A stretch of DNA of 44,685 nucleotides from Promethearchaeota archaeon (GTDB lineage: Archaea > Asgardarchaeota > Lokiarchaeia > Sigyniarchaeales > SOKP01): assembly GCA_004375715.1 (NCBI GenBank), contig SOKP01000012.1, positions 1 through 44,685 of the forward strand, read 5' to 3'. A program made the translations under genes and the position numbers. Shown one piece after another: positions 1 to 44,685 of this stretch. Every line of letters begins with the position of its first letter. The stretch's first letter is position 1. The notes below the pieces were generated by a model. It did no database searches. It saw only the letters and a list, made by a program, of their open reading frames with translations, and was not told where the DNA came from.

Positions 1-96
1 GGCTAATTTATAATTGTTAATTCCTTTATAAAATTAACCAAATATCTTTTTTTTTTTATTATAATAAACATAAAAAACCAGAAGTAACTCAAAAAA

Positions 97-2385
97 TCAT
101 TCTTTTATTGGTTGAAATATTCCCTTTTCAATTAAATTAAAAATTGTTTGATAATCTTTAGGGGAAGAGGTGTTTTCTGGTATTAAATAAAGCGAATAGA
201 AATAATTGAAATTATTTTCTTTCATAAAAGTTCGGGCTTTACCAACCATCTCTTTCTCAGACATACTTAGCTTGATCTTAGGGTTTTCTACGATTTTTAA
301 CTGATAAAGAAACGAGACGTTCAAATGTTTTTCTATTAATTCTTTCATTTTGTGGAAGGGTTTCAAAATTCCTGCGAAGTTGTCAATCTCTTTTCCATAT
401 TGATTATAAATATCATAGGCTAAGTCTTCCATTATAAATTTAAAATTAGCAGAAGGATTTTCTTTTAATGTTACAATTAATTTTAAATTAACAAATTCCG
501 TTTGCATTACTATTGAATCCTTATATTCTATATTCAATGTACGAGATTCCTTTGCTGTTTCTGAAATCGTCGATCCAAAGTTACTAATAGCTTGCAGGAA
601 TCCTGAAATTAAGCTAGTATCTATTTTTCTTCCACCAAACGATTGGGAGAATACGTCGATTCCAGATTTCGTATCAATCACGATGATTTCGTTGATTTTT
701 GAAAGATCTGTAAATCGACTCAAGAATTTTTCTAGCTTAGTTCTTTGACGCGAGTGAATCCTCTTGTATGCTATGAATGATACTAATCCTAATACTACCG
801 CTCCAAGAACACTAATTAAAATTATTAAAGGCAACGGAAATTCAGGCGTTGGCGTTGGCGTTGGTTCTGCAATGGAAACCTCAAAAATTTGTGATTGAAC
901 GCCTGCATCTATTTCAGTATCACTAAACCAGAACACATAGGCAGTATAAATTCCTACTAGATCAGACAAGCTAAGGCTGTACGAAAAGGGAGTTGCTGAG
1001 GGGAATGTTATTGTCTGATTCGGTTGAGGTATACCAGCAGGATCAAGTAAAATAAAAATATAGGTTCCAGGTGAAGAACTTAAAGGAAGTAAGAATTCTA
1101 TCTCTTGACCTAAGGTATATTCCGTTTTTTGAACGTTTAAATCAAACGCAATATTAGTAGAATCAGCAACGATCTCCCAGTCTGCTCCAATGGATATTGA
1201 ATCGTTTAAAATAACAATTTTATGGTCTGTTGTATCTACTATGACACCCGATGTAATATCACCCTCATCTCTCAATACGGTTATATTCTCCCAGCTACTG
1301 GGATAATTGAACAAAACGCTATAATTAGTGGGTTGTCTTACGATTGTTGGTTTTACACTCCACTTATTTGTTGTGCCTTCTTGGACTACAATGGAACTTG
1401 GAAAATAATGATTATTAGAAAGAGTTACACAACAACTAACATTAAAAAGCAAACTCTCTGAAGCTTGGTTGTTCACGATAATTTGGTAACTTTCACTTCC
1501 CGGTGAGAAGTCAACTACAGTCTTTCCTAAATATCCTTCTTCTTCGCTCGTAGTATTAGATATCTGATACAACTGATTATTAATGTTGGCAGTCATATTA
1601 ATTTCTTCTGGATAAACCGGGGTCTCTACTTTCTGAATCAATTTATGTAAGTAGGTATGATTCTGTACTCCTGTGCTCCACTGAAAAGTTTCATTGTAAT
1701 AAGAAGTGTATAAACTCGCATCACTGGGATTGATGTTGTTATAATACCACCAAATTCTATCGTCATTAACGGTAAGAACATTTGAACCATTTATTACTAA
1801 AAAGTAATTACCTTCAGACAATAAAATAGGACTGGAAAAGTTTTGTCTATGCCATCCCTCAGTAGTGGACATATTTATTTCCACTGTTGAATAAACTGAG
1901 CCATTAGGTTTATTATTTAGTGCGTCATAACCTCTTATTTGAAAATCTATAATCGTGGGACCTTTTTCTTCTTTTACACCATATAGATCAACCCCAAAAA
2001 TAGTAGTAGGTTCAGTTAATTTGAGTTGTATCCCCAACCCATAATTGCGCGATATGAGGTTTTGATAATAAACACGATCATAATCGCCTGTGTAATTTTG
2101 GCCTTCAATTATTTTTAATTCTTTTCCAAATTTTATATCAGTAAAATTAAGCTCAATATCTTGGATAAACCATGAAGATGATGGTAATGTTATATTTAAG
2201 GAATTTACATTTTGATGAGTTTCATTAAATTTGGAATACTCGTTCATTTCGATATTTGTATTGAACGTGAGGGAGGGTCCAGTGCCGTTTGCGGTAATAA
2301 AATCTACTTTTAAGAATAGAATTAAGAACATAAATAGAACGATCGACATGGCACCAATTCTATTAACAATTCTTGTCTTCTTCAT
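97..2385 (-). CDS. Single-pass membrane protein: large ectodomain plus cytosolic longin/roadblock-like domain (paralogue A)
   Basis: The protein has 762 residues. It opens with a hydrophobic signal peptide or anchor at about residues 13-30 (IVLFMFLILFLKVDF). A long beta-rich, Asn-rich ectodomain with many NxS/T sequons follows, then a Pro-Thr linker (TPTPTPEFPLP) just before one transmembrane helix at about 519-540. A basic stop-transfer (KRIHSRQR) leads into about 220 cytosolic residues. Residues 560-690 alternate strands and helices (EIIVIDTKSGIDVFSQSF, then SLISGFLQAISNFG) in the way of archaeal longin/roadblock-like domains; that assignment is my inference. The last 70 residues look like a separate small domain. 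The same architecture recurs in the gene at 11815-14082. It is probably a surface receptor or sensor signalling inward to small GTPases. Ligand and partner are not known. The start is an ATG and no frameshift is visible. Confidence 0.75.
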   Translation of the reverse strand: MKKTRIVNRIGAMSIVLFMFLILFLKVDFITANGTGPSLTFNTNIEMNEYSKFNETHQNVNSLNITLPSSSWFIQDIELNFTDIKFGKELKIIEGQNYTGDYDRVYYQNLISRNYGLGIQLKLTEPTTIFGVDLYGVKEEKGPTIIDFQIRGYDALNNKPNGSVYSTVEINMSTTEGWHRQNFSSPILLSEGNYFLVINGSNVLTVNDDRIWWYYNNINPSDASLYTSYYNETFQWSTGVQNHTYLHKLIQKVETPVYPEEINMTANINNQLYQISNTTSEEEGYLGKTVVDFSPGSESYQIIVNNQASESLLFNVSCCVTLSNNHYFPSSIVVQEGTTNKWSVKPTIVRQPTNYSVLFNYPSSWENITVLRDEGDITSGVIVDTTDHKIVILNDSISIGADWEIVADSTNIAFDLNVQKTEYTLGQEIEFLLPLSSSPGTYIFILLDPAGIPQPNQTITFPSATPFSYSLSLSDLVGIYTAYVFWFSDTEIDAGVQSQIFEVSIAEPTPTPTPEFPLPLIILISVLGAVVLGLVSFIAYKRIHSRQRTKLEKFLSRFTDLSKINEIIVIDTKSGIDVFSQSFGGRKIDTSLISGFLQAISNFGSTISETAKESRTLNIEYKDSIVMQTEFVNLKLIVTLKENPSANFKFIMEDLAYDIYNQYGKEIDNFAGILKPFHKMKELIEKHLNVSFLYQLKIVENPKIKLSMSEKEMVGKARTFMKENNFNYFYSLYLIPENTSSPKDYQTIFNLIEKGIFQPIKE

Positions 2386-2469
2386 AAGATCATTTAATTA
2401 TATAATAATCTTGATAAAAAAGCTTTGTTTATTTTCTATAAATAATTTGAGATGATAGGGAATTATCTT

Positions 2470-3756
2470 ATGGTAACAAAAATAACGAATGGTATGAATG
2501 ATTGGTTTGGGTGGTTTCCGGCATCCATTTTTGAAAATGACACCTGTTTTTTTATCCCAAGCATGGCAAATACTTGTGTTTTTGATACAAAAGAAGGGTT
2601 AGTGATCTTTGATGTTCCAATTAGGCAGTTCGCCCAAAAAACCTTCGATCAAGTAAGGAGTTTTACTAATAAACCTGTTAAATACATTATTTATTCACAT
2701 GGGCATTTTGATCACGCTTTTGGCTATGGTCCTTTTATAGAAGAAATAAGAAAAAAAGGTTGGGACATGCCCGAAGTAATTGCTCACGAGAATTGTATCA
2801 GACGATTTGAGAAATACGAAATTTTGGGAAAATATCACGATTGGATAAATAAGCAACAGTTTGCCTCTGTAAGTGGTAGGGGTCAAGATGCTGTCGTTTC
2901 TGCTCACGAAACATTAAACCCTACCATTATTCTTAAAGGAAATGACTCTTCATATTCGTTTAAATTAGGTGATGTAAATTTCGAAATTTACCACGATATA
3001 GGTGAAACTGACGATTCGATTTGGTTATGGGTCCCTGAAAAGAAGACTATTTGCACAGGCGATTTAATGGTTTCCTCCTTCCCTAATATTGGCAATCCTT
3101 TTAAAGTCCAGAGATATCCTAAAGATTGGGCTATAGCAATGGAAAAAATGAGAGAAAAAAACGCAGAATACTTAGTTCCCGGTCATGGGAGACTTATCGA
3201 AGGCACGGAAAAAGTTAGAGATGCTTTATCAATTACAGGGGAGGTGATGCATTTTGTCCACGATGAAGTGGTAAAAAGGTTAAACGAAGGGAAATGGTTC
3301 GAAGAAATCTACCACGAAATGCTAGAAATTTACCCCGATAAATTCAGGAACCATAATATTTTAAGAGGTATATATGGTTGTTATCGTTTCGCTATACATG
3401 CGACTTACAGGCTTTATCATGGGTGGTATGACAGTGGAAATCCTACTGATCTTTTTCCAGCCAAAACAGATGAAATCGCCCGAGAATTATTAAAAATTAA
3501 TAGTGAAGAAAAATATCTAGAGCATGCCAAAAAGCTCTATTCAGAAGGTAAAAAACAGCTTGCTTTACATATTCTTGATATAGTTGCAAAAGGAACTGAT
3601 GAGAAAAATGGAGAACCTCTAGTTGAAACCTTAGAGTTAAAAGTGAAGATCTTAAAAGAAAAAGTAAATGGTGAGACCTCTTTCATTGCAGGGAACATTA
3701 TCAATAATGCAACTCATCAAATAAAAGAAAGATTGAAAGAATTGAAAAAAAATTAA
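2470..3756 (+). CDS. Metallo-beta-lactamase-fold hydrolase, alkylsulfatase type
   Basis: The protein carries the binuclear zinc motif HGHFDH (HxHxDH) at about residue 77, a later metal Asp in CTGDLMV, and a metal His in VPGHGR. After the beta-lactamase fold comes a helical segment containing YHGWYDSGNP, which matches the GW(F/Y)DGNP signature of the dimerisation domain of SdsA1/BDS1-type alkylsulfatases. The C-terminal SCP2-like substrate domain of full-length SdsA1 (about 650 residues) is absent. There is no signal peptide, so the enzyme is probably cytosolic. ATG 2470 is preferred because AGGG lies about 9 bases upstream. An in-frame ATG at 2452 would add six residues but lacks a ribosome site. 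The gene converges on a sulfatase operon, which supports a role in sulfate-ester cleavage; another hydrolase activity of the fold cannot be excluded. Confidence 0.8.
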   Translation: MVTKITNGMNDWFGWFPASIFENDTCFFIPSMANTCVFDTKEGLVIFDVPIRQFAQKTFDQVRSFTNKPVKYIIYSHGHFDHAFGYGPFIEEIRKKGWDMPEVIAHENCIRRFEKYEILGKYHDWINKQQFASVSGRGQDAVVSAHETLNPTIILKGNDSSYSFKLGDVNFEIYHDIGETDDSIWLWVPEKKTICTGDLMVSSFPNIGNPFKVQRYPKDWAIAMEKMREKNAEYLVPGHGRLIEGTEKVRDALSITGEVMHFVHDEVVKRLNEGKWFEEIYHEMLEIYPDKFRNHNILRGIYGCYRFAIHATYRLYHGWYDSGNPTDLFPAKTDEIARELLKINSEEKYLEHAKKLYSEGKKQLALHILDIVAKGTDEKNGEPLVETLELKVKILKEKVNGETSFIAGNIINNATHQIKERLKELKKN

Positions 3757-3807
3757 ATTAAAATTTTTAACAATAACTAAAGGATAATAGCTACAAATTG
3801 CATTAAT

Positions 3808-5337
3808 TTAGGTACCAGCTATTCTTTTTGGATATCGAGTTTGTGCGCTGAGATTTTCGTGGAGTAGCTTGTTAACCAATTCGAATTTAACCCCGTTGTA
3901 TTGTTCATCGTACCACAAGTTATTCAACTCATCTAAATCATTTTTTCTGTCAAATAGATCTCCATAATCTCTATGACCTTCGTATATAGTTAACTTAAAT
4001 TCCTTTGTTATTAGATGTCTTAATCTCTCGTGCAGAGGTCCAACTTCCTCATCATTCTCAATATAACAACAATCTCGTGGTTGATTGGCAGAATTCTCGG
4101 GGTCTTTTAAAACAGCTGACATATCAAAGCCTTGCATATCTGGTGGTTGTTTTCTTTTTGATATCCCTAAAAGGTTTAGGAGCGTCTTTGGGTAGTCTAT
4201 AGAGCTCATTAAAGCATCTGTTACCGCGGGTTTTGTTATTCCAGGAACTCTCCAAATCATAGGAATCCGAAACACCCCCATATAAGCTGATGGACCTTTA
4301 AAAAGCATTCCATGCTCACCCATTAAATCGCCGTGGTCACTGTTATATACTACGATTGTGTTGTCAGCAAACCCTAATTTTTCTAAAGACGCTAAGATCT
4401 GTCCAATACTAGCGTCAAGTAACGCAACAGTACCATATGTATAAGCTATGAATTTTCTAAGTTCCTCTTCATTTGTCTCTCTTAACATCGCCCCAGGCAT
4501 AACGTTAATATACGGTGCTAGATAGGGGTGGTTCCTCAAATTCTCTAGATCCTTGAAACTTTTTGGCAATTCAACATCTTCAGACTTATACATATTCCTA
4601 TATTTTCCCGGGGGATAAACAGACTGATGAGGGTCGGGAAATGAACAATGTACATAGAATGGTTTATTCCCATAATCTCCATTGGCGTGCCTTTCCAAAA
4701 AAGCGGTAGTACGTTCAGTTACATAAGCGCTCGAATACAAATCGACCGGTAATTCGTGTTCAGAAAACACAGAAAAGAAATTGTCAATATTTTTCCACCT
4801 TTTCCGCATGTTGTCCGCTAGCCTTGGAGATCTTTCCTCTAACCAATCCAAATAATGACCCGCCAAGCAAGCCCCATGCCCTATCACAGTTTCCACTTCT
4901 TGGTACCCATAGTAAGGAATAGGAAAATTCTCTCGTACGGGATACCACCCTTCTTTTTGGAAAACCCAATCGTAAAAAGATTCAGCAGATTTATCGCTGA
5001 TTCTATACGGGGCCGTGTTAAATTGATGATGCAACTTTCCAAAAACTGCTGTGTGCCACCCTCTATCAACTAGCGTTTGAGTAATTGTTGGGACATCTTG
5101 AGAGAGAATCATCCCGTTGCTTCTAACACCATGTACATTAGGGTAATATCCAGTTAACAATGTTGCTCTATTTGGCATACACATAGGGTTTGTACAAAAT
5201 GCGTTCGTAAATCGAACTCCTTCGCTTGCCAATCTATCCAAGTTCGGAGTTTTTAACATTTTATTTCCAGAACAACTCATGTGGTCATATCTATGCTGGT
5301 CGCTAATGATAAATAAAACATTCATTTTTTCTTTCAT
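3808..5337 (-). CDS. Type I (formylglycine-dependent) sulfatase / phosphonate monoesterase family, copy 1
   Basis: The protein is a 509-residue alkaline-phosphatase-superfamily sulfatase. The activation signature CMPNRATLLTG (CxPxR, then LTG) at about residue 53 places a cysteine for conversion to formylglycine. Metal ligands are visible at IISDQH near the N-terminus and in NSDHGDLMGEHG at about residue 338. The C-terminus carries the usual GDLFDRKNDLDELNNLW segment. It has no signal peptide, so substrates must be imported. ATG 5337 follows AGGTGTAAA, a good Shine-Dalgarno site. It is the last gene of an apparent minus-strand operon (sulfatase 2, TauE/SafE permease, this gene) with gaps of 45 and 81 bases. 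No formylglycine-generating enzyme or anSME is in the window. Phosphonate monoester or choline-sulfate substrates are equally possible. Confidence 0.88.
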   Translation of the reverse strand: MKEKMNVLFIISDQHRYDHMSCSGNKMLKTPNLDRLASEGVRFTNAFCTNPMCMPNRATLLTGYYPNVHGVRSNGMILSQDVPTITQTLVDRGWHTAVFGKLHHQFNTAPYRISDKSAESFYDWVFQKEGWYPVRENFPIPYYGYQEVETVIGHGACLAGHYLDWLEERSPRLADNMRKRWKNIDNFFSVFSEHELPVDLYSSAYVTERTTAFLERHANGDYGNKPFYVHCSFPDPHQSVYPPGKYRNMYKSEDVELPKSFKDLENLRNHPYLAPYINVMPGAMLRETNEEELRKFIAYTYGTVALLDASIGQILASLEKLGFADNTIVVYNSDHGDLMGEHGMLFKGPSAYMGVFRIPMIWRVPGITKPAVTDALMSSIDYPKTLLNLLGISKRKQPPDMQGFDMSAVLKDPENSANQPRDCCYIENDEEVGPLHERLRHLITKEFKLTIYEGHRDYGDLFDRKNDLDELNNLWYDEQYNGVKFELVNKLLHENLSAQTRYPKRIAGT

Positions 5338-5418
5338 TTTACACCTAAATAAGATTTAAACTAAAGACAATATAAATCTATATCTACTTCTTTCAAAATG
5401 TTTCGATGTTTGACAAAT

Positions 5419-6342
5419 TTAAGTTATAAAGTAAAAAACCAGCGCCAAGGCTCCTAATACGAAAATTACAACTCCAACAGCCCTTCCCATCGTTTTAGCA
5501 GATAATTTTTGGATATATGTAGAGGCAATTATGCCAGATGTAATTGAACCGATTGCTAGATAAAACGAAAGTTTGAAATTTAAAAAGAATCGTCCTTTTA
5601 TAGTAATACCAAAAATTTGATAAAATGAGAAAGTACACAAGCCAATTATCATGCTCAGAATTAGAGCTGTACCAACCCCTTTTTTAAGAGGGTATCCATA
5701 AATTATAACTAGTGCTAATACAAAAACTAATCCAGAACTTGCTCCAAATAACCCTGAATTGATGCCAACAAAAATACCAAACCCAATCGCTAAAATATAG
5801 TACATTCGTGAGCCACGCGATATAAATCCTTTAATAGTATCTGATTCAGATGTTAACTGCTCGTCGATCTTTTTACTTAATTCGGTTAGCTCTTCTTTAC
5901 TTTTTCCTCTTTTTACGGTTTTACTTGCCCAGTTCTGAGCCATTTTTTTAACTGATTCGTATGTAGGAAAACCCCTCTTTAGAAAGAGAGCCCCTAAGAA
6001 CATAATGAAAATTGGAACAAACCACCCGTAAATGGAGCCTAGAGGTGTTGTCATTAAAAAAAAAACACCGAAAAAGGTGGTAACTATGCCAATAATGATT
6101 ATTAAAAATATATCTAATCTTATTTTAAATTGTTTTTTCCTAAAATATCCTATTGATACAGCGGCAGATGTAAGCAAATCATTTAATAGATTTATTGCAA
6201 TAGCTAAAAACACATCCCCAGTGAATAACAGAACAATAGGAAGTACAATTCCTAAGCCAGTTTGACCAATAAAGCTTATGCTTATTCCTACGAGAGCACC
6301 TATAGATATTAAAATTGCGATTTGATATATTTCCAAAGCCAT
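5419..6342 (-). CDS. TauE/SafE family membrane permease (probable sulfite/organosulfur anion exporter)
   Basis: The 307-residue polytopic membrane protein is built as two homologous halves of roughly four helices each, joined by a charged cytosolic loop at about residues 125-175. The halves show the family features: Gly-rich GLGIVLPIVLLFTGD followed by AIAINLLNDLL, and GINSGLFGASSGLVF followed by KKGVGTALILS. TauE/SafE proteins move sulfite, sulfonates, taurine or similar anions across the membrane. Here the gene lies between two sulfatase genes in the same direction, with 45- and 81-base gaps, so export of sulfite or sulfate, or uptake of a sulfated compound, is the natural inference. The substrate is not readable from the sequence. 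Confidence 0.82.
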   Translation of the reverse strand: MALEIYQIAILISIGALVGISISFIGQTGLGIVLPIVLLFTGDVFLAIAINLLNDLLTSAAVSIGYFRKKQFKIRLDIFLIIIIGIVTTFFGVFFLMTTPLGSIYGWFVPIFIMFLGALFLKRGFPTYESVKKMAQNWASKTVKRGKSKEELTELSKKIDEQLTSESDTIKGFISRGSRMYYILAIGFGIFVGINSGLFGASSGLVFVLALVIIYGYPLKKGVGTALILSMIIGLCTFSFYQIFGITIKGRFFLNFKLSFYLAIGSITSGIIASTYIQKLSAKTMGRAVGVVIFVLGALALVFYFIT

Positions 6343-6387
6343 TTTTTATTCACATTTGAATTCTTATTTATAAATTTTCATTTTTTT

Positions 6388-7911
6388 TTAAGTTGCAGCA
6401 ACTCTCTTAGGAAATTTGGATTGTGCCTTAAGGTTTTCCTGTAATAATTTATTTACAAGCTTAAATTTTTTATCTCGAAAGTCTTTTTTATCCCATAAAT
6501 TATTTAATTCATGAGGGTCGTTTTTGCGATCGTAAATATCGCCAAAATTATCTAACCCTTCGTAAACAGTTAGCTTATAATCTTCAGTAATTAAATGCCT
6601 TATCCGAGCGTCTAGAGGACCGACCTCTTCGTCGTTCTCTATTAAAACGCAATCTCGTAATTTCTTTGCTGGATTTTCTAAGACTTGTGACATGTCAAAA
6701 CCTTGCATATAAGGTGGGTGGTGTCGCTCTTTTACATTTAAAAGGTTAAGAATCGTTTTAGGAAGATCGATAGTACTAACTAAAGATTGAGACACTCCTG
6801 ACTTTGTTAATCCGGGGACTTTCCAAATTAAAGGGATGTGACAAGGTCCTACGAAAGGACATGGCCCTTTGAATAATAGCCCATGATCGCCCATTAAATC
6901 GCCGTGATCACTGGTAAAAATTACCATTGTATTTTCTGAATACCCCAACTTTTCTAAAGTCGCTAGTATTTTACCTACGCTATAATCTACGTACGCAATA
7001 GCTGCGTATGTTAAAGCGGTAATCTTGCGAACTTCCTCTTCCGTAGATTCTCGTAAGAAAGCTTTTTTAAAGGGCGGATTTTTTAAATGATATCCTAAAT
7101 ATTCATGGTGATATAAATTCTTAGCATCTTGAAAACTTGCGGGGAGTTCTATATCTTCTGGTTTATACAAGTCTTGAAATCTTTTAGGCGGATATAGAGG
7201 ATAATGTGGATCTGGAAAAGAACAATGCAAATAAAACGGTTTTTCTCCATATTCGCCCTTGGCATGTCTTTCGAGGAAAGCAATTGTTCGTTCTTGAACA
7301 TAGGTAGTGTTGTATAAATCTTCTGGTATTCCTTCGCAATATAAACTAAAAAGATTGTCGTAATTCTGAACTCTTTTTTTCATTTCCTCTGCAATTTTAG
7401 GGGCTCTTTCTTCCAACCATTCTGTATAATGGCCAGCGCACACAGTACCATTTCCTGAAATCACTTCCACTTCGTCGTAACCATAATAGGGGAGGGGAAA
7501 ATTCTTGCCTACAGGATCGTTTTTACCTTTATCTACCGCCCAACTAAACAAACTCTCGGCAGATTTCGTTTTTTGCTTAAAAGGGCCTAACCAAAATTGG
7601 TGGTGTATTTTTCCAATAGCAGCAGTATGCCACCCTCTCTTTCTAAGCGTTTTTGTAATGGTAGGGGTATTTTCGGGTAAATTAATTCCGTTGCTTCTAA
7701 CGCCATGCACATTTGGATATAATCCTGTGAGTAAAGTTGCTCTGTTAGGCATGCAAATTGGATTAGTACAATAATAATTAGTAAACCTCACACCCTCACT
7801 TGCTAACCTATCGAGGTTTGGAGTTTTTAGGATGGGATTTCCTGCACAGCCTAAATGATCGGCCCGTTGAGCGTCAGTAATAATAAATAAAACATTCATT
7901 TTTTCTTTCAT
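6388..7911 (-). CDS. Type I (formylglycine-dependent) sulfatase family, copy 2
   Basis: This 507-residue protein is collinear with the sulfatase at 3808-5337 and has an almost identical N-terminus (MKEKMNVLFII). It carries the same activation motif CMPNRATLLTG, the metal-binding TSDHGDLMGDHG, and the same C-terminal GDIYDRKNDPHELNNLW region. The metal Asp region reads ITDAQRADH rather than ISDQHRYDH, so the two copies differ around the first metal ligand. The two genes are clearly duplicates and probably act on related but different sulfate or phosphonate esters. This is the first gene of the minus-strand operon with the TauE/SafE permease. ATG 7911 is preceded by AGGATT. There is no signal peptide, so the enzyme should be cytosolic. 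Confidence 0.88.
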   Translation of the reverse strand: MKEKMNVLFIITDAQRADHLGCAGNPILKTPNLDRLASEGVRFTNYYCTNPICMPNRATLLTGLYPNVHGVRSNGINLPENTPTITKTLRKRGWHTAAIGKIHHQFWLGPFKQKTKSAESLFSWAVDKGKNDPVGKNFPLPYYGYDEVEVISGNGTVCAGHYTEWLEERAPKIAEEMKKRVQNYDNLFSLYCEGIPEDLYNTTYVQERTIAFLERHAKGEYGEKPFYLHCSFPDPHYPLYPPKRFQDLYKPEDIELPASFQDAKNLYHHEYLGYHLKNPPFKKAFLRESTEEEVRKITALTYAAIAYVDYSVGKILATLEKLGYSENTMVIFTSDHGDLMGDHGLLFKGPCPFVGPCHIPLIWKVPGLTKSGVSQSLVSTIDLPKTILNLLNVKERHHPPYMQGFDMSQVLENPAKKLRDCVLIENDEEVGPLDARIRHLITEDYKLTVYEGLDNFGDIYDRKNDPHELNNLWDKKDFRDKKFKLVNKLLQENLKAQSKFPKRVAAT

Positions 7912-8283
7912 AATCCTAAAAAATCTAATCTTACTTGTTAGTTAAAATTAAAGTCTATTTTATGATTTCATTTTTGATGTTAGAAAATATAAAGGTTCAT
8001 GTAGATATTAGTACTTACACCAATAGCTTTTGGCAAGTTTTATAAGTGTCCTATAATTCACTTTTTAATACATAATTAAAGGGATTTAAAAGTAATGCTG
8101 CTTCAAAAAACGACTAGAATTGAATCTAGGAATTCATTTAAGCAATTTTATCCCTTTTTATTATTATTAAATCTTCTCTTATTATTACTATAATACCCCT
8201 CTCTTCTATTAGAAGGAAGGAGATATCTTTCTCTTTAGGGGGGGTTGTATAAAAAACGATAAATTTAATATAGGTAAAGAAAA
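7912..8283. other. Intergenic region between divergent sulfatase operon and leuA-like gene
   Basis: These 372 bases separate two divergent transcription units and must hold both promoters. A TATA-like TTTTATAA lies at about 8038-8045. The stretch is very AT-rich except for C- and G-runs near 8196 and 8238, described separately. The open frame reading leftward across its right part (8138-8341) overlaps the leuA start and has a composition that does not look coding. I see no tRNA or other gene here. Confidence 0.5.
8196..8244 (+). promoter_or_regulatory. GC-rich leader hairpin candidate upstream of the leuA-like gene
   Basis: CCCCT at 8196-8200 can pair with AGGGG at 8237-8241. An inner hairpin CTTCT-ATT-AGAAG lies just inside the left arm. 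The G-run (GGGGGGG, 8238-8244) ends about 40 bases before the ATG at 8284. In DNA this AT-rich such runs stand out. It could be a 5' leader structure or a regulator site for the amino-acid cluster, but the pairing is imperfect and no known riboswitch was recognised. Confidence 0.3.
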
Positions 8284-9903
8284 ATGGAAAAAAACAGTAA
8301 TGTAAGTGTTTCGCAAATAATGGGGGAAATAAGAGACTCACTTAGTCTTCCGGATAAAGCTTATTTTTTCGATACAACGCTTCGTGATGGTGAACAAACC
8401 CCCGGTATAAGTTTTACTCACAAAGAGAAAATATCTATTGCACAAACACTAAATGATATGAAAATTGATGTAATTGAAGCGGGATTTCCAGTTACTTCTA
8501 TAGGCGATTTTGAAGCGTGTAAATCCATAGCTAAATTAGGATTAGATTCTGAAGTGATGGGACTAGCGAGGATGGCAAAAATTGATATAGATAAAGTTAT
8601 TGAAGCGGATATGGATAGTATTCACCTTTTTATTGCTACATCAGATTTACATCTAAAATCAAAACTTCAAATGAGTCGCGATGAAGTAATAGAGCAAATT
8701 AATAAATATGTTTCTTATGCTAAAGAGCATTACTCGACAGTATTATTCTCAGCTGAAGATGCAACTCGTTCTGATTTGGATTTCTTAATTAAAGCAAATT
8801 TAAATGCAATTGAGAGCGGAGCAACGAGAATTAATATTCCTGATACTGTAGGTACCATCTCGCCAAAAGCGTTCGGATATATGGTAAATAATGTATATAA
8901 AGCAATTCCAAGTGACATTAGAATAGCAGTACACTGTCATAACGATTTTGGACTCGCCGTCGCAAACACTATTGCGGGATTCGAAAATGGAGCCTCGGAA
9001 GCACAAACTACAATTATGGGTTTAGGAGAACGAGCTGGCAATGCTTCCTTTGAAGAAACAGCAATGTCACTCTATGCTCTATATCAATTACCTATGAATA
9101 TCATCACGCAAAAAATATTTCCCACTGCGAAACTCATCGAAAGTTATTGTGGTGGTAAAGTTAGGATAGGACGCCTCCAACCTTTGATAGGGCAAAACGC
9201 ATTTGCTCACGAAGCAGGCATTCACGCCCATGCCATGATTAAAAACGCGCGAACCTACGAACCTATCACTCCTAAGTTAATTGGAATAAGTAGATCTGAC
9301 AGTGTAGTAGATATTCTTAAGGAATCAATTAAATTTGGGAAACACAGTGGTGGACATGCGTTAAAAGCAAAATTGGGAGATCTTGGAATTAATACGAATG
9401 ATAAAGAATTCGTTAAAATAATGAATCACATTAAAGATTTTGGAGACAAAGGACATGAGGTTTCTGAAGAAGATTTTTTAGCAATTGTTAAGGATGTTAT
9501 GGGAGAAATACCCGAAGAAGAACAATACGTCATTCTTGAAGAATTAACGGTTTTGACTGGTTCCATAACTCCTACATCAACTGTGCGTTTAAAAATAAGA
9601 AATGGAGATTTCGTAGAAAAAGTCGCTTCCTCAATAGGAGTTGGTCCAGTAGATGCGTCAGTCAATGCTATTGTTAAATGTTTTAAACCCATGAGTAACA
9701 TTAAGCTTTTAAACTTCCAAATTGACGCGATTACTGGAGGAACTGAAGCATTAGGACATGTGGTTATCGAAATTTTGGACATTGAAAGTAATCTCATAGT
9801 TAAAGCAAGTGCTACTCATGAAGATATTGTAATGTGCTCGGTTTTAGCTCTTGTAAAAGGTTTGAATCTTATAGTTAAGAAAAAAAATGCTGAAATGAAA
9901 TGA
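8284..9903 (+). CDS. leuA: 2-isopropylmalate synthase (or citramalate synthase) family
   Basis: The 539-residue acyltransferase condenses acetyl-CoA with a 2-oxoacid. The TIM-barrel opens with FDTTLRDGEQTPG (residues 29-41) and carries the metal-binding HCHNDFG and the GLGERAGNASFEE segment near 250. A C-terminal domain of about 150 residues (ILEELTVLTGS, then a Gly/Ala-rich repeat region) matches the LeuA dimerisation/allosteric domain. That domain argues for isopropylmalate or citramalate synthase rather than the shorter homocitrate synthases (AksA type). It is followed by leuC- and leuD-like genes on the same strand (32-base gap to leuC), consistent with leucine or isoleucine synthesis and feedback control through the C-terminal domain. 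No leuB is present in the window. The true 2-oxoacid cannot be decided by reading alone. Confidence 0.88.
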   Translation: MEKNSNVSVSQIMGEIRDSLSLPDKAYFFDTTLRDGEQTPGISFTHKEKISIAQTLNDMKIDVIEAGFPVTSIGDFEACKSIAKLGLDSEVMGLARMAKIDIDKVIEADMDSIHLFIATSDLHLKSKLQMSRDEVIEQINKYVSYAKEHYSTVLFSAEDATRSDLDFLIKANLNAIESGATRINIPDTVGTISPKAFGYMVNNVYKAIPSDIRIAVHCHNDFGLAVANTIAGFENGASEAQTTIMGLGERAGNASFEETAMSLYALYQLPMNIITQKIFPTAKLIESYCGGKVRIGRLQPLIGQNAFAHEAGIHAHAMIKNARTYEPITPKLIGISRSDSVVDILKESIKFGKHSGGHALKAKLGDLGINTNDKEFVKIMNHIKDFGDKGHEVSEEDFLAIVKDVMGEIPEEEQYVILEELTVLTGSITPTSTVRLKIRNGDFVEKVASSIGVGPVDASVNAIVKCFKPMSNIKLLNFQIDAITGGTEALGHVVIEILDIESNLIVKASATHEDIVMCSVLALVKGLNLIVKKKNAEMK

Positions 9904-9935
9904 ATACCTTTTAAAAAAATCGAATGATGTAAATT

Positions 9936-11210
9936 ATGGGTTTAACAATTACTGAGAAAATTCTTAGAGATCATTGCCAAAATAAAAAAGCCATTGCTGG
10001 TGATTTTATTATGGCCGATATCGATAAATGTTTGGCTAACGATATTACTGCTCCCATAGCCATAGACGTATTTAAAAAAGTGACAGAAGATTCTAAAGCT
10101 GAAGTTTTTGATTCTTCTAGAATCATTCTAATCCCTGACCATTTTACTCCAAATAAGGACGTGGCCTCTGCTGCTCAGTGTAAAATCCTTAGAGACTTTG
10201 CTACTAGACATAATATTACTAACTATTTTGAGGTTGGAAGAGGAGGCATTGAACATTGTCTTGTACCAGAACAAGGATTGGTGAAACCAGGAGACGTTTT
10301 TATTGGGGCTGATTCACATACATGCACTTATGGTGCACTTGGGGCGTTTGCAACAGGAGTTGGATCTACAGATTTAGGTGTAGCAATGGCGTTAGGAAAA
10401 TGTTGGCTTAAAATCCCAGAATCTATTAAGTTCATTTATTCTGGTGGATTAAATGAATGGGTTTCTGGAAAAGACTTGATATTATATACAATAGGGGAGA
10501 TTGGCGTAGATGGAGCCACATACAAAGCTATGGAATTTACAGGTGATTCAATAAAAAGTTTACCTATAGAAGATCGGTTTACTATGTGTAATATGGCTAT
10601 AGAAGCTGGCGGAAAAAGTGGAATCATTGAACCTGATACTATAACCAGATCATATTTAGATTCTGTTAAGATATCAAATGATAGTTTTTATAGTAGTGAT
10701 AAAGATGCTGAATATTGTGATATTATAGATTTTGAATGTGCTAATATAGAACCACAGATTGCCCTTCCTCATTCACCTGATAACGTGAAATCCATTTCAG
10801 AAGTGCACGGTATGAAAATAGAATTAGATCAAGTAGTCATAGGATCGTGTACAAATGGCCGGCTTACCGATTTAAGAAATGCTGCGAAAATTCTTAAAAA
10901 TCGTAAAATCAATAAAAAACTAAGATGCATAATAATACCAGGAACGCAAAATATATATCTAAAAGCGATGGAAAGAGGATATATTGAGAGTTTTGTTAAT
11001 GCTGGTGCAATAGTATCAACTCCTACCTGTGGACCGTGTTTAGGTGGTCATATGGGCGTCTTAGCGGAGGGAGAGAAAGCGTTATCCACAACTAATAGAA
11101 ACTTCCAAGGGAGAATGGGGCATGTTAATAGCGAGGTTTTTTTGTCCAGCCCTGCAGTTGCAGCTGCTTCAGCGATAAAAGGGTATATAACCTCCCCAGA
11201 AAATTTATAA
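9936..11210 (+). CDS. leuC: 3-isopropylmalate dehydratase large subunit (aconitase family)
   Basis: The 424-residue archaeal-type aconitase-superfamily large subunit carries the 4Fe-4S ligands: Cys in VIGSCTNGR at about residue 304 and the pair in TPTCGPCLGGH at about 363-366. GADSHTCTYGALGAFATGVG near residue 130 is another diagnostic segment. It isomerises 2-isopropylmalate to 3-isopropylmalate, or citramalate/homocitrate homologues, together with the small subunit encoded 20 bases downstream. Separate large and small subunits and this length are normal for archaeal LeuC/HacA. The family name is secure; leucine rather than lysine or isoleucine pathway use is inferred from the neighbouring synthase with its C-terminal regulatory domain. 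Confidence 0.9.
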   Translation: MGLTITEKILRDHCQNKKAIAGDFIMADIDKCLANDITAPIAIDVFKKVTEDSKAEVFDSSRIILIPDHFTPNKDVASAAQCKILRDFATRHNITNYFEVGRGGIEHCLVPEQGLVKPGDVFIGADSHTCTYGALGAFATGVGSTDLGVAMALGKCWLKIPESIKFIYSGGLNEWVSGKDLILYTIGEIGVDGATYKAMEFTGDSIKSLPIEDRFTMCNMAIEAGGKSGIIEPDTITRSYLDSVKISNDSFYSSDKDAEYCDIIDFECANIEPQIALPHSPDNVKSISEVHGMKIELDQVVIGSCTNGRLTDLRNAAKILKNRKINKKLRCIIIPGTQNIYLKAMERGYIESFVNAGAIVSTPTCGPCLGGHMGVLAEGEKALSTTNRNFQGRMGHVNSEVFLSSPAVAAASAIKGYITSPENL

Positions 11211-11230
11211 GAAAAAGTGTGAGATTGCCA

Positions 11231-11722
11231 ATGATTGGAAAAGTAATTAAGTATAATCTAAAAAATATTAATACTGATCTAATAATTCCTGCTAGATATT
11301 TAATAAATTCAGATAAGAATTTTCTAGCACAGCACTGTATGGAGGATTTAGATCGCGAATTTATTAAAAAAGTTAGTGAATATAATTATTCTATCCTAGT
11401 TGCGAATTCAAATTTTGGTTGCGGATCAAGTAGGGAACAAGCTCCTTTAGCATTAAAAGCTAGTGGGATAAAATGCATTATCGCACCTTCATTTGCCAGG
11501 ATTTTTTTTAGAAATTCGATAAACATTGGCTTACAAATAGTAGAATTATCTAATATTGATGATATAAAAATTGGAGATGTGCTAGAGATCGATTTAAAAA
11601 TAGGGATAATTAATAATACAACTTCACTACACCATTATACAGTTAAAAAACAACCAGTTTTCCTCCAGGAAATAATTTCTGATGGTGGTTTAGTTAATTA
11701 TACTAAAAAAAGATTGATTTAA
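11231..11722 (+). CDS. leuD: 3-isopropylmalate dehydratase small subunit (aconitase swivel domain)
   Basis: The small swivel subunit of about 163 residues contains the diagnostic NFGCGSSREQAP and the APSFARIFFRNSINIG segment. The substrate-specificity loop reads ARYLIN. As I recall the methanogen enzymes, YLVY marks isopropylmalate isomerase and YLRT marks homoaconitase. The uncharged YLIN is nearer the former, so a leucine/isoleucine role is favoured, but weakly. The start is ambiguous: ATG 11231 has a GTGTGAG sequence just upstream, while an in-frame GTG at 11219 would add four residues. It is the last gene of the leuA-leuC-leuD-like unit. Confidence 0.88.
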   Translation: MIGKVIKYNLKNINTDLIIPARYLINSDKNFLAQHCMEDLDREFIKKVSEYNYSILVANSNFGCGSSREQAPLALKASGIKCIIAPSFARIFFRNSINIGLQIVELSNIDDIKIGDVLEIDLKIGIINNTTSLHHYTVKKQPVFLQEIISDGGLVNYTKKRLI

Positions 11723-11814
11723 TAAGTTAGATCAATTTCAGAGTTTAATTTTTTCAGAATATAATGATAATAAGAATAATAAAAACTATAGTGCAGAAAA
11801 TAAAAAAAGTAATA

Positions 11815-14082
11815 TTAGGAGTGTGGATTGAAAACTCTTTTAATGATTAGTGAATACAGCGCCTCTATCTCCTTGGAATCAAAAGATTTCTCTCCAATTA
11901 ATTGAGTTACATAAAAATACTCTTGCCGAGTTTGTTTCATCTTAACAATTGCTTTATTAATTAAGGCTTTTTCTGTAGGAGCTATTTTCATATTACCAAC
12001 TCCGGTTAACTTAAGCGGGTATAAGAAGGCAGTACCTAGGTGTTTTCTCAGTAAATTTTCAATACCCTCAAATGGTTGGAGATTACCTTTGAATTCCTTC
12101 AAATAAGTTCCAAATTTCTCCTCCATCTCTAAGGACAAATCGTCAATTACTCCGTAAAACTGTGTAGAAGGTAAGTCTTTCATAATAAATATGAGTCTGA
12201 AATGTTTATAGTCTGACATTAAGATTTTTGAGTTTTGATATTCGAGTTTAACTGTTTGTGAGCGTTCTCCTGACCCTGATATATCAAATCCAAACGTGCG
12301 GATAGCTTCTAAAAATCCTGAAACTAGTGTAGAATTGAATTTTTTCCCCGTAAAAGCTTGATCATACACATTCAGTGAAGATTTCTTTTCTACAACAATT
12401 ACATAGTTTAAATTCAAGATATCCGTAAACTTATTGATAGTTTTTTGTTTTGTTGCGAGTTTTTTTCTTTTATTTTTCTTAGCTAGTATAATTGATGAGG
12501 CTGTTACTGCTGATCCTAATCCCGCTATAACTACTATACCAATCACTAAAGTCCAATCGAATGCAAATGGCAAAATTATTTTGAAAATTTGAGTTACTAC
12601 GCCCGCATCAGTACCGTTAAACCAATACACAAATGCTTTGTAATTTCCATCTAAAGCATTTGAAGGGATTGTATAAGTGAAACTATTTGATTCTGGAGGT
12701 ATTACTTTTACTTTTATACTACTATTAATTTGATCTTCAAATGTATCAGCTAAAAAAAAAGTATAATTTCCTTCGAAAACAGGATCGGCAATGAAAAATT
12801 TTAATTCTTGACCCGCATAAAATTCTGTTCGGTCAACAGTTAGACCTATTGAAACTTCAGTAGAACTAGCAGTTATTAACCAGCTTGCTCCTTCTGTAAT
12901 AGTTTCGTTTGGTATTATTACATAGTTGCTAATATAATCAATAAACACGTCTGATGTTACGTTTTCTCCACTTCTTTTAATAGATAAATTATACCAGCTT
13001 TTAGGGAAAGAAAATTCAACCGAATAATTATCACTATACCTAGTAATTTCAGGGTTAATAGCCCAACTATTAGCAATACCTTCTTGAATTACTACAGAAC
13101 TATCGGAGTTGAAAATATCTTCAAGGTGTAGATTATAAGATAAATTAAAAGATAATTCTACTGATAATTCATTGCTTATGGAGATTTGAAAGATTTCATT
13201 GTTTGGAGAATAATTTAAATTAGAGAGAGTTAAATTGCCTGTTCCTGAATCTATTCCATTAGTTATATTATAAGACATCCCGCCAATATTAGCAGTCATA
13301 TTGATGCTCTCGGGATCATAGGGTCTATCGACTTGCTGAATTATCTGATATAAAAATGGTTCTCCTTGAACACCAGCAGTCCAATCACCGAGACCGACAG
13401 TATATTCCGAAGTATATAAGTTTGGATAGGTAGGGCTTTCTTTATTATAAGCCCAGTAATATTTTGAATTTTCAAAAGCTTCTATCTCTGATCCATTAAG
13501 AACAAAGAAATATTGCCCTACAGAAAGCGAAATAGGGCTCGAAAAAGTCTGGGTATACCAGAGTTCCTCATTAGTCATATTCAACAATGCTGGCGTTCCG
13601 TATATAGTACTATTAGGAATATCATTTAAATTATCATATCCGTTAATTTGAAAGTGAATATATCCTGAAGGAACGATCCCAATAGAAAAACCATAAATTT
13701 TTACACCGTAAACGATCGTAGGTTCTGTAATATTAACTTGTACTCCCAAGGCTTCTGTTTTTTTATCTACAAACTTATCTGTTTCAGATTTATCAATATC
13801 GTCTTCAATCACTTTAACTTCTCTTCCTAATCTTATATCTGTAAAGTTTAGTTCGATGCCAGTGATATCCCATGTTGGAGACTGTATATTTATATTAATT
13901 GAATTATTACTTTCAATCGTTTCAATAGCCCTTGAAAACTCGTGCATAACAAAATCTGATGAAGCAGTTAAATAATCTCCATTACTTTGAGCGTTAACAT
14001 TATTTGGGCCTAAATTTAACCCTAGTAAAAAAACCAGCAATGTTATGTTAATAGTGATTAAAATTTTTGTTTTCCTCAACAT
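11815..14082 (-). CDS. Single-pass membrane protein: large ectodomain plus cytosolic longin/roadblock-like domain (paralogue B)
   Basis: The 755-residue protein matches the one at 97-2385 along its length. An N-terminal hydrophobic segment (ITLLVFLLGLNLG) precedes a sequon-rich beta ectodomain. Shared blocks include TEPTIVYGVKIYG, FSSPISLSVGQYFFVLNGS and PESINMTANI. A transmembrane helix lies at about 508-532, followed by a lysine-rich stop-transfer (KKNKRKK). The cytosolic part has the same strand-helix pattern (YVIVVEKKSSLNVYDQAF, STLVSGFLEAIRTFG) and the same final small domain. ATG 14082 is preceded by AGGGGTTTA, a strong Shine-Dalgarno site. It is likely a surface sensor with an intracellular GTPase-binding-type module. 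The longin/roadblock call is inference from pattern, and no ligand can be named. Confidence 0.75.
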   Translation of the reverse strand: MLRKTKILITINITLLVFLLGLNLGPNNVNAQSNGDYLTASSDFVMHEFSRAIETIESNNSININIQSPTWDITGIELNFTDIRLGREVKVIEDDIDKSETDKFVDKKTEALGVQVNITEPTIVYGVKIYGFSIGIVPSGYIHFQINGYDNLNDIPNSTIYGTPALLNMTNEELWYTQTFSSPISLSVGQYFFVLNGSEIEAFENSKYYWAYNKESPTYPNLYTSEYTVGLGDWTAGVQGEPFLYQIIQQVDRPYDPESINMTANIGGMSYNITNGIDSGTGNLTLSNLNYSPNNEIFQISISNELSVELSFNLSYNLHLEDIFNSDSSVVIQEGIANSWAINPEITRYSDNYSVEFSFPKSWYNLSIKRSGENVTSDVFIDYISNYVIIPNETITEGASWLITASSTEVSIGLTVDRTEFYAGQELKFFIADPVFEGNYTFFLADTFEDQINSSIKVKVIPPESNSFTYTIPSNALDGNYKAFVYWFNGTDAGVVTQIFKIILPFAFDWTLVIGIVVIAGLGSAVTASSIILAKKNKRKKLATKQKTINKFTDILNLNYVIVVEKKSSLNVYDQAFTGKKFNSTLVSGFLEAIRTFGFDISGSGERSQTVKLEYQNSKILMSDYKHFRLIFIMKDLPSTQFYGVIDDLSLEMEEKFGTYLKEFKGNLQPFEGIENLLRKHLGTAFLYPLKLTGVGNMKIAPTEKALINKAIVKMKQTRQEYFYVTQLIGEKSFDSKEIEALYSLIIKRVFNPHS

Positions 14083-14347
14083 TAAACCCCTAACGTCTTA
14101 TATTGCTTTATAAAAATTTTTTGTTTATCTTCTTATAGATAAAAGTATCTCCTAAAAAATTTAAGCAAGATATTTAATTTTGTATTAATCGAACAAAAAA
14201 TTCTTTTTATCTTTTTATAAGTAATATAACAGTATCCATTTAAATATATGAGGTAAAAAATCAAAAAACAATTAATGTAAAAAAGAGAGTTTATTTTAAT
14301 ACGAAGACTGTTATTTTTCAATTGAGCAATAGAAACTTTCAATTATC

Positions 14348-15598
14348 ATGTCAAAAAAGGCGTTAAAAAAACCAGAACTACTCGCTCCAGCACAAGATTG
14401 GACTTCTTTAAGAAACGTTACTGGATTAGCTGATGCTATTTATTTTGGCGTCAAGAAATATAATATGAGAGCGAAAGCTAAAAATTTCGAAAGAAGCGAA
14501 CTTAAAGAGATAGTAAAATTCTGTCACCATCAAAAACCACCATTGAAAGCATATTTAGCGACAAACATCTTAATCTACGATTCTGAATTGCAAGATTTAG
14601 AAAAATTGATATTAGAAGCAAAGAAAGCCGGTATAGACGCTATAATTGCTCACGATTTAGCGGTAATAAAATTTGCTAAACGCGAAAAACTTAGATTTCA
14701 CATTTCAACTCAAGCAAATGTATCTAATGTTGAATCTGCTAAATTTTTTGAAGATATAGGCGCTGAGAGAATTATTTTAGCTAGAGAGCTATCTCTTAAA
14801 CAGATAAAGCTTATTAAACATCATTTAACTAAGACGCAGATTGAATGCTTCGTTCATGGCTCGATGTGCACTTCGATTTCAGGTAGATGCTATCTATCAG
14901 CTACAATTTGTGATTCTGAAGAATTTTCGGCAAACCGAGGTAATTGTGTTCAGCCGTGTAGAAGAGAGTGGCGAGTAATTGACGATGAAAATAAAGAACT
15001 CATATACGATGGACAAATGTTCTTAAACGCTAAAGATCTCTGCATGATTGAATATATTCCAGAATTAATTGAGGCTAGTATTAATGTTTTCAAAATTGAA
15101 GGTAGAATGAAAAATCCATTGTATATAGAAACAGTAACTAAGTGCTACCGGGAAGCAATTGACAGTTATTTTGAAAATACTTTCTCAAAAGAAAAGGTTG
15201 GCGACTGGTTAGAAAGGTTAGCCAAAGTATATAATCGCGGGTTTCACACAGGATTTTATTTCCGTAGACCCACAATTGAAGACGTTGAGCTAGAAAGAAG
15301 AGGAAATGTATCTCCCTACAGAAAACATTATCTTGGAAAAGTATTATCATTCAATAAGAACAGCATGACAGCAAATATCTTGATTGAAATTAAGGAATTT
15401 AACTTAAAAATTGGAGATGAGATAATAGTAATTGGGAATGAGACGTATCATCATCAAAAAATTAAGCACATGGTCTTTAAAGGGGAAAAAATTCAAAATA
15501 TATATAAAAAACGGAGCGATAATCCTTTTAAAGTGAATCTGCGTTTAAGTAATGAGGTTCATAAAGATGATAAAATTTATATCATATATCAAACATAA
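14348..15598 (+). CDS. Peptidase U32 family protein (RNA-hydroxylation-type, TrhP/YegQ/RlhA-like)
   Basis: The 416-residue protein starts with the typical PELLAPAQDW and GLADAIYFGVKKYNMRA. It contains the U32 signature ECFVHGSMCTSISGRCYLS (residues ~168-186) followed by NRGNCVQPCRREW. The conserved cysteines of these two blocks are iron-sulfur ligands in the bacterial RNA-modification members. FKIEGRMKNPLYIETV and the C-terminal beta-barrel region (KVLSF to the end) complete the family pattern. Members once called collagenases are now linked to tRNA/rRNA hydroxylation and prephenate-dependent modification, so RNA modification is more likely than proteolysis. It lies 58 bases before pcm on the same strand. 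Confidence 0.87.
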   Translation: MSKKALKKPELLAPAQDWTSLRNVTGLADAIYFGVKKYNMRAKAKNFERSELKEIVKFCHHQKPPLKAYLATNILIYDSELQDLEKLILEAKKAGIDAIIAHDLAVIKFAKREKLRFHISTQANVSNVESAKFFEDIGAERIILARELSLKQIKLIKHHLTKTQIECFVHGSMCTSISGRCYLSATICDSEEFSANRGNCVQPCRREWRVIDDENKELIYDGQMFLNAKDLCMIEYIPELIEASINVFKIEGRMKNPLYIETVTKCYREAIDSYFENTFSKEKVGDWLERLAKVYNRGFHTGFYFRRPTIEDVELERRGNVSPYRKHYLGKVLSFNKNSMTANILIEIKEFNLKIGDEIIVIGNETYHHQKIKHMVFKGEKIQNIYKKRSDNPFKVNLRLSNEVHKDDKIYIIYQT

Positions 15599-15656
15599 CT
15601 CAAATGGTCTAAATGAGGAATCTGGTACATTGAGCCAGTGAAGGTTGAAATGATAG

Positions 15657-16331
15657 ATGGATTACGAAGAAAAGAGGAGTAAATTAGTTGAAAGTCTTAC
15701 AAAGAGAGCCATTTTAACTAAGCCCAGTGTAATTAGGGCAATGTTAAAAGTTCCAAGGCATAAATTTTTACCGAAAGGTGCTATAGAATCGGCATACATC
15801 GATTCTCCACTTTTAATAGGAATAGGACAGACAATTAGCGCTCCACACATGAACGCGATGATGTGTGAACTTTTAGAACTAAAAGAAGGAGAAAAAGTTC
15901 TTGAAATCGGAACTGGTTCGGGCTACCACGCTGCTTTATGTGCTGAACTTGTAGCACCAGAACATTCTAAAAATCCTGGACATGTGTATACAATAGAAAG
16001 GCACAAAGAGTTAGCAGATAAAGCTGAAGAAAGTTTAATTAATACTGGTTACGGAGATATAGTTACGGTTATTTGCAGAGACGGTACACTAGGATATCCT
16101 CAAGAAGCACCATTTGACAAAATTTTAGTCACCGCATCATCGCCAAAGAAAGTGCCTCCCCCCCTAAAGGAACAATTAAGAGATGGAGGAATTCTCTGTA
16201 TTCCCGCAGGTTCAAAAGAATGGGGTCAGAATCTTTACATTATTTCTAAAAAAGAAAACAAATTCAATTCGAAGAGAGTTACCGGTGTTAGATTCGTTCC
16301 TTTAATCGGAGAATGGGGTTTTCCCGAATAG
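15657..16331 (+). CDS. pcm: Protein-L-isoaspartate O-methyltransferase
   Basis: The 224-residue SAM-dependent methyltransferase repairs isoaspartyl residues in damaged proteins. The N-terminal VPRHKFLP and the GQTISAPHMNAMM segment are hallmarks of Pcm. The SAM-binding motif EIGTGSGYHAAL lies at about residue 82, and the post-motif segments FDKILVTAS and LRDGGILCIPAG follow. Length and collinearity are normal. It follows the U32 gene in the same direction and may be cotranscribed. The assignment is secure. Confidence 0.95.
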   Translation: MDYEEKRSKLVESLTKRAILTKPSVIRAMLKVPRHKFLPKGAIESAYIDSPLLIGIGQTISAPHMNAMMCELLELKEGEKVLEIGTGSGYHAALCAELVAPEHSKNPGHVYTIERHKELADKAEESLINTGYGDIVTVICRDGTLGYPQEAPFDKILVTASSPKKVPPPLKEQLRDGGILCIPAGSKEWGQNLYIISKKENKFNSKRVTGVRFVPLIGEWGFPE

Positions 16332-16368
16332 AATTTAATTCCTAAAAGACTCAATTAAGAGGTTAAGC

Positions 16369-16512
16369 TTAATTAGAAGAAGGTTTTTTCAATCGTTCTT
16401 CAATTAATTTTTTACGAACATTTTGTACAAATTCATTGTTGTCTATTCGTCCTTTTACAGATTGATTAGTGTACGTATAACCGTTTTGCTTTTCTTTTTT
16501 ACTTTCTCTCAT
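16369..16512 (-). CDS. Small basic hypothetical protein (47 aa)
   Basis: I translated this short frame by hand. It runs from ATG at 16512 to TAA at 16369 and begins MRESKKEKQNGYTYTNQS, with an end rich in Lys, Arg and Glu. Its charged, low-hydrophobic composition looks more coding than chance translation of AT-rich DNA. It lies in an otherwise empty 298-base gap convergent with pcm. No family is recognised. Its role is unknown and it could still be spurious. Confidence 0.4.
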   Translation of the reverse strand: MRESKKEKQNGYTYTNQSVKGRIDNNEFVQNVRKKLIEERLKKPSSN

Positions 16513-16629
16513 AAACATAAAAACTACGAGTTTTTAATGAGGTTATAGTTGTTATTGTACCCTTAACATATATAAAGCTATTTAAAACCGATAATTTAAA
16601 AAAAAATTCATGGTCTTGATTTTAGGGTT

Positions 16630-16836
16630 TTAATTTGAATTCAATTCTTCTTTAGATTTTTTGAAAAAATCATAGTACTTCTTCATATTTTTCCTCGATT
16701 CATCATCTAAGGGAACACCGAATTGTAGTAAAATGATAAAGCCCAAAATTATTGGTAGTACTGGGAAAGCCATTATCCATGAGAATAATATAACATATTC
16801 TACTAAATTCAGAGGATAAAAATCCTCGGAGCTCAT
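16630..16836 (-). CDS. Small membrane protein (68 aa)
   Basis: The short protein has one long or two closely spaced hydrophobic helices at about residues 11-39 (YVILFSWIMAFPVLPIILG and onward). A charged C-terminal tail follows (DDESRKNMKKYYDFFKKSKEE), which should be cytosolic. It lies downstream of the GH57 gene's stop on the other side of a short gap, in the same direction as its neighbour at 16879-19062 but separated by 42 bases. No family is recognised. The hydrophobic-then-charged layout supports it as a real gene. Confidence 0.5.
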   Translation of the reverse strand: MSSEDFYPLNLVEYVILFSWIMAFPVLPIILGFIILLQFGVPLDDESRKNMKKYYDFFKKSKEELNSN

Positions 16837-16878
16837 AGGGATGGTTATTCCTAAATCGAAATCGAATGTTTCAAAAAA

Positions 16879-19062
16879 TTAGTAAATTTTGATATTAATA
16901 TTAATCTCCAGTTCTTTACTAAGTTTAAACTGAGGTATCACATTTATACCTTGGTAAATCGTTATGTAACCCTCATCAGTGAATGCATATGTAAAGATCG
17001 GAAATTTTAATATTTCTATTAATTCAGTATCTGCCTTTGTTTCGCTTTGTAGCAAATATTCAAGGTTTAAATTATAAGAGATATCTTGGGCTTTAAAATG
17101 GTTCCCTGTATATTGAAATGGTTTAATTAATTCATTTTTTGACTCATTTAAAAAAAGCAATTGGTTGCTTTCCCATTGAAATTTAACAGGATCACCATTA
17201 AAAAAGAAAGGAAGATCAATTCCTAAGTTCAAATTGTTGATGAGATTTTGGACCAAATCTTCTTTTTCAGGTATTTTCTCGAACTTAATTTTTAGACTTA
17301 TTTTAATTTGATTTTCCTCTACTTTTATTTCCTTAACGATAGAACAAGGATAAGATTCATTAGTACTTGGAACGATTACACTTCCTTTTTGTTCTAACTC
17401 TATAACCGCTGAGTTTCCATTTTTTTCATTTTTAATAATAGAAAATTCACCATCAGCAAACGATCCGTATTCTCTATATCGGTCTGCTTCGATAGCTTCG
17501 AATGTATCGTTCTTGTGATAAAATCTTACCCTAAGCATGTTTTTCTTAAATCTATCAACCATTATTTTATCTCTATCGACATCCTCGTTATCATGATACG
17601 CTTCAGGCCACCGAGTTAATGTGTTTAAAAGGTTATAAGATTTTGGTTTATAGTCTATCTCAAAAATGGTGCCCCCGTCCGAGGGATTAATGTAAACATT
17701 TAAAAGATCGGATTCAATTACGATATCCAATCTACTGTCTTTGTTGAAGTCTATAGGTATAACTGACATATATTTATTTTCTAAGGAAAGGAAATTCGTA
17801 TTCAGATTGTCAATGATGATTTCAGAATTGATGAGGTGAGTATAAACGGAAAACCGTAAAAATTGTAAATAGACACCACCAAATAAGCCATGCCAATAGC
17901 AATCGTTGCATTGTGATTTGTAGATTTCTGTCCAAGCTTCTTTTATTAATTCATTCGCTTCATTTCTACTTTCTTGCCCCACCAACTTATCTAAATTCTT
18001 TTCAACAACAATGAGTTTATCTCTAACATGGAGCATTTTCTTATGCATATTATTTGACTCGGGATATTTGACTAAGAAATATCTCCAGAAGCCTCCTCTT
18101 AAGAATAGATATTCGTCCTGTTTTTCAGGATCCCACCTTACCCTCTCTCTAATCTTCGTAAAAGCTTTCCTCTCCTTAGTTGGTAAAACCCATCTTTCCA
18201 TTTTATCGTAACTTGCGGTTGGTAGATATATTAAACTTTTCGCGGGATATTTATCCATATATTCCGAAAGCGTAATAGACTTTATCCAGTTATTGCTGAT
18301 TATTTGATCGAAGAAAGCGGGAATAAATGGTTTCCCATTGTCTCCCTCTTCATGACCTTGAATGTAACATATGTGGTGTGTAGTTGCCCAAACTCCCATT
18401 TTTTCTGCATCAGATATGAATACAACGCACCTATCACCTTTTTCATTCGCAGCATTTTTCAAATATTCAATTGACATATATGTAGGCTTCCAAGGGGCTA
18501 AATACCTTAAAGCCTCATTGATAGGAAAGACTCTTAGAGTTTTTCCGTCATCCTCTGTAATATAGGAATAGAAAGTCTCTTTTTGAGTAATACCGGTTGA
18601 GCGAAAATGATTATCATCAACAATCACATATTTCAAACCAGTATCATTTAAGAAAGAAGGGTAATTGGGTTCCCACACCCTCTCAGATAGCCACGCACCT
18701 CTTACTTCTAATCCGAATTCTTTTTTAATTAGATCAGATAGTTTTTTCAGTTGAGCTATTCTATCGCGATAAGGGATAATTGCGAATATAGGCTCATAAT
18801 AACCCCCTCCAATAATTTCGATTTGTCCTCTTTTCGCCATAACTTTTAGTTTCTCAATAAACTCTGGCTTGTTTTCGAGAAGCCACTCTAATAAATTTCC
18901 AGAAAAATGTAGCGTGAATTTAATATCTGAAAATTCAAAAATATTATCGATAAGGGGTATATATGATTTCTGATAAACATCTTCATAAATTAAATCTTTT
19001 TGATCAACGGGTTGATGAAAATGGAATATTATCGGCACATTCACGCTTAGTTCCCTTTCCAT
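16879..19062 (-). CDS. GH57 4-alpha-glucanotransferase / alpha-amylase
   Basis: The 727-residue glycoside hydrolase family 57 enzyme has the family's motif HFHQP near residue 15 and GGGYYEP near 82. The nucleophile motif WLSERVWEP has Glu at about 127, and the acid motif SDAEKMGVW has Asp at about 218. These positions closely match the Thermococcus litoralis glucanotransferase (Glu123, Asp214 as I recall). A long C-terminal beta region corresponds to its sandwich domains. There is no signal peptide, so it works on intracellular maltodextrins or glycogen. The start is clear: GAGGAGG lies a few bases before ATG 19062. It is divergent from a maltokinase-like gene, supporting a shared alpha-glucan pathway. 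Strict amylase activity is the alternative. Confidence 0.88.
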   Translation of the reverse strand: MERELSVNVPIIFHFHQPVDQKDLIYEDVYQKSYIPLIDNIFEFSDIKFTLHFSGNLLEWLLENKPEFIEKLKVMAKRGQIEIIGGGYYEPIFAIIPYRDRIAQLKKLSDLIKKEFGLEVRGAWLSERVWEPNYPSFLNDTGLKYVIVDDNHFRSTGITQKETFYSYITEDDGKTLRVFPINEALRYLAPWKPTYMSIEYLKNAANEKGDRCVVFISDAEKMGVWATTHHICYIQGHEEGDNGKPFIPAFFDQIISNNWIKSITLSEYMDKYPAKSLIYLPTASYDKMERWVLPTKERKAFTKIRERVRWDPEKQDEYLFLRGGFWRYFLVKYPESNNMHKKMLHVRDKLIVVEKNLDKLVGQESRNEANELIKEAWTEIYKSQCNDCYWHGLFGGVYLQFLRFSVYTHLINSEIIIDNLNTNFLSLENKYMSVIPIDFNKDSRLDIVIESDLLNVYINPSDGGTIFEIDYKPKSYNLLNTLTRWPEAYHDNEDVDRDKIMVDRFKKNMLRVRFYHKNDTFEAIEADRYREYGSFADGEFSIIKNEKNGNSAVIELEQKGSVIVPSTNESYPCSIVKEIKVEENQIKISLKIKFEKIPEKEDLVQNLINNLNLGIDLPFFFNGDPVKFQWESNQLLFLNESKNELIKPFQYTGNHFKAQDISYNLNLEYLLQSETKADTELIEILKFPIFTYAFTDEGYITIYQGINVIPQFKLSKELEININIKIY

Positions 19063-19177
19063 TTAGGCCTCCTCACATTAATTTTATAGTATTTTAGGGT
19101 TTAGAGCAATTTGTGAGATTTTTAGATTTTACTATTTACTAAACTAAATACAGATTGAAATTTAAAATTATAAAGAA

Positions 19178-19372
19178 TCATAAATTTAAAAAATGATCTA
19201 AATCAAGTTGTTTTTCTTTAGAATCTTTTTTATATATTACACCAAAATTGAGATAATCACTAAAATCTTCTTTAATTAAGCCTTTTTTGGTTAAAACTTC
19301 TTTTAGTTCTTCAGTATTATGAATATTAATAGAAGTTAAATCATAGATATTTTTAATCTACTGTACATTCAT
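19178..19372 (-). pseudogene. Broken or non-canonical small ORF with in-frame TAG at codon 5
   Basis: Within the 425-base gap between the GH57 and maltokinase genes, the minus strand reads ATG at 19372, four codons, TAG at 19358-19360, and then 59 open codons to TGA at 19178. The open part has a protein-like composition (for example NTEELKEVLTKKGLIKED) that is unusual for chance frames in DNA this AT-rich. No ATG start exists after the TAG. It may be a gene remnant, a frame with a rare start such as ATT, or a read-through of TAG. The remainder of the gap (19063-19177, 19373-19487) shows nothing but AT-rich promoter-like DNA. Confidence 0.35.
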
Positions 19373-19487
19373 ACCTTTAGATTGAAAAATTATTGAAATA
19401 TGTATTTTTCAAATATATTTCATCGAATTAAAAAGCACTGAGATTAAGAAATCTAATTGTAAATAATGAAATAATTGGTTTGTAATT

Positions 19488-21224
19488 ATGAGAGATTTTT
19501 TTGATAAAAATTTATTCCAACAAGTATTTAATTCTAACGAGTTTAAAGGATGGCTTCTTTCGAGAAGATGGTTTGGTGATAAATCGTTATTATCAAATTT
19601 ATTGTTTAAGATAAAAGTTTACTACTTCCATATCATTTCAGAACGTATTTTTTTAACGATAATCGATGTTACCTACGATGAATATTCTAGAAAATACTTC
19701 TTGCCTATCATAGTCTACGAAAAAATTCAAGATATACTTGAACCTAACGAAAATACTAGAGAAAATGTTGTTAAACTAACTGAAAACACATTCAGCAAAA
19801 TATTAGCACTAAATGTGCATGATAATCAAAAAGAAAAGATAGTTTACCTGAATCTTGTTGAAGCAGAGTATTGCGTGTTATTCTGGAAGAAAATGTTATT
19901 TGATAAAACAATTTCTGAAACATTCCCTAGCATGTCTTTAGAACTCACACTATTTACTGAACAGTTTGAAGACGAATTTAATATGCTGAAGGTACGCAAT
20001 TTAATTGAAGCTAGTTTATATCCTGAACGGTATGAATATGGGTTACAGCAGCTAGGTGGAGGGAATACTACAAATTTGTTATTTTCATTAAAAGTATCAA
20101 ATAAGAAAAAATCGCACGAAAAACCTATTTCATATGTTTTAAAATCGTATAAAGATTTTTCAGGAAGTTTGGAACCAAGGAAATTGTTTGTTTTAGTAAA
20201 AAACAATTTTCCAAATGCTCCAAAAATATATGGTATGATAAAATTAGAAGATAGAGAAACAATTGGGATACTTGAAGATGTCCCAAACAGCGGAAATTTG
20301 GGAGACATCTATTGGAATGAGCTTAATATCATGATGAATTCGATTTTTGAAGTTGTTGATGGCGATGATCCCTCCTTAAGTAATAAAGAGAAAATATCGG
20401 GTTATATAAAAAACTACTGTGTTAATTCTTTACATGTGTCTGAAAAAATAGGACTCCAGATCAAAAAGTTACACGAAGCCTTAATTCTACAGAGTGATCC
20501 GCTATATTCAAAGGAAAAAGTCTTAAGCGTGGACTATTTAAAAGATTACACGAGCAAATTACTTGAGATGGTAGAAAGAATGCAAGAAACCATGAGTAGA
20601 GGTGCTGAAGGTGCTTTTTATTCCTCGCCTAAGGTTTTATCTATTTTAATTGACATCAAGGACATCATTGAGAAATTCCGTTCCGAATTTAAAGCGGATA
20701 CAATTAATATTCAACCAGTTCATCAAGATCTCCACTTCCAACAAATTCTTGTTAACAAATCTGACGGCGAATATATGTTCTATTTTATTGATTTTGAGGG
20801 AGATCCGCAACTCGATAATAAGGAAAAAGAAAAAAAGTTCCCAATAGAAAAAGATTTAGGCAGTTTTTTAAGATCACTTAGTTATATTAAATTTAATACC
20901 CTGCTTAAGTTTATTGAGGATAAATTAATAGATAAAGGTAAGATTGAAGTTTCAGCGGAATTCCTTTTTAATCTCTACTTCAGAAAGTCTTCAAAAGTCA
21001 CGAAAAAGCAAAAAATTTTGGAAAATGCGTTAAAAATCCTAAATGTGTGGGAGAATAAATTAATGGGCAAAATTTTTGATCAAAGTCCAGACCTTCAAAT
21101 TACTTTGATTAATTATTTTACGATTGAAAGAGTATTACACGAATTATCTTACGAACTGCTTTTTAGACCTGACAAAATTCTTATTCCAATTCTTGGTTTG
21201 AAGGAAATTATAGATAAGTATTAA
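19488..21224 (+). CDS. Maltokinase-like kinase (aminoglycoside phosphotransferase fold)
   Basis: The 578-residue protein begins with the cap signature FKGWLLSRRWFGDKS (residues 19-33), typical of maltokinases and trehalose-synthase-associated kinases. A Gly-rich nucleotide loop GGGNTTNLLFSL lies near residue 188. The catalytic loop QPVHQDLHFQQILV is at about 408, and the metal-binding FIDFEGDP at about 440. Maltokinase makes maltose 1-phosphate from maltose and ATP. The family length is about 450, so the protein is long; the extra residues are spread through the N-lobe insert and the C-terminal helices. It is divergent from a GH57 glucanotransferase, which supports a role on maltose or maltodextrin. 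Another sugar kinase specificity is possible. Confidence 0.75.
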   Translation: MRDFFDKNLFQQVFNSNEFKGWLLSRRWFGDKSLLSNLLFKIKVYYFHIISERIFLTIIDVTYDEYSRKYFLPIIVYEKIQDILEPNENTRENVVKLTENTFSKILALNVHDNQKEKIVYLNLVEAEYCVLFWKKMLFDKTISETFPSMSLELTLFTEQFEDEFNMLKVRNLIEASLYPERYEYGLQQLGGGNTTNLLFSLKVSNKKKSHEKPISYVLKSYKDFSGSLEPRKLFVLVKNNFPNAPKIYGMIKLEDRETIGILEDVPNSGNLGDIYWNELNIMMNSIFEVVDGDDPSLSNKEKISGYIKNYCVNSLHVSEKIGLQIKKLHEALILQSDPLYSKEKVLSVDYLKDYTSKLLEMVERMQETMSRGAEGAFYSSPKVLSILIDIKDIIEKFRSEFKADTINIQPVHQDLHFQQILVNKSDGEYMFYFIDFEGDPQLDNKEKEKKFPIEKDLGSFLRSLSYIKFNTLLKFIEDKLIDKGKIEVSAEFLFNLYFRKSSKVTKKQKILENALKILNVWENKLMGKIFDQSPDLQITLINYFTIERVLHELSYELLFRPDKILIPILGLKEIIDKY

Positions 21225-21249
21225 TTTACTTTGCTTTAATTTTAAATTT

Positions 21250-21858
21250 TTAGCTTTCTTTATTGATTCTTGCGAATTCATATGAGTAATGTGACGAAGA
21301 AATGTCTAATTTTTTAATCTGATTTTTATACTTTTGACGCAAACTTTTATTCCCTTTCATTTCTTCTTCGATGTAATTCGGATTCAATTCTTTTTGTTCA
21401 AATAATCGCCACAAAAAAGCTTCAGCAAATCTAGTAGGTCCAAATTTCTTTTCTATCAGCACATAGTTGCTTTCATCAAGTAAGTTATTAAAAAATCCTA
21501 GATTATCGCAAAAATCAATCTTGTATTGTAGGTCCTCTTGTTTTCCATAGATTCTAGCAATATCGTTAATAAATCTTCCTAGCTTATCTCCAAAGTTTAT
21601 TTGATCCGTTTCATCCAAGCGTTCAAGAAGATTTCTAAGAAAACTCCTTTTAATTACGACTAAATCACGATCGTTTAATGATTGAATTGTTGATTTGCGT
21701 TTTAAGAAGTATTTGCTAAGCTCTAGATAATTTTTAATAAGGCTATTTTTATTAATACCCATTCGATCTTTCATTCTATCTAAATTTTCATTCAATTCTT
21801 GATCTATCCTTATTGTAATAACTTTGGTTTTCTTTTTTGGTTCAATATCTTTGCTCAA
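21250..21858 (-). CDS. Ribbon-helix-helix regulator with long C-terminal domain
   Basis: The 202-residue protein has an N-terminal RHH pattern (TKVITIRIDQELNENLDRM, then GINKNSLIKNYLEL) at about residues 12-50, followed by about 150 helical residues of no known family. The start is TTG at 21858, with GTGATGG just upstream; the nearby ATG at 21865 is in another frame and closes quickly. A GTATGCA direct repeat 37 bases upstream may be its operator, suggesting self-regulation. It converges with the maltokinase gene, with a 25-base gap. Confidence 0.65.
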   Translation of the reverse strand: MSKDIEPKKKTKVITIRIDQELNENLDRMKDRMGINKNSLIKNYLELSKYFLKRKSTIQSLNDRDLVVIKRSFLRNLLERLDETDQINFGDKLGRFINDIARIYGKQEDLQYKIDFCDNLGFFNNLLDESNYVLIEKKFGPTRFAEAFLWRLFEQKELNPNYIEEEMKGNKSLRQKYKNQIKKLDISSSHYSYEFARINKES

Positions 21859-21894
21859 CGGCCATCACTTCAAATTAGAATAGTAGTAATATTT

Positions 21895-21917
21895 GTATGC
21901 ATTTATAATCGTATGCA
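21895..21917. promoter_or_regulatory. GTATGCA direct repeat, candidate operator of the RHH regulator
   Basis: GTATGCA occurs at 21895-21901 and again at 21911-21917, a 16-base period (about one and a half helical turns), starting 37 bases upstream of the RHH gene's TTG start. RHH proteins often bind short tandem half-sites near their own promoter. The binding assignment is inference. Confidence 0.4.
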
Positions 21918-22348
21918 ACAATTGTAAGTAATGTAACCTAACTAATATAATTTTGTGATCTGGTAGTGGGATATTTATGTGAATTTGTCATCTTTAAATT
22001 TTATTACCAGCAGGTATTTTGACTACGGTTAAAGGCATTTTTCAGTAAAAATCAGCTTGTACCGATAAGCAATCATAGATTGCGTAGCAATATTGGCCCA
22101 TTATTTTTGTATTAATAATAGTGTAAAAAAATTTGCAATTCGTTAAATGTAATTCTTTTTTAAATAAACACCTTTTTGAATAAAATTGACGATCAAATAT
22201 TAAGCGCACATGAATAAAAAAAGCGATTACATAATAAATCAATCAATTTAAGAAGCTATTTGATCAAATTGAATAAAAATTTAATGATCCCACATTTTTG
22301 ACAATTTTCATTTTGCACTATTTCTTACGCATTGTTTGTAATTATTGT

Positions 22349-22361
22349 AACTATTATAGTT
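22349..22361. promoter_or_regulatory. 13-base palindrome upstream of the ArsR-like gene
   Basis: AACTATTATAGTT is a perfect palindrome (AACTAT-T-ATAGTT) lying about 114 bases upstream of the ATG at 22475. Winged-helix ArsR-type dimers bind such symmetrical sites, so it is a candidate operator. Short AT palindromes also arise by chance in this DNA. Confidence 0.3.
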
Positions 22362-22474
22362 AAATGTTATCAAATGAATATTGAAATAGACTTATAAGGA
22401 TAAGTTAACTTTGTAAATATGTGTCCTAAGATCAAAGTTCTTCTAAGATTGTAGTAAAGGGTTGAAAATTAATT

Positions 22475-22855
22475 ATGGAGTTAAGTGAACCTAACTTATC
22501 GAGTAATGAAATAACAGACTCAGATTTAAATGAAGTAGAAATCGGAAATGTTTTAGAATTAGAATTATTCGATGATAGTCACAATTCATTAAAATCGAAT
22601 GTTACTGTTGAAGATGTCGTGAAAGCGCTTTCTTCACAAACAAGACGCCTTATTTTACGCCAGATTCAGAACTCGAAGGAAGGAATGGATGTTTCTAATA
22701 TTGCTTCGTCATTAAACATGACCGAAGCTAATATTTCTGCTCAAATTAAAAAACTTCATGAAGCGGGTTTAATTTTTTGTAAATATTGTTCGGGTAATCA
22801 TGGAGTAAGAAAAATTAGTAATATAAAATTTAGTCAAATAATTATTAATTTGTAA
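22475..22855 (+). CDS. ArsR-like winged-helix transcriptional regulator
   Basis: The 126-residue protein has an acidic N-terminal 40 residues. A winged-helix domain follows: VVKALSSQTRRLILRQI at about 49-65, the recognition region NIASSLNMTEANISAQIKKL at about 76-95, then EAGLI and a short wing. The pattern is that of ArsR-family repressors. Two nearby cysteines (CKYC) at about 108-111 in the wing could bind metal or sense redox state. The effector is unknown. It stands alone between a divergent RHH gene and a convergent TPR gene. Confidence 0.75.
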   Translation: MELSEPNLSSNEITDSDLNEVEIGNVLELELFDDSHNSLKSNVTVEDVVKALSSQTRRLILRQIQNSKEGMDVSNIASSLNMTEANISAQIKKLHEAGLIFCKYCSGNHGVRKISNIKFSQIIINL

Positions 22856-22894
22856 CTACACCTATTCCTTTTGCCAAATAATTTAGGGATAAAG

Positions 22895-24040
22895 TTAATT
22901 CTGCTGGAAACTCGAAATCAGTATATTCTTAATGTTTTCAAAATGTCCTAAGTTAATCAACAGTAAATCGTTTAATGCATCTGTCAATCCTGCAATTTCT
23001 ATTTTTTCAACAATTTTATAGTAAGGACTTTTTTTCAGACGTTTTATTAGAGCCTTATTTTCTTCAATTCCACCCAATAAATAATCTCTACATTTTATTT
23101 CCTTGCTTCCAACTATCCTTTGAATAATAGCAAGCAACATTGTATCAAAGGTGACCCTTAGTATGATTTCTCGGTCAAAATCCTTTTTAATTTTAAACAG
23201 ATAATCTTTTAGTAGTAAAATTGATTCTTTAAAAAGTTCAATTGAATCGTTCCCAAGTTTTTCAATTCTTTCCTTAAATTCAGCCTTTTTTGTTGTAATC
23301 AAACATATTGCTGAAACAGTTTGGTATTCAGCGACAAAATGGATGAACCTTGCCTTGGTGTTAAGCGTAGTATCTTTAGACTCAGCACCTTTTAGCAAAT
23401 CGTCGAGGTTAGCTAAGGATTTTTTGAAATAGGTAGAAATAGTATAAAATTTTTCTGCCGCAGCTTCGAATTCTTTATTTACTATTAAGATTCGAGCTCG
23501 TTTTTCTTCTTCTTGATAAAGTTCGTCAAATTCATTGATTTTCATTACAGCTTTTAATATTAATCGTTTTCCTTTATCTTTTGTAATGTGAGATCGTTCA
23601 AGTGCTTGTCCCGCCTCTAATAGGAGTATTGAAGACAAGCTATAATATTCTTCTGGATCTGATTCATATAAATAATCTGATGCGTTTTTCCAACTTTCAC
23701 CAGCTGTTTCCCAGTCTCGCATTCGAAAAGAGATATTTCCTAGCTGGATTAATAGTTTTGCCGATATCTCATATAGTTTTAATTCTTCAGTTTTTCGAAT
23801 AATTGATTTTAAGCGATAAGTTGCTTGAATATTGTTCTTAAATTGCGATATAATTTGAGTTATTCTAATATAGATTTCATCTAACTTAAGATAACCACCT
23901 AAATCAAGGTAAATCTGAGCTGCTTTCTCGTATTCTTTAATAGATTCATCTCCCTTCCCTTTATCCGCTAATTCTTCAGCATAGTCAATTAATCTGATCG
24001 CTTCAGCTTCCTTTTCATCTTTATCGTCGTTGTTATACAT
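22895..24040 (-). CDS. TPR / alpha-SNAP-like helical repeat protein
   Basis: The roughly 381-residue all-helical protein shows TPR-like pairs in its first half: EYEKAAQIYLDLGGY, LIQLGNISFRMRDWETAGESWKNASDYLY and EFEAAAEKFYTISTYF. This organisation recalls alpha-SNAP, and Asgard genomes are known to carry many TPR proteins of this kind. No enzyme motif is seen. ATG 24040 is chosen because GGTGA lies eight bases upstream; the longer frame to 24055 would need TTG. It is downstream of an MtrH-like gene in the same direction, separated by 147 bases. Partner binding is likely; the SNAP link is a suggestion only. Confidence 0.6.
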   Translation of the reverse strand: MYNNDDKDEKEAEAIRLIDYAEELADKGKGDESIKEYEKAAQIYLDLGGYLKLDEIYIRITQIISQFKNNIQATYRLKSIIRKTEELKLYEISAKLLIQLGNISFRMRDWETAGESWKNASDYLYESDPEEYYSLSSILLLEAGQALERSHITKDKGKRLILKAVMKINEFDELYQEEEKRARILIVNKEFEAAAEKFYTISTYFKKSLANLDDLLKGAESKDTTLNTKARFIHFVAEYQTVSAICLITTKKAEFKERIEKLGNDSIELFKESILLLKDYLFKIKKDFDREIILRVTFDTMLLAIIQRIVGSKEIKCRDYLLGGIEENKALIKRLKKSPYYKIVEKIEIAGLTDALNDLLLINLGHFENIKNILISSFQQN

Positions 24041-24187
24041 AATCAAATTCACCAAGACATTTAGATAAATCAGTATAGATTAAATTTATATTTCTATTAA
24101 GTAATCCAAATACGATAGTTCTTTAGTTATTGAATGAAATTAAGCTTATTTAAATTTTGATCATAAAAAGAGAATTCTATTCATGCT

Positions 24188-25069
24188 CTATAAATTATCA
24201 AATAGTCTAATATTCTCTTTTTTCATTACTTTTTTAAGTTCAATAGCCTGATAGACAGACGCAAAGCATTCTCTTGCGTCTTCAATTGCTCCATAAAAAA
24301 TAAAATTAGAATACCAAGAAGCTATAAACATTATACTCGCTTTCCGAGCCTTTGTGTGAAATTTTTTGTTTAATCTAGGCGAAGAATATTTAAAGAGAAA
24401 AAGGGTTGGTGCGGTACCTACAGGGAGTTTGAGAGCGCGACTAACAATTTGTTGAGTTTCAAGGATGTGTGAGAAACTTTCAATATCAATAACTCCGCCA
24501 TCAATCCATATTTTTTCAATCCCAATTTTCTGTAATCCTTCTATGATGCTGGTATTTCCAGGTTGGTTATTCTCTGTAATGTAATTGTATCTCTGACTCG
24601 ATCGCATGTTAGTAGGACCAAGTATTAGAACTACAGCTGATTTAATCCCAAATTTCTTGATTAACTCAGTTTCTTTTATATTTTTGAGATTTGATATAGA
24701 ATTGTAAATATAATCGTCTGGTTTTATCCCTCGTTCGTTTAAATGTTCAACTCCAGCAATTCTTGCTTCGAAACTACCACCTAAAACAAAGGGAGGGTCA
24801 TATAAATCTAAATAAAAATCTAAATATTTCACCATTGCTTCAGGAGTTGTAGCAGAGATTTCAATCAAATCTGAGAGTTTATATTGAGAGGCTAGACTCT
24901 TTTGAGCATCAATTCTTTTTCTTGCTTTAGATTCATCAAATTGTAGCCCATTTTTTCTATCAACCAATGTTTGGCCTTGGTAAAACATTGTACCAATTAA
25001 AATGGGGGGTAAGGTAAAATTACCGCATCCTAACTTAACATTGCCGTATAAATAATAGTCCTCATTCAT
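24188..25069 (-). CDS. mtrH: MtrH-like methyltransferase (tetrahydromethanopterin S-methyltransferase subunit H family)
   Basis: The 293-residue protein follows the MtrH pattern from end to end. LIGTMFYQGQTLVDRKNG and DESKAR at the start correspond to the GTIFY region. TTPEAMVKYLDFYLDLYDPPFVL, then SFEARIAGVEHL and DDYIYNSIS, follow. LPVGTAPTLFLF and ASWYSNFIFYGAIEDA close the barrel. In methanogens MtrH transfers methyl groups between tetrahydromethanopterin and the corrinoid of MtrA. No other Mtr subunit lies in the window, so this is probably a stand-alone MtrH that moves methyl groups from a corrinoid protein to a pterin, feeding the Wood-Ljungdahl branch represented by CdhA at 28087-30432. 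The methyl donor is unknown. Confidence 0.8.
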   Translation of the reverse strand: MNEDYYLYGNVKLGCGNFTLPPILIGTMFYQGQTLVDRKNGLQFDESKARKRIDAQKSLASQYKLSDLIEISATTPEAMVKYLDFYLDLYDPPFVLGGSFEARIAGVEHLNERGIKPDDYIYNSISNLKNIKETELIKKFGIKSAVVLILGPTNMRSSQRYNYITENNQPGNTSIIEGLQKIGIEKIWIDGGVIDIESFSHILETQQIVSRALKLPVGTAPTLFLFKYSSPRLNKKFHTKARKASIMFIASWYSNFIFYGAIEDARECFASVYQAIELKKVMKKENIRLFDNL

Positions 25070-25167
25070 GGTTGCTTCAAAGCATAAATGTGTATTTAAG
25101 AAATTATATTTTACATCAATTATAATTTATCTCATTTAATTGAGTAGATGCAACTATGTTGTTGACA

Positions 25168-26367
25168 TTAAAATTGATGCAATTTCACTCCACAGTTTTT
25201 ACAGCGACTATCAGTTAAATCTTTAAAACAGTGCTCATGGTAAAGGGTTTTGCAATTATCACATCTTAAGATATTTTGCCCTTCCTCAAATATAAAATTA
25301 CACACCGGGCACGAGTTAAACATATCATCCGAATCTAAATCGTTAAAATTGATTAGTTCTACATGTGAAAGTTCGGGTGGTTTAGGGTCTTTTTTAGATT
25401 TTATTCTTGGTCTAACAAGAGAGGTGAGCTTTTGAACTTGAGATACTTCAGTTGGAATTTTTAACAAATAAAAGCAATGAGGACATCGAACAGTTCCCGC
25501 TTGTTTCATTTTGATGTCTTTTTGGGAATTAGCCCAAGAAGATAAGCAATGAATATGATACGGAGCTTGACAATTTGGGCAATAGCGACCGCTAACATAA
25601 AAGGAACTCTTAGTGTAGGGATTTAAATTTGAAAAGCAGATCGAGCATTTTTTATAATCTACTAAGCCTCTTATCTGTAACAAACGTTGTTCTTGATCTT
25701 TTGTCAAATCTTGGACTCTTAAAAGATCAGCTGATATTTTTCTAAGAAAAGCAGGATTCTCAATAACTGAGGATGCTCCATCGCCATAAGTTTTAATATT
25801 AGATCCTGCTAAGTCATGAGCCGCTTGTAGTAAAGATTGAGCGTCATTATTGTAATAATAATTTCCCCCTGTGAGGTCGCTCATCCTTTTTAAGATATTG
25901 AGAGGAGAAAGTTCACCCAATCGAAATGTATCTATTTTTACGTTTAATCCTTGAGCTAAACGTGCCATTTTCAATGGATCAATAGAAGTCGTAGTAAAAT
26001 TGCCATCCGAAATAACAAGGATTCGAGGAATTTTAGCGGCGATCTTCCGTAATTCAGAAATAATTAATTTTATAGAAAGCCCTAAGGCTTCTCCCAAAGC
26101 AGATTTTCCCGAAACTTCTAAAACATCTAATACTTCAAAAAGTTTATTTTTATCGTTTGTAAAATCTATTATTTTTTTTGGCTTATTCGAAAAATTTATA
26201 ACTGCAAACGCGCTCGAGGAATCTTGAACAATTCTCTCACTAATTAACTTTTTTAAAGCATCAATACTACAAGTTAATCGATTTGGGGTGTAATCTGCGC
26301 GATACATCGATCTGGAGGTGTCGATGCAAACAACTATGTTTTCAGGATGAAATTCTTGAGATGCCAT
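25168..26367 (-). CDS. VWA-domain protein with two C-terminal C4HC3 zinc fingers (Ssl1/p44-like layout)
   Basis: The 399-residue protein begins with a von Willebrand A domain (residues ~10-200). Its metal site DTSRS (DxSxS) lies near 17-21, and VISDGNFTT holds the distal Asp. SRSMYRADYTPNRLT recalls the start of the TFIIH subunit p44/Ssl1. The first finger, at about 243-302, has C-x2-C-x18-C-x2-C-x4-H-x2-C-x20-C-x2-C. The second, at 353-392, has C-x2-C-x12-C-x2-C-x4-H-x2-C-x8-C-x2-C. Both are C4HC3 arrangements of PHD or RING-like type. A VWA followed by a C-terminal cross-brace finger is the order seen in p44. Roles as a scaffold, a ubiquitin-type ligase or a transcription/repair factor are all possible. 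It is divergent from an Arf-like GTPase. Confidence 0.75.
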   Translation of the reverse strand: MASQEFHPENIVVCIDTSRSMYRADYTPNRLTCSIDALKKLISERIVQDSSSAFAVINFSNKPKKIIDFTNDKNKLFEVLDVLEVSGKSALGEALGLSIKLIISELRKIAAKIPRILVISDGNFTTTSIDPLKMARLAQGLNVKIDTFRLGELSPLNILKRMSDLTGGNYYYNNDAQSLLQAAHDLAGSNIKTYGDGASSVIENPAFLRKISADLLRVQDLTKDQEQRLLQIRGLVDYKKCSICFSNLNPYTKSSFYVSGRYCPNCQAPYHIHCLSSWANSQKDIKMKQAGTVRCPHCFYLLKIPTEVSQVQKLTSLVRPRIKSKKDPKPPELSHVELINFNDLDSDDMFNSCPVCNFIFEEGQNILRCDNCKTLYHEHCFKDLTDSRCKNCGVKLHQF

Positions 26368-26541
26368 TCGGACAAATTCACTTTTACTAAAGCCCGTAAT
26401 TACTTCTAATTTTTATATGAAACAAATAGAATAAAAAATTATGTTTTTCCACAAAACTAAAATTTTATTAATTAGATATTTTACTATAAAATTAAGTTAC
26501 ACTATAAATTAAAGTAAAATTGATATTAAATCCGATGTATC

Positions 26542-27750
26542 ATGTCTGAAGAGGAGACAAAAAGCGTTGTGATTAAAGACTTTTTCAAAAGGTCTGTAAT
26601 AATCAACGAATTAGATGAAGTGTTGAAATTCAAACCAGATTCGTTAATTGGAATTGATCAAATTTCCTCAGACAAATTAATAGAAAATAACATAAAAACC
26701 ATCGAGGAACTAGCGAAATTATCGATCGAAAGTCTTCCAACTATTGAAGAAATTCCTCCTAAAATCCTTCAGAAATGGGTAAGGATCGCACAAGTACTTG
26801 AAAAAGCAATCAGAGAGAAAATTAAAACGCATAAGAAAATTTTGATGATAGGTTTGGATAATGGGGGAAAAACGAGCATTTTAGCAGTTCTCCAAGATAA
26901 ATTTTCAATTATTAAGTCTCTTCTCCCCACAAGGGGAGTTAAACGCGTAAGACTGGACTTTTTTGGTTACCCGATACTTAGTTGGGATTTAGGAGGTCAG
27001 GTCCAATATCGAGAAAAACTTTATTTTAACAGACCGGAATTATTCTTTACTGAAGCCGATTTGATACTTTACGTTATTGACACCCAAGATAATGATAGAT
27101 TTGCTGAAGCTGCAAATTACTTCCGTCAAGTATTAAAAGCATTGATTGAATTAAATGAATTTCCTCCAATCTTAATAGTACTCTCAAAAAGCGATAAAGA
27201 TATTCGCACTTCTCTCGAATGGCAAAATAATGTAACTGCGATAAAAAATAAATTCAATAACATTATGGGCGAATATGAAAATTATTCAATCAGCTATTCT
27301 GATACGACTATATATCAGAAAGAGACTATAATGCAAATGTTCAGCGTAGCTCTGAAATTAGTTTCTGAAACTTCAGAGATAATTGAGAACATCATAGAGG
27401 ATTTTACTCATACTATTGAAGGTAAAGCTGCAAGCTTAATTTCGATGGATGGTTTAATCTTTGGAAGCTTCACGAGCTCAGATCTTGATGAAGCCTTGTT
27501 AAATAATACAGCACTAATTATGCAAACCCTTTCGAACTTTCATACTTCGATAGGATTAACTAGAGAATCTTCAATAACACTTGATTTTCCCTTGAATGGA
27601 TTCTCTATTCGAGGAGAAAAACTTTTTGAATATTCTGAGCTAAAAATACCAGTATATTTGTGGTTGCTTAGTGAAAGCTTTGAGCTATTAAAGGAGAAAA
27701 TCGATTACTTCAAGCAACAGCTGCTACCTTTGATTAATTTGTTCCTTTAA
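26542..27750 (+). CDS. Arf-like small GTPase with N-terminal helical (HhH-like) and C-terminal roadblock-like domains
   Basis: The 402-residue multi-domain GTPase begins with about 95 residues of paired helices (DQISSDKLIENNIKTIEELA, then IEEIPPKILQKWVRIAQ), resembling a helix-hairpin-helix. The G domain follows. The P-loop GLDNGGKTS is at about 104-112, the Arf-family G3 WDLGGQ at about 148-153, and G4 is SKSD instead of NKxD at about 215. The final 120 residues (ASLISMDGLIFGSF, then ALIMQTLSNFHTSIGL) look like a roadblock/longin-like module. The WDxGGQ motif places it with Arf/SR-beta-type GTPases. No myristoylation site is evident. Such fused GTPases are typical of Asgard archaea; the signalling partner is unknown. 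Confidence 0.85.
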   Translation: MSEEETKSVVIKDFFKRSVIINELDEVLKFKPDSLIGIDQISSDKLIENNIKTIEELAKLSIESLPTIEEIPPKILQKWVRIAQVLEKAIREKIKTHKKILMIGLDNGGKTSILAVLQDKFSIIKSLLPTRGVKRVRLDFFGYPILSWDLGGQVQYREKLYFNRPELFFTEADLILYVIDTQDNDRFAEAANYFRQVLKALIELNEFPPILIVLSKSDKDIRTSLEWQNNVTAIKNKFNNIMGEYENYSISYSDTTIYQKETIMQMFSVALKLVSETSEIIENIIEDFTHTIEGKAASLISMDGLIFGSFTSSDLDEALLNNTALIMQTLSNFHTSIGLTRESSITLDFPLNGFSIRGEKLFEYSELKIPVYLWLLSESFELLKEKIDYFKQQLLPLINLFL

Positions 27751-27782
27751 CATATTTATACCTTAAATTCCAATATTTCTAC

Positions 27783-27992
27783 TTACACTTCAAGTTCTTT
27801 TTTTGCTGAAAGTAAAAATTCGGTACTTTTATCCATCATCTCGATGGCTTTATCTAGATTTTCTACGACAGTAAGTAAATTTTTCTCTCTTGCTATTTCT
27901 CTCCATTTTATAAAACTATCTTTATGAGATTCGTTGTGATTCGCCCAATGTTCGCATAATTTGGAAAGTTTTAATATTTGTTTATCTACCAT
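27783..27992 (-). CDS. Small His-rich helical protein next to cdhA
   Basis: The 69-residue helical protein has the segment LCEHWANHNESHKDSF at about residues 12-27, in which Cys, three His and Asn are spaced as possible metal ligands. The rest is amphipathic helix (DKAIEMMDKSTEFLLSAKKEL). Similar short HWxxHNxxH proteins are known to me as unnamed domains in anaerobes. It lies 94 bases downstream of cdhA in the same direction. A nickel or other metal-handling role for CO dehydrogenase is a guess from motif and context only. Confidence 0.6.
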   Translation of the reverse strand: MVDKQILKLSKLCEHWANHNESHKDSFIKWREIAREKNLLTVVENLDKAIEMMDKSTEFLLSAKKELEV

Positions 27993-28086
27993 AATATTAT
28001 CTTTATAATTAATTGTGCAACTAAAAAAAAAGTGATTATTAAAGTTGTTATTCTAATTTTAAAATAAGAAAAAAAAAATGAATTAA

Positions 28087-30432
28087 TTATCGACATATTC
28101 TCTTCAAAAGGGTAGGATCGATTATTTCTTTGGGTTGCCAATCTTTTTCCTTAAGATATTCGTGAATTTCTGTTTTCAAATTAATGGGAATATCAGCTTC
28201 GACCCGAATGAATTTTTCCAAATCGTTTGGAAAGTCTACTCCCTTATATTTTCGCTCCAAATCAATCCAATGAGATAATTTAATCATGCGACCTTTACTA
28301 TTATCAGCAGGTCTTAATACTAATTTTGCTACGAGGCAAATTGCTTGTTCTATTGATTCTGCGGTTGTCAAAAGATGCTCAGGTGCAGGTCCGATCAAAT
28401 GATTCTCAGTTCCATCCCTAGCGTTGTAAACTCTCCATGAATCTTCGTCATCAGATCGACCAATGTATAGTCTTCTATATTCTGCTGCATGTGGTCCAAT
28501 AACTGCGGGTATACCCAAACCGTTTGCCATACTTGCAATACTAGCTGCTTTTTGAGAATAAGCCCCCCAAGCAACCCCAACGGCTCCTACACGATTTAAT
28601 ATGTAATCTGCAATTTCTTCATAATTACCCCTTAGAGGTCTTCTAGCGAATATGTTAGCAACTTTACAAGTTGCTCCTGCAATATGAGCGTCCGCTACAC
28701 AGGATCCAACATTTACGATACAACCTCTATCAAAATCTCCAGGATAACGGTCATAAATGGTTTTACCTTCCTCGTCTTTAACCAAACCGATGTCCATGGC
28801 AGCACAACCGCTTACGAGAACGATATAATTACGTTTACAGAATTCTTCAGCCATCAAATGTAATTCTTGAATTTCGTGAGAATAGTTGCTGCAACCAATT
28901 AATGCTACAATTCCAGGAATTTCACCTAAAACGATTGGAGCGCCAACATTTCGTATTTCCGTGTCGAGAATAGGTCCCCTTCCAGAACGACAATTATATT
29001 TTTCGTTTTTAATATAATCTCTTGCTCCATGGTTTATTAAAGTAAGAGGAGAAACATTTTTCATGCAATCCTCTTCGCACCTTCCACAACCGAGACATTC
29101 ATGAAATAGGTCACCTAAGAATGCAAAATTACCATCTTTTGCAAGATTAACTCCTTCTACAAGAGGGAGATCATTTGGACAATTTCTCTGACAGTTTCCA
29201 CATCCATTACACCTCATAGCCATGGATTGACAACCCTCATCATCTGGTACAGCACTCTTCCCTTTTCTTAGCGGTTTAATTTTGATCGCAGTTTCAGCTG
29301 CTACAACTCCAGCTTTAATGGGATCTAATATTAATACGCCTTGTTCTCGCCCACTTACTAAGTCATCAATGATTTCTGATGCAGGATCGTCAGTCCTATC
29401 AACTAAACCTCCCATAACTTTTGCGTTAGTTGTAATATAAGGTGCTCCGACAGCTTTAGCTTCTTCAAATGTCCTTAAATTAACACATTGCTCATCAACC
29501 ATGACAACATCCGCAAAACCTAAGCGAATGTAAGGAATTTGTCTTGAAAAAGAACCAATAACTTTAGCACCTTCGAAATATCGAGTTAAATCGTGAGCAG
29601 TACAACAAATTGCTCCTACATCGATTTTTTCATCGTAATTTTTTTCTCGCATATAATCAACTAACTCTACTCCTGGAGCTACGTTGTGTCCAATCATAAG
29701 AATTGTTGCTTTATTTGTATCCATTGTTCCCATACCAAGTTCAACAATTGGAACATCTGGATCACCTATTGGCATTCCGTAGGCTACCATTTGCGCTACA
29801 TCAGAAACTTCCATTCCAACAGTATCGCATAGACCAGCTAAGAAGCTTTTCGCTTCAAAATCAAGATTACTTGATTCTTGGCCAGTATGACCAGCAGATA
29901 AAAGTTGAGTGATGGTAAAGTGAACCCAATTCATTGCAGTTTCTAAATCCTCGAGATTTTCAGGTTTCATGCCAACAATTAATCGAGTCATTGGCATTTC
30001 AACGGCAATGCTATTTCCCATGTTTAGAGGAACATTTCCGTATTTCTCTTTTAGCCAATGGAGTAAATGATCACCATGTGATGAATGACAAGCTGCCCCC
30101 ACGCAACAAGCTATTTCGACAATTCTCGATTGTTGTGTCTCCGAGTTAATACCGCAAGCTCCCCTTCTACCTTTTGAGAGATTACATTTTCCATAAGTAC
30201 ATAAACAACAGAGGTCGCAGATAGGCATATAAAATGGTTTATATCGTTCCATGAGCTTAAAAAACCAGGATCGAAGTGTGGGAATTTCAGGTTTTGGATG
30301 GGGTCCCATTGGTTCCCATTCTGATTCATCTCCTTCGCTTATGATATTGCCAGCGGTGAATTCAAATCCTTTAATTTGCCCGAAAGGACCAGAATAGCTG
30401 TCAATTTTGATTTTTGCGCCTTTTTTTTCCAT
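28087..30432 (-). CDS. cdhA: CO dehydrogenase/acetyl-CoA synthase (ACDS) alpha subunit
   Basis: The roughly 781-residue nickel-iron-sulfur subunit oxidises or reduces CO/CO2 in the archaeal ACDS complex. N-terminal cysteines PICDLCCLCTYGKCNL with ACGIN at about 75-100 bind cluster B/D irons. Two ferredoxin-type motifs, CNGCGNCQRNCP at about 407 and CLGCGRCEEDC at about 444, identify the archaeal CdhA rather than bacterial CooS. Cluster C residues follow in GIVALIGCSNYSHE, SGCAAMDIG and VNVGSCVADAH. ATG 30432 is preferred (GTGGAAATT upstream) over an in-frame GTG at 30441. Other ACDS genes (cdhB, C, D, E) are absent from the window. The enzyme links the MtrH-like methyl branch to acetyl-CoA. 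Confidence 0.95.
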   Translation of the reverse strand: MEKKGAKIKIDSYSGPFGQIKGFEFTAGNIISEGDESEWEPMGPHPKPEIPTLRSWFFKLMERYKPFYMPICDLCCLCTYGKCNLSKGRRGACGINSETQQSRIVEIACCVGAACHSSHGDHLLHWLKEKYGNVPLNMGNSIAVEMPMTRLIVGMKPENLEDLETAMNWVHFTITQLLSAGHTGQESSNLDFEAKSFLAGLCDTVGMEVSDVAQMVAYGMPIGDPDVPIVELGMGTMDTNKATILMIGHNVAPGVELVDYMREKNYDEKIDVGAICCTAHDLTRYFEGAKVIGSFSRQIPYIRLGFADVVMVDEQCVNLRTFEEAKAVGAPYITTNAKVMGGLVDRTDDPASEIIDDLVSGREQGVLILDPIKAGVVAAETAIKIKPLRKGKSAVPDDEGCQSMAMRCNGCGNCQRNCPNDLPLVEGVNLAKDGNFAFLGDLFHECLGCGRCEEDCMKNVSPLTLINHGARDYIKNEKYNCRSGRGPILDTEIRNVGAPIVLGEIPGIVALIGCSNYSHEIQELHLMAEEFCKRNYIVLVSGCAAMDIGLVKDEEGKTIYDRYPGDFDRGCIVNVGSCVADAHIAGATCKVANIFARRPLRGNYEEIADYILNRVGAVGVAWGAYSQKAASIASMANGLGIPAVIGPHAAEYRRLYIGRSDDEDSWRVYNARDGTENHLIGPAPEHLLTTAESIEQAICLVAKLVLRPADNSKGRMIKLSHWIDLERKYKGVDFPNDLEKFIRVEADIPINLKTEIHEYLKEKDWQPKEIIDPTLLKRICR

Positions 30433-30671
30433 AATTTCCACGTTTGTTTTTTTTTTGAATTATAATCTATTCCAAAGATAAGTAGAACTATATATTGTGT
30501 TATTAAACAATTTATATTTTTTATTGAGAAAATAATTGTGTGAATTTAAAGATATTTAGCATATTCTAAAATACAAATTAACAATTTATTTTCAAAAAAT
30601 TAGTGTGAATTTTCATTCACTGCGTTTCATCGTTCAGATTTCTATAAGATGAAGAGATTAGAAACTACCTT

Positions 30672-31268
30672 TTAAAGAGAAGCTAAGAAATCAGATACCG
30701 CAGCGTCAGAAAGCTGTTCGTCTATTAAAGCGTTATCAATTTCTTCTGAGAGGAGATCAAATTTGTATGAACATTTCTTGCCTCCTGTTAAAACGCACTC
30801 TACTTCACTACCATCAACTTCAATTCCAAGTAGATCAAAAATACTGTTAAAAATTCCAAGATATAATAAACATAAGTTTTTAGCTAAAAGATTGCCTATT
30901 TCTTGGGTTGCTAAAGAATCGTACACATTTAGGATAATGTGGTCTTTTTTAAACATCCCTGTGAGCCCACCGTACCCCATAAGCGTTAAGCCCTCGAGAG
31001 TTCCCAAGACAACTTCCTTTTTAGTCTCCATGGGAGCATCACTCCAATCCTTGTTAGAAAAAAACTTCTCCAAAAATATTTTGCCTAGCGATTTCCCGAC
31101 CCATATCAAGATATCTTCAGCGTTTGTTCCAGCAAATTCGCAAAATTCCATTATTTCATTTGGACGGAGCATTACAAGCCTCATTTCTTTATCTTTTTCG
31201 CCTAAAAATAGATGTCCTTCTTTTTCCTCAATATTTATCTGTAATTCTTTTTTGAGCCGTTTAAACAT
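30672..31268 (-). CDS. V4R-domain protein (TRAPP/Bet3-like superfamily)
   Basis: The 198-residue protein has a C-terminal V4R pattern. GGLTGMFKKDHIILNVYDSL is followed by a helix with LCLLYLGIFNSIFDLLGIEV, then the Cys-containing beta hairpin EVECVLTGGKKCSYKF at about 156-171. V4R domains share the Bet3 fold of TRAPP trafficking complexes and also act as small-molecule sensors in bacteria and archaea. The N-terminal 60 residues are charged and hold no recognised motif. ATG 31268 is preceded by AAGGA. It sits downstream of a longin-GTPase gene in the same direction (125 bases), a setting that fits a GTPase-linked or trafficking-like role, though this is inference. Confidence 0.7.
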   Translation of the reverse strand: MFKRLKKELQINIEEKEGHLFLGEKDKEMRLVMLRPNEIMEFCEFAGTNAEDILIWVGKSLGKIFLEKFFSNKDWSDAPMETKKEVVLGTLEGLTLMGYGGLTGMFKKDHIILNVYDSLATQEIGNLLAKNLCLLYLGIFNSIFDLLGIEVDGSEVECVLTGGKKCSYKFDLLSEEIDNALIDEQLSDAAVSDFLASL

Positions 31269-31393
31269 AATTAAATCCTTTTATTCTTGTTATATCTCTT
31301 AACTAGCAATATCTTTAAACAAATTTAATATAATAGAAATTATTTTGGATAGGCTTATAAATTTATTGATACACCAAAATTTGTATAGATTTT

Positions 31394-32431
31394 CTAAGCT
31401 GAGACTAAGGTAAAAATCGTGTTTAATACTTTTTCAATATTATAACTAGTTTTAACAGATGTAAAAACAAATTTCCAATTGTTATGATGTAAACTATCAA
31501 ATTCAAAGAAGTCGATGATTTCTTTTTCTGTTCTTTTTAATTGTTCATCGTTATTGCTATTGTTATGGTTAATTAAATCAACCTTATTACCAAGGATTAA
31601 AAGAGGAATATCTTGTAGATCATTTTCGTTATATATTTTCCAAAACTCAGTTTTTGATTCGTCAAAGCGTAATTGGTTAGCAACATCGACCATATATATA
31701 ATTATATTCGTATCTTGAAGCCCAAGTAGCCATCTGTCCCTAAAGGTGTTTTGCCCTGGGCTATCCCATATTGAGAGAAGACCATCTTGTCTCTGAATAT
31801 ACTCAATGTTAAATCTTTTACTAGGTGTAAAATAATTGTCGTTAAACTTACCTGTTTTAATTCTCCTTGTAAAGCTGGATTTACCCACTTCGTCTATTCC
31901 AAAAAGAAAAACCTTTGTAAACAATCCTGAGGGATGAAAGGAAACATCATGAACTTGTTCCAGAGTTTCATCACCAAATCTTTTAATATCAATAAACAAT
32001 GTTATTAGGAAATTTTCTATTGCAATATCGTCTTTAAATGAGCAACATTTTTCGATATTTAATAGTTCATTGGACATGTCAACGAAAATTTCTCGGTAAT
32101 CGTAAGGATTATCTTCTTTTTCAAATACTAATCCGATAAGCATTTCACCATTAATGCATAAAGTATAGAGGTTCTGGTTCCCAATCAGTTGAGAAACGGG
32201 ATTACCGATTACAAACGGATTAGATTTGTCTTGCGCAGAATTTACTACACGTTCTGATTTGAGATTATCACAACAATCGTTTTCTAGGGATTCTTGATCG
32301 TGTCCTTGGATGATTTTTAACACTATATCTTTATTATCCTTCTTGTTTATATCTTCGGGATAGCTATAGATATCAAGGTTTGTTAAATCATAAGAATTTT
32401 TGCGCTTTAATAAAAAGATTTTAGATAACAC
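31394..32431 (-). CDS. Ras/Rag-like small GTPase with N-terminal longin-like domain
   Basis: The 345-residue protein has about 165 N-terminal residues with alternating strands and helices (SKIFLLKRKNSYDLTNLDIY, then LYTLCINGEMLIGLVFE and an EIFVDMSNELLN helix) as in longin or roadblock-like folds. The GTPase domain follows. The P-loop GIDEVGKSSF is at about 178, G3 WDSPGQ at about 221-226, NKVD at about 277-280, and a TSVK (SAK-like) element near 325. The WDxPGQ motif recalls Rag/Arf-type GTPases. GTG 32431 is the start, with AGGAAAATTCT upstream. Its mixed order, regulatory domain before GTPase, is the reverse of the gene at 26542. Confidence 0.82.
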   Translation of the reverse strand: MLSKIFLLKRKNSYDLTNLDIYSYPEDINKKDNKDIVLKIIQGHDQESLENDCCDNLKSERVVNSAQDKSNPFVIGNPVSQLIGNQNLYTLCINGEMLIGLVFEKEDNPYDYREIFVDMSNELLNIEKCCSFKDDIAIENFLITLFIDIKRFGDETLEQVHDVSFHPSGLFTKVFLFGIDEVGKSSFTRRIKTGKFNDNYFTPSKRFNIEYIQRQDGLLSIWDSPGQNTFRDRWLLGLQDTNIIIYMVDVANQLRFDESKTEFWKIYNENDLQDIPLLILGNKVDLINHNNSNNDEQLKRTEKEIIDFFEFDSLHHNNWKFVFTSVKTSYNIEKVLNTIFTLVSA

Positions 32432-32597
32432 AGAATTTTCCTAATCATTTATTCCCTTAAGGAAGTAAATAAAAAATGCTTAAAAAAAGTTTGGAATTAG
32501 CAGATGTTCTTTCATATAAACTTTATGCTATTGACTCCCTAATAACCAAAAAGTAGAAGCGCACCTAGTGCAAAAAAAAGCTTTTTAAAATAAATTT

Positions 32598-33992
32598 TTA
32601 AGGATCGGTATTTTCTTCTGTAGAATCGGCTTCTTGTTCTGGATCATCAGTTTGACCATCTTCAGAGGGTTCTTTTGGCTCTTTTTTTTCTTCTTTAGAA
32701 GGTTTTTCTCCAACAGGAGTCTCACAGACAGGGCATTTTGTCCAACCCGGCCTTAAACTATATCCACAACTAGCACATTCTGGCATGTCTTGATCGGATT
32801 TCCACTCAGGAATATTCAATCCCCCTCTCTTTCTTTTCTCTGCCAACTCCTGCAAGTCCTCTTCTTTCCATACTTCCATTCCCGCAGGGATTCCCGAACC
32901 GCGCTCTTCAGCTAATTTTTGCAAGTCTTCTTCATTCCAAGTAGGAAGGCTTGGTTGCGCAGCTAACCTTTTTTGAGCTTCGCTGGCGAGCTCTTCAGCG
33001 GTCCAAGACTTTAATTCTTGACCCCCAGGCGTTCTAACCCCTCCACCTGAAGGTCCAGACGCCTGTCCTCCAGAGATAGGTTGTTGTGGCGCCGGTGAAG
33101 GAAGCTGACAACATGCAGCAGATAATTTTAACAAAGCTTCAAAGCAATTTCCAAACCGAGGCTGTCCTTGGCCTTCATCGGAAATAAGGACGATACTTTT
33201 TTTTTCGGAAGGAAGAGGAACTATAATACTACAAACAGCAATGTCTGATTTACTCCTCTTGGATTCTATAGCAGTCGTAATTTTTCCCATGGAGTCGTTC
33301 AAATCAGAATCTTTCATCAAGAAATCACAAATTGGGTCGCCATGTCTTTGAAATTCTTCGTGATATTTCGATAATTGATTTTTAGTAAGTATAGAATCTA
33401 ATGAATTAATTATGGCGCTTACATAGGGAAAAATGTGAGATTTGGGTTCTTTCTGTGATTCATCTAGTTTATATCCCCTTAGATCAATGTTTCCCGTAAA
33501 AGGAGCGAACAATGGCTCTTGACCTTTTATTTTCCCATATACTGTTGTTCTCCCAACAAAACATTTTATCTCCCCATAATACGCAATAGCATTATCCATT
33601 AGTTGAACTTTGTCATGATAAGATATTCGAGGAATAGTGCGAAAAATGACATCGACCCAAGGAAGTTCTTTTACAGGAATTATGACGACACAAGTCTTAA
33701 TAATTAATTCTGATAATTTTTTAAGATATTCTTTCAGTTTTTTTTTAATTTCTTTATACTTGTCTTTTTCTAATTCAGTTTCAGCCTTTTTCATAAACTC
33801 TTTGAACTTTTCTTCATTTTTTTTGACAGAACCCCCATAGGTCTTTAAGTCTCCTACGATATTATCTTTTAAAATGAATGTAGCATCGTTTACGATTTCA
33901 TTTTGTAGTTCTGTAAGTTCTTCCACTAAATAATCACTTACATCAAAATCCAGGCTGTTTATAAAGATTTCAAACAATTTCTCTTCAGACAA
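32598..33992 (-). CDS. Unknown protein with tandem Trp-centred repeats, zinc ribbon and acidic tail
   Basis: The 464-residue protein has no recognised family. Residues 60-110 are a Lys/Glu-rich coiled-coil-like helix. Residues 100-290 form a mixed alpha/beta region (VVIIPVKELPWVDVIFRTIP). A Gln/Gly/Pro-rich linker leads to four repeats with Trp at about 330, 352, 375 and 397, a regular 22-23-residue period (SWTAEELASEAQKR, TWNEEDLQKLAEER, VWKEEDLQELAEKR, EWKSDQDM). Then comes a zinc ribbon CASCGYSLRPGWTKCPVC at 406-423 and an acidic C-terminus. The TTG start has GGAAGG upstream. The repeats could be linear binding motifs for a partner. It lies upstream of the longin-GTPase gene in the same direction. 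Confidence 0.65.
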   Translation of the reverse strand: MSEEKLFEIFINSLDFDVSDYLVEELTELQNEIVNDATFILKDNIVGDLKTYGGSVKKNEEKFKEFMKKAETELEKDKYKEIKKKLKEYLKKLSELIIKTCVVIIPVKELPWVDVIFRTIPRISYHDKVQLMDNAIAYYGEIKCFVGRTTVYGKIKGQEPLFAPFTGNIDLRGYKLDESQKEPKSHIFPYVSAIINSLDSILTKNQLSKYHEEFQRHGDPICDFLMKDSDLNDSMGKITTAIESKRSKSDIAVCSIIVPLPSEKKSIVLISDEGQGQPRFGNCFEALLKLSAACCQLPSPAPQQPISGGQASGPSGGGVRTPGGQELKSWTAEELASEAQKRLAAQPSLPTWNEEDLQKLAEERGSGIPAGMEVWKEEDLQELAEKRKRGGLNIPEWKSDQDMPECASCGYSLRPGWTKCPVCETPVGEKPSKEEKKEPKEPSEDGQTDDPEQEADSTEENTDP

Positions 33993-34128
33993 TTTTAAAG
34001 CCTTCCTATTTAGATTTAATAATCCTATAATTATAGGAACGAATTGAATATAAAAATTTATTTAAAACACAATCAATTCAGTATTAGATATTGATGAGTA
34101 ATATTTTTACAAGAGATGTAATGAGAAA

Positions 34129-35154
34129 GTGAATAGTAAGAAAATTATAGTCTGCTTTAGCTCTAAAGTTTCTACTGAAGTCCAGAATCATTTAAAAGAA
34201 GGTTTAAAATCGCTTTCAAACTTAGAACTTATGTTTCCAGAAGATACATCGGATGAATATCTAAAAAACATAGTTTCGGAGGTAGATGTCCTAATCGGAT
34301 GGAGGCCGTCTAAAATTTTATTAGAATCCGGGAAAAATTTGAAGGTATTTATTAATCCAGGAGCAGGTATTAACCATCTTTTAGATTTATTTATTGAATT
34401 AAATAGATCTAGAAAAGTAGTCTTAATTAATGGTCATGGAAATTCCTACTTTGTGGCTCAACATGCCGTGGCATTACTCCTAACTCTTACGAATAAAACA
34501 ATACCACATCACATTTGGATGAAAGAGGGAAAATGGAGGACTGGTGATCAAGATGCTGCTTCGATTCCATTGCGGTTTCGTGAAGTTGGGTTGTTAGGTT
34601 ATGGTGCAATTAATAAAAAGATTCATCAATTTCTTGCTGGTTTTGATGTAAAGTTTCATATCCTAAGAAAAAACTGGAATAAACAAGATGAAAAATTACC
34701 TACCGAAGCAGAGAAATATAGTTTTGCTGAGTTAGATGCTTTTTTAAAAAATATAGATGTTTTAATGATAGCTGTCCCGCACACTTCACTGACTTTGGAG
34801 ATGATTAAAATAAGAGAACTTACTCTATTAGGACCTAAAGGGCTAATTGTCAATGTTGCAAGAGGAGAAATAATAAATCAAGAAGATCTATACCACGCTT
34901 TAAAAAATAAGACAATTCAGGGGGCCGCTATAGATGTTTGGTATGAATATCACCCCAAAGGAAACAAGGAAGGTTTAAAACATCCGTACGAACTTCCTTT
35001 TCATAATCTCGATAATATCATTTTATCTCCGCATAGAGGCTATTCCCCTTTTAGTGATCTCTTAAGATGGGATGAAGTTATCGAAAATATTAATCGAATA
35101 AGTCAGGGTCGAAGTGATTTAATCAATATTGTTAATCTGAAAGAAGAATACTAA
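34129..35154 (+). CDS. D-isomer-specific 2-hydroxyacid dehydrogenase family
   Basis: The 341-residue NAD(P)-dependent oxidoreductase reduces 2-oxoacids or the reverse. The Rossmann motif reads GLLGYGAIN at about 154, so the third Gly of GxGxxG is Asn, an atypical variant. The catalytic Arg lies in NVARGE at about 243, and the catalytic His in NIILSPHRG at about 301. The AIDVWYEYHP region holds the acidic partner. The start is GTG at 34129; the ATG at 34121 is out of frame. Glyoxylate/hydroxypyruvate, lactate or phosphoglycerate roles cannot be told apart. The gene stands alone with long gaps on both sides. Confidence 0.82.
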   Translation: MNSKKIIVCFSSKVSTEVQNHLKEGLKSLSNLELMFPEDTSDEYLKNIVSEVDVLIGWRPSKILLESGKNLKVFINPGAGINHLLDLFIELNRSRKVVLINGHGNSYFVAQHAVALLLTLTNKTIPHHIWMKEGKWRTGDQDAASIPLRFREVGLLGYGAINKKIHQFLAGFDVKFHILRKNWNKQDEKLPTEAEKYSFAELDAFLKNIDVLMIAVPHTSLTLEMIKIRELTLLGPKGLIVNVARGEIINQEDLYHALKNKTIQGAAIDVWYEYHPKGNKEGLKHPYELPFHNLDNIILSPHRGYSPFSDLLRWDEVIENINRISQGRSDLINIVNLKEEY

Positions 35155-35703
35155 TCGTAAAATTAAAAATATGTAAAAAGGAGTTAAGATTTTTTTTCAC
35201 GCTATTAAAAAACCATAAATTAATAATATTTCGAATTTTTAGAGAACTAGGAAGATAATTTTGTGGAATAATTAATCTAGAGTAATTTTTTAAAAAATTG
35301 TGGGCTCAATTAATACCAATTTGTAATTTGAATCATTTTCATTTAAGTTCTGGTAATTTCCGAATTTTCTTGCGAAAAAGAGGATATATAATTTTTTTTT
35401 ACGGATTTAAAAGTTCGACATTAATTGTATTATAATAATTAAAAAAAAATTAAAAATTTTCAATAAACATAAAAAATTTTCAAAAATATTTTCAAATATT
35501 ACTTTAAAATGATGATCTTTAACTTAAGCGTAATATTTAGAACCAGAATGAGATATTGGGATAAAATTTACCTTGAATTATAAATTTGGAAAAATAAATT
35601 TTATAAAAATATATTAACCCCTAAAAAAAAATCTTTAAATAGTAATTTGTAATAAATAATTATATAACGAATAATCAGAAAAAAATATGGTTAAGGCGAT
35701 TTC
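35155..35703. other. 549-base AT-rich intergenic region
   Basis: The stretch between the hydroxyacid dehydrogenase and the small RHH gene is almost entirely A/T with long A and T runs and frequent stops in all frames. A TTTAAATA-type TATA element near 35634-35641 could drive the RHH gene. I see no tRNA, no ORF of weight and no clear repeat. The region may carry a small RNA, but nothing in the sequence supports one. Confidence 0.5.
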
Positions 35704-35994
35704 ATGAAAATTGTTACCGTAAATGTACCTGAAAGTTATATAGAGGCAATAAAAAAATTAATTGGGCGAGACGGATTGTACCCTAGTCGATCAGAATTGA
35801 TAAGATGCGCTGTTAGAGAGTTTCTAATAAAAGAACTTAAGCTTGCTAATAATATGGCAAAATATAATGAAGTAGAAATCGAAGATTTTGACGATAAAAA
35901 TTTTGTAAGAGTACCAATAGAAACTTTAAATGAAAAATCTGAACCGGTACGGGAATTTAGAACTTATAAAATTTTAAAGAGGTTGGAACACTAA
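35704..35994 (+). CDS. Short ribbon-helix-helix (CopG/MetJ-type) transcription factor
   Basis: The 96-residue protein has the RHH motif at its N-terminus: a beta strand MKIVTVNVPESYIEAIKKL, then GLYPSRSELIRCAVREFLI. This closely resembles the short RHH regulators of archaea (CdrS-like, NikR-like N-domains). The C-terminal half is charged and of unknown role. It lacks the metal-binding domain of NikR. The SD GGCGA lies about 5 bases upstream of ATG 35704. A long upstream gap and an oligo-T tract downstream suggest a monocistronic gene. Its targets are not evident. Confidence 0.7.
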   Translation: MKIVTVNVPESYIEAIKKLIGRDGLYPSRSELIRCAVREFLIKELKLANNMAKYNEVEIEDFDDKNFVRVPIETLNEKSEPVREFRTYKILKRLEH

Positions 35995-36337
35995 AAAATA
36001 AAAATATTTAATTAAATACGATTTTTCTCACAAATAATGGCAAACTTCTGTTTTTTTCTTTTTTTCTTTTTTTTATGTTATTTGAAGTGCGCGTAAATGA
36101 GCAATATTTTATTCACTACATTATTGTATAAATGAACAAAATTCTGTTTTTTTGCCTTGTACTAGATAAAATTTTCATTTAACCTAGAAGTATTACCCAT
36201 TCTTAATCTCAACTACATAAAAACTCATTTTTTAAAGTGTTTAAGTTAAACTTTTAAGAGAAGCAAATTCTAATTATGATATTACTAATAGTAAAGGGTG
36301 TAATAATATTTCGAGCAAAATAATTTTTCCCGATTTT
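35995..36337. other. Intergenic region with T-tracts upstream of the GalT-like gene
   Basis: These 343 bases contain the oligo-T terminator candidate described separately and otherwise AT-rich sequence leading to the GalT-like ATG at 36338. No ORF, repeat or RNA gene is seen. Confidence 0.45.
36050..36074 (+). terminator. Oligo-T tract, candidate archaeal terminator
   Basis: Three T-runs separated by single C residues occupy 36050-36074, about 55 bases after the stop of the RHH gene. Archaeal RNA polymerase stops at such T-tracts without a hairpin. It would separate the RHH gene from the GalT-like unit. Confidence 0.5.
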
Positions 36338-37573
36338 ATGGAGTGGGGCATCATTTCAACTAAAAACTTTGCTGGAAAAACTACATACGATGTTCCAATT
36401 AAAAGATGGGATCCGTTATCAACTGTGACCATAAGAACTGAAGATTTTGGTCTTAGAAAAGAAAAAATTAAATTTTATGGTCATTACGCCTATATTAGCC
36501 CCGTTCGTGGTAAAAGGCCAAAGGGTTTTACAACTATTGAAGAAAGGAGACAATTTGTCGATTGTTCAAAGAAAGATGCACTCAAGCATAAAGATATCTT
36601 TACATCGATTACAGAAGGAAAGCCAATTTATGATGACTGGGGAAAACAGTTAGGTGATGGTTTTACGATTGTTATTACAGAAGATGAGAAAAGAAAAGAC
36701 AATCCATTTTTAGAAATGCCACATCCAGCTCAGAGAATACCAGATAATAGTAAAGCTCTTACATTAATTAACAGATATCCGTCTATGGCTCGGATTGTTG
36801 ATCCTGAAATTGAAAAAGCAATTACAGATAAATTGCCTTTACATTTGAAACTCTCGAGGGGAATAAATTTAGTTACGATTTCTAGAGATTTCTACCCCTC
36901 CTTGTGCTTTAATTTAATACCTGAAGATGTATTAGCGGGAATTTTTATTTCAATGAAAGCAGCAATTCTTTATTGTGTGGAAGAAGCAATTGAAAGGGAT
37001 TATTACGATATTCCAGTAACACCATTCTTCAACATAGGTATTAAAGTTGGTGGCTCGCAACCTCGCATACATGGCCAAGTCTATATTGATTTGAATATGG
37101 ATGGTCACGGAAGTCGATTAGAGGGTCATCTTGAAGCGTTTAAAGAAATGGGGGATAACTGTCATCTATGCCAAACATCTCATGGAGATAGCGATCGTGT
37201 AATATTAAAAACGGAATATTGGACTTTTTACACCACGGGAAGTCCAGTGAGGAACTACCATATTCGATTTCATCCAAATGAACATTTGCGGAGGTTTTCT
37301 CAACTAAAAGTCAACCAAATAAGTGATTTAGCAAAAATCCTTAGGATCATCTTTCAAGGTTTAGATGATATTTCAATCGATAAAAACAGAAATATTCTTT
37401 TTAACTGTTGTCCTTTTCACTATGACGCAAATTTCCATCTTTTTGGTGATATTATCCCGCATGAAATTATTGGGGGCGCTGAAATGGTAGATGATATGAG
37501 AGTTGCGAGGAAATTACCCCATATCGCCGCAAAAGAGATAAGGGATTCGATTCAAAAATATATTAATCACTGA
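36338..37573 (+). CDS. Galactose-1-phosphate uridylyltransferase-like (HIT superfamily) nucleotidyltransferase
   Basis: The 411-residue protein has the catalytic region GGSQPRIHGQVYIDL at about residues 239-253. The nucleophile His of the HxHxQ motif is present, but the first His is replaced by Arg (usual HPHGQ, here RIHGQ). Other GalT-like parts are RIHPVR-like early segments (ISPVRGKRPKG), a CHLCQTSH metal or turn motif near 269, and the second-half FHLFGDIIPHEIIGG. Family members exchange UMP or AMP between hexose-1-phosphates and nucleotides, or act as ADP-glucose phosphorylase. A sugar nucleotidyltransferase gene follows by 67 bases, supporting hexose-1-phosphate metabolism. The exact donor is uncertain. 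Confidence 0.75.
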   Translation: MEWGIISTKNFAGKTTYDVPIKRWDPLSTVTIRTEDFGLRKEKIKFYGHYAYISPVRGKRPKGFTTIEERRQFVDCSKKDALKHKDIFTSITEGKPIYDDWGKQLGDGFTIVITEDEKRKDNPFLEMPHPAQRIPDNSKALTLINRYPSMARIVDPEIEKAITDKLPLHLKLSRGINLVTISRDFYPSLCFNLIPEDVLAGIFISMKAAILYCVEEAIERDYYDIPVTPFFNIGIKVGGSQPRIHGQVYIDLNMDGHGSRLEGHLEAFKEMGDNCHLCQTSHGDSDRVILKTEYWTFYTTGSPVRNYHIRFHPNEHLRRFSQLKVNQISDLAKILRIIFQGLDDISIDKNRNILFNCCPFHYDANFHLFGDIIPHEIIGGAEMVDDMRVARKLPHIAAKEIRDSIQKYINH

Positions 37574-37640
37574 GAGTGGTAATAAATTTATATCTATTAT
37601 TCACCATATAAATAATAAAAAGTTTTTTGAGAAGATTAAG

Positions 37641-38789
37641 TTGAGAGATTGGTCTGCCATAATTCTAGCTGGAGGTCAAGGTAAAAGGCTGTTACCACTA
37701 ACATCTTTAATTCCTAAACCGCTAGTAAAGGTAACAAATAAAGCCATGGTAGATTATTCTATAGCTCATCTGATGTATGCTAACATAAAGCATATTATAC
37801 TCGCATTAGCTTATATGGGTAAAGAGTTAAGAAGTTATATAGAAAAAACGTGGACAGCAGATAAATTAGGGGATGTTGAGTTAGAATGCGTTATTCAAGA
37901 AAGTAAGGGAACTGCTGACGCCTATCGCTTAATTAGCGAAAGAATTGATTCTGAGAATATTGTTGTTAGCATGGCTGACATTGTGACTAATCTTCCTATG
38001 GCTAGTTTTATGGATTTTCACATCGAGAAGGGTGGAACAACGACAATTTCGATGAAAACCAGCGAAAGCCATACAAGTCAATATGGTGTAGTTCTTTTAG
38101 ATAATAATCGCAAAATTTACCTTTTTTTGGAAAAACCCGCTCCTATGGAATTATATTTAAGCAGTATGGCTCAAAGAACGGATTTGTTTTTACACACAAA
38201 TATAATAAATACAGGAATATATTGTTTCAAAAAGGAAATTGATCAAATACTTCAAGAAACAGGTTTGATGGATTTTGGAGGAGAGGTTTTTCCATATCTC
38301 CTTGAAAATAGCTATGACCTCTATGGTTTTGTACAAAATTATTACTGGCTTGATTGTGGAAACGCTCAAACATATTTGTGGGCTAACTGGGATTTATTAA
38401 GGAAATATTCCTGGCCAATTACCCCAAATGGTGATGAATACGATGGGATTTATGTAATGGGAATTATTAATTCTGGGCAAAATGCGACGATTGAAAAGCC
38501 AACTTGTTTTGGAGAAAATGTTGAGCTTTTAAACAGAGCAATAATTAAACCTTTAACTTCAATAGGAAATCGCGTTAAGGTCGGAGAAGATACAATTATT
38601 GAGAAAAGTGTCATATGGGACGATGTAAATATTGGTGCAGGGTGCCGAATAGACGAGTCCATCATCTGTAACAATTGCGATATAGGTGATAATGTAGTTC
38701 TACATAATGCGATTGTAGCTCCAAATAGCCGAATTAGTAATGACACCCAGATAAGAGATAAAACTCTTGATTTAGGTACTGATATCTAA
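37641..38789 (+). CDS. Sugar-1-phosphate nucleotidyltransferase with hexapeptide-repeat C-terminus
   Basis: The 382-residue enzyme activates a sugar 1-phosphate with NTP to give a nucleotide sugar. It opens with the signature ILAGGQGKRLLPLTS and PKPLV, and the substrate-loop ESKGTADAYR and a metal Asp in SMADIVTN follow. The C-terminal third forms left-handed beta-helix repeats (IGNRVKVGEDTIIEKSVI, then NIGAGCRIDESII). This resembles GlgC, ManC and archaeal Sat-type bifunctional enzymes. The start is TTG 37641, directly before the conserved strand; no ATG is available. It probably forms a unit with the GalT-like gene upstream. Its stop lies 16 bases from the convergent GH13 gene. Confidence 0.85.
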   Translation: MRDWSAIILAGGQGKRLLPLTSLIPKPLVKVTNKAMVDYSIAHLMYANIKHIILALAYMGKELRSYIEKTWTADKLGDVELECVIQESKGTADAYRLISERIDSENIVVSMADIVTNLPMASFMDFHIEKGGTTTISMKTSESHTSQYGVVLLDNNRKIYLFLEKPAPMELYLSSMAQRTDLFLHTNIINTGIYCFKKEIDQILQETGLMDFGGEVFPYLLENSYDLYGFVQNYYWLDCGNAQTYLWANWDLLRKYSWPITPNGDEYDGIYVMGIINSGQNATIEKPTCFGENVELLNRAIIKPLTSIGNRVKVGEDTIIEKSVIWDDVNIGAGCRIDESIICNNCDIGDNVVLHNAIVAPNSRISNDTQIRDKTLDLGTDI

Positions 38790-38805
38790 ACTCTAAAAAT
38801 AGGTC

Positions 38806-41800
38806 TTAGGTTTGAGGATAATTATGCAAATCATCTAAAAACTTAATAACCTGGAAGTTAGTGGTTTTTGAAACTTTTTTAATTATTAAATAATAATCTA
38901 ATAACTTCTTTAATTCCTCATCGACATCATCTTTCGATTTAACAAGCAATTCAATAATAGCAATCGTCCACATCCATTTAATAAAATTATCAAATAATTC
39001 CGCGTTATACCATAGAAGTTGTTGAAATCGGTTAACCTTTAAATATTGCTGTACTTCGGGATCGCTAAAAAACAGTTGGAAAACGGAATACAAATCCTTT
39101 TTGCCATTTATAACTAAATTAGACCAATCTTGTAAACCTATCATCAACTTAATAATTGAATCTACTTCTAAGCTCTCATCCCTTTTATCTTTGCTCAAAT
39201 CATTCAGTGTTTTGTTAATATACTTAGAGAGCCTCCATTCATCAAATAAACTTCGACTTAGGAGCTTATAATTATTATTTGATTCGAATCGCCCTAATTG
39301 GTGAACAATAAGATATGAAAAGATAATACCCCATTCAACTTCAGATAATGGAAGTAAGTTACTGAAAATGTCTCGATATTCCTCTGGAATTCTCATTTCT
39401 CCTATATCATGTTTTAATTTTATTATAACTTCAATTCTCAATACGATATCATTCTTGATATCCGTATAATCCTTTTGACTTGTTGAATACTTTTTTACTT
39501 CAAGCAAAAATGAATCTAGATGATTGTAAATCAATTCTACTTCTTTTCTCACTCTTTTTGGATTTAGAAGATCTTTTAATGAGCTCGTATTGATTATAAT
39601 CTTAAAAGATTCATGCAAGGGTTGATACACAAGTTCGTGTAAGGTTTCATGTATGTTAGGGACACCCTTACCATTTAAAAGATCATGAAGCTGGGCATAA
39701 TGGAAAAACTCATTATCGTTGATGGTTTTAAAGTCCATAAACAAGAACTTTTGATATGCATGTAGTTCAATATATAAACCATAATCATGGAGTTCCTTAT
39801 TTCGTCTTATGTATTCCAATCCAGTAAGAGAATCTTTAAAGATACAATACCCTTCTACAGGTAATTTTAAACCTTCTGCTAAGGTTCTCTGGATTATCTC
39901 TTTATTATCGTTTACTTTATGTGCAAATCCAACTGAATTTTTTATAAAACCGCTCACCTCAGCGTACCTATTATGAAAAATTATTAAGGCACATTCATTA
40001 TTAACCCGGTTAGAATACGCAAACACATCTTCGTTGACTATATTCCCCGTCCAAAAGTCATACAGTAAAAAATTATTAGCATTAGCATAAAGATAGCGTT
40101 TCTTCATTATCGGGAATATAATTTCCTTATGATGCTCTAGTAAGCCTAAATTGATTTCTTCATCCCAGTAAGCCCGTCTGTATTCCATGCCATACTTTTC
40201 GTGATATCCTTCGATTTGTCCATGGCTAAACATTGGAAGCCCTGGCATGGTTACCATCATTAAACAAACGCCAAAATATTTATCTCTATCAGCAAATTGT
40301 TTTATAGCGGTTTCTTCATCTGGATTACTCATAAAATTTACAAATCTTTTAAGAATTTCCGGATCGAATTGGAGAGTATTTTTTAATACTAAACGATACA
40401 TAGCGTTATCCTCATCGCTAAGCATATTCATAAACGCAGAATTGTATACACGATGCATCCCTAGTGTTCTCACAAAAAATCCTTCAAGAAACCAGAATGC
40501 CTCTGCTAATAATAATGTATCTGGATTTTCCTTATTGATCCTGTCAACAACTTCTCGCCAAAATTCTGATGGCATCGCCTTATAAAACTCATCTTTGGAG
40601 ATTCCATGCTCCGCTCTTGAAGGTATAGCACCTCCAGTTCCCGGTTCTGGAAACCATAATCTTTGGTAATGTTTTCTTGTGAGGGTCATTGCAGCATCAA
40701 ACCGAACAATAGGGAACATCTTGGAAACGTGTAAAATAGTCTGAATAACTGCTTCTCGAACATCTGGATTTAAAAAATCCAATTGAGCTGTATCATTCCA
40801 TGGAAAACTAGTACCGTCATTTCCATGATAAATATACTTGATTTCGCCAGTACGAAAATTTTCGTGTTTAAATGTAACGGCGGCATCGGTTCTAGTTAAA
40901 TATTTATCCTCCAGAAATATACCTACATTAGGATCTCCAGATAAATTCTCACCTGAAAAATTATAAGATGGAAACGGAGAATATGGTAAAGAAATATACC
41001 ATTCGGGATGTTCTAGTACCCATTTTGAAACAATTCCAGTGTGGTTAGGCACCATATCACAAGCGAGACGAATTCCTCTCTCTTTAGCCCTATTTTTTAA
41101 ATTATTATAAGAATCATAACCTCCTAATTCATGCGCGATGACATAATCGTAAGTTGAATAAGCACTAGCTTCTGCTTCGGGATTACCACACCATCTTTTA
41201 ATTGTTTTGGACGCTTGGCTTCTTTCCCATAATCCAATGAGCCAAAGGCCAGTAAAACCCCATTCTCTAAGTTGATTTAGTTCTTCATTGGGAATATCAT
41301 GTAATTTGGAAATTGTTCTATCGTACTTTTTCGAAAGCTGATCCATCCAAACGAAAATATTTTTAGCGATCATTATTACTTTTGGCATCCATTCTTTATC
41401 GATAGTATAATTTTCTATTTCCAAAGAATCATATTCATAAGCTTCTGACTCTCCAGGACCTAATCCCCTTAACATTTCTTCTTCCCTTATAATATCAAGA
41501 GCGATTAAGATTTGGAAAGTATACTTTCCTAATACATATCCCCAACTGTCATGAATGTATGTTAGTTGTTCTCGAATTGAATGTGGAAATTTTTCTACCG
41601 GTTCTTTCAACATTTCAATTAAATTTTGATTATTAGGTCCAAATTTAGCTTTTTCTTCAAAAAAGTTAGAGATCTCATCAACGATTTCCCTATAAGCTGT
41701 CCGTTTTTCAAGCGATTCATCGTCAAATAACTCGATAAAAGGAGAATAGGAGGGATTCATATTTCCGAGCCAAAGATTTACAAATTCATCAACAAAATGG

Positions 41801-42219
41801 ATTTCGTTTTCAACTCCCTCAACCTTATCCTTTAAAAACGCTTCAATTTTTTCTTCTTCTTGGTATACAATATCAGGAGGAAATTCCTCTATCAAGGAGT
41901 AGATTGCCCTATCTAATTTAGAACGTCCAATTTTTTTTTCTAAAAATTCATAGAGTTCGTTATTTAACAGTGAATTCTGGGTTTCTTCTTTGTACAAATT
42001 AAACAAGAATTTATTAATTTCGTATATCAATGCCATTCCATTAAATTCACCGATTCGAATAGCAATTTCCGGATAATTAATTAAATCTCTTTTTTGATTT
42101 AATTTTTGAACGAACATCCTAACTAAATGGATATTTCCGTTAAATTCAATATTACCCTTTTCTGAAAATTTAAACTCAGCAAATTCGTACTTATTCCTTG
42201 CGTCTCTCGAGATTTTCAT
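38806..42219 (-). CDS. Very large intracellular GH13 alpha-amylase-family protein
   Basis: The 1137-residue protein has a central GH13 TIM barrel at about residues 290-730. Region I DMVPNHTG is near 390. The nucleophile motif VRFDAAMTL has its Asp near 506, and the acid motif LLLAEAFW has its Glu near 571. Region IV reads SNPDEETA near 632: the Asp is kept, but the usual NHD His is Pro. About 280 residues before the barrel and 350 after are mainly helical and match no domain I know. There is no signal peptide, so it acts inside the cell on alpha-glucan, maltose or trehalose-type substrates. The neighbouring nucleotidyltransferase and the distant maltokinase and GH57 genes fit that. A GlgE identity is not supported by the motifs. 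Confidence 0.82.
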   Translation of the reverse strand: MKISRDARNKYEFAEFKFSEKGNIEFNGNIHLVRMFVQKLNQKRDLINYPEIAIRIGEFNGMALIYEINKFLFNLYKEETQNSLLNNELYEFLEKKIGRSKLDRAIYSLIEEFPPDIVYQEEEKIEAFLKDKVEGVENEIHFVDEFVNLWLGNMNPSYSPFIELFDDESLEKRTAYREIVDEISNFFEEKAKFGPNNQNLIEMLKEPVEKFPHSIREQLTYIHDSWGYVLGKYTFQILIALDIIREEEMLRGLGPGESEAYEYDSLEIENYTIDKEWMPKVIMIAKNIFVWMDQLSKKYDRTISKLHDIPNEELNQLREWGFTGLWLIGLWERSQASKTIKRWCGNPEAEASAYSTYDYVIAHELGGYDSYNNLKNRAKERGIRLACDMVPNHTGIVSKWVLEHPEWYISLPYSPFPSYNFSGENLSGDPNVGIFLEDKYLTRTDAAVTFKHENFRTGEIKYIYHGNDGTSFPWNDTAQLDFLNPDVREAVIQTILHVSKMFPIVRFDAAMTLTRKHYQRLWFPEPGTGGAIPSRAEHGISKDEFYKAMPSEFWREVVDRINKENPDTLLLAEAFWFLEGFFVRTLGMHRVYNSAFMNMLSDEDNAMYRLVLKNTLQFDPEILKRFVNFMSNPDEETAIKQFADRDKYFGVCLMMVTMPGLPMFSHGQIEGYHEKYGMEYRRAYWDEEINLGLLEHHKEIIFPIMKKRYLYANANNFLLYDFWTGNIVNEDVFAYSNRVNNECALIIFHNRYAEVSGFIKNSVGFAHKVNDNKEIIQRTLAEGLKLPVEGYCIFKDSLTGLEYIRRNKELHDYGLYIELHAYQKFLFMDFKTINDNEFFHYAQLHDLLNGKGVPNIHETLHELVYQPLHESFKIIINTSSLKDLLNPKRVRKEVELIYNHLDSFLLEVKKYSTSQKDYTDIKNDIVLRIEVIIKLKHDIGEMRIPEEYRDIFSNLLPLSEVEWGIIFSYLIVHQLGRFESNNNYKLLSRSLFDEWRLSKYINKTLNDLSKDKRDESLEVDSIIKLMIGLQDWSNLVINGKKDLYSVFQLFFSDPEVQQYLKVNRFQQLLWYNAELFDNFIKWMWTIAIIELLVKSKDDVDEELKKLLDYYLIIKKVSKTTNFQVIKFLDDLHNYPQT

Positions 42220-42294
42220 GAGAATTACAACTCATTACTCTAACATTTATTAAAAGTGCCCTAATGTTAATTGACAAATGTATTTTAAAACAAG

Positions 42295-42335
42295 CTATAC
42301 TAATTATATTTATATATACTATACTAATTATATTT
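42295..42335. repeat. 17-base perfect direct repeat in a divergent promoter region
   Basis: CTATACTAATTATATTT occurs at 42295-42311 and again at 42319-42335, with a 7-base spacer. It lies in the 144-base divergent gap between the GH13 gene and the phosphohexomutase-like gene, ending 28 bases before ATG 42364. It may be a duplicated promoter/TATA element or a tandem operator. Confidence 0.6.
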
Positions 42336-42363
42336 TCGATAATTCAAAATTTGAAAGGTTAAA

Positions 42364-43749
42364 ATGTCTTCACGCATACAAAAGTTAGATGAACTTAATA
42401 AAAATGGTCGAATTGTAGGAAGGGCTAATTATATATTTACACCCGAGATTGCGAGTTCTATTGGTTCTATTCATGGGAGTTCTTTTAAGAAAGACGAGAC
42501 TATTGTTATTGGACGAGATTATCATAACGATAGCCGTATGTTAAAGAGAGGTTATACTGCGGGAGTAATGAGTACTGGAGTGAATGTATTAAATCTGACA
42601 GAATGTACATTTCCATTGTTAGAATTCACCATAAGACGATTTGGAGCAAGTGGAGGTGCATATTTTTCAGGAGGTCATCTATATAGTGAAGACGTAGGAG
42701 TGAGATTTGCTGATGCTGGAGGTATAGAATTAGCACCTCTGGAAATAGAAAAAATCATTGAATCATACAATACCTACCCGGCTCAAATTAGACGCGTTGA
42801 TCCTAGGAGGATTGGACGTATTATTGCTATCCCTCAGACTCAAGATGTGTATGTGAAATCATTAGAACAATTTGTCAGCAAAAAACTTATCAAAGAGGCT
42901 GATTTAAAAATAGTAGTTGATTGTTCTTTCAGTCCAACGGGTAAATTAACTCCACTCTTAATTAATGAAGTAGGGGTTGAAGTAATTGCGCTAAATACTC
43001 ATTACCGTGAGAGATCACTAGTTCCGGTTCCAAGCATAAATACTATTAAAAATACTGCAGAAATCGTAAAAGCATCAAATAGTCATTTAGGAGTGTGTTT
43101 TGATGTTGACGGATCACGATTACTAGTAGTTGATGAAAATGGCTTAGAAATTAGTTTCGAAGATCTTTTGATGTTCTTCGTCTCTTATGATGAAAAAATC
43201 CAAAAAGCTAAAAATAGTACGATAATTACTACACCTTCAATTTCTCGCGTTGTTAAAGATTTTATAAAGGAGAGCGGACATCCAATTAAACTTGTAGAAA
43301 ATTATCCCGGTGAGCTTTCTCGTCAAATAAGACAAGAGAGAGCTTGTTTTGCTGCAGCAGATTCCTTGAAATTTTACTTTCCTCATTATTCTCCAATAAG
43401 CGATGGAAACTATATTTTACTCAAAATTTTAGAAATTATGGCTCTTCAAAAGGATTTAATAAGTTCTCTTACAAAAGGATTTCCCAAGGGTATAAAAGTC
43501 AATAAAACAATACCAATTTCGGCAGAAGGATTGGAGACAATCCACAACAAATTAATAGAGTTTGCAGATGAGCATAACTTGAAGTATCAGGATATTATCA
43601 ATGAATTAAAAATTATTGACGATGATGTGTACGTTAATATTAAGGTTGCTCTTAATAGAAATGCGATATTACTCTCTGCAGAGTCGGACGACAAACACAA
43701 ATCAGAAAAAATGATATCGGAGCTATCAAAAATACTTTCCAAATTTTAA
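42364..43749 (+). CDS. Phosphohexomutase-family protein with degenerate active site
   Basis: The 461-residue protein follows the phosphoglucomutase/phosphomannomutase fold throughout: early GRANYIFTPEIA, the IVIGRDYHNDSRM strand, and late FPHYSPISDGNYILLKI. But the catalytic centre is altered. Where TASHNP should hold the phosphoserine, FSGGHL appears at about 101-106, with Gly replacing Ser. The metal loop DGDxDR reads DVDGSR at about 247-252, with the third Asp replaced by Ser. The sugar loop NYPGELS is near 313-319, but the C-terminal phosphate motif (RPSGTEP) is lost. It is probably not a normal mutase. A regulatory or sugar-phosphate-binding role is possible. The neighbours are sugar-metabolism genes. 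Confidence 0.8.
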   Translation: MSSRIQKLDELNKNGRIVGRANYIFTPEIASSIGSIHGSSFKKDETIVIGRDYHNDSRMLKRGYTAGVMSTGVNVLNLTECTFPLLEFTIRRFGASGGAYFSGGHLYSEDVGVRFADAGGIELAPLEIEKIIESYNTYPAQIRRVDPRRIGRIIAIPQTQDVYVKSLEQFVSKKLIKEADLKIVVDCSFSPTGKLTPLLINEVGVEVIALNTHYRERSLVPVPSINTIKNTAEIVKASNSHLGVCFDVDGSRLLVVDENGLEISFEDLLMFFVSYDEKIQKAKNSTIITTPSISRVVKDFIKESGHPIKLVENYPGELSRQIRQERACFAAADSLKFYFPHYSPISDGNYILLKILEIMALQKDLISSLTKGFPKGIKVNKTIPISAEGLETIHNKLIEFADEHNLKYQDIINELKIIDDDVYVNIKVALNRNAILLSAESDDKHKSEKMISELSKILSKF

Positions 43750-43806
43750 TCACCCAAAAACACTAAAATTTAATTACATACAAAGTTAAATTATTACTAA
43801 TTTTAG

Positions 43807-43868
43807 CATATTATTTTATACCACGAAGCGAAATTAAAAATGGTCTGGTATTAATTTAAAATAATATG
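43807..43868. repeat. Imperfect inverted repeat between two plus-strand genes
   Basis: CATATTATTTTATACCA at 43807-43823 pairs with TGGTAT at 43846-43851 and AAAATAATATG at 43858-43868, leaving a 6-base bulge (TAATTT) and a 22-base loop. It lies 58 bases after the phosphohexomutase-like stop and upstream of the membrane protein. It might be a terminator-like RNA hairpin, an operator, or a mobile-element remnant. Confidence 0.4.
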
Positions 43869-43930
43869 TTGTTATAATATATATAATTGATAACTAAATT
43901 AAAAATAATAATTAGAAGAGAGTTTTTATT

Positions 43931-44623
43931 ATGGCTGTATTTGATATAAATTCTATAATTATCACAGGAACTTTATTTGTTATATTTGGAGTTTTTTTAT
44001 TTTTCGATCTTTTCAAGAGAAACGAAAAGTACGGTTATTTAGCGTATATTGTTGCTTTAGTACCCGTAAATTTTCTATGGTTTCTTCAGTTTGATGTTCT
44101 AGGGGCGTACTTGATATTGTTTATACTATGGAATCTGTGTTTATTACGGGATTTGTTTGGAGTTTCACGAAAGAATGATCCAAAACGAATCAACGACATT
44201 TTGCTATACCTGGTGTTAGGAGTAATAATTCAAATTATAATAACAGCGATTTTACCAGTGTCAATTGTTAGTATGCAAACTAATACTATGGCGTACGGAT
44301 TTTTCTATCTTCCTGATATTTATACTGCTTCGTTTGGTATTGAACTCTGGGTTAATCCTACAATATTGCTAGTCTTCCGTATTACTGCTTCTTTAATGAT
44401 AGGATTAGTCATCATTCCTTTGCTTGTTGATCTTAGAGATGAAGAGGTACCTCTTCCGGTATTCGTTTTCGTAATTGCTTTGTTTATCCTACCTTTTCTA
44501 TATTTGAGCTTTATTTGGCTACCAGAAGCGATGGGAGTACTAACTTTTCTTATGAGCGTCATCCTATTCATAATTTTACTTATTATAACAAAAAGTGGGA
44601 AAGAAGTCAAAAAAAAGAAATAA
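43931..44623 (+). CDS. Polytopic membrane protein of unknown function
   Basis: The 230-residue, very hydrophobic protein has six or seven predicted membrane helices, at about residues 8-27, 34-52, 55-72, 88-113, 140-163, 175-198 and 200-222. A cytosolic loop between the third and fourth carries LLRDLFGVSRKNDPKR, and the C-terminus ends in a Lys-rich tail (KSGKEVKKKK), consistent with a cytosolic end. No transporter or enzyme motif is recognised. It lies downstream of the phosphohexomutase-like gene on the same strand, but a 181-base gap with an inverted repeat suggests a separate transcript. Confidence 0.65.
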   Translation: MAVFDINSIIITGTLFVIFGVFLFFDLFKRNEKYGYLAYIVALVPVNFLWFLQFDVLGAYLILFILWNLCLLRDLFGVSRKNDPKRINDILLYLVLGVIIQIIITAILPVSIVSMQTNTMAYGFFYLPDIYTASFGIELWVNPTILLVFRITASLMIGLVIIPLLVDLRDEEVPLPVFVFVIALFILPFLYLSFIWLPEAMGVLTFLMSVILFIILLIITKSGKEVKKKK

Positions 44624-44642
44624 ACTATAATTTTGGGTATAA

Positions 44643-44655
44643 CACCTTTTAGGTG
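44643..44655 (+). terminator. Short hairpin after the last gene, possible terminator
   Basis: CACCT-TTT-AGGTG forms a five-base-pair stem 20 bases after the stop at 44623, and a TTTTT run follows at about 44672. It may end the membrane-protein transcript. The stem is short, so the call is weak. Confidence 0.25.
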
Positions 44656-44685
44656 ATCATCAAATTTAAGTTTTTACTCGTAAGC

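Follow-up and report, generated by a model that had tools for sequence, protein, structure and literature searches.

The window analysed here, a stretch of 44,685 nucleotides, encodes on its minus strand (positions 25168 to 26367) a protein of 399 amino acids with an ATG start and the architecture of TFIIH p44/Ssl1. Its VWA domain (residues 10-190; 25798 to 26340) carries a metal site formed by D16-T-S18-R-S20 with D121 and the motif D25-x2-P28-x-R30, and is followed by two C4HC3 fingers on the same strand, a RING finger at residues 241-298 (25474 to 25647; finger 1) and a RING/PHD-like finger at residues 353-392 (25192 to 25311; finger 2). Pfam returned VWA_2 (1.4e-16), VWA and Ssl1 (2.4e-8, above cut-off), together with RING-, PHD- and C1-type matches just under their cut-offs, namely zf-RING_2 on finger 1 and Prok-RING_1, PHD and C1 on finger 2. 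The AlphaFold2 model of the protein has a mean pLDDT of 88.7. Divergent from this gene lies that of a Gtr1/RagA-like GTPase of 402 amino acids (26542 to 27750, plus strand; Gtr1_RagA 1.3e-18, with a weak N-terminal HHH match). Downstream are an MtrH-like gene (24188 to 25069, minus; PF02007 8.6e-35), which keeps this place in the genus and in most of the family, and the gene of a helical TPR-like protein (cluster c3; 22895 to 24055, minus; weak TPR_2), also a conserved neighbour. A V4R-domain protein and an Arf-like GTPase are encoded side by side near the RagA-like GTPase (30675-31268 and 31397-32431, minus), and two sulfatase-like genes flank a permease-like gene, all named from sequence, at 3811-7911 (minus).

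An earlier note on this DNA had described a VWA protein with two tandem C4HC3 fingers, and the description holds: both fingers are complete and their ligands are conserved in the 93 distinct members of the family that were compared. All eight ligands of finger 1 (C241-x2-C244-x18-C263-x2-C266-x4-H271-x2-C274-x20-C295-x2-C298) are invariant (93/93), and those of finger 2 (C353-x2-C356-x12-C369-x2-C372-x4-H377-x2-C380-x8-C389-x2-C392), the spacing of which matches exactly that given earlier, are each kept in 87-93 members. The canonical metal site is likewise intact, as had been claimed, 86 of the 93 keeping both D121 and DxSxS (S or T), and R30 is present in every one. Judged from the aligned members, this conservation of fingers and metal site is not chance. 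Pfam and profile searches place both fingers with the RING/PHD type, and neither with FYVE fingers nor with zinc ribbons; 31 of 38 members match zf-RING_2 at E<=0.01, the 399-residue protein falling just under the cut-off of that Pfam family. Finger 1 has Ile two residues past its first Cys (92/93), Trp four residues past ligand 6 (88/93) and Pro directly after ligand 7 (86/93), which in the present protein are I243, W278 and P296. The complete trio occurs in finger 1 of 81 members and in finger 2 of none of the 93, the finger 2 of the present protein having neither the Trp nor the Pro. These are the canonical E2-contact positions of RING ligases (PMC7010608). In a search with the fingers alone, the best structural matches all had E > 1e-3 and RNF RINGs and p44 were intermixed; therefore, the fingers alone do not decide between the two. 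Matches included E2-bound structures of RNF12, RNF13 and RNF165, not significant on the fingers alone, and in a profile search against the PDB finger 2 matched the RING of Arkadia at 9e-7.

Over its whole length, the model resembles p44/Ssl1. In a Foldseek search of the PDB, TFIIH p44/Ssl1 structures were the first 23 matches (E from 3e-18), most of them spanning ~390-420 columns and thus all three domains. Whole-length TM-scores were 0.4-0.5, low values that presumably stem from differing or poorly predicted domain orientations. An hhalign comparison with p44 and Ssl1, the sequences of which were taken from PDB search results (p44 being identical over 395 residues), aligned residues 10-394 with 59-390 at 99% probability, with VWA, finger 1 and finger 2 collinear and a score of 134.9. 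As a confident model has these 23 structures as its top matches and the profile alignment is collinear, the analysis supports a resemblance to p44 in architecture, and the parallel to p44/Ssl1 that the earlier note had drawn is borne out for fold and domain order. Both proteins have ~400 residues with the order VWA, central finger, C-terminal finger, and they share the spacing of the second finger, the central-finger motif [SG]G[RG][YF]CPNC and D-x2-PNR. The central finger of Ssl1 (FCSCH...YGGYFCPNC...CSLPTVCPCC) aligns with finger 1 (KCSIC...SGRYCPNC...HC...VRCPHC). However, the Loki protein differs from p44: it has no N-terminal extension, its metal site is intact and its central finger is a full eight-ligand RING, whereas the central finger of human p44 retains fewer of the cysteines. 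In finger 2, the fifth ligand is His, as opposed to Cys in the C4C4 finger of p44. Aligned alone with those of p44, the fingers score 26.2 at 14% probability, which exceeds all 60 nulls (maximum 24.0) generated by shuffling all columns other than the fixed ligand columns.

The VWA domain is less specific in its affinities. PF04056 (Ssl1) scores 34.5 bits against a cut-off of 27 in the present protein and reaches E<=0.01 in 34 of 38 family members; among 228 Asgard genomes it exceeds the cut-off in 79, all Lokiarchaeia and only at members of this VWA-RING-RING family. By structure, the domain matches the p44 VWA (5ivw_0) at TM 0.86 and rmsd 2.0 A (Foldseek), with most Rpn10 chains at TM 0.75-0.81 and BatB at 0.71. 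Searched against PDB sequences, the family profile finds Rpn10 first (5e-20), p44 next (1.3e-15) and a BatA-like protein at 8e-14, and VWA-only hhalign scores are equally near for BatA/B (101.5), Rpn10 (97.5) and p44 (95.3). The earlier note had also pointed out SRSMYRADYTPNRLT near the metal site, which is present as residues 18-32, but its D-x2-P-x-R motif is shared by Rpn10 and BatB; D-x2-PNR was therefore dropped as p44-specific evidence, because BatB carries the same motif. A VWA tree grouped the Loki, p44 and Rpn10 domains at 90/83, with long p44 and Rpn10 branches and thin sampling, and AU tests on the same thinly sampled tree rejected neither Loki+p44 (p 0.47) nor p44+Bat (p 0.44).

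Searching the 228 Asgard genomes with a 38-member profile recovered the full-length family only in Lokiarchaeia, in agreement with the titles of close relatives (Candidatus Lokiarchaeota/Lokiarchaeia). One ortholog (family A) is present in nearly all Lokiarchaeia, most of which have at least one paralogue besides and often several. Other Asgard classes yielded partial matches, VWA-only or lone RING fingers, at E 1e-13 or weaker, and no relatives were found in viral contigs. This distribution, together with the separate RING genes that are common in the other classes, would fit a convergent likeness to p44, i.e., a generic Bat/Rpn10-type VWA fused to local RING fingers and sharing no descent with p44. 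Convergence is also consistent with the like scores of the VWA to BatA/B, Rpn10 and p44, with AU tests that reject no other grouping and with the weak finger-only comparison. We nevertheless regard it as somewhat unlikely, given that the same three domains follow in the same order at nearly equal length, that 'SGRYCPNC' in the Loki finger stands opposite 'GGYFCPNC' in Ssl1, that the finger alignment surpasses every null and that PF04056 exceeds its cut-off only in this family among the 228 Asgard genomes. This estimate, like the others given here, is a judgement and was not computed; it is independent of the three functional readings discussed below, any of which is compatible with convergence.

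Likeness in build does not extend to the setting of TFIIH. C1_4 (PF07975), the Pfam family of the C-terminal p44 finger, had no match in the source genome or in the VWA-RING-RING family, and 14 control genomes likewise had none. No separate p34 (Tfb4, PF03850) was seen, since the matches to PF03850 coincide with genes of the VWA-RING-RING family itself, and p52 (Tfb2) had no match in 24 genomes in a search that had no working positive control. XPD-type DEAD_2 helicases are encoded in 23 of the 24 genomes of the genus, two of them in the source genome; the DEAD_2 family also matches control archaea, including Haloferax and Sulfolobus, so that their presence is uninformative. Since, furthermore, the VWA is equally close to Rpn10 and BatA/B and the family is absent from other Asgard classes, the protein is built like p44 but membership of a TFIIH is not supported. 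The suggestion of an archaeal relative of a TFIIH core subunit thus stands with respect to architecture, and falls short in the specific kinship of the VWA, in C1_4 and in a separate p34. A functional counterpart of p44, in which the VWA would bind and stimulate an XPD-like helicase in repair or transcription while the fingers bound other partners, is in our estimate unlikely. It would agree with the whole-length structure and profile match, with the grouping of the three VWA domains in the tree and with the helicases of the genus, as the p44 VWA binds XPD (PMC4094531). However, in the loci that were read no family gene lies beside XPD genes, and a family with several paralogues in each genome does not resemble a TFIIH subunit, which is single-copy. 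A separate RAD25/XPB-like family has been reported (PMC9258230), and neither TFIIH nor von Willebrand proteins come up in a 2026 Asgard review (PMC12993045). Our search of the open literature found no description of an archaeal relative of p44.

Genes for E2 are present in 23 of the 24 genomes of the genus and ubiquitin genes also in 23. In the source genome, ubiquitin, E1 and E2 genes lie together, and the counterpart in a second genome (G152) of the gene that comes next matches JAB/JAMM; no RING gene was seen on inspection of this operon, nor was one obvious in the operons of the genus (L187, 579-3632; L192, 7514-10561). Elsewhere in the genus, stop codons interrupt some of the E2 reading frames. 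With this operon and the finger-1 residues, the E3-like alternative that the earlier note had left beside p44 gains support, and we tentatively read the protein as a putative RING-type ubiquitin ligase or E3 adaptor, at a confidence just short of even; the E3 activity proposed for yeast Ssl1 (PMC4094531) also speaks for this reading. Finger 1 would dock a ubiquitin-loaded E2 via I243, W278 and P296. A substrate or partner would be held by the VWA domain, whose metal site is intact in sequence, and finger 2 could serve as a structural or dimerising finger. Arg or Lys past the last ligand forms a 'linchpin' in many, though not all, RING E3s; the corresponding residue of finger 1 is Phe, Tyr or Leu in all 93 members and never Arg or Lys, which weakens the ligase reading, as does a C-x2-C in place of C-x-H at ligands 3-4. 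It is further weakened because, at the loci examined, no family gene has a ubiquitin, E1 or E2 gene for a neighbour, although E1 and E2 genes, the presence of which the earlier note had proposed to check, are encoded. Stand-alone RING-like proteins are numerous in Asgard genomes, and the VWA-RING-RING family therefore need not be the E3.

Known systems share parts of this design. RING-H2 E3s such as Arkadia/RNF111, RNF165 and RNF12 have the cross-brace finger with the C-x-I-C, W and C-P-x-C of finger 1, and finger 2 resembles that of Arkadia in sequence, but the Loki protein differs from them at ligands 3-4, in the aromatic residue or Leu past the last ligand and in the fusion of two RINGs to a VWA. 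Rpn10/S5a, the ubiquitin receptor of the proteasome, likewise has its VWA at the extreme N-terminus and D-x2-P-x-R, and gave the best profile match in the PDB; unlike the Loki protein, it lacks RING fingers and carries ubiquitin-interacting motifs. No such motif appeared among the Pfam matches listed for the 399-residue protein. Bacterial BatA/BatB share the DxSxSM...D-x2-P-x-R type of VWA, yet are annotated as membrane proteins and have no RING fingers. In Caldiarchaeum, an archaeal host with ubiquitin, E1, E2 and an Rpn11-like JAMM, the small RING protein srfp (E3) is encoded within the ubiquitin operon (PMC5654768), in contrast to the Loki family, which lies outside the operon and has its RING joined to a VWA.

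Synteny of family A is with the RagA-like GTPase and not with TFIIH-type genes. The two genes stand head-to-head, usually ~140-390 bp apart, in 46 of the 47 family-A loci with a readable upstream gene, and GTPase genes also adjoin some paralogues (L083, L088). This arrangement would fit a scaffold for small-GTPase signalling in which VWA and fingers assemble around the RagA-like GTPase and ubiquitin chemistry has no part. However, most of the paralogues adjoin other genes: in most cases a methionyl-tRNA synthetase gene comes directly after B, C and E, and an M20 peptidase gene precedes B (both named from sequence). Moreover, because small GTPases abound in Asgard genomes, some adjacency is to be expected, and the conserved E2-contact trio would be left unexplained. 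We consider such a scaffold unlikely. For the putative ligase, the head-to-head GTPase may instead be the partner of family A. The methionyl-tRNA synthetase gene keeps its place just downstream even though B, C and E differ from one another, and does so in distantly related Lokiarchaeia (L079, L081, L086, L087, L090 and others).

Lokiarchaeia are related to the archaeon from which eukaryotes arose, and the VWA-RING-RING family is a candidate for the ancestral form of the TFIIH core subunit p44. More specifically, it could be a sister, still extant in archaea, of the lineage from which the p44 VWA, and perhaps that of Rpn10, originated. The ancestor would then have been a ubiquitin ligase of VWA-RING-RING build, and the central RING would have lost ligands later, on becoming p44; we deem this scenario unlikely. 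If true, it would account for the E3 activity proposed for yeast Ssl1 (PMC4094531). Through the ligase residues of finger 1, the family offers a connection between archaeal and eukaryotic machinery that can be put to the test, with no TFIIH-like complex found around it. Both the descent of p44 from an archaeal ubiquitin ligase and the identity of the E3s that work with the Asgard ubiquitin operon thereby become open to test.

Several divergent relatives were encountered. On another contig of the source genome (L190, G000:C182), two tandem degenerate relatives (6022-7368 and 7502-8887) have a RING-like finger and a VWA that has neither DxSxS nor P-x-R, and match no Pfam family at E 0.001. VWA-only tandem genes with no RING fingers occur in another Asgard class (L148, L159; G071:C35). 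Long members of 608-686 amino acids (L093, 4107-5930; L095, 4977-6833; L094, 3894-5951) keep the VWA and finger 1 and have finger 2 replaced by another C-terminal region. PCI domains are typical of the proteasome lid, and the C-terminal region of the L093 protein has a weak PCI match (5e-5, 39 residues).
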